From contig NZ_JAAKEL010000025.1 of assembly GCF_011039205.1 (NCBI RefSeq), positions 1-40,668 of the forward strand: 40,668 nucleotides of DNA, given 5' to 3'. Below the pieces are notes generated by a model. It was not told the origin of the DNA. It worked only from the letters and a program-made list of their open reading frames with translations, and searched no databases. Positions 1-40,668 of this stretch are shown piece by piece. The stretch is from Dysgonomonas sp. ZJ279 (lineage in GTDB: Bacteria; Bacteroidota; Bacteroidia; Bacteroidales; Dysgonomonadaceae). How positions within the stretch are numbered: the stretch's first letter is position 1; each line of letters opens with the position of its first letter. A program made the translations under genes and the position numbers.

Positions 1-143
1 AAAGAACGAATGCCTGGATGGATTCATACAGGACATTGCTTAATCGCTTTGAAACAACAGTGTCGAGTTGGAAGGCTTTCAATTATATCGCTTTTATAAC
101 GATATTTTTAAAGAAAATTTACAAAAACAAAAAGTCTAGATGA
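1..143 (+). CDS. IS transposase, C-terminal fragment (partial at window edge)
   Basis: The third forward frame is open from the first base to the TGA at 141-143 and gives about 46 residues. It starts RTNAWMDSYRTLLNRFE and continues with a hydrophobic stretch ending IFLKKI. This resembles the C-terminal tail of IS5/IS4-superfamily DDE transposases, which typically read (E)R-N-A-W-x-D-x-F/Y-x-x-L-L-x-R-F/Y-E followed by an AF-rich helix. The incomplete codon at bases 1-2 (AA) fits the Glu expected before RTNAW. The catalytic domain lies outside the window, so intactness cannot be judged. The stop is only 18 bp before the next gene's ATG, so the element's right end must lie between them or the element is truncated. 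The family call is by motif memory and the exact IS family is uncertain. Confidence 0.6.
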   Translation, partial: RTNAWMDSYRTLLNRFETTVSSWKAFNYIAFITIFLKKIYKNKKSR

Positions 144-161
144 CTTCAAAATTTGATTTTT

Positions 162-1634
162 ATGAAAGCTATATTTCAGGTATTTTTTCTGACACTTGTA
201 AGCATGGTGCTTTTTAGTTCTTGTAGCGATGATGACATAGAGAATGGTAGAACCAGGCCATCGGGTCAGCAGACAGATAATCAATATGTGAACAATTGGG
301 TCTATGAGAAAATGGACTCGTTCTATTTATGGAGAGACAAACTCCCTGCGAAAGAAAACATAAACTTCGACTCTTCCCCTTACGATTTTTTGGACGGTCT
401 TATATATCCCTTCAATGAGCAAACACACGAAGGCGATCGCTTTTCATGGATACAGGAAAGTTATGTAGATCTTGTAAATTCATTAAATGGAGTCTCATCT
501 TCCGATTTAGGGTTCGATTACAATGTTTATTTAAAAGCAGAAGGTAGTACAGAAGTAATATATGAGGTCTTATATATTAAAAAAAATACGAAAGCCGAGA
601 AGTCCGGACTCAAAAGAGGTGATATCATAGAAAAAGTCGATAATACAACTGTTACCTTAGACAATTGGTCATCACTCTTATATCAGAATAAAAATAGCTA
701 TACATTCAGTTTAGTAAATCAATCTAATCCTATCACAGTAGAAGTAACTTCTAACTATATAGAAAATCCTATTTATTACAGTAATATTTACACAAAAGGC
801 TCTCACAAAATAGGGTATTTAATCTACAACTTCTTTTCTCAAGATAAAGGCGACGGTACTAAAAGTTATGATACGGCACTTGCTGATGAATTTAGTAACT
901 TTTATAGCGCAGGTATCACTGACTTGATATTAGATTTGCGATATAATCCGGGAGGATATGTTGAAAGCTCTAAATATATAGCTAGTGCGATAGTTCCCAA
1001 CAGAGACATATCCAAATTATATGTATATTATAAATACAATGACCTAATACAGCAGGCCTACCAAGAAAACTATGGCGAAGAAGTTTTTAATAATTACTTT
1101 GCCGACAAAATCGCCATATCGAACAGGACTACCTATCCGATACCCAAGTTGGGCGATAAACTAAACAATACTCTATACGTGCTTGTGACCAGAAATACAA
1201 TGTCTGCCAGCGAGTTAATTATAAATGGTTTACGGCCATATATGAATGTTGTTTTGATAGGTCAGACAACGATCGGTAAAAATGTAGGATCATTTTCATT
1301 CTATGAGCCTAATGATTCACGTAACAAATGGGGACTACAACCCATCTGTTTCCAAACATACAACTCGCTAGGAAAATCAGAATATGCAGCAGGGTTTAAA
1401 CCGGATGACGGATTTGAAGTTTATGAAAATATGGCACCATTGGGAGATACTGATGAAATGTTTTTAGCTACGGCAATTGCTAAAATAACAGGAAGTCCAC
1501 TACCTAGTGCAAAGAAAAATTCGCCGGATTTAAAGCCGATAGGATCATCTCTTAATAAGAAAGGTACGAAGGGAATACTTATAAATCCTGCTCAATTTAA
1601 TAAACTTAAAACAACGTCACTAAAGAATAATTAG
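162..1634 (+). CDS. S41 family (C-terminal processing type) peptidase lipoprotein with PDZ domain
   Basis: This 490-residue protein is a predicted lipoprotein with a hydrophobic signal and the lipobox FSSC, Cys21. An N-terminal S41 helical segment (about 40-110) is followed by a PDZ-like domain (about 115-200) containing KSGLKRGDII. The tail-specific protease core follows. Ser348 in MSASE and Lys373 in TIGKNVG are 25 residues apart, the spacing of the Ser/Lys dyad in Tsp/CtpA, so it is probably active. It would cleave envelope proteins or peptides; the substrate is unknown. The frame also has a TTG at 153, but the ATG at 162 begins a normal lipoprotein signal and is preferred. It lies 18 bp after an IS transposase end and 12 bp before thrA, so it may be cotranscribed with thrA. 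No promoter is visible just upstream. Confidence 0.9.
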   Translation: MKAIFQVFFLTLVSMVLFSSCSDDDIENGRTRPSGQQTDNQYVNNWVYEKMDSFYLWRDKLPAKENINFDSSPYDFLDGLIYPFNEQTHEGDRFSWIQESYVDLVNSLNGVSSSDLGFDYNVYLKAEGSTEVIYEVLYIKKNTKAEKSGLKRGDIIEKVDNTTVTLDNWSSLLYQNKNSYTFSLVNQSNPITVEVTSNYIENPIYYSNIYTKGSHKIGYLIYNFFSQDKGDGTKSYDTALADEFSNFYSAGITDLILDLRYNPGGYVESSKYIASAIVPNRDISKLYVYYKYNDLIQQAYQENYGEEVFNNYFADKIAISNRTTYPIPKLGDKLNNTLYVLVTRNTMSASELIINGLRPYMNVVLIGQTTIGKNVGSFSFYEPNDSRNKWGLQPICFQTYNSLGKSEYAAGFKPDDGFEVYENMAPLGDTDEMFLATAIAKITGSPLPSAKKNSPDLKPIGSSLNKKGTKGILINPAQFNKLKTTSLKNN

Positions 1635-1646
1635 TACATTTATCTT

Positions 1647-4088
1647 ATGAAAGTAATGAAATTTGGCGGAACCTCTATCGGAACTGCAACCAATATATAC
1701 AATGTAAAGAAAATAATTAGTTCGGTAGATGAGCCCAGTGTGATAGTTGTTTCAGCTTTCAAAGGCATAACTGATAAATTAATAAAGACTTCTTGTTTGG
1801 CTGCAGCCGGAGATACTCTTTACGAAAAAGAATTCAGAGAGATTGTATCTGAGCACCTTACTATTCTCGATGAGCTTAACTTCGATGCGCATACAAAAGC
1901 AAAAGTGAGCACATCGGTTAACTTACTACTCGAAGAATTGAGTAATATATTTAAAGGTGTGTTTCTTATCAATGACCTTTCGCACAAGACTTCTGATAAA
2001 ATTGTGAGTTATGGAGAAAGGCTTTCATCTACTGTTATTAGTTATGTATTTACCGACTACCAGTTATTAGATGTAACCAAACTAATAAAAACAACATCAG
2101 AATTTAATAAGCATACCCCCGACATCGAATTGTCGAACGAATTGATAAAAGCCGCATTTAAATCTTCGACTCAGAAAGTGTTAGTTGCCGGATTTATATC
2201 GAGATGTAGGGATACAGACGAATATACAAATTTAGGTCGTGGAGGTTCTGACTATACTGCATCTCTGTTCGCATCGGCACTTGATGCACGTATTTTAGAG
2301 ATTTGGTCTAATGTCGATGGATTTATGTCGGCTGACCCTAATGTAATCAGCAGTGCTCATGTGATTGACAAGCTAACATTTACAGAGGCAACCGAGTTGT
2401 GTAACTATGGAGCTAAAATCATTTATCCGCCAACCCTTTTCCCTGTTTATCATAAGAATATACCTATTCGAATAAAAAATACATTCAATCCGGATGCACC
2501 AGGCACCTATATCTCTCACGATGGTGGAGAGCAAAAAGGTAAAGCTCTGATTACAGGGATCTCATCTATCGATGATACTTGCCTTATCACTGTACTTGGT
2601 TTGGGTATGGTAGGTATTATTGGTGTCAATTACCGCATCTTCAAGGCGCTGGCTAAAAATGGAATTAGTGTATTTCTTGTATCGCAAGCATCTTCAGAGA
2701 ACAGTACTTCTATCGGAGTCGGTTCTGCCGATGCTCAACCTGCTGTGCATGCACTCGAAGAAGAGTTTGCCCACGAAATTTCATTAGGCAGTATAAATAG
2801 AGTGCAACTAGAGCAAGACTTGGCAACAGTCGCCATAGTAGGCGAAAATATGAAATATACTCCCGGTATTGCGGGCAGATTGTTCGAAACTCTTGGGAAA
2901 AGTGGCATCAGCGTTATTGCCTGTGCACAAGGAGCATCTGAGGTAAATATATCCTTTGTAATAAAGAAGAAATATTTACGCAAAGCATTGAATTCCATTC
3001 ACGATTCGTTCTTCCTATCCGAATATAAAGTACTAAACCTTTTCATCACAGGAATAGGTACTGTTGGAAGTAATCTGATAGAGCAGATAAAACAACAGCA
3101 GCCCAAACTTATTAAACAATATTCGTTGAAGCTAAATGTGGTGGGCGTTGCAAGGGGGCGCAAAGCATTACTTTGTCGCGAAGGAATTAATCTGGATACT
3201 TATAGAAGTGACTTAGATAACGAGGGAATCGCCAGTTCACCTGATATTCTGTGTGAGCGTATTATTGAGATGAATATTTTCAATGCTGTATTTGTTGATT
3301 GTACGGCAAGTGATTCTGTGGCAAGCATCTATTCCGATCTGATGACGCATAATATTTCCGTGGTGACCGCCAATAAAGTCGCTGCGTCGTCCAGTTACGA
3401 GAACTATATAAATCTTAAGAATATAGCCCGCGAACGAAATATCAAATTTTTATTCGAAACTAATGTAGGAGCGGGGTTGCCCGTTATCAATACAATGAAT
3501 TCGCTGACCAATTCGGGTGACAAGATTATAAAAATAGAAGCTGTGCTTTCGGGCACACTCAATTTTATATTCAACACGATGAGTAAAGATATTCCATTCA
3601 GTAAAACTATCTATCAGGCAAAGGAAAAAGGATTTGCTGAACCTGATCCTCGTATTGACCTTAGTGGAATGGATGTTGTTCGTAAGTTAGTTATTCTTAC
3701 CCGTGAAGCAGGTTACAGAGTAGAACAAGCCGATGTGAAAAAGAATCTTTTTGTTCCTCAAAAATACTTCGATGGCTCGATAGAAGAATTCTGGGAGACC
3801 ATCAACGAACTGGATACAAGCTTTGAAGAGCGTCGTCAAAAACTGGAAAGTGAAGATAAGCGCCTCCGCTTTGTAGCTAAATACGAAAACGGACAATGTG
3901 AAGTAGGACTTCAGGAAGTAGGGCAGAATCATCCGTTTTATGATCTTGAAGGAAGCAACAATATAATCCAGATTACCACCGAACGTTATAATGAATATCC
4001 GATGATAATAAAAGGATATGGTGCCGGAGCAACAGTTACGGCGGCAGGTGTTTTCTCAGATATTATCAGCATTGCTAATATACGCTAA
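1647..4088 (+). CDS. thrA: Bifunctional aspartokinase / homoserine dehydrogenase I
   Basis: This cytoplasmic enzyme of 813 residues catalyses the first (aspartate to aspartyl-phosphate) and third (aspartate semialdehyde to homoserine) steps toward threonine and methionine. The N-terminal aspartokinase domain begins with KFGGTS at residues 5-10 and includes GRGGSDYTA near 193. Two ACT-type regulatory segments occupy about 310-455, so allosteric feedback is expected from the family. The homoserine dehydrogenase half starts with the NAD(P)-binding GIGTVG at 469-474 and includes TANK and SGTLNF motifs. The length matches the E. coli ThrA fusion (about 820). The gene starts 12 bp after the S41 peptidase and is followed after 145 bp by an ApgM-type gene. 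A second in-frame Met at residue 4 is a possible alternative start. Confidence 0.97.
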   Translation: MKVMKFGGTSIGTATNIYNVKKIISSVDEPSVIVVSAFKGITDKLIKTSCLAAAGDTLYEKEFREIVSEHLTILDELNFDAHTKAKVSTSVNLLLEELSNIFKGVFLINDLSHKTSDKIVSYGERLSSTVISYVFTDYQLLDVTKLIKTTSEFNKHTPDIELSNELIKAAFKSSTQKVLVAGFISRCRDTDEYTNLGRGGSDYTASLFASALDARILEIWSNVDGFMSADPNVISSAHVIDKLTFTEATELCNYGAKIIYPPTLFPVYHKNIPIRIKNTFNPDAPGTYISHDGGEQKGKALITGISSIDDTCLITVLGLGMVGIIGVNYRIFKALAKNGISVFLVSQASSENSTSIGVGSADAQPAVHALEEEFAHEISLGSINRVQLEQDLATVAIVGENMKYTPGIAGRLFETLGKSGISVIACAQGASEVNISFVIKKKYLRKALNSIHDSFFLSEYKVLNLFITGIGTVGSNLIEQIKQQQPKLIKQYSLKLNVVGVARGRKALLCREGINLDTYRSDLDNEGIASSPDILCERIIEMNIFNAVFVDCTASDSVASIYSDLMTHNISVVTANKVAASSSYENYINLKNIARERNIKFLFETNVGAGLPVINTMNSLTNSGDKIIKIEAVLSGTLNFIFNTMSKDIPFSKTIYQAKEKGFAEPDPRIDLSGMDVVRKLVILTREAGYRVEQADVKKNLFVPQKYFDGSIEEFWETINELDTSFEERRQKLESEDKRLRFVAKYENGQCEVGLQEVGQNHPFYDLEGSNNIIQITTERYNEYPMIIKGYGAGATVTAAGVFSDIISIANIR

Positions 4089-4224
4089 GCCTCCCCAACC
4101 CCTCCGAGGGAAGGGCTTAGGCTAACCCATAATACATAATAGAATAACAATTAAAACAAACTCTCAATATTTGACTCATAGTGGAGAAATATAATTCCTC
4201 CCTATAGGAAGGTTAGGAGGGGCT
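4088..4224. repeat. Imperfect inverted repeat between thrA and apgM
   Basis: Arms at about 4088-4114 and 4197-4224 are imperfect reverse complements. Both are made of the rule CCTCC...AACC and its complement GG(T)TAGGAGGGG. They enclose about 80 bp of AT-rich DNA. A similar unit (CCTTTAAGGAGGCTGCGAGG) recurs at about 32676-32704. This looks like a dispersed intergenic repeat or small MITE-like element inserted between two cotranscribed genes. It could also form a long RNA hairpin affecting the downstream gene. Confidence 0.55.
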
Positions 4225-4233
4225 ATATTTAGA

Positions 4234-5442
4234 ATGAAAACAATTATAATTTTAGGAGATGGAATGGCTGATGAGCCGATTGCCTCATTGGGAAATAAAA
4301 CTCCGTTACAAGCTGCGCACAAACCTTACATTGATTTGCTTGCAGCTAAGGGTATGAGTGGTGAATTAGATACAATTCCTGTGGGATTTAAGCCGGGCAG
4401 CGAGATTGCAAATCTTTCGGTGTTGGGTTACGATGTACCCAAAGTATTCGAAGGTAGAGGCTCGCTCGAAGCAGCAAGTATGGGCATTGACATCCTTCCC
4501 CGAGAAATGGCTATGCGCTGTAATTTGATCTGTATCGAAGATGGGAAAATAAAAAACCATTCGGCAGGACATATTTCAAGCGAAGAAGCTGCAGAACTAA
4601 TTCGTTTTCTGGATAAAGAATTGGGCGATGATAAATTGAGCTTCTATCCGGGAGTATCATACCGTCATTTACTGAAGCTGAAGGGTGGAAATAAAGATTT
4701 AGATTGTACCCCTCCTCACGATGTTATCGGAACTCCATTCGAGAAGGTAATGATTAAAGCGGTGTCGGCCGAAGCACAGGAATCTGCTGATTTTCTGAAT
4801 AAAGCTATTTTGAAATCACAAGAGCTTTTAAAAGACCATCCTATAAACAAGAAGCGTATTGCAGAAGGCAAAGACCCTGCGAATAGTATATGGCCTTGGT
4901 CTCCGGGCTATCGTCCGCAAATGGAAACATTACAAGAGCTATTCGGTATCAATAGTGGTTCTGTAATATCGGCTGTCGATCTTATAATGGGTATCGGTGT
5001 ATATGCCGGATTGAAAGTGATACATGTAGAAGGCGCAACAGGTCTTTATGATACCAACTACGAAGGAAAAGCAGAAGCTGCTATTGAAGCTCTTAAGAAT
5101 GATGATTTCGTTTATCTGCACATCGAAGCAAGCGACGAAGCTGGGCATGATGGTAATGTAGAATTAAAAACAAAAACAATAGAATATCTCGACAATCGTG
5201 TGGTGCGTACGATATATGAGGCGACTAAAGATTGGGATGAGCCTGTAACAATTGCAATTCTACCCGATCATCCGACACCTTGTGCCCTGAGAACACATAC
5301 TAATAAACCCATACCATTTTTGATTTACCGTTCGAATGGTAAGGCTGATGATGTGCAGGTATATGATGAGTTCGAATCGCCTAAGGGTGCCTATGGCTTA
5401 CTGAAAGGTCGCGAATTTATGGAGACTTTGTTTGGTAAATAA
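4234..5442 (+). CDS. ApgM-family cofactor-independent phosphoglycerate mutase; possible alternative homoserine kinase
   Basis: This 402-residue cytoplasmic protein is an alkaline-phosphatase-superfamily enzyme of the archaeal-type 2,3-BPG-independent phosphoglycerate mutase family. Visible motifs are LGDGMAD at 7-13 (metal-binding Asp9), PGSEIANLSVLGYD at 54-67 (Ser62 is the likely phosphorylated nucleophile), EASDEAGHDG (metal ligands) and LPDHPTP near the C terminus. The family annotation is mutase. However, members beside thrA in Bacteroides have been proposed to replace the missing ThrB homoserine kinase, and the position here supports that role. No classical GHMP-type thrB is in the window. 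The gene ends before a hairpin at 5534, and the expected thrC does not follow. The choice between mutase and kinase cannot be made from motifs alone. Confidence 0.85.
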   Translation: MKTIIILGDGMADEPIASLGNKTPLQAAHKPYIDLLAAKGMSGELDTIPVGFKPGSEIANLSVLGYDVPKVFEGRGSLEAASMGIDILPREMAMRCNLICIEDGKIKNHSAGHISSEEAAELIRFLDKELGDDKLSFYPGVSYRHLLKLKGGNKDLDCTPPHDVIGTPFEKVMIKAVSAEAQESADFLNKAILKSQELLKDHPINKKRIAEGKDPANSIWPWSPGYRPQMETLQELFGINSGSVISAVDLIMGIGVYAGLKVIHVEGATGLYDTNYEGKAEAAIEALKNDDFVYLHIEASDEAGHDGNVELKTKTIEYLDNRVVRTIYEATKDWDEPVTIAILPDHPTPCALRTHTNKPIPFLIYRSNGKADDVQVYDEFESPKGAYGLLKGREFMETLFGK

Positions 5443-5533
5443 TTTGAAATCCTCAGTTCGTAAATTATAAAGGTCTAAGATCTCATTTAGACAAAGAAAA
5501 TAAATAACGAAGCAACAATATTATTATTACATT

Positions 5534-5565
5534 TATGGTGTTTTACCTTGTGGTGAAACACCATA
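5534..5565 (+). terminator. Hairpin downstream of the thr genes
   Basis: A 14-bp stem (TATGGTGTTTTACC paired with GGTGAAACACCATA, one G-U pair) closes a TTGT loop. It lies 91 bp after the ApgM stop. The sequence after it is AT-rich but has no clean T-run, so it could be an imperfect intrinsic terminator or a 3'-end stabilising hairpin. It separates the thr genes from the sigma-factor gene. Confidence 0.55.
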
Positions 5566-5680
5566 ATTATATGTAGTAGTTTATTTACCTGAAAAATAGC
5601 ATTATATGATTTTAGAATAAGGGTTATCTTGATAGACCTTGTTTTTGATATAGATATTTTACCGACTAATTGTAAATGTT

Positions 5681-5688
5681 TATATTTG
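5681..5688 (+). promoter_or_regulatory. -7 promoter box for the ECF sigma gene
   Basis: TATATTTG matches the Bacteroidota -7 consensus TAnnTTTG. It lies 32 bp before the ATG at 5721 but inside the longer open frame that begins at 5676. This supports 5721 as the real translation start. No good -33 TTTG is seen at the usual distance. Confidence 0.6.
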
Positions 5689-5720
5689 TTATAGAGCTAA
5701 TACCAAAACAGCACATTTTT

Positions 5721-6326
5721 ATGAGTAATGATATCCATAATATGAATGAATATTCAGCTTTATGGTTTGCGTATTTAGAGGGCGACAAAAAAGCTTTTTC
5801 ATCTTTATACAGATTAAGCTATAAGTCATTGTATTCGTATGGAATTAGCTTTGGAATAGAAGATCAACAGATACGGGATACAATTCAGGAATTATTCTTA
5901 AAGCTTTATTCGGGACCCAAACTTGTGAAAGATCCTGCCACGCTTCGTGCTTATTTATATGCCTCTATGAGAAACTCATTCATCAATTATCAGAAGATTC
6001 AACGAAGGCAACTTTGCCTTGAACAGGGCGAAGAGTTCCATCTGAAATATTCTATAAATAACGTAGCAATGGAAGATAAAGAGGAGAAGGAAGCTATAAA
6101 AATAAAATTGGATAACCTACTAAAGCTTCTGACGCCACGTCAAAAAGAGATTATCTATTTGAGATTCTTACACCAAATGGAGTATGAGGAGATATCACGG
6201 ATAATGAATTTGTCGGATCAGGCTGCACGAAATCTTATACATAGGGCTATGAAGAAAATGCGTGATAATGATTCGAATTATATGAGTTTACTCTCTATTA
6301 TGGTCTTATTGCCAGTTGATTTCTAA
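5721..6326 (+). CDS. RNA polymerase sigma factor, ECF subfamily
   Basis: This is a 201-residue sigma-70-like ECF factor. Region 2 covers roughly residues 10-80 (WFAYLEGDKKAFSSLYR, then a DTIQELFLKLY region 2.3/2.4 segment). Region 4 covers about 125-185, with LTPRQKEIIYLRFLHQMEYEEI and an HTH containing LSDQAARNLIHRAMKKM. The frame is open back to an ATG at 5676, but a TATATTTG promoter box falls between the two ATGs, so 5721 (MSNDIHN) is chosen. It is followed after 91 bp by a FecR-type anti-sigma gene and then SusC with an STN domain. This is the usual set in which ligand binding at the outer-membrane receptor releases the sigma factor to transcribe the uptake genes. That mechanism is known for the family and inferred here. 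Confidence 0.93.
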   Translation: MSNDIHNMNEYSALWFAYLEGDKKAFSSLYRLSYKSLYSYGISFGIEDQQIRDTIQELFLKLYSGPKLVKDPATLRAYLYASMRNSFINYQKIQRRQLCLEQGEEFHLKYSINNVAMEDKEEKEAIKIKLDNLLKLLTPRQKEIIYLRFLHQMEYEEISRIMNLSDQAARNLIHRAMKKMRDNDSNYMSLLSIMVLLPVDF

Positions 6327-6355
6327 TAATACTTTAAGAAAATTAAAAATAAGGA

Positions 6356-6385
6356 GGAAAGGCTGATTACAAAATCAGTCTTTCC
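6356..6385 (+). terminator. Hairpin between sigma and anti-sigma genes
   Basis: GGAAAGGCTGATT pairs with AATCAGTCTTTCC (13 bp, one G-U) around an ACAA loop, followed by TTGTATTA. It lies 30 bp after the sigma stop and 33 bp before the FecR ATG. It could be a leaky terminator that makes anti-sigma expression lower than, or separately controlled from, the sigma factor. Confidence 0.55.
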
Positions 6386-6417
6386 TTGTATTAGTATATA
6401 AAGTAGATTATCTAAAT

Positions 6418-7569
6418 ATGAAAGATTACTCCAAATATAACAGTATTAATGACTTTATTTTCGATTCTGAATTTGTTGAATTAGTCAAAAAAAATAACCA
6501 GAGAGAAATAGAGAGGATCATAACCTCTTTTCTTGGTAAAGAAGCGTTAGTAAAAGATGCAATATTATTATTGCGATATTTTACAATTGAAGAAGAAAAA
6601 ATAGAAGAAGTGCAAATAGAAGAAGATTTGACGGATTTACTTCATCAAATAAGACAAAGAAATAAAAAGAAGAAGCGAATGCTATTTGTAGCTTCAGTTG
6701 TGGCTGCTAGTATCGCTGTATTCCTTTTCACTATACCATATTCAAATACAGATAAACCGAAAGAGGCAAAAATTGAAATATTTTCTCTTTTAGATCAGAT
6801 GAATGTAGATATGGATGAAGTGCATATAGTGAATGGTAAGTCGAATACTTATATCGATAATAATGAAATAATAGAGCAAAAGGAAGATGGTGGCGTAATA
6901 ATCAGGGGTGACGAAAAAATCGAATCGTCTGATATTGAAAATGAATATTTAAAAGTAATTGTGCCAAACGGTAAACGAACAAGTATCCGCTTTAGCGACG
7001 GATCATTAATAAAAGTGAACTCCGGTTCTAAGATAATATATCCCAAACAATTTAGTAGTACCTCAAGGGATATTTATATAGATGGAGAAGCGTATCTGGA
7101 AATTGCGCCGGATGATGCAAAACCTTTTTTTGTTCATACCAAATTGCTTGATGTCGCTGTATTTGGCACTAAGTTTAATATAAATGCTTACAGTGCCGAT
7201 TCAGAAGGTTCTGTCGTATTGGTAGAAGGGAGTGTAGAAGTCGCTTCATCAGAAGACAAAAGTTTATTGAAGCCTAATCAGGGTCTTTTTTATAAAGATG
7301 GTAAGACAGAATTGAAGGATGTGGATGTATCGTTCTATATCTCTTGGATAGACGGAATTATGAAATTGAAGGGTGACCACTTGAGTACTATACTTAATAA
7401 CCTCTCTCGTTATTACAAACTTGATATAAGATTCAGCAACAGGCTTTCAAATGAGGTTTATAAAGGCAAAATTAATCTGAACGATTCAATAGAGACAATA
7501 CTCAACAACATATCCTTAAGTACGCCATTGTCTTACACTAGAAATGGCAATACGATATACATTAAATGA
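6418..7569 (+). CDS. FecR family anti-sigma regulator
   Basis: This 383-residue inner-membrane regulator has an N-terminal cytoplasmic part (1-87) that would bind the sigma factor. It ends in the basic run RNKKKKR, followed by one membrane helix at 88-108. The periplasmic part has the FecR domain (about 180-280, VPNGKRTSIRFSDGS and DGEAYLEI) and a C-terminal DUF4974-like region (about 315-383, ending LSYTRNGNTIYIK). In this family the periplasmic part contacts the STN domain of the partner TonB-dependent receptor. That receptor is encoded next, at 7879, and has an STN domain, so partner assignment is straightforward. Product length is typical of Bacteroidota FecR proteins. Confidence 0.94.
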   Translation: MKDYSKYNSINDFIFDSEFVELVKKNNQREIERIITSFLGKEALVKDAILLLRYFTIEEEKIEEVQIEEDLTDLLHQIRQRNKKKKRMLFVASVVAASIAVFLFTIPYSNTDKPKEAKIEIFSLLDQMNVDMDEVHIVNGKSNTYIDNNEIIEQKEDGGVIIRGDEKIESSDIENEYLKVIVPNGKRTSIRFSDGSLIKVNSGSKIIYPKQFSSTSRDIYIDGEAYLEIAPDDAKPFFVHTKLLDVAVFGTKFNINAYSADSEGSVVLVEGSVEVASSEDKSLLKPNQGLFYKDGKTELKDVDVSFYISWIDGIMKLKGDHLSTILNNLSRYYKLDIRFSNRLSNEVYKGKINLNDSIETILNNISLSTPLSYTRNGNTIYIK

Positions 7570-7878
7570 CTAATCTTAATCTTAAACCTTAAATCTTTAA
7601 TTTATGAAAAATAACGAAGTACTTACTTATCCTCCGTAGCATTGTCTGGATTGACAAATAAAAAATAGTTGTTAACGATCTGATACTGATAATAATCAGT
7701 ACATAATTGTATCATTTTTACCAATAAGAAGATATCCTTATTGTTACGATGTGTTAATAGAATAGCTCAATTTTTTAATTATTGTGTAACCTCTACTTAA
7801 TAATAAAAAAAGAATTTTGCATTGCTAAAAAACACCGTATTTAATGTACTAATTTCTAACAAACAAACACTTAAACTT
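7570..7878. other. Intergenic leader upstream of the STN-type susC
   Basis: This 309-bp AT-rich stretch holds no convincing gene. GAATTTTG at 7812-7819 is a one-mismatch match to the TAnnTTTG -7 box. It would place transcription start near 7825, ahead of the ATG at 7879. A small inverted repeat (ACTGAT...ATCAGT) occurs near 7684-7699. A dedicated ECF-sigma promoter is expected here, but I cannot recognise its consensus from one example. Confidence 0.4.
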
Positions 7879-10800
7879 ATGGAAGACAAGGTAATGATGC
7901 CGGTCGAAAAATCGGAGAATCGTATCTTATTACGAATGAAAAGGGTCTGTTCGCTCTTGTTACTTCTCGGCTACATGTGTAGCTTGCAGGCGCATAACGC
8001 AGTGGCTCAGACAACAAGTATTTCTTTGCAGTTAAAAAATGTCAGCCTGGAGACATTATTTACTGAGATAGAGAAATCCACAGATTACATTTTTCTGTAT
8101 AAACAAAATCTGGTCAGCGACAAGCGAGTCTCTGTGAATACTACGAACGAGAGTGTCGAAACTATTCTTACTAACACGCTCGATTCACAAAATCTTGCTT
8201 ACCATATAAATGGAAAACAAATTATAATTACAAAGAAAAATGAAAGTCCTGTTATTGCTCCTCAGGAAGTTGTACAATCCACGCCCGTCAAAGGAGTGGT
8301 TTTGGGCACAGATGGCGAACCTCTTATTGGTGCTTCGGTATCGATAAAAGGAACAACTACCGGTACGATGACTGATATTGAGGGGCGTTTTTCGCTCAAT
8401 GCAAAGAAGGGTGACGTCTTGGTTTGCTCCTATATTGGTTTCAATACTAGAGAGGTTCATTTAGCTTCAATAGACAAAGAACTCAACATTGTTCTCACCG
8501 AAACCCAGAATATTATGGATGAGGTGGTAGTTGTTGGATATGGAACACAGAAAAAGGCAAACCTTACAGGAGCTGTTGATCAGATAACCAGCGAAATTTT
8601 CGAGAATCGTAATGTTCCCAATGTTACGCAAGCATTGGAAGGGGCAATTCCCAATCTTAATATTTCATTAACGGATGGTAAGCCGGGTACCACGGCATCG
8701 TATAATATTCGTGGTAAAACTTCCATCGGGCAAGAGGGTAGTGCTCTTGTGCTCATTGACGGAGTTGAGGGAGAGCCATCTATGCTTAATCCCAATGACA
8801 TTGCCAGTGTAACTGTTTTGAAGGATGCCGCTTCTGCTGCTATCTATGGTGCGCGGGGATCATTTGGAGTGGTACTCATTACCACAAAAGACCCTGCTAA
8901 AGACAAAGTATCTATTACTTATTCGGGTAATGCTTCTATAAAAAGACCGGTTATAGTCCCCGATTTGGTTACCGATGGATATACGTTTGCCAATTATTTC
9001 AACGATTCGTGGAGTGCATGGAATGACTATTCGCAAACCCCACAGAATGTAAATAAAACCTTGAAGTTCTCAGACGATTACTTGAAAGAGCTTCAACGCA
9101 GATCTACCCAATCGGGTCTTCCTGATGTGGAAGTTAATTCCAATGGCGATTATGTTTACTATGGTAGTACAGACTGGTATAAAGAACTATATAAAAATAA
9201 CACCTTCGCCAACGATCATAACTTAACGGTGACAGGTAGTAGTGGTAAGGCTAGTTATTATGTTACAGGTCGATATTATGGTCAGGACGGTATATTCCGA
9301 TATAATACGGATGACTATAGTATGTATAATTTACGTGCTAAAGGTTCTGTACAGGTTTTTAATTGGTTGAAGGTCGATAATAATATCGAATACTCATTGA
9401 TGAAATATCATAATCCGCTTAATGTGGGTGAAGGTGGTAGTATTTGGAGAAATATAGCCGATGAGGGGCATCCTCTTTCTCCTATGTTTAACCCCGATGG
9501 GACATTGACACATAGTGCTGCATACACAGTCGGTGATTTCTGGTATGGGAAAAACGGGCAGGATACGGAAAGACGCATAGTGAGAAATACAACTAGCTTT
9601 ACCGCAACTTTCCTTGAAAACAAGTTTCGTGTAAAAGGTGATTTCACATTTCAGAATAAAGACGACGATCGTAAACGGATACGTGTTCCGGTTCCTTTCA
9701 GTCGTAAACCGGGAGTAATAGAATATGTGGGTAGCAGTACCAATGATATTGAATTGATAAACAGAACGACCAACTATTTGGCATCTAATATTTATAGTGA
9801 GTATGAGAATACTTTTGCTAAAAAGCATTATTTAAAAGGAATGGTTGGCTTCAACTATGAGGAGAGTACATTCAATAGAGCTAATATTCAGCGAAATGGC
9901 TTGATTTATAGTGATGCTGATGATTTGAATCTAGCATTGGGTAATCTTACTACTACATCGGGAGATTATCAGAAGTGGAAGATAGCAGGAGGCTTTTTCC
10001 GTGCGAATTATGTATTTGACAGCCGCTATCTGCTAGAAGTGAATGGTCGTTTGGATGGTTCTTCTAAGTTCCCAACTGATGAACAATACGGATTTTTCCC
10101 TTCCGTTTCTGCCGGATGGCGTATATCGGAAGAACCTTTCTGGCAAGTGAACGATCAGGTTCTATCGGATCTGAAAATTCGTGCTTCTTATGGATCATTG
10201 GGTAATGGTAATATTCCTCCATTTAGATTCTTGGAATTATTGAATATAGCACAATCAGGCAGGATATTAAATGGCGGACGTCCTCAGGCAATAAGTAACC
10301 CAAAGGTACTTCCATTAGGTCTGACATGGGAAACAGCGACAACATCCAATTTTGGTCTCGATTTTGGCTCATTGGGAGGACGCTTGCGCCTAACAGCCGA
10401 CTATTATATTCGTAAAACAACAGATATGTTTACTCCCGGTATGACATTACCCGATGTTTTCGGAGAAGAGGTACCCTATGGAAATAATGCCAATATGACG
10501 ACGCAGGGATATGAAATATCCGTAGCGTGGAACGATAAGTTTACATTGGCCAACAAGCCATTCCGATATGAGATACGTGCATCTCTAGCTGATGCAAGGT
10601 CTACAATCGATAAGTATAATAATCCCGAAAGAAAATTGGGAGATGGTATATATTATGAAGGACAGAGGGTCGGCGAAATATGGGGTTATGTGACCGAAGG
10701 TTTCTTTACATCGGAAGCAGACATTGCAAACCATGCAGACCAATCTCTTTTCAAATCGAGCACGAGTGGTAAATGGCTACCGGGAGACATTAAGTTCAAA

Positions 10801-11427
10801 GATCTTGATGGCGATGGAGTTATAGACTATGGAAAGAATACTGTGGATGACCCGGGTGACAAAAAAGTTATTGGTAATACCGAACCTCGTTATGTCTATA
10901 ATTTCATGTTGAATGCCGAGTGGAATAACTTCTCGTTCTCTACATTCTTTCAAGGTGTAGGAAAACAAGACTGGTATCCCGGTCCCGAAGCCGGATTATT
11001 CTGGGGACAGTACAATCGCCCGTATAATGATATGCCTAAATCACAGCTTGGTAATATATGGACAGAGGATAATCCTGATGCTTACTTCCCTCGCTATCGT
11101 GGCTACATTGCTCAGAATGGATCGGGAACTTTGCGCCAACCTCAGACAAAGTATCTGCAAAGTGTGGCTTATTTGCGTCTCAAAAATATTCAGATCGGAT
11201 ATAATTTGCCACAGAAATTTATTTCGAGGATAAAAATGCAGAATGCACGCATCTATCTTACCGGTGAAAACTTATGGTGCTGGTCGCCTTTGTATAAGCA
11301 TACCGATAATATGGATGTAAGTTCAATCGATGGATCGGATAGGGATTTAACAAGCGGTACAAGTGGTAATGGATGGAATTATCCTTTGCTGAAGAGTGTT
11401 ACGTTTGGTCTGTCTCTTACATTTTAA
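7879..11427 (+). CDS. SusC/RagA TonB-dependent outer-membrane transporter with STN signalling domain
   Basis: This 1182-residue outer-membrane importer has its signal peptide at about residues 20-45, ending AVAQ. Then come an STN signalling domain (about 46-118), a carboxypeptidase-regulatory-like beta-sandwich (about 138-212, GEPLIGASVSIKG), a TonB box (DEVVVVGYG near 214-222), the plug (about 225-350) and the 22-strand barrel ending LKSVTFGLSLTF. The frame is open upstream to a TTG at 7822, but the ATG at 7879 is preferred. The signal peptide then has a hydrophilic 19-residue extension before MKRVCSLLLLL, common in this family. The STN domain marks it as the ligand sensor for the upstream FecR/sigma pair. 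It would import an oligomeric nutrient with the SusD partner encoded 13 bp downstream; the substrate is unknown. Confidence 0.95.
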   Translation: MEDKVMMPVEKSENRILLRMKRVCSLLLLLGYMCSLQAHNAVAQTTSISLQLKNVSLETLFTEIEKSTDYIFLYKQNLVSDKRVSVNTTNESVETILTNTLDSQNLAYHINGKQIIITKKNESPVIAPQEVVQSTPVKGVVLGTDGEPLIGASVSIKGTTTGTMTDIEGRFSLNAKKGDVLVCSYIGFNTREVHLASIDKELNIVLTETQNIMDEVVVVGYGTQKKANLTGAVDQITSEIFENRNVPNVTQALEGAIPNLNISLTDGKPGTTASYNIRGKTSIGQEGSALVLIDGVEGEPSMLNPNDIASVTVLKDAASAAIYGARGSFGVVLITTKDPAKDKVSITYSGNASIKRPVIVPDLVTDGYTFANYFNDSWSAWNDYSQTPQNVNKTLKFSDDYLKELQRRSTQSGLPDVEVNSNGDYVYYGSTDWYKELYKNNTFANDHNLTVTGSSGKASYYVTGRYYGQDGIFRYNTDDYSMYNLRAKGSVQVFNWLKVDNNIEYSLMKYHNPLNVGEGGSIWRNIADEGHPLSPMFNPDGTLTHSAAYTVGDFWYGKNGQDTERRIVRNTTSFTATFLENKFRVKGDFTFQNKDDDRKRIRVPVPFSRKPGVIEYVGSSTNDIELINRTTNYLASNIYSEYENTFAKKHYLKGMVGFNYEESTFNRANIQRNGLIYSDADDLNLALGNLTTTSGDYQKWKIAGGFFRANYVFDSRYLLEVNGRLDGSSKFPTDEQYGFFPSVSAGWRISEEPFWQVNDQVLSDLKIRASYGSLGNGNIPPFRFLELLNIAQSGRILNGGRPQAISNPKVLPLGLTWETATTSNFGLDFGSLGGRLRLTADYYIRKTTDMFTPGMTLPDVFGEEVPYGNNANMTTQGYEISVAWNDKFTLANKPFRYEIRASLADARSTIDKYNNPERKLGDGIYYEGQRVGEIWGYVTEGFFTSEADIANHADQSLFKSSTSGKWLPGDIKFKDLDGDGVIDYGKNTVDDPGDKKVIGNTEPRYVYNFMLNAEWNNFSFSTFFQGVGKQDWYPGPEAGLFWGQYNRPYNDMPKSQLGNIWTEDNPDAYFPRYRGYIAQNGSGTLRQPQTKYLQSVAYLRLKNIQIGYNLPQKFISRIKMQNARIYLTGENLWCWSPLYKHTDNMDVSSIDGSDRDLTSGTSGNGWNYPLLKSVTFGLSLTF

Positions 11428-11440
11428 AATAAATATGTAT

Positions 11441-13231
11441 ATGAAAAAGATAATATTTGCATTATTGATGATTTGTGGTTTCGTTTCGTGTAATTTGGAC
11501 GAAAATCCTAAATCGAATGTTACAAAAGAACCTGTTTTTAACAGTGAAGATGGATTGAAGTTATACACTTATTCATTCTACAATATTTTGCCGAGTGCAT
11601 CTGCTGCTACTCAAATGGATAATATGTGTGATTATTCGGTGAGAACTCAGGTTCCCGACTTTATTCGCGAAGGCGCATATAGCTCACAGCGAAGCGACAT
11701 TGGTTGGGATTGGCAAGACTGGCAGAGGCTACGTAATATCAACTATTTTATCGGGAACTGTAATAGCCCCTCTTTGCCGGAAGCAGTGAAACAGAATTAT
11801 ATAGGAATCGCCCGTTTCTTTCGTGCTTACTATTATTTCGATAAGGTGAAGCGCTATGGCGATGTTCCATGGATTAATAAAGCGATGGAAACAGAAGATC
11901 CCGATCTGTATTCGGGACGTGATTCCAGAACCTTAGTGATGGATTCGGTTTTGAGCGATCTGGATTATGCGAGTAAACATATTATTATGGATACCGATCC
12001 GACATCTTCGCTGATAACTAAAGCAGTTGTATATGCTTTTAAATCGAGAGTCTGTTTGTTTGAGGGTACTTTCAGAAAATATCATACAGAGTATAATCTG
12101 TCGTCAACTGCTGATGAATGGCTAAAAGAATCTGTAGACGCAGCCAACGAACTGATGACGAATGCTAAGTTTAAATATACTGTATATACTGCTTCCGGTA
12201 TATCTAAAGCCTATCGTGAATTATTTACAAGTCAGAAAGCAATCCAGTCCGAAGTGATACTTGCTTCTGTATGCGATAAATCACAAAGTGTATTGAATGA
12301 TGCCAACTGGTGGTGGACAAGTTCTACTTACGGATCACGTATTAGTTTGAGTCGTGTTTTTGTGAATACTTATTTAAATTTAGATGGAACTGCATTTACA
12401 GGTAATCCGGGTTATAAAACAATGGTGTTCTCAGATGAAGTGAAAAATAGAGATAAACGCCTTGAACAAACAATTCGCACTCCCGGATATCAAAGAATAG
12501 ACGGTGGGGTTGCTGTTGCCGCACCTCCTATATTCTCGTACACCTATACAGGTTATCAACCGATTAAGTTCTGTCTGGACGATGTATATTATGATAGTGG
12601 TTCTAATAATGATAACACAATCCCTTTGATACGTTATGCTGAAGTGCTGTTGAATTACGCTGAAGCTAAAGCTGAACTGGGTACACTTACCAATTCGGAT
12701 TGGGAAAAGACTGTTGGAGCCTTACGGGCAAGGGCTGGTATTACAGGTGGATTGAATGCCAAGCCAACAACTATCGATGCTTATTTTCAAGCTAGTTATT
12801 TCCCCGAAATATCTGATCCTACTTTATTGGAGATAAGAAGAGAACGTTCTATCGAACTTGTATTCGAGGGTCTGCGCTTCCCCGATATTATACGATGGAA
12901 CAAGGGAAAATTGATAGAAATGGATTGGAACGGTTTCTATGTTCCGGCTATAGAAGTACCTATGGATTTGAATAATGATGGAATCCTGGATGTTTGCTTC
13001 ACCTATCAGGATCCTGTTAAAGATCCGATTAAAGGTGTTACTTATGTGAATGTCGACCCGAACAAGGGTGGTAAAGTGAATCCGCAACAACTTAAGAATG
13101 GAACCAGTGGAGAATTAACATGGCTGAACAATCTTCCTCGTAAATGGAATAACAAGTTCTACCTATACCCTGTTCCAGAATCCGCAATATTAATGAATCC
13201 TAACCTGAAACCTCAAAATACAGGTTGGTAA
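11441..13231 (+). CDS. SusD/RagB family nutrient-binding outer-membrane lipoprotein
   Basis: This 596-residue surface lipoprotein caps the preceding SusC barrel and binds its substrate. The signal MKKIIFALLMICGFVSC has a lipobox with Cys17. The TPR-like SusD fold is recognisable from ARFFRAYYYFDKVKRYGDVP (about 125-145), AVVYAFKSRVCLFEG and the C-terminal PLIRYAEVLLNYAEAKAEL, RRERSIELVFEGLRFPDIIRW and YLYPVPESAI signatures. The frame is open further upstream and overlaps the end of susC. ATGs at 11435 and 11441 are both possible, and 11441 gives the clean MKK signal. It is followed after 15 bp by an exported phosphatase/nuclease-fold enzyme, so the three genes form one operon. Confidence 0.94.
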   Translation: MKKIIFALLMICGFVSCNLDENPKSNVTKEPVFNSEDGLKLYTYSFYNILPSASAATQMDNMCDYSVRTQVPDFIREGAYSSQRSDIGWDWQDWQRLRNINYFIGNCNSPSLPEAVKQNYIGIARFFRAYYYFDKVKRYGDVPWINKAMETEDPDLYSGRDSRTLVMDSVLSDLDYASKHIIMDTDPTSSLITKAVVYAFKSRVCLFEGTFRKYHTEYNLSSTADEWLKESVDAANELMTNAKFKYTVYTASGISKAYRELFTSQKAIQSEVILASVCDKSQSVLNDANWWWTSSTYGSRISLSRVFVNTYLNLDGTAFTGNPGYKTMVFSDEVKNRDKRLEQTIRTPGYQRIDGGVAVAAPPIFSYTYTGYQPIKFCLDDVYYDSGSNNDNTIPLIRYAEVLLNYAEAKAELGTLTNSDWEKTVGALRARAGITGGLNAKPTTIDAYFQASYFPEISDPTLLEIRRERSIELVFEGLRFPDIIRWNKGKLIEMDWNGFYVPAIEVPMDLNNDGILDVCFTYQDPVKDPIKGVTYVNVDPNKGGKVNPQQLKNGTSGELTWLNNLPRKWNNKFYLYPVPESAILMNPNLKPQNTGW

Positions 13232-13246
13232 ATAATAATATACACT

Positions 13247-14092
13247 ATGAAAAATGTAATTATTCTTTTAATCTCTTTATTTTCTGTGTGCGGATCTTTA
13301 TCCGCACAGCAGAAAGTAAAAATGAATGTAGCTAGTTTTAATCTTCGTTACGATAATCCCGGAGATGGTATAGATACATGGTCTAATCGTAAGGATATGG
13401 TTACCTCACTTATTCAGTTTCACGATTTCGATGTATTTGGTACTCAGGAAGGTTTAATTAATCAGATAAAAGCGATTGCAGAAAGCGATACTTATGCTTA
13501 TGTCGGTGGTGGTCGTGACGACGGAAAAGAAGCGGGCGAACATTCTGCTGTGTTCTATAAAAAGGAGCGGTTCGAACTTTTAGATAAGGGAGATTTTTGG
13601 TTTTCGCAAACACCCGATGTCCCGTCTTATGGTTGGGATGCAGTGAAACATCGTCGCATTTGTTCGTGGGCAAAACTGAAAGAAAAAAGCAGCGGTAAAG
13701 AATTTTATTTCTTTAGTTTGCATTTCGACCATCAGGGAGTTGAGGCTCGTCGTGAATCTGCAAAGTTGCTTATCGATAAAATAAAGGCAATTGCAGGGAA
13801 TATTCCGACTATCTGCGTGGGCGACTTTAATTCCAAACCTTTGGATGAACCTATCCAGATAATAAAAAGGGCGGATTTTGTTCTGGACGCGCGCGAAATA
13901 ACTAAAACTCCTCCTTATGGTACATTGGGTACTGTGAGCCAATTTAAGATGGAACCCAACATGAAAGATCGTATCGATTATATCTGGGTCACTAAGGGGA
14001 TTACGGTTAGCAGGTATGCAACGCTAAACGAGTCACAATATGGACGTTTTCCTTCTGATCATTTTCCGATAATGGCAACTGTCATTTTCTAA
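13247..14092 (+). CDS. Exported endonuclease/exonuclease/phosphatase (EEP) family hydrolase
   Basis: This 281-residue metal-dependent hydrolase of the EEP (DNase I / inositol phosphatase / sphingomyelinase-like) fold has a signal peptide ending SLSAQ near residue 21. The full catalytic set is visible: Asn32 in FNLRYDN, Glu68 in GTQEG, His159 in LHFDHQG, Asp193 and Asn195 in GDFNSKP, Asp244 in RIDYIW and His272 in SDHFP. It should therefore hydrolyse a phosphate ester or phosphodiester outside the cytoplasm. It is the last gene of the susC-susD operon, so the imported substrate may be phosphorylated or phosphodiester-linked. It is followed by a repeat and a strong hairpin, and the next gene converges on it. 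The exact substrate cannot be read from sequence. Confidence 0.9.
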   Translation: MKNVIILLISLFSVCGSLSAQQKVKMNVASFNLRYDNPGDGIDTWSNRKDMVTSLIQFHDFDVFGTQEGLINQIKAIAESDTYAYVGGGRDDGKEAGEHSAVFYKKERFELLDKGDFWFSQTPDVPSYGWDAVKHRRICSWAKLKEKSSGKEFYFFSLHFDHQGVEARRESAKLLIDKIKAIAGNIPTICVGDFNSKPLDEPIQIIKRADFVLDAREITKTPPYGTLGTVSQFKMEPNMKDRIDYIWVTKGITVSRYATLNESQYGRFPSDHFPIMATVIF

Positions 14093-14155
14093 ATTAATGT
14101 GAGCTTGAAATAAACATTATATAATTATGAGTCTGGATTTATCTTTCGTTCATTC

Positions 14156-14236
14156 TGTCATCCCGATACGCAGTGAGGGATCTCGACTATTTCTTGTTAT
14201 AGGATAACAGATCCCTCCTTTCAGTTCGGGATGACA
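14156..14236 (-). repeat. 81-bp palindromic dispersed element, copy A
   Basis: The ends TGTCATCCCGA and its complement TCGGGATGACA bound an element with inverted repeats and a central unpaired region of about 27 bp. Read on the minus strand it matches the element at 32575-32655 at 69 of 81 aligned positions, with equal length. It lies between two convergent genes. I see no open reading frame and no obvious target-site duplication. Confidence 0.8.
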
Positions 14237-14281
14237 AATTCGACATTACCTATATCGAACCCGTTAAATTAAGAGAGGCAT

Positions 14282-14330
14282 TTAAATAATTCAGGCCGTA
14301 AAGTATTACTTTACGGCCTGAATTATTTAA
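14282..14330. terminator. Bidirectional terminator (perfect 23-bp stem)
   Basis: A perfect 23-bp inverted repeat with a 3-nt ATT loop has a GC-rich core (CAGGCCGTAAAGT) and AT-rich outer arms giving T-rich runs on either strand. It sits between the rightward EEP gene (ends 14092) and the leftward aldo/keto reductase gene (ends 14355), so it can terminate both. Confidence 0.85.
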
Positions 14331-14354
14331 GACTATTCCGAATAAGGAATATAC

Positions 14355-15176
14355 TTAGAAGTTGAAAGTCTCGGGATCGGCTCCTAAACGTAAGTTCTTA
14401 TTTAGAGCATTTATCTGTTTAGCTTCTTCCCCTGTCAGTTTAAAATCATCGATGCTAAGATTTTCTATCAACCTTGCTTTGTGCACCGATTTAGGTATTA
14501 CTATAACACCACGTTCTACATTCCAGCGAAGTACAACTTGTGCCGGCGATTTCCCATGTTTCTTTGCTATCTCTACTACAACAGGATTAGATAAAACATC
14601 CGATTGCCCTGCGCCCAAAGGCCCCCATGCTTGAGGATGAATACCTTTTTCTTTGCAGTATTTCACCACAGACTCTTGTGTGAGATAAGGGTAGCATTCT
14701 ATTTGGTTTACAGCGGGAACAATTTCGGCTTCTTTCAATAAATCATCCAAATGATGTGTATTGTAATTGCTTACACCAATCGCTTTTGCCTTACCGCTTT
14801 TGTAGACCTCTTCCATCTTTTTCCAGATACTTACATAACTCTCTTTCACAGGCCAGTGAACGAGGTACAGATCGATATAGTCGGTACCTAGTCTTTTCAA
14901 ACTGGCATCGATAGCTTCCTGTACTTTACCGGAGCGCTGATCGTCATTCCAAAGTTTAGTAGTCAGGAATATCTCTTGGCGGCGAACCCCCGAATCTTTT
15001 ATTGCTTTGCCTACCGCTTCTTCATTGCCATATATCATTGCAGTATCTATATGTCTGTATCCGACAGATAATGCTGTTTTAACTGTTTCGGATGCTATAT
15101 TAGCATCCTCTACTCTGAATACGCCGACCCCCACTGCCGGAATCTTTATGCCATTATTTAAAATAAACTCTTTCAT
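14355..15176 (-). CDS. Aldo/keto reductase (2,5-diketo-D-gluconate reductase type)
   Basis: This 273-residue cytoplasmic NADPH-dependent reductase has a TIM-barrel AKR fold. The catalytic tetrad is visible: Asp44 and Tyr49 in HIDTAMIYGNE, Lys74 in TTKLW and His107 in LVHWP. The GVSNYN motif and the C-terminal cofactor motif IPKSVHKARLIENL are also present. Family members reduce aldehydes, ketoacids and methylglyoxal-like carbonyls; the substrate here is unknown. It lies 55 bp downstream of an MdaB-like quinone reductase on the same strand, and a LysR regulator is divergent from that pair. A carbonyl/quinone stress role is therefore plausible. Confidence 0.93.
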   Translation of the reverse strand: MKEFILNNGIKIPAVGVGVFRVEDANIASETVKTALSVGYRHIDTAMIYGNEEAVGKAIKDSGVRRQEIFLTTKLWNDDQRSGKVQEAIDASLKRLGTDYIDLYLVHWPVKESYVSIWKKMEEVYKSGKAKAIGVSNYNTHHLDDLLKEAEIVPAVNQIECYPYLTQESVVKYCKEKGIHPQAWGPLGAGQSDVLSNPVVVEIAKKHGKSPAQVVLRWNVERGVIVIPKSVHKARLIENLSIDDFKLTGEEAKQINALNKNLRLGADPETFNF

Positions 15177-15231
15177 ATTCTTCTTTTTATCAGGTTATTA
15201 CCCAAAGTTAAACTTTTACTTAGAAATCCGT

Positions 15232-15840
15232 TTATAATGATTTTGAAATAATGTTAAGATGCTCAATATACTCCTTTTTATCTTGTTCTATCTTTTCGGG
15301 AGTAACATCTTTTTCCATTTCGTGAAAGTTAAAACCCTGAACTTTTGATAGACCAGTGAATCGATTCATCTTATGGACACCCATCATTACATCATCTACA
15401 CTATGTTCGTCGAAGAATTCGCCCGGCACGGTAAATGCCTCTATAGGCGCATTCCAACTTGTAGTAAGCATGTATTTTCGTCCGTGTAATGAACCTCCTG
15501 TTCCATAATGCAATTTAGGGCTATCGTTGTGTCGGCTTCTACCGTCACTCACATAAATACCGGCTTTGTGTCCTGCTGTGAAAACAAGATCGATGTATTC
15601 TTTTAGTTTATAAGGTAGGTGAAACCACCAAACAGGTGTATGATAGATGATTAGATCTGCCCATACAAAGTTTTTTACTTCTTCTTCGGGTATGTAAGGC
15701 TCATTGATGTTAGTTATCTTAACTTCGGCCGACAGTTCATTCTTGAAGAACTCAGCAGTCCAGTCGGTTAGTGTCGCATTAAATGTACCACCAGAGTGTG
15801 CAAAGTGCTGACCTCCATTGATTATAAATATCTTTTTCAT
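15232..15840 (-). CDS. mdaB: MdaB-like NAD(P)H:quinone oxidoreductase (flavodoxin fold)
   Basis: This 202-residue flavoprotein starts with the beta strand and FMN/FAD phosphate loop IFIINGGQHFAHSGG, as in E. coli MdaB (IINGAKKFAHS). Other shared segments are VWADLIIYHTPVWWFHLPYKLKEYID, ASDGR-like VSDGRSRH and the TSWNAPIEAFT motif. It would carry out two-electron reduction of quinones, protecting against redox cycling. It is first of a two-gene leftward operon with the aldo/keto reductase and is divergent from a LysR regulator 111 bp away. The symbol is by clear similarity of motifs; function in this organism is inferred. Confidence 0.88.
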   Translation of the reverse strand: MKKIFIINGGQHFAHSGGTFNATLTDWTAEFFKNELSAEVKITNINEPYIPEEEVKNFVWADLIIYHTPVWWFHLPYKLKEYIDLVFTAGHKAGIYVSDGRSRHNDSPKLHYGTGGSLHGRKYMLTTSWNAPIEAFTVPGEFFDEHSVDDVMMGVHKMNRFTGLSKVQGFNFHEMEKDVTPEKIEQDKKEYIEHLNIISKSL

Positions 15841-15872
15841 AAACGATTCTTTATTTTTAAATTATAATAGCA

Positions 15873-15880
15873 CAAAATTA
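15873..15880 (-). promoter_or_regulatory. -7 promoter box for mdaB
   Basis: On the minus strand this reads TAATTTTG, matching TAnnTTTG, 32 bp before the mdaB start codon. A clear -33 element is not visible. It is back-to-back with the LysR promoter. Confidence 0.5.
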
Positions 15881-15916
15881 ACGGTTTATATTTGATAAAT
15901 AAAATAATATAAATCA

Positions 15917-15924
15917 TATATTTG
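15917..15924 (+). promoter_or_regulatory. -7 promoter box for the LysR gene
   Basis: TATATTTG matches TAnnTTTG, 27 bp before the ATG at 15952. A TTTG at 15891-15894 is 22 bp upstream, a possible -33. The same 8-mer also occurs at 15887-15894. The box overlaps the upstream TTG start of the long open frame, so that start is rejected. Confidence 0.6.
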
Positions 15925-15951
15925 TATCATAATAATTATAAGTATGTTTTT

Positions 15952-16854
15952 ATGATAAATCTAGAATGGTTCAGAACTTTCAAAACAATATACGAAACAG
16001 GGTCTTTAACGTCTGCTGCAAACAAACTTTATATATCTCAACCGGGAGTCAGTCTTCATCTGAATTCGTTAGAAGCGCATGTAGGAAACAAGCTTTTCGA
16101 TAGAGGTACACGTAAAATGCTGCCAACCGAGCATGGTAAAATGTTATATAATTCGGTTGTGGACGAAATAAAAAAACTGGAAACTATCGAGAGGCATTTT
16201 TCTCGTAATTGCCATGCTAATAAAACCGGAATAAGTATAGGAATGTGTTTCGAGACATTTCAGTTTGTTCTCGAGCCTTATATAAGTAAGCTGCCTTTTA
16301 ATCTTATTTCCAAATTTGGCGATTATTTCGATATGTTGAATGATCTTGACAAAGGGCTTCTCGACTTTGTTATTACACCACAAAAGGATGATGCACTGAA
16401 TATTTTATTTACACCCTTTTCAAAAGAACGTATTATTGTGATTGCAGGCTCTGAAAACGATGTGTCTGAGTTTAGTGATATACTTATATCTAATGGAAAG
16501 GATTGTGAGGATTGGCTTAATAAGCAGCAGTGGTTTGGCACTACAGGCGATATGGAACATCTGCGAAACTTCTGGGTGCAGAACTTCAATAAAAGACCTG
16601 ATTTTAAACCGAACTTTATAGTGCCTAATATGAGTTCTATTATTCGATGTATCTCCGGTCGCGAAGGCTTTGCTGTTGTGCCTGATTTCCTGTGCAGAAA
16701 ACAAATTGAAAACGGTGATATTCAAATTGTATGGGAGGGTAATAAGCCATTGGAGAATACTTTATATTTTGCACAGAGAAAGAAGACTATTTATACCGAG
16801 GAGCTAAAGGTGTTGCAAGATATTTTTACGAAAGAGTTAAAGAACGGAATTTGA
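15952..16854 (+). CDS. LysR family transcriptional regulator
   Basis: This 300-residue protein has an N-terminal winged HTH at about 1-60 (WFRTFKTIYETGSLTSAANKL, then ISQPGVSLHLNSLE). A C-terminal periplasmic-binding-protein-like effector domain covers about 85-295. The start at 15952 gives the family's usual short lead before the HTH. It is transcribed away from the mdaB/aldo-keto reductase pair with both promoters in a 111-bp gap, the standard arrangement for a LysR regulator controlling its divergent neighbours. The effector is unknown; a quinone or electrophile is a guess from the target genes. Confidence 0.92.
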   Translation: MINLEWFRTFKTIYETGSLTSAANKLYISQPGVSLHLNSLEAHVGNKLFDRGTRKMLPTEHGKMLYNSVVDEIKKLETIERHFSRNCHANKTGISIGMCFETFQFVLEPYISKLPFNLISKFGDYFDMLNDLDKGLLDFVITPQKDDALNILFTPFSKERIIVIAGSENDVSEFSDILISNGKDCEDWLNKQQWFGTTGDMEHLRNFWVQNFNKRPDFKPNFIVPNMSSIIRCISGREGFAVVPDFLCRKQIENGDIQIVWEGNKPLENTLYFAQRKKTIYTEELKVLQDIFTKELKNGI

Positions 16855-16910
16855 TAAATATTTTGCTAATAAAGCAGCATTTAGACACTTTATATACAAT
16901 TATAATTAGG

Positions 16911-16918
16911 TATCTTTG
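16911..16918 (+). promoter_or_regulatory. -7 box just before the methyltransferase ATG
   Basis: TATCTTTG matches TAnnTTTG exactly, and the only plausible ATG (16925) is 6 nt further on. Transcription would then start at or next to the ATG, giving a leaderless or nearly leaderless mRNA. No good -33 TTG is seen. Confidence 0.5.
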
Positions 16919-16924
16919 CAGTAT

Positions 16925-17635
16925 ATGGACAACAAATCTACGATAGAAGACATAAGGAAGAGGTTCGACAAAGATGTTGAGAGATTCTCCAATCTCGAAA
17001 CCGGGCAAGTTTCGACTATTGATGCAAATATTTCACTCGAATTAATTACAGAATCGGCAAAAAGGCTAAGGCCTCAGGCCGAAAATCTTTTAGATGTCGG
17101 GTGTGGTGCCGGAAACTACACACTAAAGATGCTTTCTAAATTGCCCGATCTAAATTGTACACTTTTAGATTTAAGTCTGCCTATGTTGGAAAAGGCACAA
17201 GAAAGAGTTTCGGCTGAAACAAAAGGTACTGTTGAAATCGTTCAGGGTGACCTTCGTAAAGTTGAATTGCCTGTCAAACACTATGATATTATTCTTGCAG
17301 GAGCAGTTTTGCATCATCTTAGGGACGAATCGGATTGGCTTTTTACGTTTTCGAAACTACACCGTTTGTTGAAACCGGGAGGATGTTTGATGATCTCTGA
17401 TCTTATAGTTCAGGATTCTGATGTTTTGACAGCTTATATATGGGAAAAATATAGTGATTACTTAATCGAAGTTGCCGGAGAGGAATACAAGAATAAAGTT
17501 TTAGAATATATCGAGATAGAGGATTCGCCTCGCTCTTTGAATTTCCAACTTGATCTGATGAAGAATACAGGCTTTAGGAAAGTTGAGGTTTTACATAAGA
17601 ATCTTTGTTTTGCTGCGTATGGTGGTATAAAATAA
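16925..17635 (+). CDS. Class I SAM-dependent methyltransferase
   Basis: This is a 236-residue cytoplasmic methyltransferase. Motif I LLDVGCGAGNYT (55-66) binds S-adenosylmethionine. A motif II acidic residue follows in LLDLSLPMLEKA. GDLRKVELP and the post-motif AGAVLHHLRDE are typical of the Methyltransf_12/25 group. The frame opens at a TTG at 16916, inside a promoter-like box, so ATG 16925 is chosen. It stands alone between the LysR gene and a convergent glycosidase operon. The substrate is unknown, since neither the C-terminal half nor the neighbours point to one. Confidence 0.85.
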   Translation: MDNKSTIEDIRKRFDKDVERFSNLETGQVSTIDANISLELITESAKRLRPQAENLLDVGCGAGNYTLKMLSKLPDLNCTLLDLSLPMLEKAQERVSAETKGTVEIVQGDLRKVELPVKHYDIILAGAVLHHLRDESDWLFTFSKLHRLLKPGGCLMISDLIVQDSDVLTAYIWEKYSDYLIEVAGEEYKNKVLEYIEIEDSPRSLNFQLDLMKNTGFRKVEVLHKNLCFAAYGGIK

Positions 17636-17662
17636 TAGAACGGGAATTTGCAATATTATAAA

Positions 17663-17690
17663 AAAAGGAGGTAATTAATTACCTCCTTTT
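17663..17690. terminator. Bidirectional terminator
   Basis: A perfect 14+14 palindrome (AAAAGGAGGTAATT and its complement) lies between the rightward methyltransferase gene (ends 17635) and the leftward GH95 gene (ends 17710). It has T-runs after it on the plus strand (TTTTCCTTTTTTG) and on the minus strand. Confidence 0.85.
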
Positions 17691-17709
17691 CCTTTTTTGT
17701 TATGCCGAT

Positions 17710-20133
17710 TTAAATAAATTGAATTCTTACAATCTCATCCTTTTCTACAGGAATTACTATAAATTCATCGTTGGTATTTACCAATTCTGTTTTCCCTTTT
17801 TTTGTTATTTCAGTTTTGGAGATGCCAGCAGGTATTTTTATTTTAAATTCACTTTTCGAATGAGCTTTTATATTCATTTTGTTTGGTTTTGAATCAGTCC
17901 AATCCAGATCGATCTCTCCATTTCCGCGCACACATAATCCTGAGAAATTTCCATCTTTCCAACCTTTTGGTAAAGCCGGTAGTAGCTCAATATAACCCTG
18001 ATGGCTTTGCACAAGCATCTCTGCAATACCTGCTGTACCACCAAAATTTCCATCGATCTGGAAGGGTGGGTGGGCACAAAACAGATTATCATACGTTCCA
18101 CTTGAACTATTCATCGATATTGAATTACTCTGAGTTGGACTCAATAGCTTTTGCAGAGAAACGAATGCTCTTTCGCCATTGCCCAACCGTGCCCAGAAAT
18201 TCATCCTCCATGCCAAAGACCACCCTGTGCCATCCTCGCCTCTGCCGTTTATAGTTGCTCGCGCAGCATTTTGAAGTTCGGGTGTAGATGAATTTATCTC
18301 ATCACCGGGATAGAGTCCCCAAAGATGCGAAATATGACGATGTTTAGGTTCTACTTCCTTATATTCTTCGAGCCACTCCAGTAATCGCCCGTCTTTTCCG
18401 ATTTGGTTAGGAGGGAGTAAAACAATTGCATCTTTCAGCTTTTTGCGAAGCTTCTCATCTTTGTTGAGCTCAGTGGAAGCCTCTATCGTCTTAGAAAATA
18501 AGTATCTCACTATCTGGTTATCCATAGTTGGGCCCATACATACATGCGCCTGCTGTCCGGTTGGCATTATGAAAGCATTTTCGGGAGAACTGGATGGTGC
18601 TGTTACGAGCCATCCATGAGAGGGTTCTTTGATCATTGTGCTGAGATAGAATTCAGCAGAGCCTTTGATGATTGGATATAATTTCTTCAAATACTCTTTG
18701 TCTTTTGTATATTCGTAATGATTCCAAAGCATTTGGCATAGCCATGCCGATCCCGAATTAAAAGAACCCCATGTATACTCTTCACCGGGAGATGTATATC
18801 CCCATATATTTGTAATAACATGTGCTACCCAACCGTCACCTGAGTAATAGGCTTTTGCTGTTTTTTCGCCGGAGGGCACAATGCTTTTCACCAAGTCGAA
18901 AAATGGTCCGTTTAAAGCCCCCAGATTAGTCACATTAAGAGGAAAGTGGTTCATTTGGATATTGATGTTCAAATGATAATCACCGTTCCATGGTGTATTT
19001 ATTTCGTTAGCCCATAGTCCTTGCAGATTAGGGGGTAAAAGCCCTGGTCTTGTGCTCGAAATCATGAGGTACCTGCCGTATTGAAAATAAAGAGAAATTA
19101 ATCCATTATCATTTGGACTGGTAGCAAATGCCTCTAATCGTTTATCGGTCGGCAGATCATATTTGTCTATACCCCCTATATTGATGTCTGCTCTACCGAA
19201 TAATGTCTGGAAGTTTTTAGTATGTTCTATCTTTTCTCTATTATAGTCTACTTTTTGGGCAATCTCTAACTTTTTCTGCGAAGATTCCAAATAGGACGGG
19301 TTTTTATAATCAGTAGCAATGGAAATATAGATTGTTGCTTCATCGGCATTTTCTACTTGCAACGATTTATCTTTCGCTATTACTCTGCCCCCTTTAGGTT
19401 TAATCTCAAGGCGGGTGATATATTTCATTCCATTTCCATCGATACCATTGTTTAGCTGTCCCGACATTTGTAATTGATTGTCTTCAGTCTTTACTGCGAA
19501 ATTTTCGGGGCGGTCGAGAGATGCCGAGAAATTAATTTTATTTTTGCCGTTAGCCGTATAATGTATAATAATTACATCATTATCGAAGCTGGCGAGATAT
19601 TCGCGGGTATATTTGGTATTATCAATCGAGAATTCTGTTTTGGCAATCGCATCATCCAATACCAAATCTCTATAATAGTTTTGCACTTGTATTTTAGATG
19701 AATCAATTCCGTAATTATAGTCGATCAACAAATCTCCCACTAACTGAAAAGAGCCATAAGGAACATTAGCCCCATTGCCCAAGCCCGATCCTTTTCCAAG
19801 ACAAATAAAGTTTTTGCCCATCACTTCTTGCGCTGATATATTTTTGCCTTCCAATAGTAGCTTTTGTATTGTAGGCAGATGTTTAAACGCCTCCGGATTA
19901 TCAGCATTCTGAGGGCTGCCCGACCATAAGGTGATATCGTTCAATACAATCTTTTCGTGCGAAACACCTCCATCAGGCATTGCACCTAAGCGACCATTGC
20001 CTAATGGTACACATGCTTCCCACCGTGATGCCGGCTTGTCGTACCATAGTTTGTATGGCTTCTCTTTGGCCGTTGCAGATAAACAAAAACACGATAGAAT
20101 GAAGCAGGTTAGTATATTTGAGTATATTTTCAT
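17710..20133 (-). CDS. Glycoside hydrolase family 95 (alpha-L-fucosidase / alpha-L-galactosidase)
   Basis: This 807-residue exported enzyme has a signal peptide of about 22 residues (ends SATAKE), an N-terminal GH95 beta-domain starting KLWYDKPASRWEACVPLGNG and an (alpha/alpha)6 catalytic barrel. The catalytic set known from Bifidobacterium AfcA is recognisable: Asn389 and Asn391 in NINIQMNH, Glu518 in SSSPENAF and Asp694 in FQIDGNFGG. The family inverts alpha-1,2-linked L-fucose, or in some members L-galactose, on galactose. It is 26 bp downstream of a GH2 beta-galactosidase gene on the same strand, so the two would strip Fuc-Gal caps in sequence. Fucosylated xyloglucan side chains or host H-antigen-like glycans are candidate substrates. 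No SusC/SusD pair adjoins. Confidence 0.94.
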   Translation of the reverse strand: MKIYSNILTCFILSCFCLSATAKEKPYKLWYDKPASRWEACVPLGNGRLGAMPDGGVSHEKIVLNDITLWSGSPQNADNPEAFKHLPTIQKLLLEGKNISAQEVMGKNFICLGKGSGLGNGANVPYGSFQLVGDLLIDYNYGIDSSKIQVQNYYRDLVLDDAIAKTEFSIDNTKYTREYLASFDNDVIIIHYTANGKNKINFSASLDRPENFAVKTEDNQLQMSGQLNNGIDGNGMKYITRLEIKPKGGRVIAKDKSLQVENADEATIYISIATDYKNPSYLESSQKKLEIAQKVDYNREKIEHTKNFQTLFGRADINIGGIDKYDLPTDKRLEAFATSPNDNGLISLYFQYGRYLMISSTRPGLLPPNLQGLWANEINTPWNGDYHLNINIQMNHFPLNVTNLGALNGPFFDLVKSIVPSGEKTAKAYYSGDGWVAHVITNIWGYTSPGEEYTWGSFNSGSAWLCQMLWNHYEYTKDKEYLKKLYPIIKGSAEFYLSTMIKEPSHGWLVTAPSSSPENAFIMPTGQQAHVCMGPTMDNQIVRYLFSKTIEASTELNKDEKLRKKLKDAIVLLPPNQIGKDGRLLEWLEEYKEVEPKHRHISHLWGLYPGDEINSSTPELQNAARATINGRGEDGTGWSLAWRMNFWARLGNGERAFVSLQKLLSPTQSNSISMNSSSGTYDNLFCAHPPFQIDGNFGGTAGIAEMLVQSHQGYIELLPALPKGWKDGNFSGLCVRGNGEIDLDWTDSKPNKMNIKAHSKSEFKIKIPAGISKTEITKKGKTELVNTNDEFIVIPVEKDEIVRIQFI

Positions 20134-20159
20134 TACGATATATTTTATAGTTATAAGCT

Positions 20160-22979
20160 TTAATCAGAAACAGTCACCATACCACCAAGACCGACTTTAT
20201 CTCCTTTCGAGGCTTCAATAATAATATTTAAAGTCTGTTTTTGCGATTTTGGTTTAAAAGGTATATTTAGATCTTTACTTTCATCCTCGTTTTTTGTAGC
20301 GATCAATTCACTATCGAGCCAGATTTGCGCTTTACCTGTTAGCTTTTTAATTACAATATTTCCTTCTTTACCCTGTTGATTTGAATAAGGAATGAAATTT
20401 GTACGATACATTATGTACCCATTATCTTTCATCTCGGTAAGTTGGCCGGGTCTGATTGCCTCCCAACTATTCATGTCATTATCTGCTATTTCAATGGTTG
20501 CATCGGGTTTAGATAGAAATACCGGTGAGGCTAACCACTTGTCAAGAACTAAATCAGGAAATACTGTTGCAACAGATGGTATCTGCTCCGATTTATTCAC
20601 TTTTATCTTTATAGTAAAGGGTTTTACATTCGAGAATTTTGCTGTTAAGATTATTTCTCCCGAAGAATTTTCATCACTTTGTATAATGACTTGTGCCAAG
20701 CCATTGAATAAACTCCGTTTTGTACCTTTCTCGGATTCATGAGAATTCGGGTTTCCGTTTCCTAATCCGATAATTCTTCCTGGTCCACTTATTTCGAACT
20801 CAATTGGAATATTAGCTGTCGGCACATGTCTGCCTTTTGTATCTAATACCTCTACTGTAATAGGCATTGCGTCACGACCATCTCCATTTAGGGCGCTTCT
20901 ATCTGCTATTAAATTTAATTGCGAGGGATTTCCTGTTGTTTCCACTTTGGTCCTCGATACTTCTTTTCCTTGCTTATATCCGATAGCCTCGAGTTTTCCT
21001 CCTGCATAGGGAACCAGCCATGTATTCATCTCATATTTGTCAGCGATCTGTTCTCCGATCGTTTTTCCGTTCAGTAAGAGTTTCACTTTGTCGGCATTGC
21101 TTAATACCATGACTTTAATTTCTTTACCAATACTGTCGACAGGCCAGTTCCAATGAGGTACTAAATGAATAATAGGGCGGTCTTGTATCCATTGTGCCTG
21201 ATGCAGGTAAAATGCCATTTTAGGAAAACCGCACAAATCCATAATTCCAAAATTAGAACTTGCAGTGGGCCAAGTATAAGGAGTTGGTTCTCCCCTGTAA
21301 TCGAATCCTGTCCAAATAAAACATCCTGCCAGCCAAGGGCGTTCATTTATATCTTTCCAGCTTTTTCGATGTGTTGTTCCCCAACTAGGATGTTGGGTAT
21401 CGTACGAATCAAGAAGGCGTTTGTCGGCATCAGTAACATATTCGCCGCGTACCATCGTACCGGATACATCTTCCGAACTTGTAAGGCACATATCCGGGTT
21501 TGCTTTTCGGAAGTCATCGTATGCCCATTCCTGATAGTTGAATCCTACAACATCGACTGCCTGAGATACATTGATAGGAGCAAAAAGTCCGCCATTCATT
21601 GCAGCCGTCACAGGGCGTGTATTATCGAGTTTTTTCACTTCTGCAGTCATTTTACGAACCATTTCGTAGCCGACCTCTGTTCCTTGCATCGGTTCTTCGT
21701 TGAACACAGACCACATTATCACACTTGGGTGATTGCGATCTCTGCGAATTAGCCATTGTAGCTGTGAAATATATTCGGGTGAAGAGTTGAAGAGGCGGTT
21801 TTCGTCCATTACCATTATGCCTATGCTATCGCAAGCTTCCAAAAATTCTCTGGCAGGAGGATTGTGCGCACATCGATAGGCGTTTACACCCATCTCTTTA
21901 AGTTTGCGCAAACGAAATTCCCATATCGATGAAGGAACAGCCACACCAACTCCGGCATGATCCTGATGATTACATACACCTTTAATCTTCATCGGTTTAT
22001 CGTTGAGATAGAAACCGGTGTCTTTGTCAAATCGCATGGTACGAAATCCACAAGAGGTAATTGTCTCATCTATAACTATTCCGTTTTGTTTTACTTTGGC
22101 ATACACTTTATACAAAGTAGGTTCATCTGTCGACCATAACATCGGATTAGAAACAGGAAGGTTCAATTTGGCTATAGCCTGACCGAAAACTTCTACTTGG
22201 GTCGTAGTTTGATTTTTGCAAATAAGGTTCCCTTTTTTATCAAGTAAACCAACTTCAACTTCTATCTCCGAATCTTCTTTTCCTGAATTTGCTAATGTTA
22301 TTTCCGTCGGTATTTCCCAGGTTCCATCAGCTTTTTTTATTGGATTAGCATATAGCCCATCAGTAATTATGTGAACCGGAGATCTTTTAACCAGCCATGT
22401 GTGGCGATAAATGCCTGCTCCCTCATACCACCATCCTTCTTGTGCTTCTGCATCGACTCGTATTGCAATATTATTTATTTCATCCCCATATTTTATCAAT
22501 GGGGTTATATCAACATAAAAAGAAGTATAGCCACACCAGTTACGATGTATAACAGTGCCATTTACCCATACGGTACAATGAGTTGCGATACCGTCAAATT
22601 GGAGTTCTATATTTTTACCCCTATCGGAAGTATCTACTTTGAAATATCGGCGATACCATCCGAATCCACGTTTTCTATATCCTTGTGATAAGTTTTCTGT
22701 AGAGTCGAAGGGCATTTCTACTGCCCAATCATGCGGAAGATTTAATGTTCTCCACTCTTTATCATCGAAAGTGGGAGATGCTGCGCCCGATGCTCTTGCG
22801 GCTTTTGCATTATTGTAACTATTGTTATGCCCCTTAATAACGGGGAAAGGTATATCACCCAAATGAAATTTCCAGCCATTATCTAGTGAAAGGCGTTCTG
22901 CTTTTGTACTTGAAGGTTGTTGGCTATAGCTGTTTATCATACAGCTAAGGAAGAGAACGAGTAATGTAATTTTTTTCAT
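20160..22979 (-). CDS. Glycoside hydrolase family 2 beta-galactosidase with DUF4982
   Basis: This 939-residue exported enzyme has a signal peptide of about 19 residues (ends SYSQ), a sugar-binding jelly-roll (about 30-205), an Ig-like domain (205-305) and a TIM barrel (305-615). The acid/base is Glu428 in FNEEP. The nucleophile candidate is Glu503 in LTSSEDVSG; the 75-residue gap matches LacZ. A DUF4982 segment (about 625-700) and a GH2 C-terminal Ig-like domain (about 705-800, RDAMPITVEVLD and GLGNGNP) follow. A last beta-sandwich-like segment (815-939) resembles a carbohydrate-binding fold. It is first gene of the GH2-GH95 operon. Substrate specificity within GH2 cannot be fixed, but beta-galactosidase fits the motifs and the fucosidase partner. 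Confidence 0.93.
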   Translation of the reverse strand: MKKITLLVLFLSCMINSYSQQPSSTKAERLSLDNGWKFHLGDIPFPVIKGHNNSYNNAKAARASGAASPTFDDKEWRTLNLPHDWAVEMPFDSTENLSQGYRKRGFGWYRRYFKVDTSDRGKNIELQFDGIATHCTVWVNGTVIHRNWCGYTSFYVDITPLIKYGDEINNIAIRVDAEAQEGWWYEGAGIYRHTWLVKRSPVHIITDGLYANPIKKADGTWEIPTEITLANSGKEDSEIEVEVGLLDKKGNLICKNQTTTQVEVFGQAIAKLNLPVSNPMLWSTDEPTLYKVYAKVKQNGIVIDETITSCGFRTMRFDKDTGFYLNDKPMKIKGVCNHQDHAGVGVAVPSSIWEFRLRKLKEMGVNAYRCAHNPPAREFLEACDSIGIMVMDENRLFNSSPEYISQLQWLIRRDRNHPSVIMWSVFNEEPMQGTEVGYEMVRKMTAEVKKLDNTRPVTAAMNGGLFAPINVSQAVDVVGFNYQEWAYDDFRKANPDMCLTSSEDVSGTMVRGEYVTDADKRLLDSYDTQHPSWGTTHRKSWKDINERPWLAGCFIWTGFDYRGEPTPYTWPTASSNFGIMDLCGFPKMAFYLHQAQWIQDRPIIHLVPHWNWPVDSIGKEIKVMVLSNADKVKLLLNGKTIGEQIADKYEMNTWLVPYAGGKLEAIGYKQGKEVSRTKVETTGNPSQLNLIADRSALNGDGRDAMPITVEVLDTKGRHVPTANIPIEFEISGPGRIIGLGNGNPNSHESEKGTKRSLFNGLAQVIIQSDENSSGEIILTAKFSNVKPFTIKIKVNKSEQIPSVATVFPDLVLDKWLASPVFLSKPDATIEIADNDMNSWEAIRPGQLTEMKDNGYIMYRTNFIPYSNQQGKEGNIVIKKLTGKAQIWLDSELIATKNEDESKDLNIPFKPKSQKQTLNIIIEASKGDKVGLGGMVTVSD

Positions 22980-22995
22980 GCAACTTATTTGAATT

Positions 22996-23017
22996 ATTGG
23001 GTCTATCGAAGACCAAT
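22996..23017 (-). promoter_or_regulatory. Small hairpin in the GH2 5' leader
   Basis: An 8-bp stem with one bulged base (ATTGG-TCT / AGACCAAT) and an ATCGA loop lies 17 bp upstream of the GH2 ATG. It might affect translation or be a half of an operator. No clear -7 box for the GH2 operon was found on the minus strand. Confidence 0.35.
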
Positions 23018-23101
23018 AGGCTTACTATTTATTATTTGAAGATTGATTTATTATCGAATCTATTTGAAAGACAATTGATTTTTCAAGGAATGGTTTTTTG
23101 A

Positions 23102-23118
23102 TTATCTGATTCAGATAA
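23102..23118. promoter_or_regulatory. Candidate operator, perfect palindrome TTATCTGATTCAGATAA
   Basis: The arms TTATCTGA and TCAGATAA flank a single T. It lies about midway in the divergent gap, 122 bp upstream of the GH2 start and 132 bp upstream of the P-type ATPase start. The form (8-1-8) is like a dimeric repressor or activator site. Which operon it serves is unclear; the ATPase already has its own palindrome at the promoter, so the glycosidase operon is the better guess. Confidence 0.45.
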
Positions 23119-23198
23119 AAGGTTAAACATTTATTTTCATGAGCTAGTCAGGTATTGATGTAAAGATAATATAATATTTTATTATCGGTACTTAATGT

Positions 23199-23215
23199 TT
23201 GCAACTAAGTTGCAA
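23199..23215 (+). promoter_or_regulatory. Operator-like palindrome TTGCAACTAAGTTGCAA at the metal ATPase promoter
   Basis: This is a perfect 8-1-8 inverted repeat 11 bp upstream of the TACCTTTG -7 box, so it covers the -33 region. Its 7-1-7 core is the layout of Fur/Zur-family sites, and a metal-responsive regulator is expected for this gene. The identity of the regulator is inference; none is encoded next to it. Confidence 0.65.
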
Positions 23216-23226
23216 ACTGTAATCCT

Positions 23227-23234
23227 TACCTTTG
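23227..23234 (+). promoter_or_regulatory. -7 promoter box for the P1B-ATPase
   Basis: TACCTTTG is an exact TAnnTTTG match, 16 bp before the ATG at 23251. It lies immediately downstream of the palindrome at 23199-23215. Confidence 0.65.
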
Positions 23235-23250
23235 TACTAATTAATTAAAT

Positions 23251-25185
23251 ATGAGAAAAATGATACATGCAGAAGAACAAGAATCAAACTGTTGCGGATG
23301 TAGTCAGAACGATGGTTCGGAACGAACATGGAGGATATATGCTCCTGCCGTGTTGAGCTTTATATTATTACTTATAGGTATTGCTTTTGATAATTATATA
23401 CAGAATAATTTCTTTACAGGTTATATCCGACTGATATGGTATCTCGTTGCCTATATTCCGGTTGGATTTCCCGTTATAAAAGAAGCTGTGAAAGCAATTA
23501 TGCAGAAGGACTTCTTTAATGAGTTTTCGTTGATGAGTATTGCTACCCTGGGGGCTTTCTCTATTGGCGAATATCCCGAGGGGGTTGCTGTAATGCTCTT
23601 TTATAGCATTGGTGAATTATTTCAGGAATCGGCAGTCAATAAAGCAAAGAACAATATCAAAGCATTATTGGATATTCGACCCGATTCAGCTTCTGTTTTG
23701 CGCGATGGTCGTTATAAAACTGTATCGCCCGAAAGTGTGGCTATTGGTGAAACGATTCAAGTAAAGGTCGGAGAAAAAGTGCCTTTGGACGGAGTTTTAT
23801 TGTCGGCTCAAAGTACCTTTAATACATCAGCCTTGACAGGCGAAAGTAGGCCTAAAACAATCAGAGAAGCGGAGAACGTTTTAGCGGGTATGGTAAATTT
23901 AGATAATGTAATTGAAGTAAAAGTTGGAAAAGAATATTCAGATAGCTCTTTAGCCAAAATTCTCGAAATGGTTCAGGATGCTACATCAAGAAAAGCCAAG
24001 ACAGAACTGCTGATAAGAAGATTCGCTAAAATATATACTCCGATTGTGTTTCTTTTAGCTTTGCTGATTACTATTGTACCTTACTTCTTAGTCGATGATT
24101 ATTCGTTTAAAGATTGGTTGTACCGTGCTTTGGTTTTTCTTGTTATTTCATGCCCTTGTGCCTTGGTCATTTCTATACCATTAGGATATTTTGGTGGGAT
24201 AGGAGCAGCGTCGCGAAACGGCATCTTGTTTAAAGGTGCAAACTATTTAGACCTTATGACAAAAGTGAATACAGTGGTGATGGACAAAACGGGCACACTC
24301 ACCAAAGGAGTGTTTAAAGTGCAGAATATAGTTTGTCTAGACTATGATGAACGAGCCTTTATGGGTATTGTTGCAGCTTTGGAAAGTCACTCTAATCATC
24401 CAATCGCAAAAGCCATTGGCGAATATAGAGGAAAATCAGAGAGAAAGCATGTAGTAGCAAATGTGAAAGAGATTTCCGGCTATGGACTTCAAGGGGAGGT
24501 AGATTCTAAAAATGTTTTAGCCGGCAATTCTAAATTGCTGCAAAAATACAATATCGATTATGATAGAAATATTGACACTCTTGTCGAAACGGTTGTAGTG
24601 ATTGCCATCGATAATAAATATAGCGGATATATTACTGTTGCCGATGAGGAGAAAGAAGATGCTGCTTTAGCTATCAGCGAGATGTATAAAAACGGTATTA
24701 AACAGACTGTGATTCTAAGCGGTGACAATATGTCTATAACACAACAGCTGGCCGAAAGGCTAGGCATCAAAGCAGCTTATGGCGATTTATTACCCGAGGA
24801 TAAAGTAGGGTATATTGAAAATCTGAAAGCAGATAAATCGAATGTTATAGCCTTTGTTGGTGATGGCATTAACGATGCTCCGTCTCTAGCGCTTAGCGAT
24901 ATAGGAATAGCTATGGGAGGTATGGGGAGCGATGCTGCTATCGAAGTAGCGGATGTCATCATTCAGACAGATCAACCTTCTAAGATTGTAACCGCGATAA
25001 AGATTGCAAAGTATACAAAGCAGATTGTTGTTCAGAATATTATTCTTGCTTTTGTGGTGAAAGCTTTGGTCTTAATACTTGGGGCGGGCGGACTTGCTAC
25101 AATGTGGGAAGCTGTGTTTGCAGATGTTGGCGTAGCACTGCTTGCTATATTAAATGCGGTACGAATTTTAAATAAGAAGTTTTAA
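23251..25185 (+). CDS. Heavy-metal P1B-type ATPase (Zn/Cd/Pb exporter type)
   Basis: This 644-residue inner-membrane efflux pump has a short N-terminal tail containing CCGC (Cys14, 15, 17) in place of a full HMA metal-binding domain, so it is shorter than E. coli ZntA (732). Visible P-type features are TGES (actuator, near 197), the SCPCALVISIP transport motif with Cys301 and Cys303, phosphorylation site DKTGTLTKG (Asp345), an HP locus (SNHPIAKAI) and GDGINDAP (537-544). CPC followed by ALVIS, with a Lys in the penultimate helix and Asp in FADVGVALL, fits subgroup P1B-2 (Zn2+, Cd2+, Pb2+) rather than copper. It is monocistronic, with a terminator at 25220. The palindrome at its promoter suggests metal-dependent control. 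Confidence 0.94.
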   Translation: MRKMIHAEEQESNCCGCSQNDGSERTWRIYAPAVLSFILLLIGIAFDNYIQNNFFTGYIRLIWYLVAYIPVGFPVIKEAVKAIMQKDFFNEFSLMSIATLGAFSIGEYPEGVAVMLFYSIGELFQESAVNKAKNNIKALLDIRPDSASVLRDGRYKTVSPESVAIGETIQVKVGEKVPLDGVLLSAQSTFNTSALTGESRPKTIREAENVLAGMVNLDNVIEVKVGKEYSDSSLAKILEMVQDATSRKAKTELLIRRFAKIYTPIVFLLALLITIVPYFLVDDYSFKDWLYRALVFLVISCPCALVISIPLGYFGGIGAASRNGILFKGANYLDLMTKVNTVVMDKTGTLTKGVFKVQNIVCLDYDERAFMGIVAALESHSNHPIAKAIGEYRGKSERKHVVANVKEISGYGLQGEVDSKNVLAGNSKLLQKYNIDYDRNIDTLVETVVVIAIDNKYSGYITVADEEKEDAALAISEMYKNGIKQTVILSGDNMSITQQLAERLGIKAAYGDLLPEDKVGYIENLKADKSNVIAFVGDGINDAPSLALSDIGIAMGGMGSDAAIEVADVIIQTDQPSKIVTAIKIAKYTKQIVVQNIILAFVVKALVLILGAGGLATMWEAVFADVGVALLAILNAVRILNKKF

Positions 25186-25219
25186 GTTTCCTAGTTTTAT
25201 ATATGGCGTTTATGTGAAT

Positions 25220-25259
25220 AAAAAGGGCTTGGTTCTTAATGGGAGAATCAGGCCTTTTT
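25220..25259 (+). terminator. Intrinsic terminator of the P1B-ATPase gene
   Basis: A long stem pairs AAAAAGGGCTTGGTTCT with AGAATCAGGCCTTTTT, with G-U pairs and one bulged G. The loop is TAATGGG and the 3' arm ends in a T-run. It lies 34 bp after the stop. Confidence 0.85.
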
Positions 25260-25285
25260 ATCATAATACCTTACTTATGGGATAA

Positions 25286-25307
25286 AAATACCATGGATAT
25301 GGTATTT
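25286..25307 (+). promoter_or_regulatory. Operator-like palindrome overlapping the -33 region of the sORF operon
   Basis: Perfect 9-bp arms AAATACCAT and ATGGTATTT flank GGAT. The right arm ends 20 bp before the TAACTTTG -7 box, so a protein bound here would cover the -33 element (TTTC at 25305-25308, spacer 19). This is the position of a repressor site. The cognate regulator is not in the window. Confidence 0.6.
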
Positions 25308-25327
25308 CTCATGCTTTTAAAGATCAA

Positions 25328-25335
25328 TAACTTTG
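25328..25335 (+). promoter_or_regulatory. -7 promoter box for the leader-ORF operon
   Basis: TAACTTTG matches TAnnTTTG. Transcription would begin near 25341, about 38 nt before the small ORF's first ATG (25379) and nearly 400 nt before the first large gene. This leaves a long leader. Confidence 0.65.
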
Positions 25336-25378
25336 TACAACAAAAATAAACAGTTGGCAGAATTAATCTAAAAGAAAA

Positions 25379-25561
25379 ATGTTTATGAAAATCCTATTCA
25401 AAACTCCCGAACGATTGCGGCCTTCTTCTCAGAAGATATTTGCCGCTTTTAAGAGACGCGAAGTTTCCAGTTCTACTATTCCTTCCACAACTACTCCTTC
25501 CCCTTTCTGTACTATCCTTTCTCCCTTTTCTATGCGAATGTGCTGCTGTCGCATGTACTAA
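25379..25561 (+). CDS. Candidate cysteine-sensing leader peptide ORF ending MRMCCCRMY
   Basis: This small ORF encodes 60 residues from ATG 25379 (58 from ATG 25385; an ATG at 25532 would give only the 9-residue tail). Its end has three consecutive Cys codons (TGC TGC TGT, 25541-25549), then Arg-Met-Tyr-stop. The codons before them, 25471-25531, contain 24 C and only 1 G in 61 nt, a C-rich, G-poor tract like Rho-utilisation sites. ATGCGA (25532-25537) and TCGCAT (25549-25554) form a small hairpin with the first two Cys codons and most of the third in its loop. The ORF follows a good promoter box and precedes the binding-protein/SusCD operon by 174 bp. The peptide has no recognised domain. A regulatory uORF is proposed; translation is unproven. 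Confidence 0.55.
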   Translation: MFMKILFKTPERLRPSSQKIFAAFKRREVSSSTIPSTTTPSPFCTILSPFSMRMCCCRMY

Positions 25562-25735
25562 TCTATTTACATTTCCCGATTACATTCAAATTATTCTTTC
25601 ATAGTAAAGAGTAGTGACCTTTTAGTATTTCAAATATAGCAGAATAGTTAAGCTATATTGTATTTAAGCAATTGAATAATTAGTCTTTGACTCCAAAATA
25701 CCTGTACCGGATATATTTATTTTATAATAGAAAAG

Positions 25736-26665
25736 ATGAAAAAGTTAAGATTTATACCCCTATCCATATTACTGTCTTTTGTTTTATCCATATCAGCTCA
25801 AGAAAAGCAAAATGATGTTATTTATATTAAAGCCAGTAAATTCACTACCCCATTAATCCAAAAATGGATTGAAGGATATTCGAAAGAAAACAATCATGTG
25901 AAATTGGCATTAGCCGATAAGGAAACTAAAGCCGAAGATATCGATCTCGAATTTGTTACCACCGAATTGTCGAACGATGATTTGCATGGGAATCAACAAG
26001 TCGTTTATGTCGGTCGTTATGCCCTTTTGCCTATCACTACCCCACAAAATGCTCTGATCAGCGAATCGGGTGATAATAGATTCTCCAAAAAAGATATAGA
26101 ACAACTATTCTTCGAGAAAGATCTCTTGGATGAAGCAAATAAAAGAGCAAAAGAGAAATACAATGTAACCGTTTATTCCGGCAATAATAAAACATCGGTG
26201 TCTCTACTTTTTGCAGAGTATTTCGGATACAAGACTACTAATCTGAAAGGGAAAAAAGTATCGGGTGACGACCTTTTTTTATTGAATGCCATCCAAAAGG
26301 ATAACACAGGAATTACATTTAATACATTGAATTATATCTACGATGTTAAGACCCGCCACCTGAAAGAAAACATTGTATTACTGCCATTGGATATTAAGAA
26401 GGAATACCGACAAGCATTAGACGCTGCTGATATAGATCAGGTACTGTCTTTACTCGAAAATGAGTCGATAGACCTTATCCCAGTTCAGAATATCGGTTTT
26501 GTATATAACACCGAAAATAGTCTTGCACTTAATGGTTTCTTGAAATGGGTATTATCAGAAGGACAGCAACTCAACCATGACTATGGTTTTCTGAATCCCG
26601 ATAAAAAGACACTTGTGTCTCAAACAAAAAAAGTTGAAGACAAACTCCTAACTCTCACCAAATAA
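25736..26665 (+). CDS. PstS-like periplasmic substrate-binding protein
   Basis: This 309-residue exported protein has a signal peptide of about 21 residues (ends SISAQ). The rest resembles the type 2 periplasmic-binding fold of the PstS/PBP-like group: a first strand VIYIKASKFTTPLIQKWIEGY, a central VVYVGRYALLPITTPQNAL strand-loop, then FSKKDIEQLFF, which corresponds to the 'IFxG' helix of phosphate-binding proteins. No ABC permease or ATPase genes accompany it. It is the first large gene of an operon with SusC, SusD and TlpA-like genes. It may bind the imported solute in the periplasm or act as a sensor. The ligand is unknown, and the phosphate-binding label should not be taken literally. 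Confidence 0.7.
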   Translation: MKKLRFIPLSILLSFVLSISAQEKQNDVIYIKASKFTTPLIQKWIEGYSKENNHVKLALADKETKAEDIDLEFVTTELSNDDLHGNQQVVYVGRYALLPITTPQNALISESGDNRFSKKDIEQLFFEKDLLDEANKRAKEKYNVTVYSGNNKTSVSLLFAEYFGYKTTNLKGKKVSGDDLFLLNAIQKDNTGITFNTLNYIYDVKTRHLKENIVLLPLDIKKEYRQALDAADIDQVLSLLENESIDLIPVQNIGFVYNTENSLALNGFLKWVLSEGQQLNHDYGFLNPDKKTLVSQTKKVEDKLLTLTK

Positions 26666-26697
26666 TAACCTGCTGATAAATCCCAATAAAAAAGAGT

Positions 26698-26739
26698 AAG
26701 TGCTCCCATACCAATTTGCCGTCGGAGAAAGGAGCACTT
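26698..26739 (+). promoter_or_regulatory. Intercistronic hairpin between binding-protein gene and susC
   Basis: A perfect 9-bp stem (AAGTGCTCC/GGAGCACTT) has a 24-nt loop and lies 21 bp before the susC ATG. No T-run follows. It is a candidate mRNA processing or stability element that would set different expression of the binding protein and SusC, or a translation-control hairpin for susC. Confidence 0.5.
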
Positions 26740-26760
26740 GATCTAAACATAATTTAGAAT

Positions 26761-29700
26761 ATGACAAATATATTGAATTTTTTCAGGAACAATCTGTTGT
26801 TCCTGCCGGAGAAGAAACATGTTTATGTTTTTTTAGGACTCTTTCTTTTTTCTTCATTTAGTTTGTATAGCCAGACCTCGATACGAGGTAAGGTGATCGA
26901 TGAAAGAACAAATACACCTGTGGCAGGAGCGACCGTTGCTCTTAAGTCTACCACCGATGGTATATTGACAGGCTTGGATGGCGAATTTGTATTCACAACA
27001 AACAGGCAGCTTCCTGTTACATTGTCAATTAATCTTATCGGTTACAGAACTCAGGAGATTGATGTATATGATGCCGAAGAACCTATTATAGTAACAATTT
27101 CCGAGAATCTGAATATTCTCGATGAAATTGTAGTAGTCGGTTATGGTACAGCCCGCAAATCTACTTATACAGGTTCCATAGCTGTGGTCGGAAGCAAAGA
27201 TTTAGCAAAATTCCAGATAACGAATGTAACTAATGCCTTGCAGGGTACAGTTCCCGGACTTCAATCTATATCGTCTGCCGGACAGCCGGGTAGCGATGCC
27301 ACTATCTTTCTGAGAGGTGTGGGTTCGGTAAATGCGTCGAGTAATCCGCTATATGTTGTAGATGGAGTACCTTTTTCGGGGAGTATTAGCTCCATTGCAG
27401 CAAACGATATTCAGTCTATTTCCGTATTGAAAGATGCCACAGCGAGTGCCCTATACGGCTCGCGTGGTGCTAACGGTGTAATTATTATCACAACAAAACA
27501 AGGAACATTAAAATCGAAACCTGTGGTTTCTCTCTCAACACTTATCGGATTTACATCACGTGCGGTTAAAGATTATAAAACTTTATCTACTAACAACTAT
27601 TTCGAACTGCAATGGGAAGCCATTCGTAATAATCAGCTCGATCAAGGCAGATCGGGTGCTGAGGCGGCAGCTTATGCTTCGGGCGAAGTGGCAAATGCGT
27701 TGAAGATTAACCCCTATGGAACTAATTTCCCTAACCCTGTTGGAGCAGATGGCAAAATTGTAGCCGGAGCAACCCCTTTGTGGGATGATAGTTGGGGTGA
27801 ATCCCTATCTCGTACAGGAGTGCGTCAGCAAATAGACCTTAGTATAAATGGCGGAGGTGATAATTCAAAATATTTTTTCTCCGGAGGATACATTAAAGAA
27901 AAAGGCTTTATAATAGGCTCGGATTTTGAGCGTTTCAATGCACGTACCAATATTACGTCGAATGTAAACAAATGGTTAGAAACAGGCTTTGGTCTGGCAG
28001 CATCTACAAGTAGTCAAAGTTCTCCTCCCCAGACAGACAGCAATCAAGGTAACTATGCAAACTTCCAGCGTTTGGTCGCAGATATATACCCTGTATTCGA
28101 ACGCAATGCGGATGGTTCTTATGTACTGGATGCAGATGGTAATAAGGTGTATGATTTTGGTAATTATCGTCCGAGTTCTGCTGCAACAGGAAATAATCTG
28201 ATAGGCTCTTCTAAATATAATACATATGATAATAAGCAGGATATAGTTTCATTCCGCGCCAGTGCTGTAATTACGTTCCTTGATGGGTTAAAATTGAGAA
28301 ACAGTGCAAATGCTGATTATAGCAACCGTTCAACTCATTCGTATACAAATCCGGCATATGGTTCCGGTATCAGTAACGGTGGATCGGTAAGTAAAAGTGC
28401 AAACAGGTCTATAGGGTATACAGTAAACAGTTTTATCGATTACACCGCTAAATTTAATGAAACTCACTTTTTCAACATCTTAGCTGGTCCCGAAGTTTAT
28501 AGCTACAATGTTTCTACATTATCGGGAAGCCGTAGCAATTTCGGTTTCTTGGGAAAAGAAGAACCTGCTGCTGCTTCGTTGCTTAATAGCTTTACAGGTA
28601 TTGCCGACAATTATAAACTATCTAGTTTCCTTGCTAAAGTTGATTACGATTACCTACATCGTTATTATCTATCTGCCAGTTATCGCCGCGATGGATCGTC
28701 ACGATTCAGTAAAGAGTCGCGTTGGGGTAATTTCTGGTCGGTAGGTGCTTCTTGGAATGCAAAGAAAGAATCATTTCTATCGAATGTAAAATGGCTTGAC
28801 AACTTAGATTTAAGAGTAAGTTACGGAGCGCAGGGCAACGACAATCTGGGTACTTATTATGCTTATCAGGATTTATATTCTATCTATAATAGTTTAGGAC
28901 AAGCCGGATTGGTTAGTTCCAGACTACCAACACCCAATTTGAAATGGGAGACTAACTTAAACTTGAATTTCGGTCTCGATTTTGCAGCTTTCAATAACCG
29001 ACTTATTACCTCTATCGATGTTTTCGAAAGAAAATCACGAGACTTGTTGTTTAGCCGACCATTGGCACCCTCACTGGGATTTGGAGAAATAGATGCCAAT
29101 ATCGGTGCTCTTCGCAACAGAGGTATCGAAGCTCAGATAATAGTAGTGCCTGTCATAAATAAAGATTTGAAATGGGATGTAAACTTCAATATAGCCCATT
29201 TCAAAAATAAAATAACAGAACTGCCTCAAAAAGAAATTATATCGGGATCTATCGGTCAATTAGGTTCAACTAAGAAAATGACTGTTGGTGGATCGGTTTA
29301 CGATTTCTTTATCAGAGAATGGGCAGGAGTAGACCCTGCAAATGGTGATCCGTTGTGGTACAAAAACGAATATGCCACGGATGGCAATGGAAATAAAACT
29401 ATTACGGGACGTACTACTACAAACGTATATGCTGACGCCGATCAGTATTTTCAAGGAAGTTCTCTGCCCGATGTATATGGAGGTGTGACCAATACCGTGC
29501 GATACAAGAATTTTGAATTGTCATTTCTTATTTCGTATAGTATAGGAGGTAAAGTGCTGGATTTGGATGAGGTGATGATTGCCCATACCGGTAATAATCT
29601 TGGGCGTACATGGACAGAGGAAGCTCTTAATCGTTGGACTCCCGAAAATACACAGACCAACTATCCTCGTTTGACAACAACTACAACCAACTGGAACTCT

Positions 29701-29949
29701 ATTTCGTCCCGTTTCTTATACGATGCTTCGTACGCACGTTTGAAGAATATAAATTTTGTCTACTCTCTACCTAACTCGATATTATCACAATTGAGATTGA
29801 AAGATGTGAGGCTGCGGGTAAATGGAGAGAATCTCTTAACATGGTTCGGTCATAAAGGAATGGATCCGGAGCAATCTGTCGATGGTGTAACATATTACCG
29901 ATATCCGGCGCAGAAATCATTCTCATTTGGTTTAGATATAACATTTTAA
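26761..29949 (+). CDS. SusC/RagA TonB-dependent outer-membrane transporter (no STN domain)
   Basis: This 1062-residue outer-membrane transporter has a signal sequence with a long hydrophilic N-region (hydrophobic core about 22-36, ending LYSQ). It then has a carboxypeptidase-regulatory-like domain (about 40-118, TPVAGATVALKST), a TonB box DEIVVVGYG at 121-129, the plug (about 130-245, VLKDATASALYGSRGANGVI) and the barrel ending QKSFSFGLDITF. It lacks the STN domain of the other SusC in this window, so it is not expected to signal to a FecR/sigma pair; control probably comes from the promoter and leader at 25286-25735. With the SusD gene 12 bp downstream it would import a molecule too large or scarce for porins. 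The substrate is unknown; the operon suggests an amino-acid or peptide derivative. Confidence 0.95.
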   Translation: MTNILNFFRNNLLFLPEKKHVYVFLGLFLFSSFSLYSQTSIRGKVIDERTNTPVAGATVALKSTTDGILTGLDGEFVFTTNRQLPVTLSINLIGYRTQEIDVYDAEEPIIVTISENLNILDEIVVVGYGTARKSTYTGSIAVVGSKDLAKFQITNVTNALQGTVPGLQSISSAGQPGSDATIFLRGVGSVNASSNPLYVVDGVPFSGSISSIAANDIQSISVLKDATASALYGSRGANGVIIITTKQGTLKSKPVVSLSTLIGFTSRAVKDYKTLSTNNYFELQWEAIRNNQLDQGRSGAEAAAYASGEVANALKINPYGTNFPNPVGADGKIVAGATPLWDDSWGESLSRTGVRQQIDLSINGGGDNSKYFFSGGYIKEKGFIIGSDFERFNARTNITSNVNKWLETGFGLAASTSSQSSPPQTDSNQGNYANFQRLVADIYPVFERNADGSYVLDADGNKVYDFGNYRPSSAATGNNLIGSSKYNTYDNKQDIVSFRASAVITFLDGLKLRNSANADYSNRSTHSYTNPAYGSGISNGGSVSKSANRSIGYTVNSFIDYTAKFNETHFFNILAGPEVYSYNVSTLSGSRSNFGFLGKEEPAAASLLNSFTGIADNYKLSSFLAKVDYDYLHRYYLSASYRRDGSSRFSKESRWGNFWSVGASWNAKKESFLSNVKWLDNLDLRVSYGAQGNDNLGTYYAYQDLYSIYNSLGQAGLVSSRLPTPNLKWETNLNLNFGLDFAAFNNRLITSIDVFERKSRDLLFSRPLAPSLGFGEIDANIGALRNRGIEAQIIVVPVINKDLKWDVNFNIAHFKNKITELPQKEIISGSIGQLGSTKKMTVGGSVYDFFIREWAGVDPANGDPLWYKNEYATDGNGNKTITGRTTTNVYADADQYFQGSSLPDVYGGVTNTVRYKNFELSFLISYSIGGKVLDLDEVMIAHTGNNLGRTWTEEALNRWTPENTQTNYPRLTTTTTNWNSISSRFLYDASYARLKNINFVYSLPNSILSQLRLKDVRLRVNGENLLTWFGHKGMDPEQSVDGVTYYRYPAQKSFSFGLDITF

Positions 29950-29961
29950 AAAAGAACAGTC

Positions 29962-31443
29962 ATGAAATCGAAAATAATTATATACTTCGCGTTTATCTCT
30001 TTATTTACGCTCAATTCTTGTAGTGATGGGTTCTTTGAAACCTCGCCTTCGGACGATCTGACAGGTGATGAAACATACTCGACTGTCTCGAATGTTGATG
30101 CTGTTGTAAACGGCACATTACGCTATCTGATGGAAAGTGCCACATCGCAGGATAATCCTGGATATTCGGCCATTGTGCTGACTCAGGAAGTGATGGGCGA
30201 TGATGCTATCGCAAGGGATGGAGTCTATGGATTCAGGGATTCTTATCCATATCGAGATCCGTATGATAATACCACGCGTAGAGCTTTATTCTTCTGGACG
30301 CTACAATACAAAGTGATTGACAATTGTAATAATATTATTGCAAAAGTAGATGCTGCAAAAGGCGAAGAGGATCAGAAAAAATATATAAAAGGACAGGCTT
30401 ATGCTTTGCGTGCATTTGTGTATCTGAATCTGGTTCGTCAATACCAATTTACGTATGCTAAAGATAAAGCAGCTAAAGCTGTACCTATCTACACAGAACC
30501 TACTGTTCCAAGTTCAGTATCTAAATCGAGAGCTTCTGTCGAAGATGTCTATAACCGTGTGATCGATGATCTTACAGAAGCTGAAAAATTATTGACAGGC
30601 TTTAAACGTTCGGTAAAGAACCGTCCCGATATAAACGTAGTCAACGGACTGTTTGCCCGCACCTATCTTACTATGGAAAACTGGACTTTGGCCGCTCAAT
30701 ATGCCGCTAAAGCAAGAACGGGATATCCGATTATGCAGGCAGCACAATACCTTCAAGGATTTAACGATGTGAGCAATGTGGAATGGATATGGGGACATCC
30801 TCAAACAGCCGATCAGAATTTAGGGGGAGCATCTTATTTTGCCTATCTGGATGTGACACCTAATACAGGGTATCGCAGTATTATGCCCGATCCGTATTTT
30901 TATAACTTGTTCGACAAAGAGAACGATATTCGAGCATCACTTTTCGAAGGAGTAACCAATAGTTCAGACCCGTTGTTTCGCTGGTTGAAATATAAGAAAT
31001 TTGTAAATAAATCCGACAAATCGGCACATATCGTATTAATGCGTTCTTCAGAAATGGCTCTTATCGAAGCGGAGAGCAAAGCTCGCAACCACGATTTAAA
31101 TAGTGCGGTAACGGCATTGAATGAGATACGTCAGAATAGAAATCTATCAGCATTAACTGCTGCCAGCTTGAATGAAAGCCAATTGATCGAAGAAATTCTA
31201 CTCGAAAGGCGTCGTGAGCTTTGGGGTGAAGGTTTCCGCTTACAAGATATTCTGCGCCTTCAACGTGCCCCTGTAAGGAACGAATCTACGGAGACATACG
31301 ATACAGGAAACGGTACAATTGTATTAAGAGGGCATTATGTATGGACTTTTCCTAACAAAACAGAATTGGTTCCCAATAGTCCTTACTATCTTTTCTCAAT
31401 CCCTGTGACCGAAATTAATAACAATCCGAATTTAAATAATTAA
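29962..31443 (+). CDS. SusD/RagB family outer-membrane lipoprotein
   Basis: This 493-residue lipoprotein has the lipobox LNSC at about residue 20, followed by SDGFFETSP, a common SusD start. The helical repeat region includes GQAYALRAFVYLNLVRQYQ (about 150-168), and the C-terminal signatures RSSEMALIEAESKAR, LNEIRQNR, RRRELWGEGFRLQDILRLQR and YLFSIPVTEINNNPNLN are present. It caps the SusC barrel encoded 12 bp upstream. It is shorter than the other SusD in the window (596), closer to SusDs of non-polysaccharide systems. The TlpA-like gene starts 4 bp after its stop, so the genes are translationally close. Confidence 0.94.
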   Translation: MKSKIIIYFAFISLFTLNSCSDGFFETSPSDDLTGDETYSTVSNVDAVVNGTLRYLMESATSQDNPGYSAIVLTQEVMGDDAIARDGVYGFRDSYPYRDPYDNTTRRALFFWTLQYKVIDNCNNIIAKVDAAKGEEDQKKYIKGQAYALRAFVYLNLVRQYQFTYAKDKAAKAVPIYTEPTVPSSVSKSRASVEDVYNRVIDDLTEAEKLLTGFKRSVKNRPDINVVNGLFARTYLTMENWTLAAQYAAKARTGYPIMQAAQYLQGFNDVSNVEWIWGHPQTADQNLGGASYFAYLDVTPNTGYRSIMPDPYFYNLFDKENDIRASLFEGVTNSSDPLFRWLKYKKFVNKSDKSAHIVLMRSSEMALIEAESKARNHDLNSAVTALNEIRQNRNLSALTAASLNESQLIEEILLERRRELWGEGFRLQDILRLQRAPVRNESTETYDTGNGTIVLRGHYVWTFPNKTELVPNSPYYLFSIPVTEINNNPNLNN

Positions 31444-31447
31444 TATA

Positions 31448-32452
31448 ATGAGAAAGTATATATTATCAGCAATCGTATTTTCTTTAGCATTAGCATCGTG
31501 CGGAGAAAAAACAAAAAGTGGGTTGACAATTAATGGTGTAGTAGAGAACGTTCCTTCGGGAACAGTCTACTTGCAGAAGTTTAATAATAAGATGTATCAT
31601 GTAATTGATTCTGCAAAAATAGAAAATGGGCAATTCAGTTTTTCTAAAGAGGTAACATTACCCGAGATCTATGCTTTGTCACTAGATACAACTAAAAATT
31701 CGTTGCTGTTATTCCTAGATAATAATCCGGTAACAATCAAATTAGATTCATCGTCATATTATCGTAATAGTACAGTAACCGGGTCAGAGTTACAAGATTT
31801 GTTCGTTGCATATAAGGCACAAAAAGGCGTTGAAATCTCTGATTTTATCAAGCAAAATCCAAAATCTTTAGTCTCTGCTTATGTTCTGTATCGTGATTTT
31901 TCATATAGGTTATCTCCCGAAGAAATCAAATCAAATATCGCTTTGCTCGATTCTTCTCTATGGAATACTCCTTATGTAAAAACGCTTGAAGACCTAACCA
32001 AAACACTTGAAATAGTGTCCGTAGGAAAGGCGACTCCTGATTTTACAGCAAATAATACGGAAGGTAATCCCATAAAATTCTCCGATCAATTGGGTAAAGG
32101 TTATGTTTTGCTCGATTTCTGGGCATCATGGTGTGGTCCTTGTCGCAGAGAAAATCCAAATCTGGTAAAGGTGTATGATAAATACAAAGATAAAGGCTTC
32201 AATATTTTTGCCGTTTCGCTGGATAAGGATAAAAATGGGTGGCTGAAAGCTATTGAGAAAGATAATCTTACATGGACTCATGTTTCCGATCTTTTGTTTT
32301 GGGATAGTCAGCCCGCTAAATTATATGGAGTAAGAGCTATACCCGCTAATTTCTTAATTGACAAAGATGGAGTGATCGTTGCCAAAAATCTTAGAGGTGA
32401 AGAATTGGATAAAGTATTAAACGAATTTTTGACATCAAAAGAAAAGCTATAA
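31448..32452 (+). CDS. TlpA-like thioredoxin-fold lipoprotein with DUF4369
   Basis: This 334-residue lipoprotein has the signal MRKYILSAIVFSLALASC with Cys18. An N-terminal DUF4369-like beta domain (about 22-115, INGVVENVPSGTVYLQKF) and a linker are followed by a thioredoxin/AhpC-TSA domain (about 190-334). The redox motif WCGPC has Cys229 and Cys232, and the cis-Pro loop (AIPANFLID) is intact. It would reduce or exchange disulfides in the periplasm, probably fed by a CcdA-type membrane reductant. Its place directly behind susD, in an operon headed by a Cys-codon leader, suggests it may reduce an imported disulfide (cystine, oxidised glutathione or similar). That link is inference. Confidence 0.92.
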   Translation: MRKYILSAIVFSLALASCGEKTKSGLTINGVVENVPSGTVYLQKFNNKMYHVIDSAKIENGQFSFSKEVTLPEIYALSLDTTKNSLLLFLDNNPVTIKLDSSSYYRNSTVTGSELQDLFVAYKAQKGVEISDFIKQNPKSLVSAYVLYRDFSYRLSPEEIKSNIALLDSSLWNTPYVKTLEDLTKTLEIVSVGKATPDFTANNTEGNPIKFSDQLGKGYVLLDFWASWCGPCRRENPNLVKVYDKYKDKGFNIFAVSLDKDKNGWLKAIEKDNLTWTHVSDLLFWDSQPAKLYGVRAIPANFLIDKDGVIVAKNLRGEELDKVLNEFLTSKEKL

Positions 32453-32798
32453 TTAATGATCTATTTTCTCTCCGTCATGCTTAGGAACGAAAGTTCGCCA
32501 TAACTTACTCGAAGATAGAAGCTAAGAGGGGCTTTGCGAAATAATTATGTACAATTAGCTAATCTCTTCATCTCTGTCATCCCGAACTGAAAGGAGGGAT
32601 CTATTATCCTATAGCAAAGAGAAGTCGAGATCCCTCCTTTCAGTTCGGGATGACAAGAATCCCTTTTTAGATTTTTCCTTTAAGGAGGCTGCGAGGGGTT
32701 AATCTATCGGAATGACAGGTTCTTCTAAAAGATTTTATTAGTTATTTTTCTCTTGTATTGAACTCAAATTAAATTACTTAAATATAAATATACTAACG
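32453..32798. other. Repeat-rich spacer between tlpA-like and M20 genes
   Basis: This 346-bp stretch carries no gene. It holds palindromic element copy B (32575-32655), a unit like the thrA-apgM repeat at about 32676-32704, and scattered half-repeat fragments (for example GGAATGACAGG near 32710). I see no intrinsic terminator with a T-run and no good TAnnTTTG box before the M20 gene. Whether transcription continues from the susCD genes into the M20 gene is therefore open. Confidence 0.6.
32575..32655 (+). repeat. 81-bp palindromic dispersed element, copy B
   Basis: Near-perfect 28-bp terminal inverted repeats (TGTCATCCCGAACTGAAAGG at the left end, its complement at the right) flank a 25-27-nt centre. 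It is identical in length to copy A at 14156-14236 and matches it at 69 of 81 positions when that copy is reversed. The centre, which is not palindromic, is also conserved. It has no coding capacity. Confidence 0.8.
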
Positions 32799-34256
32799 AT
32801 GAAAAGAATATTATTTATATGTGTCTTGACAATCTTATGTCATAATATATATGCCCAAAAGAAGGATAAAAAGAATCCGTTAAATAATGCTGCCGTTGAA
32901 TACTTAAACAATTCATTCGCTGTTTATGACAAGTTGCAGAAGACTATATGGGCTAATCCCGAATTAGGATTTTTAGAAACAAACAGCTCGGCTCTTTTGC
33001 AAAAACATTTGCAAGAAAACGGCTTTAAAGTAGAGGCAGGAGTGGCTGGTATGCCAACTGCTTTTGTAGCAACCTATGGCTCGGGTAGTCCTGTAATAGC
33101 AGTTCTTGCCGAATATGATGCACTTCCCGGATTGTCGCAAGATACAGTTCCATACCGCAAACCATTGATAGAAGGCGGTAGTGGTCATGGTTGCGGACAT
33201 AATACCTTCGGAGTAGGCGCAGTAGCCGGAGCAATTGCCATCAAACAATGGCTCACTGCAAATAATCATGTGGGAACGATTAAGGTGTACGGAACACCGG
33301 CCGAAGAAGGTGGCGGTGGCAAGGTGTATCTTGTTCGTGATGGTTTATTTAATGGAGTAGATGTTGTGCTGGACTGGCATCCGGGTACAGGTAATCAGGT
33401 AACAACCGATACAGGCACAGCTATATTGATGGTCGATTATAGTTTCTTCGGAATAGCATCTCATGCAGGAGGTAGCCCCGATAAGGGACGTTCGGCTCTC
33501 GATGGTGTCGAATCAATGAACTATATGGTTAATATGCTTCGCGAACATGTTCCCATTTCATCGCGTATTCACTATGTGATAGCAAATGGGGGCGAGGCAC
33601 CGAATGTTGTACCCGACTATGCAAAGGTATCGTACTACATTCGCAGTCCTAAAAGAGAAATACTGAAAGACCTTGTAGAGTGGGTAGGACAGGCATCAGA
33701 AGGTGCGGCTTTAGGTACTCAAACCAAAGTAAAGTCTGAAATTATATCAGGGTTTTACGAAAAATTGAATAACCGTAAACTAGCGGAATTGGTTCAGAAA
33801 AATCTTGAAATAGTAGGAGGGGTTCATTACGATGCACGCGAAAGAGCTTTTGCAGAAGAGATTGTAAAAGGTCTTAATAAAGATATTGCCACATTGAAGC
33901 AGGCAGAAACAGTAAAACCGCTCGAAAACGAAAAGCCTTCTCTCGGTGGTGGTTCTTCCGATGTGGGCGATGTAAGTTGGGTAGTTCCTACTGTTACGTT
34001 CAATACAGCAACGTTTGTTCCGGGCAGTTCGGGTCATAGTTGGCAGAATGTAGCTTCGGGCGGTTCTACTATCGGAACGAAATCACTGATTAATACAGCT
34101 AAAGTATTTTCTCTTTCGGCAATTGATCTTTATACCGATCCGCAACTTTTGAAAGATATAAAAGATGAATTTGGAAAGAGGAGAGGAGCTGATTTCGAAT
34201 ATACTCCTTTGTTGGGAGACAGAGCCCCTGCACTAGATTATCGTGTGAAGAAATAA
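32799..34256 (+). CDS. Exported M20 family amidohydrolase (AbgB-like)
   Basis: This 485-residue M20-type metallohydrolase has a signal peptide of about 19 residues (ends NIYAQ), so it acts in the periplasm rather than the cytoplasm. Metal and catalytic residues are visible: Asp107 in AEYDALPG, His130 and His134 around Cys132 in GHGCGHN, Glu169/Glu170 in PAEEGGG, His194 in DWHPGTG and His413 in SSGHSW. The GHGCGHN signature is typical of the AbgB / aminobenzoyl-glutamate and IAA-amino-acid hydrolase branch, which cleaves N-acyl amino acids and related amides. A lid/dimerisation domain lies about 205-325. It sits between a TlpA-like gene and an amino-acid permease, suggesting it releases an amino acid for import. 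The substrate is unknown. Confidence 0.9.
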   Translation: MKRILFICVLTILCHNIYAQKKDKKNPLNNAAVEYLNNSFAVYDKLQKTIWANPELGFLETNSSALLQKHLQENGFKVEAGVAGMPTAFVATYGSGSPVIAVLAEYDALPGLSQDTVPYRKPLIEGGSGHGCGHNTFGVGAVAGAIAIKQWLTANNHVGTIKVYGTPAEEGGGGKVYLVRDGLFNGVDVVLDWHPGTGNQVTTDTGTAILMVDYSFFGIASHAGGSPDKGRSALDGVESMNYMVNMLREHVPISSRIHYVIANGGEAPNVVPDYAKVSYYIRSPKREILKDLVEWVGQASEGAALGTQTKVKSEIISGFYEKLNNRKLAELVQKNLEIVGGVHYDARERAFAEEIVKGLNKDIATLKQAETVKPLENEKPSLGGGSSDVGDVSWVVPTVTFNTATFVPGSSGHSWQNVASGGSTIGTKSLINTAKVFSLSAIDLYTDPQLLKDIKDEFGKRRGADFEYTPLLGDRAPALDYRVKK

Positions 34257-34458
34257 ACTGTATAGGGAGTTCATCTTGACTTTTACGCTGTGGTTAAAGG
34301 AAAAGTCGAAACAATTTCAGAATATGAATGCTTTGAACTTTATCTATACAGAGTAAGTTATATGATTGAAGGAGATAAAACAGAAGACGGTTACAATTAA
34401 AAAAGAGGATGAAAAGTGTCACTTTTGTTACCTTTTAACAATTAATTAAAATAGAAAG

Positions 34459-36108
34459 ATGGGATTATTCTCAACAAAAGCGGTAAGTGTTTTGCAGGCT
34501 GAAGCAAACGAAGTCGGTGCACATACATTAAAAAAAGTATTCGGTCCATACCGTTTGATAGCCTTAGGCTTAGGTGCCATTATAGGTGCCGGACTATTTT
34601 CGATAACAGGAAATGCTGCTGCCGATTATGCTGGTCCTGCCATTACATTATCGTTTATCATAGCTGCGGCTGGCTGCTGCTTTGCCGGGCTATGCTATGC
34701 TGAATTTGCTTCTATGATTCCTGTTGCAGGGAGTGCATATACCTATTCTTATGCAACTATGGGTGAATTTGTTGCTTGGATTATCGGTTGGGATTTGGTT
34801 CTTGAATATGCAGTCGCATCGGCTACGGTTAGTATCAGTTGGAGTAGGTATGTAGTCAAATTACTCGAAGGATTCGATGTTTATCTTCCTGTCGAACTCA
34901 CGGCTTGTCCGTGGGATGGAGGCATAATTAATCTTCCGGCAGCGGTAATAATTATATTGATGAGTTTATTACTAATACGTGGTACAGGTAACAGTTCTCT
35001 TGTGAATACAATAATTGTTGCATTGAAAATAGCTGTTGTTCTAGTTTTTATCATTCTAGGATGGAAATTTATCAACACAGATAATTATGTTCCTTTTATA
35101 CCGGAGAATACAGGTACATTCGGCGAATATGGTTTTAGTGGTATAATCAGAGCGGCAGCGGTCGTATTCTTCGCTTTCATCGGTTTTGATGCCGTAAGTA
35201 CTGCTGCGCAGGAAACCAAGAATCCGAAACGGAATATGCCGATTGGAATATTAGGCTCTTTAGCTATTTGTACTGTCTTATATGTTCTTTTCGCTCATGT
35301 TATGACGGGAGTTACTCCTTATACATCTTTCAAAGGGCACGATGGTATTGCACCCGTTGCGGTAGCGATAGAGAATATGGGTATAATGGGTGCAGACGGA
35401 GTTATTCAACCGGCCTATCCTTGGTTGAATAAAGCTATTATACTCGCTATATTGGCAGGTTATTCATCTGTTATTCTTGTTATGTTATTGGGGCAAAGCC
35501 GTGTTTTCTATAGTATGAGTAAGGACGGTTTGTTGCCTAAAGTCTTTTCAGGAGTACACAGTAAATTCAAAACACCATACAAGAGTAATGTGCTCTTTCT
35601 TATAGTAGTGAGTGTTTTTGTTCTTTTCGTTCCGGCTAGGGTTGCAGGCGAATTAACTAGTATAGGTACACTGTTTGCATTCATAATTGTATGTGCCGGG
35701 ATATTGATTATGCGAAGAAAAATGCCTGACTTACCCCGAGCTTTTAAAGTGCCATGGGTTCCCCTTATACCTATTCTGGGTATTGCTACATGCTTGTTTA
35801 TGATGGTGTTTCTACCATTTGATACTTGGATCAGATTGATTATATGGATGCTTCTCGGATTAGATATTTATATTCGTTATGGTCTGAAAAATAGCAAATT
35901 ACAGCAGCAGGGAAAAGGTGCGACAGATAAAGAAAAACGGACGCTTTATTTAATTACTATTGGTATTGCGGTTCTTCTAGGTAGTGTTGCTTTCATACAC
36001 CAATTGATCGAAGGTTGGGATAATGGAATAACGTTGTTTGTATTATCGTTATCACTTGCTGTTGTTCATATTGTGGGATACGGAGTTTTGGTTATTAGGA
36101 ATAGGTAG
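34459..36108 (+). CDS. APC superfamily amino acid permease
   Basis: This 549-residue inner-membrane transporter has about 12-14 membrane helices. The first helix has the substrate-binding signature LGAIIGAGLFSITGNAA (about 38-54), and helix 6 has FFAFIGFDAVSTAAQETKNP, which is diagnostic for the cationic amino acid transporter (CAT/YfnA-like) branch. It imports or exchanges an amino acid across the inner membrane. It follows the M20 hydrolase by 202 bp, and a weak -7-like CACTTTTG at 34420-34427 (one mismatch to TAnnTTTG) may give it its own promoter. Substrate cannot be told from sequence; the CAT branch carries basic and some small neutral amino acids. Confidence 0.93.
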   Translation: MGLFSTKAVSVLQAEANEVGAHTLKKVFGPYRLIALGLGAIIGAGLFSITGNAAADYAGPAITLSFIIAAAGCCFAGLCYAEFASMIPVAGSAYTYSYATMGEFVAWIIGWDLVLEYAVASATVSISWSRYVVKLLEGFDVYLPVELTACPWDGGIINLPAAVIIILMSLLLIRGTGNSSLVNTIIVALKIAVVLVFIILGWKFINTDNYVPFIPENTGTFGEYGFSGIIRAAAVVFFAFIGFDAVSTAAQETKNPKRNMPIGILGSLAICTVLYVLFAHVMTGVTPYTSFKGHDGIAPVAVAIENMGIMGADGVIQPAYPWLNKAIILAILAGYSSVILVMLLGQSRVFYSMSKDGLLPKVFSGVHSKFKTPYKSNVLFLIVVSVFVLFVPARVAGELTSIGTLFAFIIVCAGILIMRRKMPDLPRAFKVPWVPLIPILGIATCLFMMVFLPFDTWIRLIIWMLLGLDIYIRYGLKNSKLQQQGKGATDKEKRTLYLITIGIAVLLGSVAFIHQLIEGWDNGITLFVLSLSLAVVHIVGYGVLVIRNR

Positions 36109-36133
36109 TAATTGTTTAGTTTATTTTAAAAGG

Positions 36134-36161
36134 AAAGGGTCGCCAATGTTGACGACCCTTT
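36134..36161. terminator. Terminator between the permease and nitroreductase genes
   Basis: AAAGGGTCG pairs with CGACCCTTT (9 bp, extendable with one mismatch) and is followed by TGTATTTTGTT. On the minus strand it is followed by CCTTTTAAAAT. It lies between convergent genes ending at 36108 and 36192 and so could serve both. Confidence 0.8.
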
Positions 36162-36191
36162 GTATTTTGTTATTCTAATAAAAGATTGATT

Positions 36192-36800
36192 TCACCACTT
36201 ATTATAATGAATCTTCTTCTCATCGTACTTGTCTTTCACGGTCTGTTGACCTTTAGGATAACCAATAGGGATAACTACCAATGGAAGTATATTTGCAGGT
36301 AGTTCCGTTGCGTTAATAACTATTTCCATTCTATCGGCATAAGGATATGCTGCCGTCCATACAGCACCCAGATCCAGAGCTTCGGCAGCCAATAATATAT
36401 TTTCTGTCGCTGCTGAACAATCCAGATACCAATATGAGGAACGTACAGAGTCTCCACATACTACAATAGCCATGGGCACATTAACTAGCATCTTGGCCGT
36501 AGGCAATGCGGCTGCCATTTTATCGAGGGTTTCACGATCATCGATCACTAGAAATTCCCACGGGCGGGTGTCTTTTCCTGAGGGAGCTGACATAGCGGCT
36601 TTTAGTATAGCATCTATATCTTCTTTGCTTACAGGTCTCTCTTTAATGAAGTCGCGTACACTCTTTCTGTTATATATAACTGAAAGTGCTGCGTCCTTAC
36701 GTGATACTTCCTCTGATCCTTTATTTTGCGTGCAGGATAACACGCTAATTGTAGCTATTAATACACAGGCTAATTGGCAAATCTTACTTCTATTCTTCAT
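36192..36800 (-). CDS. Nitroreductase family lipoprotein
   Basis: This 202-residue flavin-dependent NAD(P)H oxidoreductase fold has the nitroreductase N-terminal signature IYNRKSVRDF (about 43-52), then KAAMSAPSGKDTRPWEFLVI and the C-terminal LGAVWTA and PLVVIPIGYP segments. It has an unusual predicted lipoprotein signal with Cys23 (SVLSC), so it would sit outside the cytoplasm. Cytoplasmic nitroreductases draw on NAD(P)H, which is not available there, so its electron donor is an open question. It follows the DUF5723-like gene by 55 bp on the same strand but has its own promoter box at 36826-36833. Confidence 0.88.
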   Translation of the reverse strand: MKNRSKICQLACVLIATISVLSCTQNKGSEEVSRKDAALSVIYNRKSVRDFIKERPVSKEDIDAILKAAMSAPSGKDTRPWEFLVIDDRETLDKMAAALPTAKMLVNVPMAIVVCGDSVRSSYWYLDCSAATENILLAAEALDLGAVWTAAYPYADRMEIVINATELPANILPLVVIPIGYPKGQQTVKDKYDEKKIHYNKW

Positions 36801-36825
36801 ACGTCATTTATTATACTGATTTTTT

Positions 36826-36833
36826 CAAAGATA
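36826..36833 (-). promoter_or_regulatory. -7 promoter box for the nitroreductase gene
   Basis: On the minus strand this reads TATCTTTG, an exact TAnnTTTG match, 25 bp before the start codon. It suggests transcription independent of the upstream outer-membrane protein gene. No strong -33 is seen. Confidence 0.5.
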
Positions 36834-36855
36834 AAGAAAGATATCTCAATTTGCA

Positions 36856-38292
36856 TTATCTCTTTCCTCCAAAAGGGACAGATAAGCCTAATTGAAGGCT
36901 TAAGGCTCTGCTCGATGTTGGTAGAAATTGGGGCGAAATATGAATTAAAGTGTAGTCGCTGGCTAAGAAAAAGTTAATTCCCCGGGATGGGGCTAAGTGT
37001 ACGGCTAAGCCGAACGTTTTGAATTGGCTGTGGGCAAAAGAGTAGCTTAAGCTTGTTGCAAGCCATGATTTAGGCATGTAATTTGCAGATAGAGTAAATT
37101 CGTTTGTTGTAAAATATTTTCCGAATCGAGTTGAATATAGAAAACCTGTTGTCATTTTATTTTTCCATACTTCATATTCCAGTCCTACAATCATATTTGC
37201 TCGCAGTGTTGTTGTATAACCGCTTTCTGTCGCGTCTTCGTGCAGGTTGATCGCTTGTTTTATGTCATCCACTGCATTGTCGAATATATCGGTTATCGAT
37301 GTGCTTCCATCAGTGTGTATGGTATAATCATTCGGTGATATAGTTACTGCCGTTTGTTGGGAACTTAATTGCACAACATTTTTTTTTGTCCATGAAATAA
37401 AACCTATATCGTTTAAGGCATAAGATACTCTTAGACTTCGTAGAAAATTGACAGGCGAATCTTTAAAATCATATACACCCCCTATATCTAAGCCGAGTCC
37501 ATATCCCGGAATACTAAAACTACCAAAATCGAATCCGTCAAAATTATTTCTATCGGGGTCATAATCGCTTTGCGAGTATCGGGTAGTTATACCGGGACCT
37601 GCACCTTTCAATATCACTTGCGATTTGGCAGTCCAGAACTCTCTCCCCGCAGTTATATTTAAGCTTTTAGCATCTAAATCAGCGTAAGAAATCCCAAGAA
37701 GAAATTTGGCTCGTGCACCTATTGTGAGACTGTTATTTAGAAATGTACGCGAATTAGTTAAACCTATTTCGGCAAATGCACTTTGAGTAAGACTTATCTT
37801 AGAGAGATCGTGTGTGACTGTTTCCGTTTCATTAAATCCTACTTTCAATAGTTCAAATAACGATTTAGGCACATTTGCATCGGCATAAGTTCTTAGCCCA
37901 AAATTGAAATTCCAGTACGAATCACCTTTGAACAGCCCTACAGAGAATATATCAAGAGCGGCATTTCCTGTTATATAATTATCATCCTCAATATTGGCTA
38001 AAGCTCTGGCTTCAGAAACCTGAGGGTGCATAAATGTAACAAGCTCTCCGTTCAATGGAAATGTCAGATTGCTTAAGTTGAGTGTATTAGTATTGATTTC
38101 GGTATGAATATTCGATAGGAACGGCACACCAATATATGATTGATCTGGCCTGAGGGCAGGATTGAGACTAGTCCGTGCATAGGACGTCTTCATGAAATAT
38201 GAAGAACGGGAAGACTGTGCAAATCCATCTAAAGACAGAACACAGGCTATTATAACAATAGTAAAGCCGCTAATAATATAATGTAATTTCAT
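36856..38292 (-). CDS. Outer-membrane beta-barrel protein, DUF5723-like
   Basis: This 478-residue exported protein has a signal peptide ending DGFAQ near residue 26. It then has a start typical of DUF5723/PorP-like proteins: a TSYARTSLNPALRPDQSYIGVPFLSN segment followed by alternating hydrophobic, aromatic-rich strands. The C terminus (ALSLQLGLSVPFGGKR) looks like a barrel end. It is likely an outer-membrane barrel of unknown role. It lies 20 bp downstream of a small lipoprotein gene, and the two probably form an operon. I know of no defined function for this family. Confidence 0.72.
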   Translation of the reverse strand: MKLHYIISGFTIVIIACVLSLDGFAQSSRSSYFMKTSYARTSLNPALRPDQSYIGVPFLSNIHTEINTNTLNLSNLTFPLNGELVTFMHPQVSEARALANIEDDNYITGNAALDIFSVGLFKGDSYWNFNFGLRTYADANVPKSLFELLKVGFNETETVTHDLSKISLTQSAFAEIGLTNSRTFLNNSLTIGARAKFLLGISYADLDAKSLNITAGREFWTAKSQVILKGAGPGITTRYSQSDYDPDRNNFDGFDFGSFSIPGYGLGLDIGGVYDFKDSPVNFLRSLRVSYALNDIGFISWTKKNVVQLSSQQTAVTISPNDYTIHTDGSTSITDIFDNAVDDIKQAINLHEDATESGYTTTLRANMIVGLEYEVWKNKMTTGFLYSTRFGKYFTTNEFTLSANYMPKSWLATSLSYSFAHSQFKTFGLAVHLAPSRGINFFLASDYTLIHISPQFLPTSSRALSLQLGLSVPFGGKR

Positions 38293-38312
38293 TCTGTTTG
38301 TTGGGCATTATA

Positions 38313-38909
38313 TTAAAGTTCAAGTTGTAAACCTCCGGCAAAAAGAGTTACTTGTCTTAAATAGATATAGTCTTGCCGTGTGAAATTAATTGCTGCGACT
38401 CTTATCCCAAATATGAATTGCAAGTCGCGTGCATCCTTCATATATTTCATATATTCGGGTCCTATCCTGATTTCAAAATTCTGATTCATTGCAGATACCA
38501 GTCTTTGCGGAGGTATTTTGACAAATTCGTTTCTTGTCTTGTCTGCATTTATGATGTTTAGTATAACCTCTATTTCTAAACCTGACTCCTGAGGCATAAC
38601 CATTGCATCTACTTTGGCGGAGAACACCACACCGCTCGAACCTTCATAAAAGAATCTCGAAATAGTAGAATTACTGAATAGTCCCCTGACAGTATCGCTT
38701 AAAGCAACTCTTGCCCCGATAACTATTTCGGGTGGAATTGATGGCAAGAAGTTTATATGAAATGTGTCCAGACCGCCGAGAGGAACGGGCGGAATATTAA
38801 GTTCTATATTAGTATTTAAATTGTCAGAATCGTATTCTTCTTCTACACATGATTGTATAGAAAGCAATAAAATAAATATTCCGACTATATAGTAAATATT
38901 CCTTTTCAT
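38313..38909 (-). CDS. Hypothetical lipoprotein
   Basis: This 198-residue protein has a lipoprotein signal (LLLLSIQSC, Cys21) followed by an acidic linker (VEEEYDSDNLNTN). The rest is beta-rich with no motif I recognise. Segments such as LGGLDTFHINFLPSIPPEIV and the C-terminal YLRQVTLFAGGLQLEL suggest an all-beta fold. It is the first of a two-gene unit with the outer-membrane barrel protein 20 bp downstream, so it may be its surface or periplasmic partner. Function unknown. Confidence 0.75.
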   Translation of the reverse strand: MKRNIYYIVGIFILLLSIQSCVEEEYDSDNLNTNIELNIPPVPLGGLDTFHINFLPSIPPEIVIGARVALSDTVRGLFSNSTISRFFYEGSSGVVFSAKVDAMVMPQESGLEIEVILNIINADKTRNEFVKIPPQRLVSAMNQNFEIRIGPEYMKYMKDARDLQFIFGIRVAAINFTRQDYIYLRQVTLFAGGLQLEL

Positions 38910-39346
38910 ATATCTGATTCCTTATTCTTTACGATGGGCTGTGTTGATTTTGATATAAAATTACTTATAAATCTCTAATAAATATTGTTTTATAAGCTTT
39001 TCTAATAGATGTGACAATTTCATCATCATTTTATTAATAACAATCTCATTTAGTAAATAGTTGTTAATCGTGTTATTCTTTATTTGTATCCTGATAATAG
39101 TTTGTGATGAGAAGGTCTTTTTAGATGGAGGTAGAAATACTATATAAAGGGTCAGTTTGTCTTAGTTTATGTATTAAGTAAAAAAGAGGGTATGTCATAA
39201 GTAAATTTTCGTACGATTCTGTCATTCTGAACGGAGAGAAGGATCTCTTATGGAAAGCTGGGATTCTTCTCTTCGTTCAGAATGACAAAAGAGTGTAACA
39301 CTTTTACAGTGTATTTTTATTTATGACACACTCTTTTTTTTATTGT
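38910..39346. other. Intergenic region with nested palindromes
   Basis: This 437-bp AT-rich region has no credible gene. The first 250 bp should hold the leftward promoter of the lipoprotein gene, but no TAnnTTTG box is evident on the minus strand. The last 170 bp hold the nested inverted repeats described at 39181-39340, which follow the stop of the leftward oxidoreductase gene. Confidence 0.55.
39181..39340. repeat. Nested palindromic repeat, diverged relative of the 81-bp element
   Basis: The inner unit 39220-39287 (68 bp) has arms TGTCATTCTGAACG and CGTTCAGAATGACA plus a second paired part (AGAAGGATCTC with GATTCTTCTCT, imperfect). The ends resemble those of copies A and B (TGTCATcCcGAAC). 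Imperfect outer arms at 39181-39205 and 39316-39340 (AAAAAGAGGG...GTCATAAGTAAA and its near complement) enclose it. The outer arms abut the 3' end of the oxidoreductase gene, and their A/T runs could also act in termination. Confidence 0.65.
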
Positions 39347-40339
39347 TTATATTTTTACAATCATCTTACCGGTATTAGAGCCATCAAACAGACCAAGGAA
39401 GGCTTTTGGCAATTGATCGAAACCTTCTATTGTTGTTTCTGTATATTTTAATTTACCTTCTTTTACCCATTGCACCAATTGTGCAATTCCTTCAGGAAAA
39501 CGTGTTTGATAATCACTCACAATAAATCCCTTAATTAAAGCACTCGTTTTGAGTATACTTGTTAGGATACGTGGTCCCATCGGAATGGATGTTTCATTAT
39601 ATAATGATATTTGTCCGCAAAGAGCCATACGGGCATACTTATTGAAATGAGCGATTACGGCATCGGTAATATCTCCACCCACATTATCGTAATAGCAGTC
39701 TACCCCCGATGGGCAAGCTTTTTCGATGACGGAAAATATATCGGATGTTTTATAATTAATCACCTCATCATATCCGAATTTCTCTTTCAGTAGTTTTGCT
39801 TTATCATCAGAGCCTGCTATTCCAATTACTCTGCATCCTTTTATTTTGGCAATTTGTCCCACTATAGTACCTACGGCGCCTGCTGCACCGGATACGACAA
39901 CAGTTTCCCCCTGTTGAGGATTACATATATCTGTCAGGCCAAAGTAGGCTGTCAGGCCGGGCATACCAACTATTCCTAAATAATAACTTTCAGGAATACT
40001 GTCGTCTATTTTTTGGAGTCCATCGGTTTTTTGAATAGAATAAGTTGCCCATGGAAGCATTCCCAATACTTTATCTCCTTTCTTGAATTTCGAACTCTTG
40101 CTTTCTTCTACTACTGCAACGACTCCACCTGCTATTGGCTGATTTATTTCGAATGGTGGCGCATACGATTTTGCATCGCTCATCCGTCCTCTCATATAAG
40201 GATCGACGGAGATATAAAGCGGTTTTAGTAATACTTCTTCAGCTTGAATAGCTGGTAATTCGATTTCTCTGAATCGGAAATTCTCGTTGGTTGGTAATCC
40301 TTGTGGGCGACTAGCTAGTTCTATTTGCTTTACTTTCAT
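39347..40339 (-). CDS. MDR-superfamily NADP-dependent oxidoreductase (PTGR/CurA type)
   Basis: This 330-residue zinc-independent medium-chain reductase is of the leukotriene B4 12-hydroxydehydrogenase / 2-alkenal reductase branch. Visible parts are the N-terminal catalytic half (ISVDPYMRGRM, about 45-55), PGLTAYFGL (about 128-136), the NADP-binding VSGAAGAVGTIVGQIAK Rossmann turn (about 150-166) and the YDNVGGD motif. It probably reduces alpha,beta-unsaturated carbonyls. The next gene upstream on the same strand is an AraC-type regulator (3' end at 40517), 177 bp away, which may control it. Confidence 0.93.
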   Translation of the reverse strand: MKVKQIELASRPQGLPTNENFRFREIELPAIQAEEVLLKPLYISVDPYMRGRMSDAKSYAPPFEINQPIAGGVVAVVEESKSSKFKKGDKVLGMLPWATYSIQKTDGLQKIDDSIPESYYLGIVGMPGLTAYFGLTDICNPQQGETVVVSGAAGAVGTIVGQIAKIKGCRVIGIAGSDDKAKLLKEKFGYDEVINYKTSDIFSVIEKACPSGVDCYYDNVGGDITDAVIAHFNKYARMALCGQISLYNETSIPMGPRILTSILKTSALIKGFIVSDYQTRFPEGIAQLVQWVKEGKLKYTETTIEGFDQLPKAFLGLFDGSNTGKMIVKI

Positions 40340-40516
40340 TATATCTGTTATTTTATTAATTGTTTATATCAGTTTTAACAAGTAACTAATATCAGATGTT
40401 CCGAATTTATCTATTGTTAGCGTTGTACTATCTTGAAATAAAAACAGATGTTAAAATTAATATTGTATTGATCTGTAATTTTTAGAAGAAAGAATACAGA
40501 CTCTTGTTGACACGGA

Positions 40517-40668
40517 TTATTCTATTCGATGATTTGATTTTAAGAAATCAGTAGGGCTTGTTTTATAGAACTCTTTAAAACATTTTGTAAAATAAGATGC
40601 CGATGAAAATCCTGATCTGTATGCAATATCGGATATAGGAACACCTGCCGAAATCATTAGCATAGCAT
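40517..40668 (-). CDS. AraC family transcriptional regulator, C-terminal fragment (partial at window edge)
   Basis: The minus strand is open from the window end to a TAA at 40517-40519 and gives about 50 residues. They include ISAGVPISDIAYRSGFSS and ASYFTKCFKEFYKTSPTDF. This is the second HTH of AraC/XylS regulators (the usual pattern is I-A-x-x-x-G-F-x-S-x-S-Y-F-x-R-x-F-K-x-x-x-G-x-x-P-x-x-F/Y-R). The sensing domain lies beyond the window. It is codirectional with, and upstream of, the oxidoreductase gene at 39347-40339. Confidence 0.9.
   Translation of the reverse strand, partial: AMLMISAGVPISDIAYRSGFSSASYFTKCFKEFYKTSPTDFLKSNHRIE

Follow-up and report, generated by a model that had tools for sequence, protein, structure and literature searches.

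Met- and Cys-rich leader peptides ahead of SusCD-type operons in Bacteroidales, a candidate family of sulfur-amino-acid attenuators

Described leader peptides and the leader in the window

Cys-run leader peptides with possible Rho control were predicted in 2005 for the cys operons of Actinobacteria (Seliverstov 2005, PMC1262725), and cysteine-responsive attenuation has been described in mycobacteria (Canestrari 2020, as cited in PMC9031893 and PMC13236596). In Rhodobacterales, ribosome-mediated attenuation was proposed for the uORFC-8-2 motif, which lies before cysS (PMC8632094). CruR (DUF2946) is a copper-related uORF located before a TonB-transporter operon in Bordetella, where ribosome stalling is set against Rho acting on a C-over-G bubble (PMC9426467). 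No description of a Cys-run leader in Bacteroidota was found in the literature searched, from whose coverage most subscription journals fell out, and the main text of a transcriptome map of B. thetaiotaomicron does not contain the whole words "leader peptide" (PMC7366714).

In this study, a leader ORF was analysed in a stretch of 40,668 nucleotides from Dysgonomonas sp. ZJ279, referred to here as the window. Like the Actinobacteria leaders, as far as they are covered by the available text, it is a short reading frame whose Cys codons lie close to the stop, it has no conserved terminator hairpin, and Rho is proposed as the terminating factor (PMC1262725). A C-over-G bias recurs here, whereas the poly-Y motifs of Actinobacteria were not conserved according to the authors of 2005 (PMC1262725). 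Unlike the mycobacterial ORFs, which the citing papers describe as leaderless and located before cys operons, it combines Met with Cys codons, has a 5′ UTR and a conserved CGA-ATG pair, precedes a SusCD operon and belongs to another phylum. CruR resembles it in being a uORF before a TonB-transporter operon with stalling opposed to Rho (PMC9426467), but senses copper and, in the published sections available, carries a CXXC and a C-terminal RAPP arrest motif; the C-terminal element here is a Met/Cys run, and neither motif was seen by eye in the window leader.

The features of the window are listed in Table 1. As the initial annotation had claimed, the ORF consists of 60 codons and ends in ...SMRMCCCRMY. 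The second ATG, giving 58 codons, may be the true start, since Met-Lys begins many of the relatives. The distance from TAACTTTG, which we take to be a Bacteroidetes-type -7 box, to the first leader ATG is 51 nt. The C-rich tract noted earlier inside the ORF was confirmed as well, and its C-minus-G value is the highest of any 61-nt stretch on both strands of the 40.7-kb window; a bias toward Ser, Thr, Pro and Leu could account for part of it. Both the leader ORF and the tract are thus real. No intrinsic terminator was found on scanning the window between the leader and the first gene, in agreement with the earlier reading, and the window had no match to Rfam families at gathering scores. When the leader peptide was used as query against the genome contigs, no relative was found.

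Table 1. Features of the leader region and of the genes behind it (window positions)
Feature	Position	Strand	Remark or basis
-7 box TAACTTTG, taken to be Bacteroidetes-type; putative promoter of the leader transcript	25328..25335	+	sequence
Leader peptide ORF, ...MRMCCCRMY-stop	25379..25561, start possibly 25385	+	ORF call and Met/Cys leaders at homologous loci
C-rich, G-poor tract inside the leader ORF, rut-like	25471..25531	+	24 C and 1 G; base count
ATG CGA ATG TGC TGC TGT CGC ATG TAC: conserved CGA-ATG and presumed sensing Cys/Met codons	25532..25558	+	
Small hairpin ATGCGA/TCGCAT around the Cys codons	25532..25554	+	predicted fold
C-over-G stretch directly 3′ of the leader stop	25562..25600	+	9 C and 1 G, counted by eye
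Spacer from leader stop to first gene, 174 nt	25562..25735	+	no intrinsic terminator found
PstS-fold binding protein	25736..26665	+	no Pfam or NCBIfam family at E 0.001
SusC/RagA TonB-linked outer membrane protein	26761..29949	+	TIGR04056 above cut-off
SusD-family lipoprotein	29962..31443	+	
DUF4369 and TlpA/AhpC-TSA thiol-disulfide protein	31448..32452	+	
M20 amidohydrolase	32799..34256	+	TIGR01891 above cut-off
Amino-acid permease, possibly same operon	34459..36108	+	

The first gene of the operon encodes a protein whose structure model (pLDDT 78.6) was closest, among solved structures, to phosphate-binding proteins, with query TM-scores of 0.5-0.6. No sulfur-specific gene was present among the genes of the window operon. 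Just upstream of the leader, at window positions 23251-25185, is a gene for a heavy-metal P-type ATPase (cadmium family, above cut-off). A conserved hairpin with the loop CTCCGACGGCAA(A)TTGG was observed approximately 35 nt before SusC (window 26698-26740). The same hairpin occurs approximately 30-35 nt before SusC-type genes in L169, L177, L178, L179, L185 and L203; its orientation in the window and in L014 is opposite to that at the SusC-type loci, and the host genome contains its core pattern a single time.

Relatives of the leader and their two classes

The binding protein has relatives in 129 of 393 genomes of the order and, within the family, in 27 of 101. The comparison was made on 79 loci of named genomes, the best 79 of 386 confirmed stretches, with L127-L132 (24-26% identity) kept out of the counts. 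Among these, 72 binding-protein genes had at least 150 nt upstream (L054-L126, excluding L102 with 31 nt). Leaders matching a mechanical Met/Cys definition, which was fixed only after leaders had been inspected, preceded 35 of the 72 genes; the same definition found none in the 72 antisense regions and 6 among 382 other genes. The remaining 37 loci include L062, L072 and L091, where a shorter run was visible by eye. One of the six matches at other genes is a second leader (MRMCCMHTC...) before a second copy of the binding-protein gene in Bacteroides luti (L062, approximately 16800-18036), near the end of the first operon.

The runs vary from MRMCCCRMY in the window to MRMSMCCC, MRMHCC, MRMCMPC, MRMCRCTLC, MRMCCHMS, MCCCMAMCM and MCMMCNCR. 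Six leader pairs were aligned as proteins; a single open frame is kept, with both ends conserved and the middle diverged. The differences summed over the six pairs amount to 57 at the first codon position, 64 at the second and 95 at the third. By this comparison the window ORF is a member of a conserved family of Met- and Cys-rich leader peptides that head SusCD-type operons in Bacteroidales. The Cys-run leader proposed earlier therefore stands as a conserved leader peptide, but the conserved element is the run of Met together with Cys, not Cys alone, and the Met codons had been overlooked. Such a run would correspond to the codons of the regulated amino acid in a classical attenuator.

According to what follows the run, the leaders were divided into two classes. 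Class I was found in Proteiniphilum, Fermentimonas, many Tannerellaceae MAGs and some other MAGs. Here an antiterminator segment, mostly within the ORF, comes after the Met/Cys run, and a strong intrinsic terminator lies just past the ORF; the antiterminator segment can pair with the 5′ arm of the terminator in place of the 3′ arm. In 17 of 22 class I pairs, the pairing of the leader tail with the terminator 5′ arm surpassed that of shuffled tails at p<=0.05 (300 mononucleotide shuffles, p uncorrected, loci partly related). Where a terminator was seen near a locus lacking a Met/Cys leader (L063, L070, L078, L084, L090, L110 and L125), it was not counted among the 22 pairs. L081, L093 and L094 were tabulated as class I operons although their hairpins had escaped the terminator scan; in L081 and L094 the hairpin can be made out by eye, and L093 was assigned by likeness of its leader only. 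Two leader-plus-terminator attenuators stand in tandem, approximately 215-265 nt apart, in L054, L056, L071, L076 and L083. Such a layout is that of a classical attenuator and suggests that codons are sensed. Tandem Cys codons with an intrinsic terminator are shared with uORFC-8-2, which differs in having two Cys codons, cysS as the target gene, an alphaproteobacterial host and, in the available text, no Met codons mentioned (PMC8632094).

Class II comprises the window, other Dysgonomonas, Paludibacter, Mediterranea, two Tannerellaceae MAGs, Bacteroides luti and others, and in it the Met/Cys run is the C-terminus of the leader peptide. Thirty-four such leaders were collected, 24 through the binding protein (window included) and 10 through a motif search, the latter standing before SusC; motif counts are free of the search key only in the 24. 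A terminator-like site was detected in none of the 34 by a scan that overlooked two class I loci whose hairpins can be seen by eye, so that the intrinsic terminator with competing antiterminator, present in class I, appears to be absent from the window and the rest of this class. A TAnnTTTG box, presumably the Bacteroidetes -7 consensus, was located at most 95 nt upstream of a candidate start in 22 of the 34, counted without a shuffle control. The small hairpin around the Cys codons, which the initial annotation had pointed out, is present in the predicted fold of the window (region z = -1.2), but it is not kept as a structure in the relatives and was dropped as an operating part. No hairpin common to class II was found (mean z -0.8 over 34), and a GNRA-loop reading of CAU-GCGA-AUG was ruled out by eye, as it fails in L116 and L119.

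A conserved feature of class II had been overlooked by the earlier reading, the codon pair CGA-ATG. An in-frame CGA near the leader end was found in 33 of the 34 leaders (23 of the 24 motif-independent ones), and the complete pair in 32, being missing in L062 and L085 (22 of the 24). CGA makes up 50 of 400 Arg codons in 19 long genes of the window and 906 of 9946 in the long open frames of the loci. The tRNA-Arg anticodons seen in the host were ACG, CCG, CCT and TCT (27 loci scanned of 30 fetched, 38 tRNA hits), and CGA is therefore probably read by inosine. Such reading of CGA is slow.

C exceeded G at -60 to -40 of the leader stop in 30 of the 34 class II leaders and at 0 to +20 in 28 of them; it did so in none within the last 20 nt before the stop, a G-rich bin that holds the Met/Cys codons. 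The corresponding counts in class I were 1/22, 5/22 and 1/22. The skew is strong in the Dysgonomonas and Paludibacter-like leaders. The initial annotation had staked its idea on conservation of the Cys run and of the C/G skew in homologous leaders; the comparison was run and the idea survives, though the short leaders L058 and L062 have no skew.

Motif searches gave both further leaders and chance matches. The exact motif ATGCGAATGTGYTGY had 13 matches, the window included, in the 393 genomes of the order, as against 5 for the reversed pattern. In 4 of the 12 others (L193, L196, L197 and L203), the motif forms the end of an ORF, and the gene behind it is that of a sulfhydrylase, a binding protein or a SusC-type protein; no such gene adjoined the other 8. 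The loose motif ATGCGAATG-N0-6-TGYTGY gave 33 matches in 101 genomes versus 21 reversed. Inspection of 29 of its loci besides the window yielded 4 binding-protein leaders, 10 SusC leaders and 15 apparently unrelated matches; class II leaders directly before SusC, with no binding protein, thus occur in Dysgonomonas. In the host genome the CCC-stop pattern alone occurs 28 times versus 15 for its reverse, and no further leader of this kind was seen among the 28. A second host match to ATG-TGY-TGY-TGY-MGN (L002) was rejected as chance, being out of frame inside a 233-aa ORF. An exact ATG-Cys-Cys-Cys-Arg-ATG match (MCCCRM) was observed in another genus of the family (L033, G096:C58:2159).

Proposed switch and competing explanations

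On the basis of the comparison we infer ribosome stalling, the identity of the signal and a Rho step. It is probable that the C-terminal Cys and Met codons of the leader gauge charged tRNA-Cys, together with tRNA-Met, and that stalling on them lets the operon be read. When sulfur amino acids are plentiful, the ribosome would complete the peptide and leave, and transcription would stop before the operon; under scarcity it would stall on the TGC TGC TGT and ATG codons and premature termination would be blocked. The operon, from the binding protein and SusCD to TlpA and the peptidase, would then be on and could serve in scavenging sulfur compounds or peptides. The class I switch would be a classical antiterminator and intrinsic terminator, and in class II the terminator would be Rho, loading on the C-over-G RNA on either side of the last leader codons, with the stalled ribosome and the queue behind it shielding these tracts. 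A comparable arrangement is that of tnaC/tna in E. coli, in which a leader ribosome stalled where the ORF ends keeps Rho from loading beside the stop codon; there, however, arrest depends on free tryptophan and a specific nascent chain, and the system is inducible, not driven by starvation.

Rho-dependent termination at the window copy is plausible: Rho is favoured because no terminator was found, C exceeds G on both flanks of the last codons and the host genome encodes rho. The Rho route suggested earlier gains from the recurrence of the skew in most class II leaders, but it does not hold for the group as a whole, since many relatives use an intrinsic-terminator attenuator. A wider proposal, to which we give somewhat less than even weight, is that attenuation of SusCD operons by sulfur amino acids is dispersed in Bacteroidales, that homologous leaders have moved between the intrinsic-terminator and the Rho switch, and that the Rho switch is marked by the conserved slow pair CGA-AUG, which places the ribosome at the Cys run or makes it pause there, and by C-over-G RNA on both sides of the last codons.

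Other explanations were considered for the same features. In a mechanism of the mycobacterial polycysteine type, the stalled ribosome would open an RNA fold in which the first gene's start is masked, and there would be no premature termination. Such translational attenuation is attributed to the mycobacterial Cys-run leaders in the papers available (Canestrari 2020, as cited in PMC9031893 and PMC13236596), and several spacers of SusC-type class II leaders do form more stable folds than shuffled sequences. The leader end, however, paired with the next start region no better than expected by chance (2/34 at p<=0.05, the start of L019 being doubtful), and the class I relatives possess transcription terminators; we regard this explanation as unlikely. 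Less probable still is metal sensing by the nascent peptide. Cys, Met and His are typical metal ligands, and in a CruR-like switch Cys and Met residues would bind a copper-type metal, relieving arrest so that Rho stops transcription before the gene for the TonB-dependent transporter. CruR itself heads a TonB-transporter operon and uses a CXXC and Rho with a C-over-G bubble (PMC9426467, as far as its text was available), and the window has the P-type ATPase gene upstream of the leader. Against this, the class II run forms the last residues, which would presumably still sit in the ribosome tunnel, the class I run lies just upstream of the antiterminator segment, as codon sensing predicts, and a blastp comparison of 20 relatives with the window proteins labelled no relative of the P-type ATPase upstream of the leader, the upstream DNA of some being short.

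The possibility that the reading frame arose by chance and the Cys run is incidental could draw on the background of matches: the loose motif and the CCC-stop pattern are common enough in reverse, and none of the 28 host matches of the latter resembles another such leader. It is nevertheless highly improbable, as position, frame, Met/Cys run and CGA-ATG are conserved at homologous loci across genera. Codon sensing by the Met/Cys run is well supported by the comparison and remains the reading that we prefer.

Gene content of the operons and the sulfur link

The gene content of 54 leader-headed operons (24 class II binding-protein, 9 SusC-type and 21 class I; L185 was left out, its downstream region being cut by a contig end) was compared with that of 35 homologous operons with no assigned leader. 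The query proteins came from operons that have a leader, and several loci closely resemble one another or run off their contig; the counts in the 54 and the 35 were 17 and 1 for M14 peptidase, 13 and 2 for TlpA, 6 and 3 for SDF symporter, 6 and 1 for M20, and 5 and 0 for OsmC. TlpA and M14 go with the leaders. Among sulfur genes, a Cys/Met PLP enzyme was present in 3 and 1, a sulfatase in 3 and 2, and MetQ in 2 and 0. The presence of sulfur genes in some leader-headed operons agrees with the earlier reading, but they are not clearly more frequent there than in the leaderless homologues, and sulfur enzymes proper are too few for an enrichment to be demonstrated.

MetQ scored above its NCBIfam cut-off, while the Cys/Met PLP enzymes scored best with methionine gamma-lyase, below its cut-off. 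An O-acetylhomoserine sulfhydrylase (TIGR01326 above cut-off) lies behind an MRMCCCC leader in a genome of another family. The operons L206 (ROK and glycoside hydrolase) and L212 (catalase) are leader-headed and have no obvious sulfur gene. A PALP protein in L116 was dropped as a sulfur gene, being threonine synthase, and the SDF symporter as a cystine importer was unsupported, the one tested having no NCBIfam match at 1e-40. Sulfatase genes were observed downstream of SusCD in the leader-headed operons L085, L089 and L119, with a sulfatase-modifying factor in L085.

No PAPS-reductase-domain protein was found in the host genome, and all 14 control genomes were positive. Within the genus, 16 of 25 genomes had a match at E 0.001 and only 3 had one below 1e-40; the absence in the host is for this reason taken as background only. 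In L275 (G020:C262, 3247-9345, minus strand), a gene for a distantly related binding protein stands first in a cluster that also encodes two ABC permeases, an EF-Tu-type GTPase and two proteins with PAPS-reductase domains, a content that suggests a sulfate uptake and assimilation operon.

If the proposed codon sensing is true, Bacteroidota, which are common gut bacteria, would gain a switch that senses sulfur starvation. Sulfur amino acids or peptides would be suggested as substrates for SusCD systems usually assumed to be glycan importers, and homologous operons would offer a natural comparison between intrinsic and Rho-type termination.
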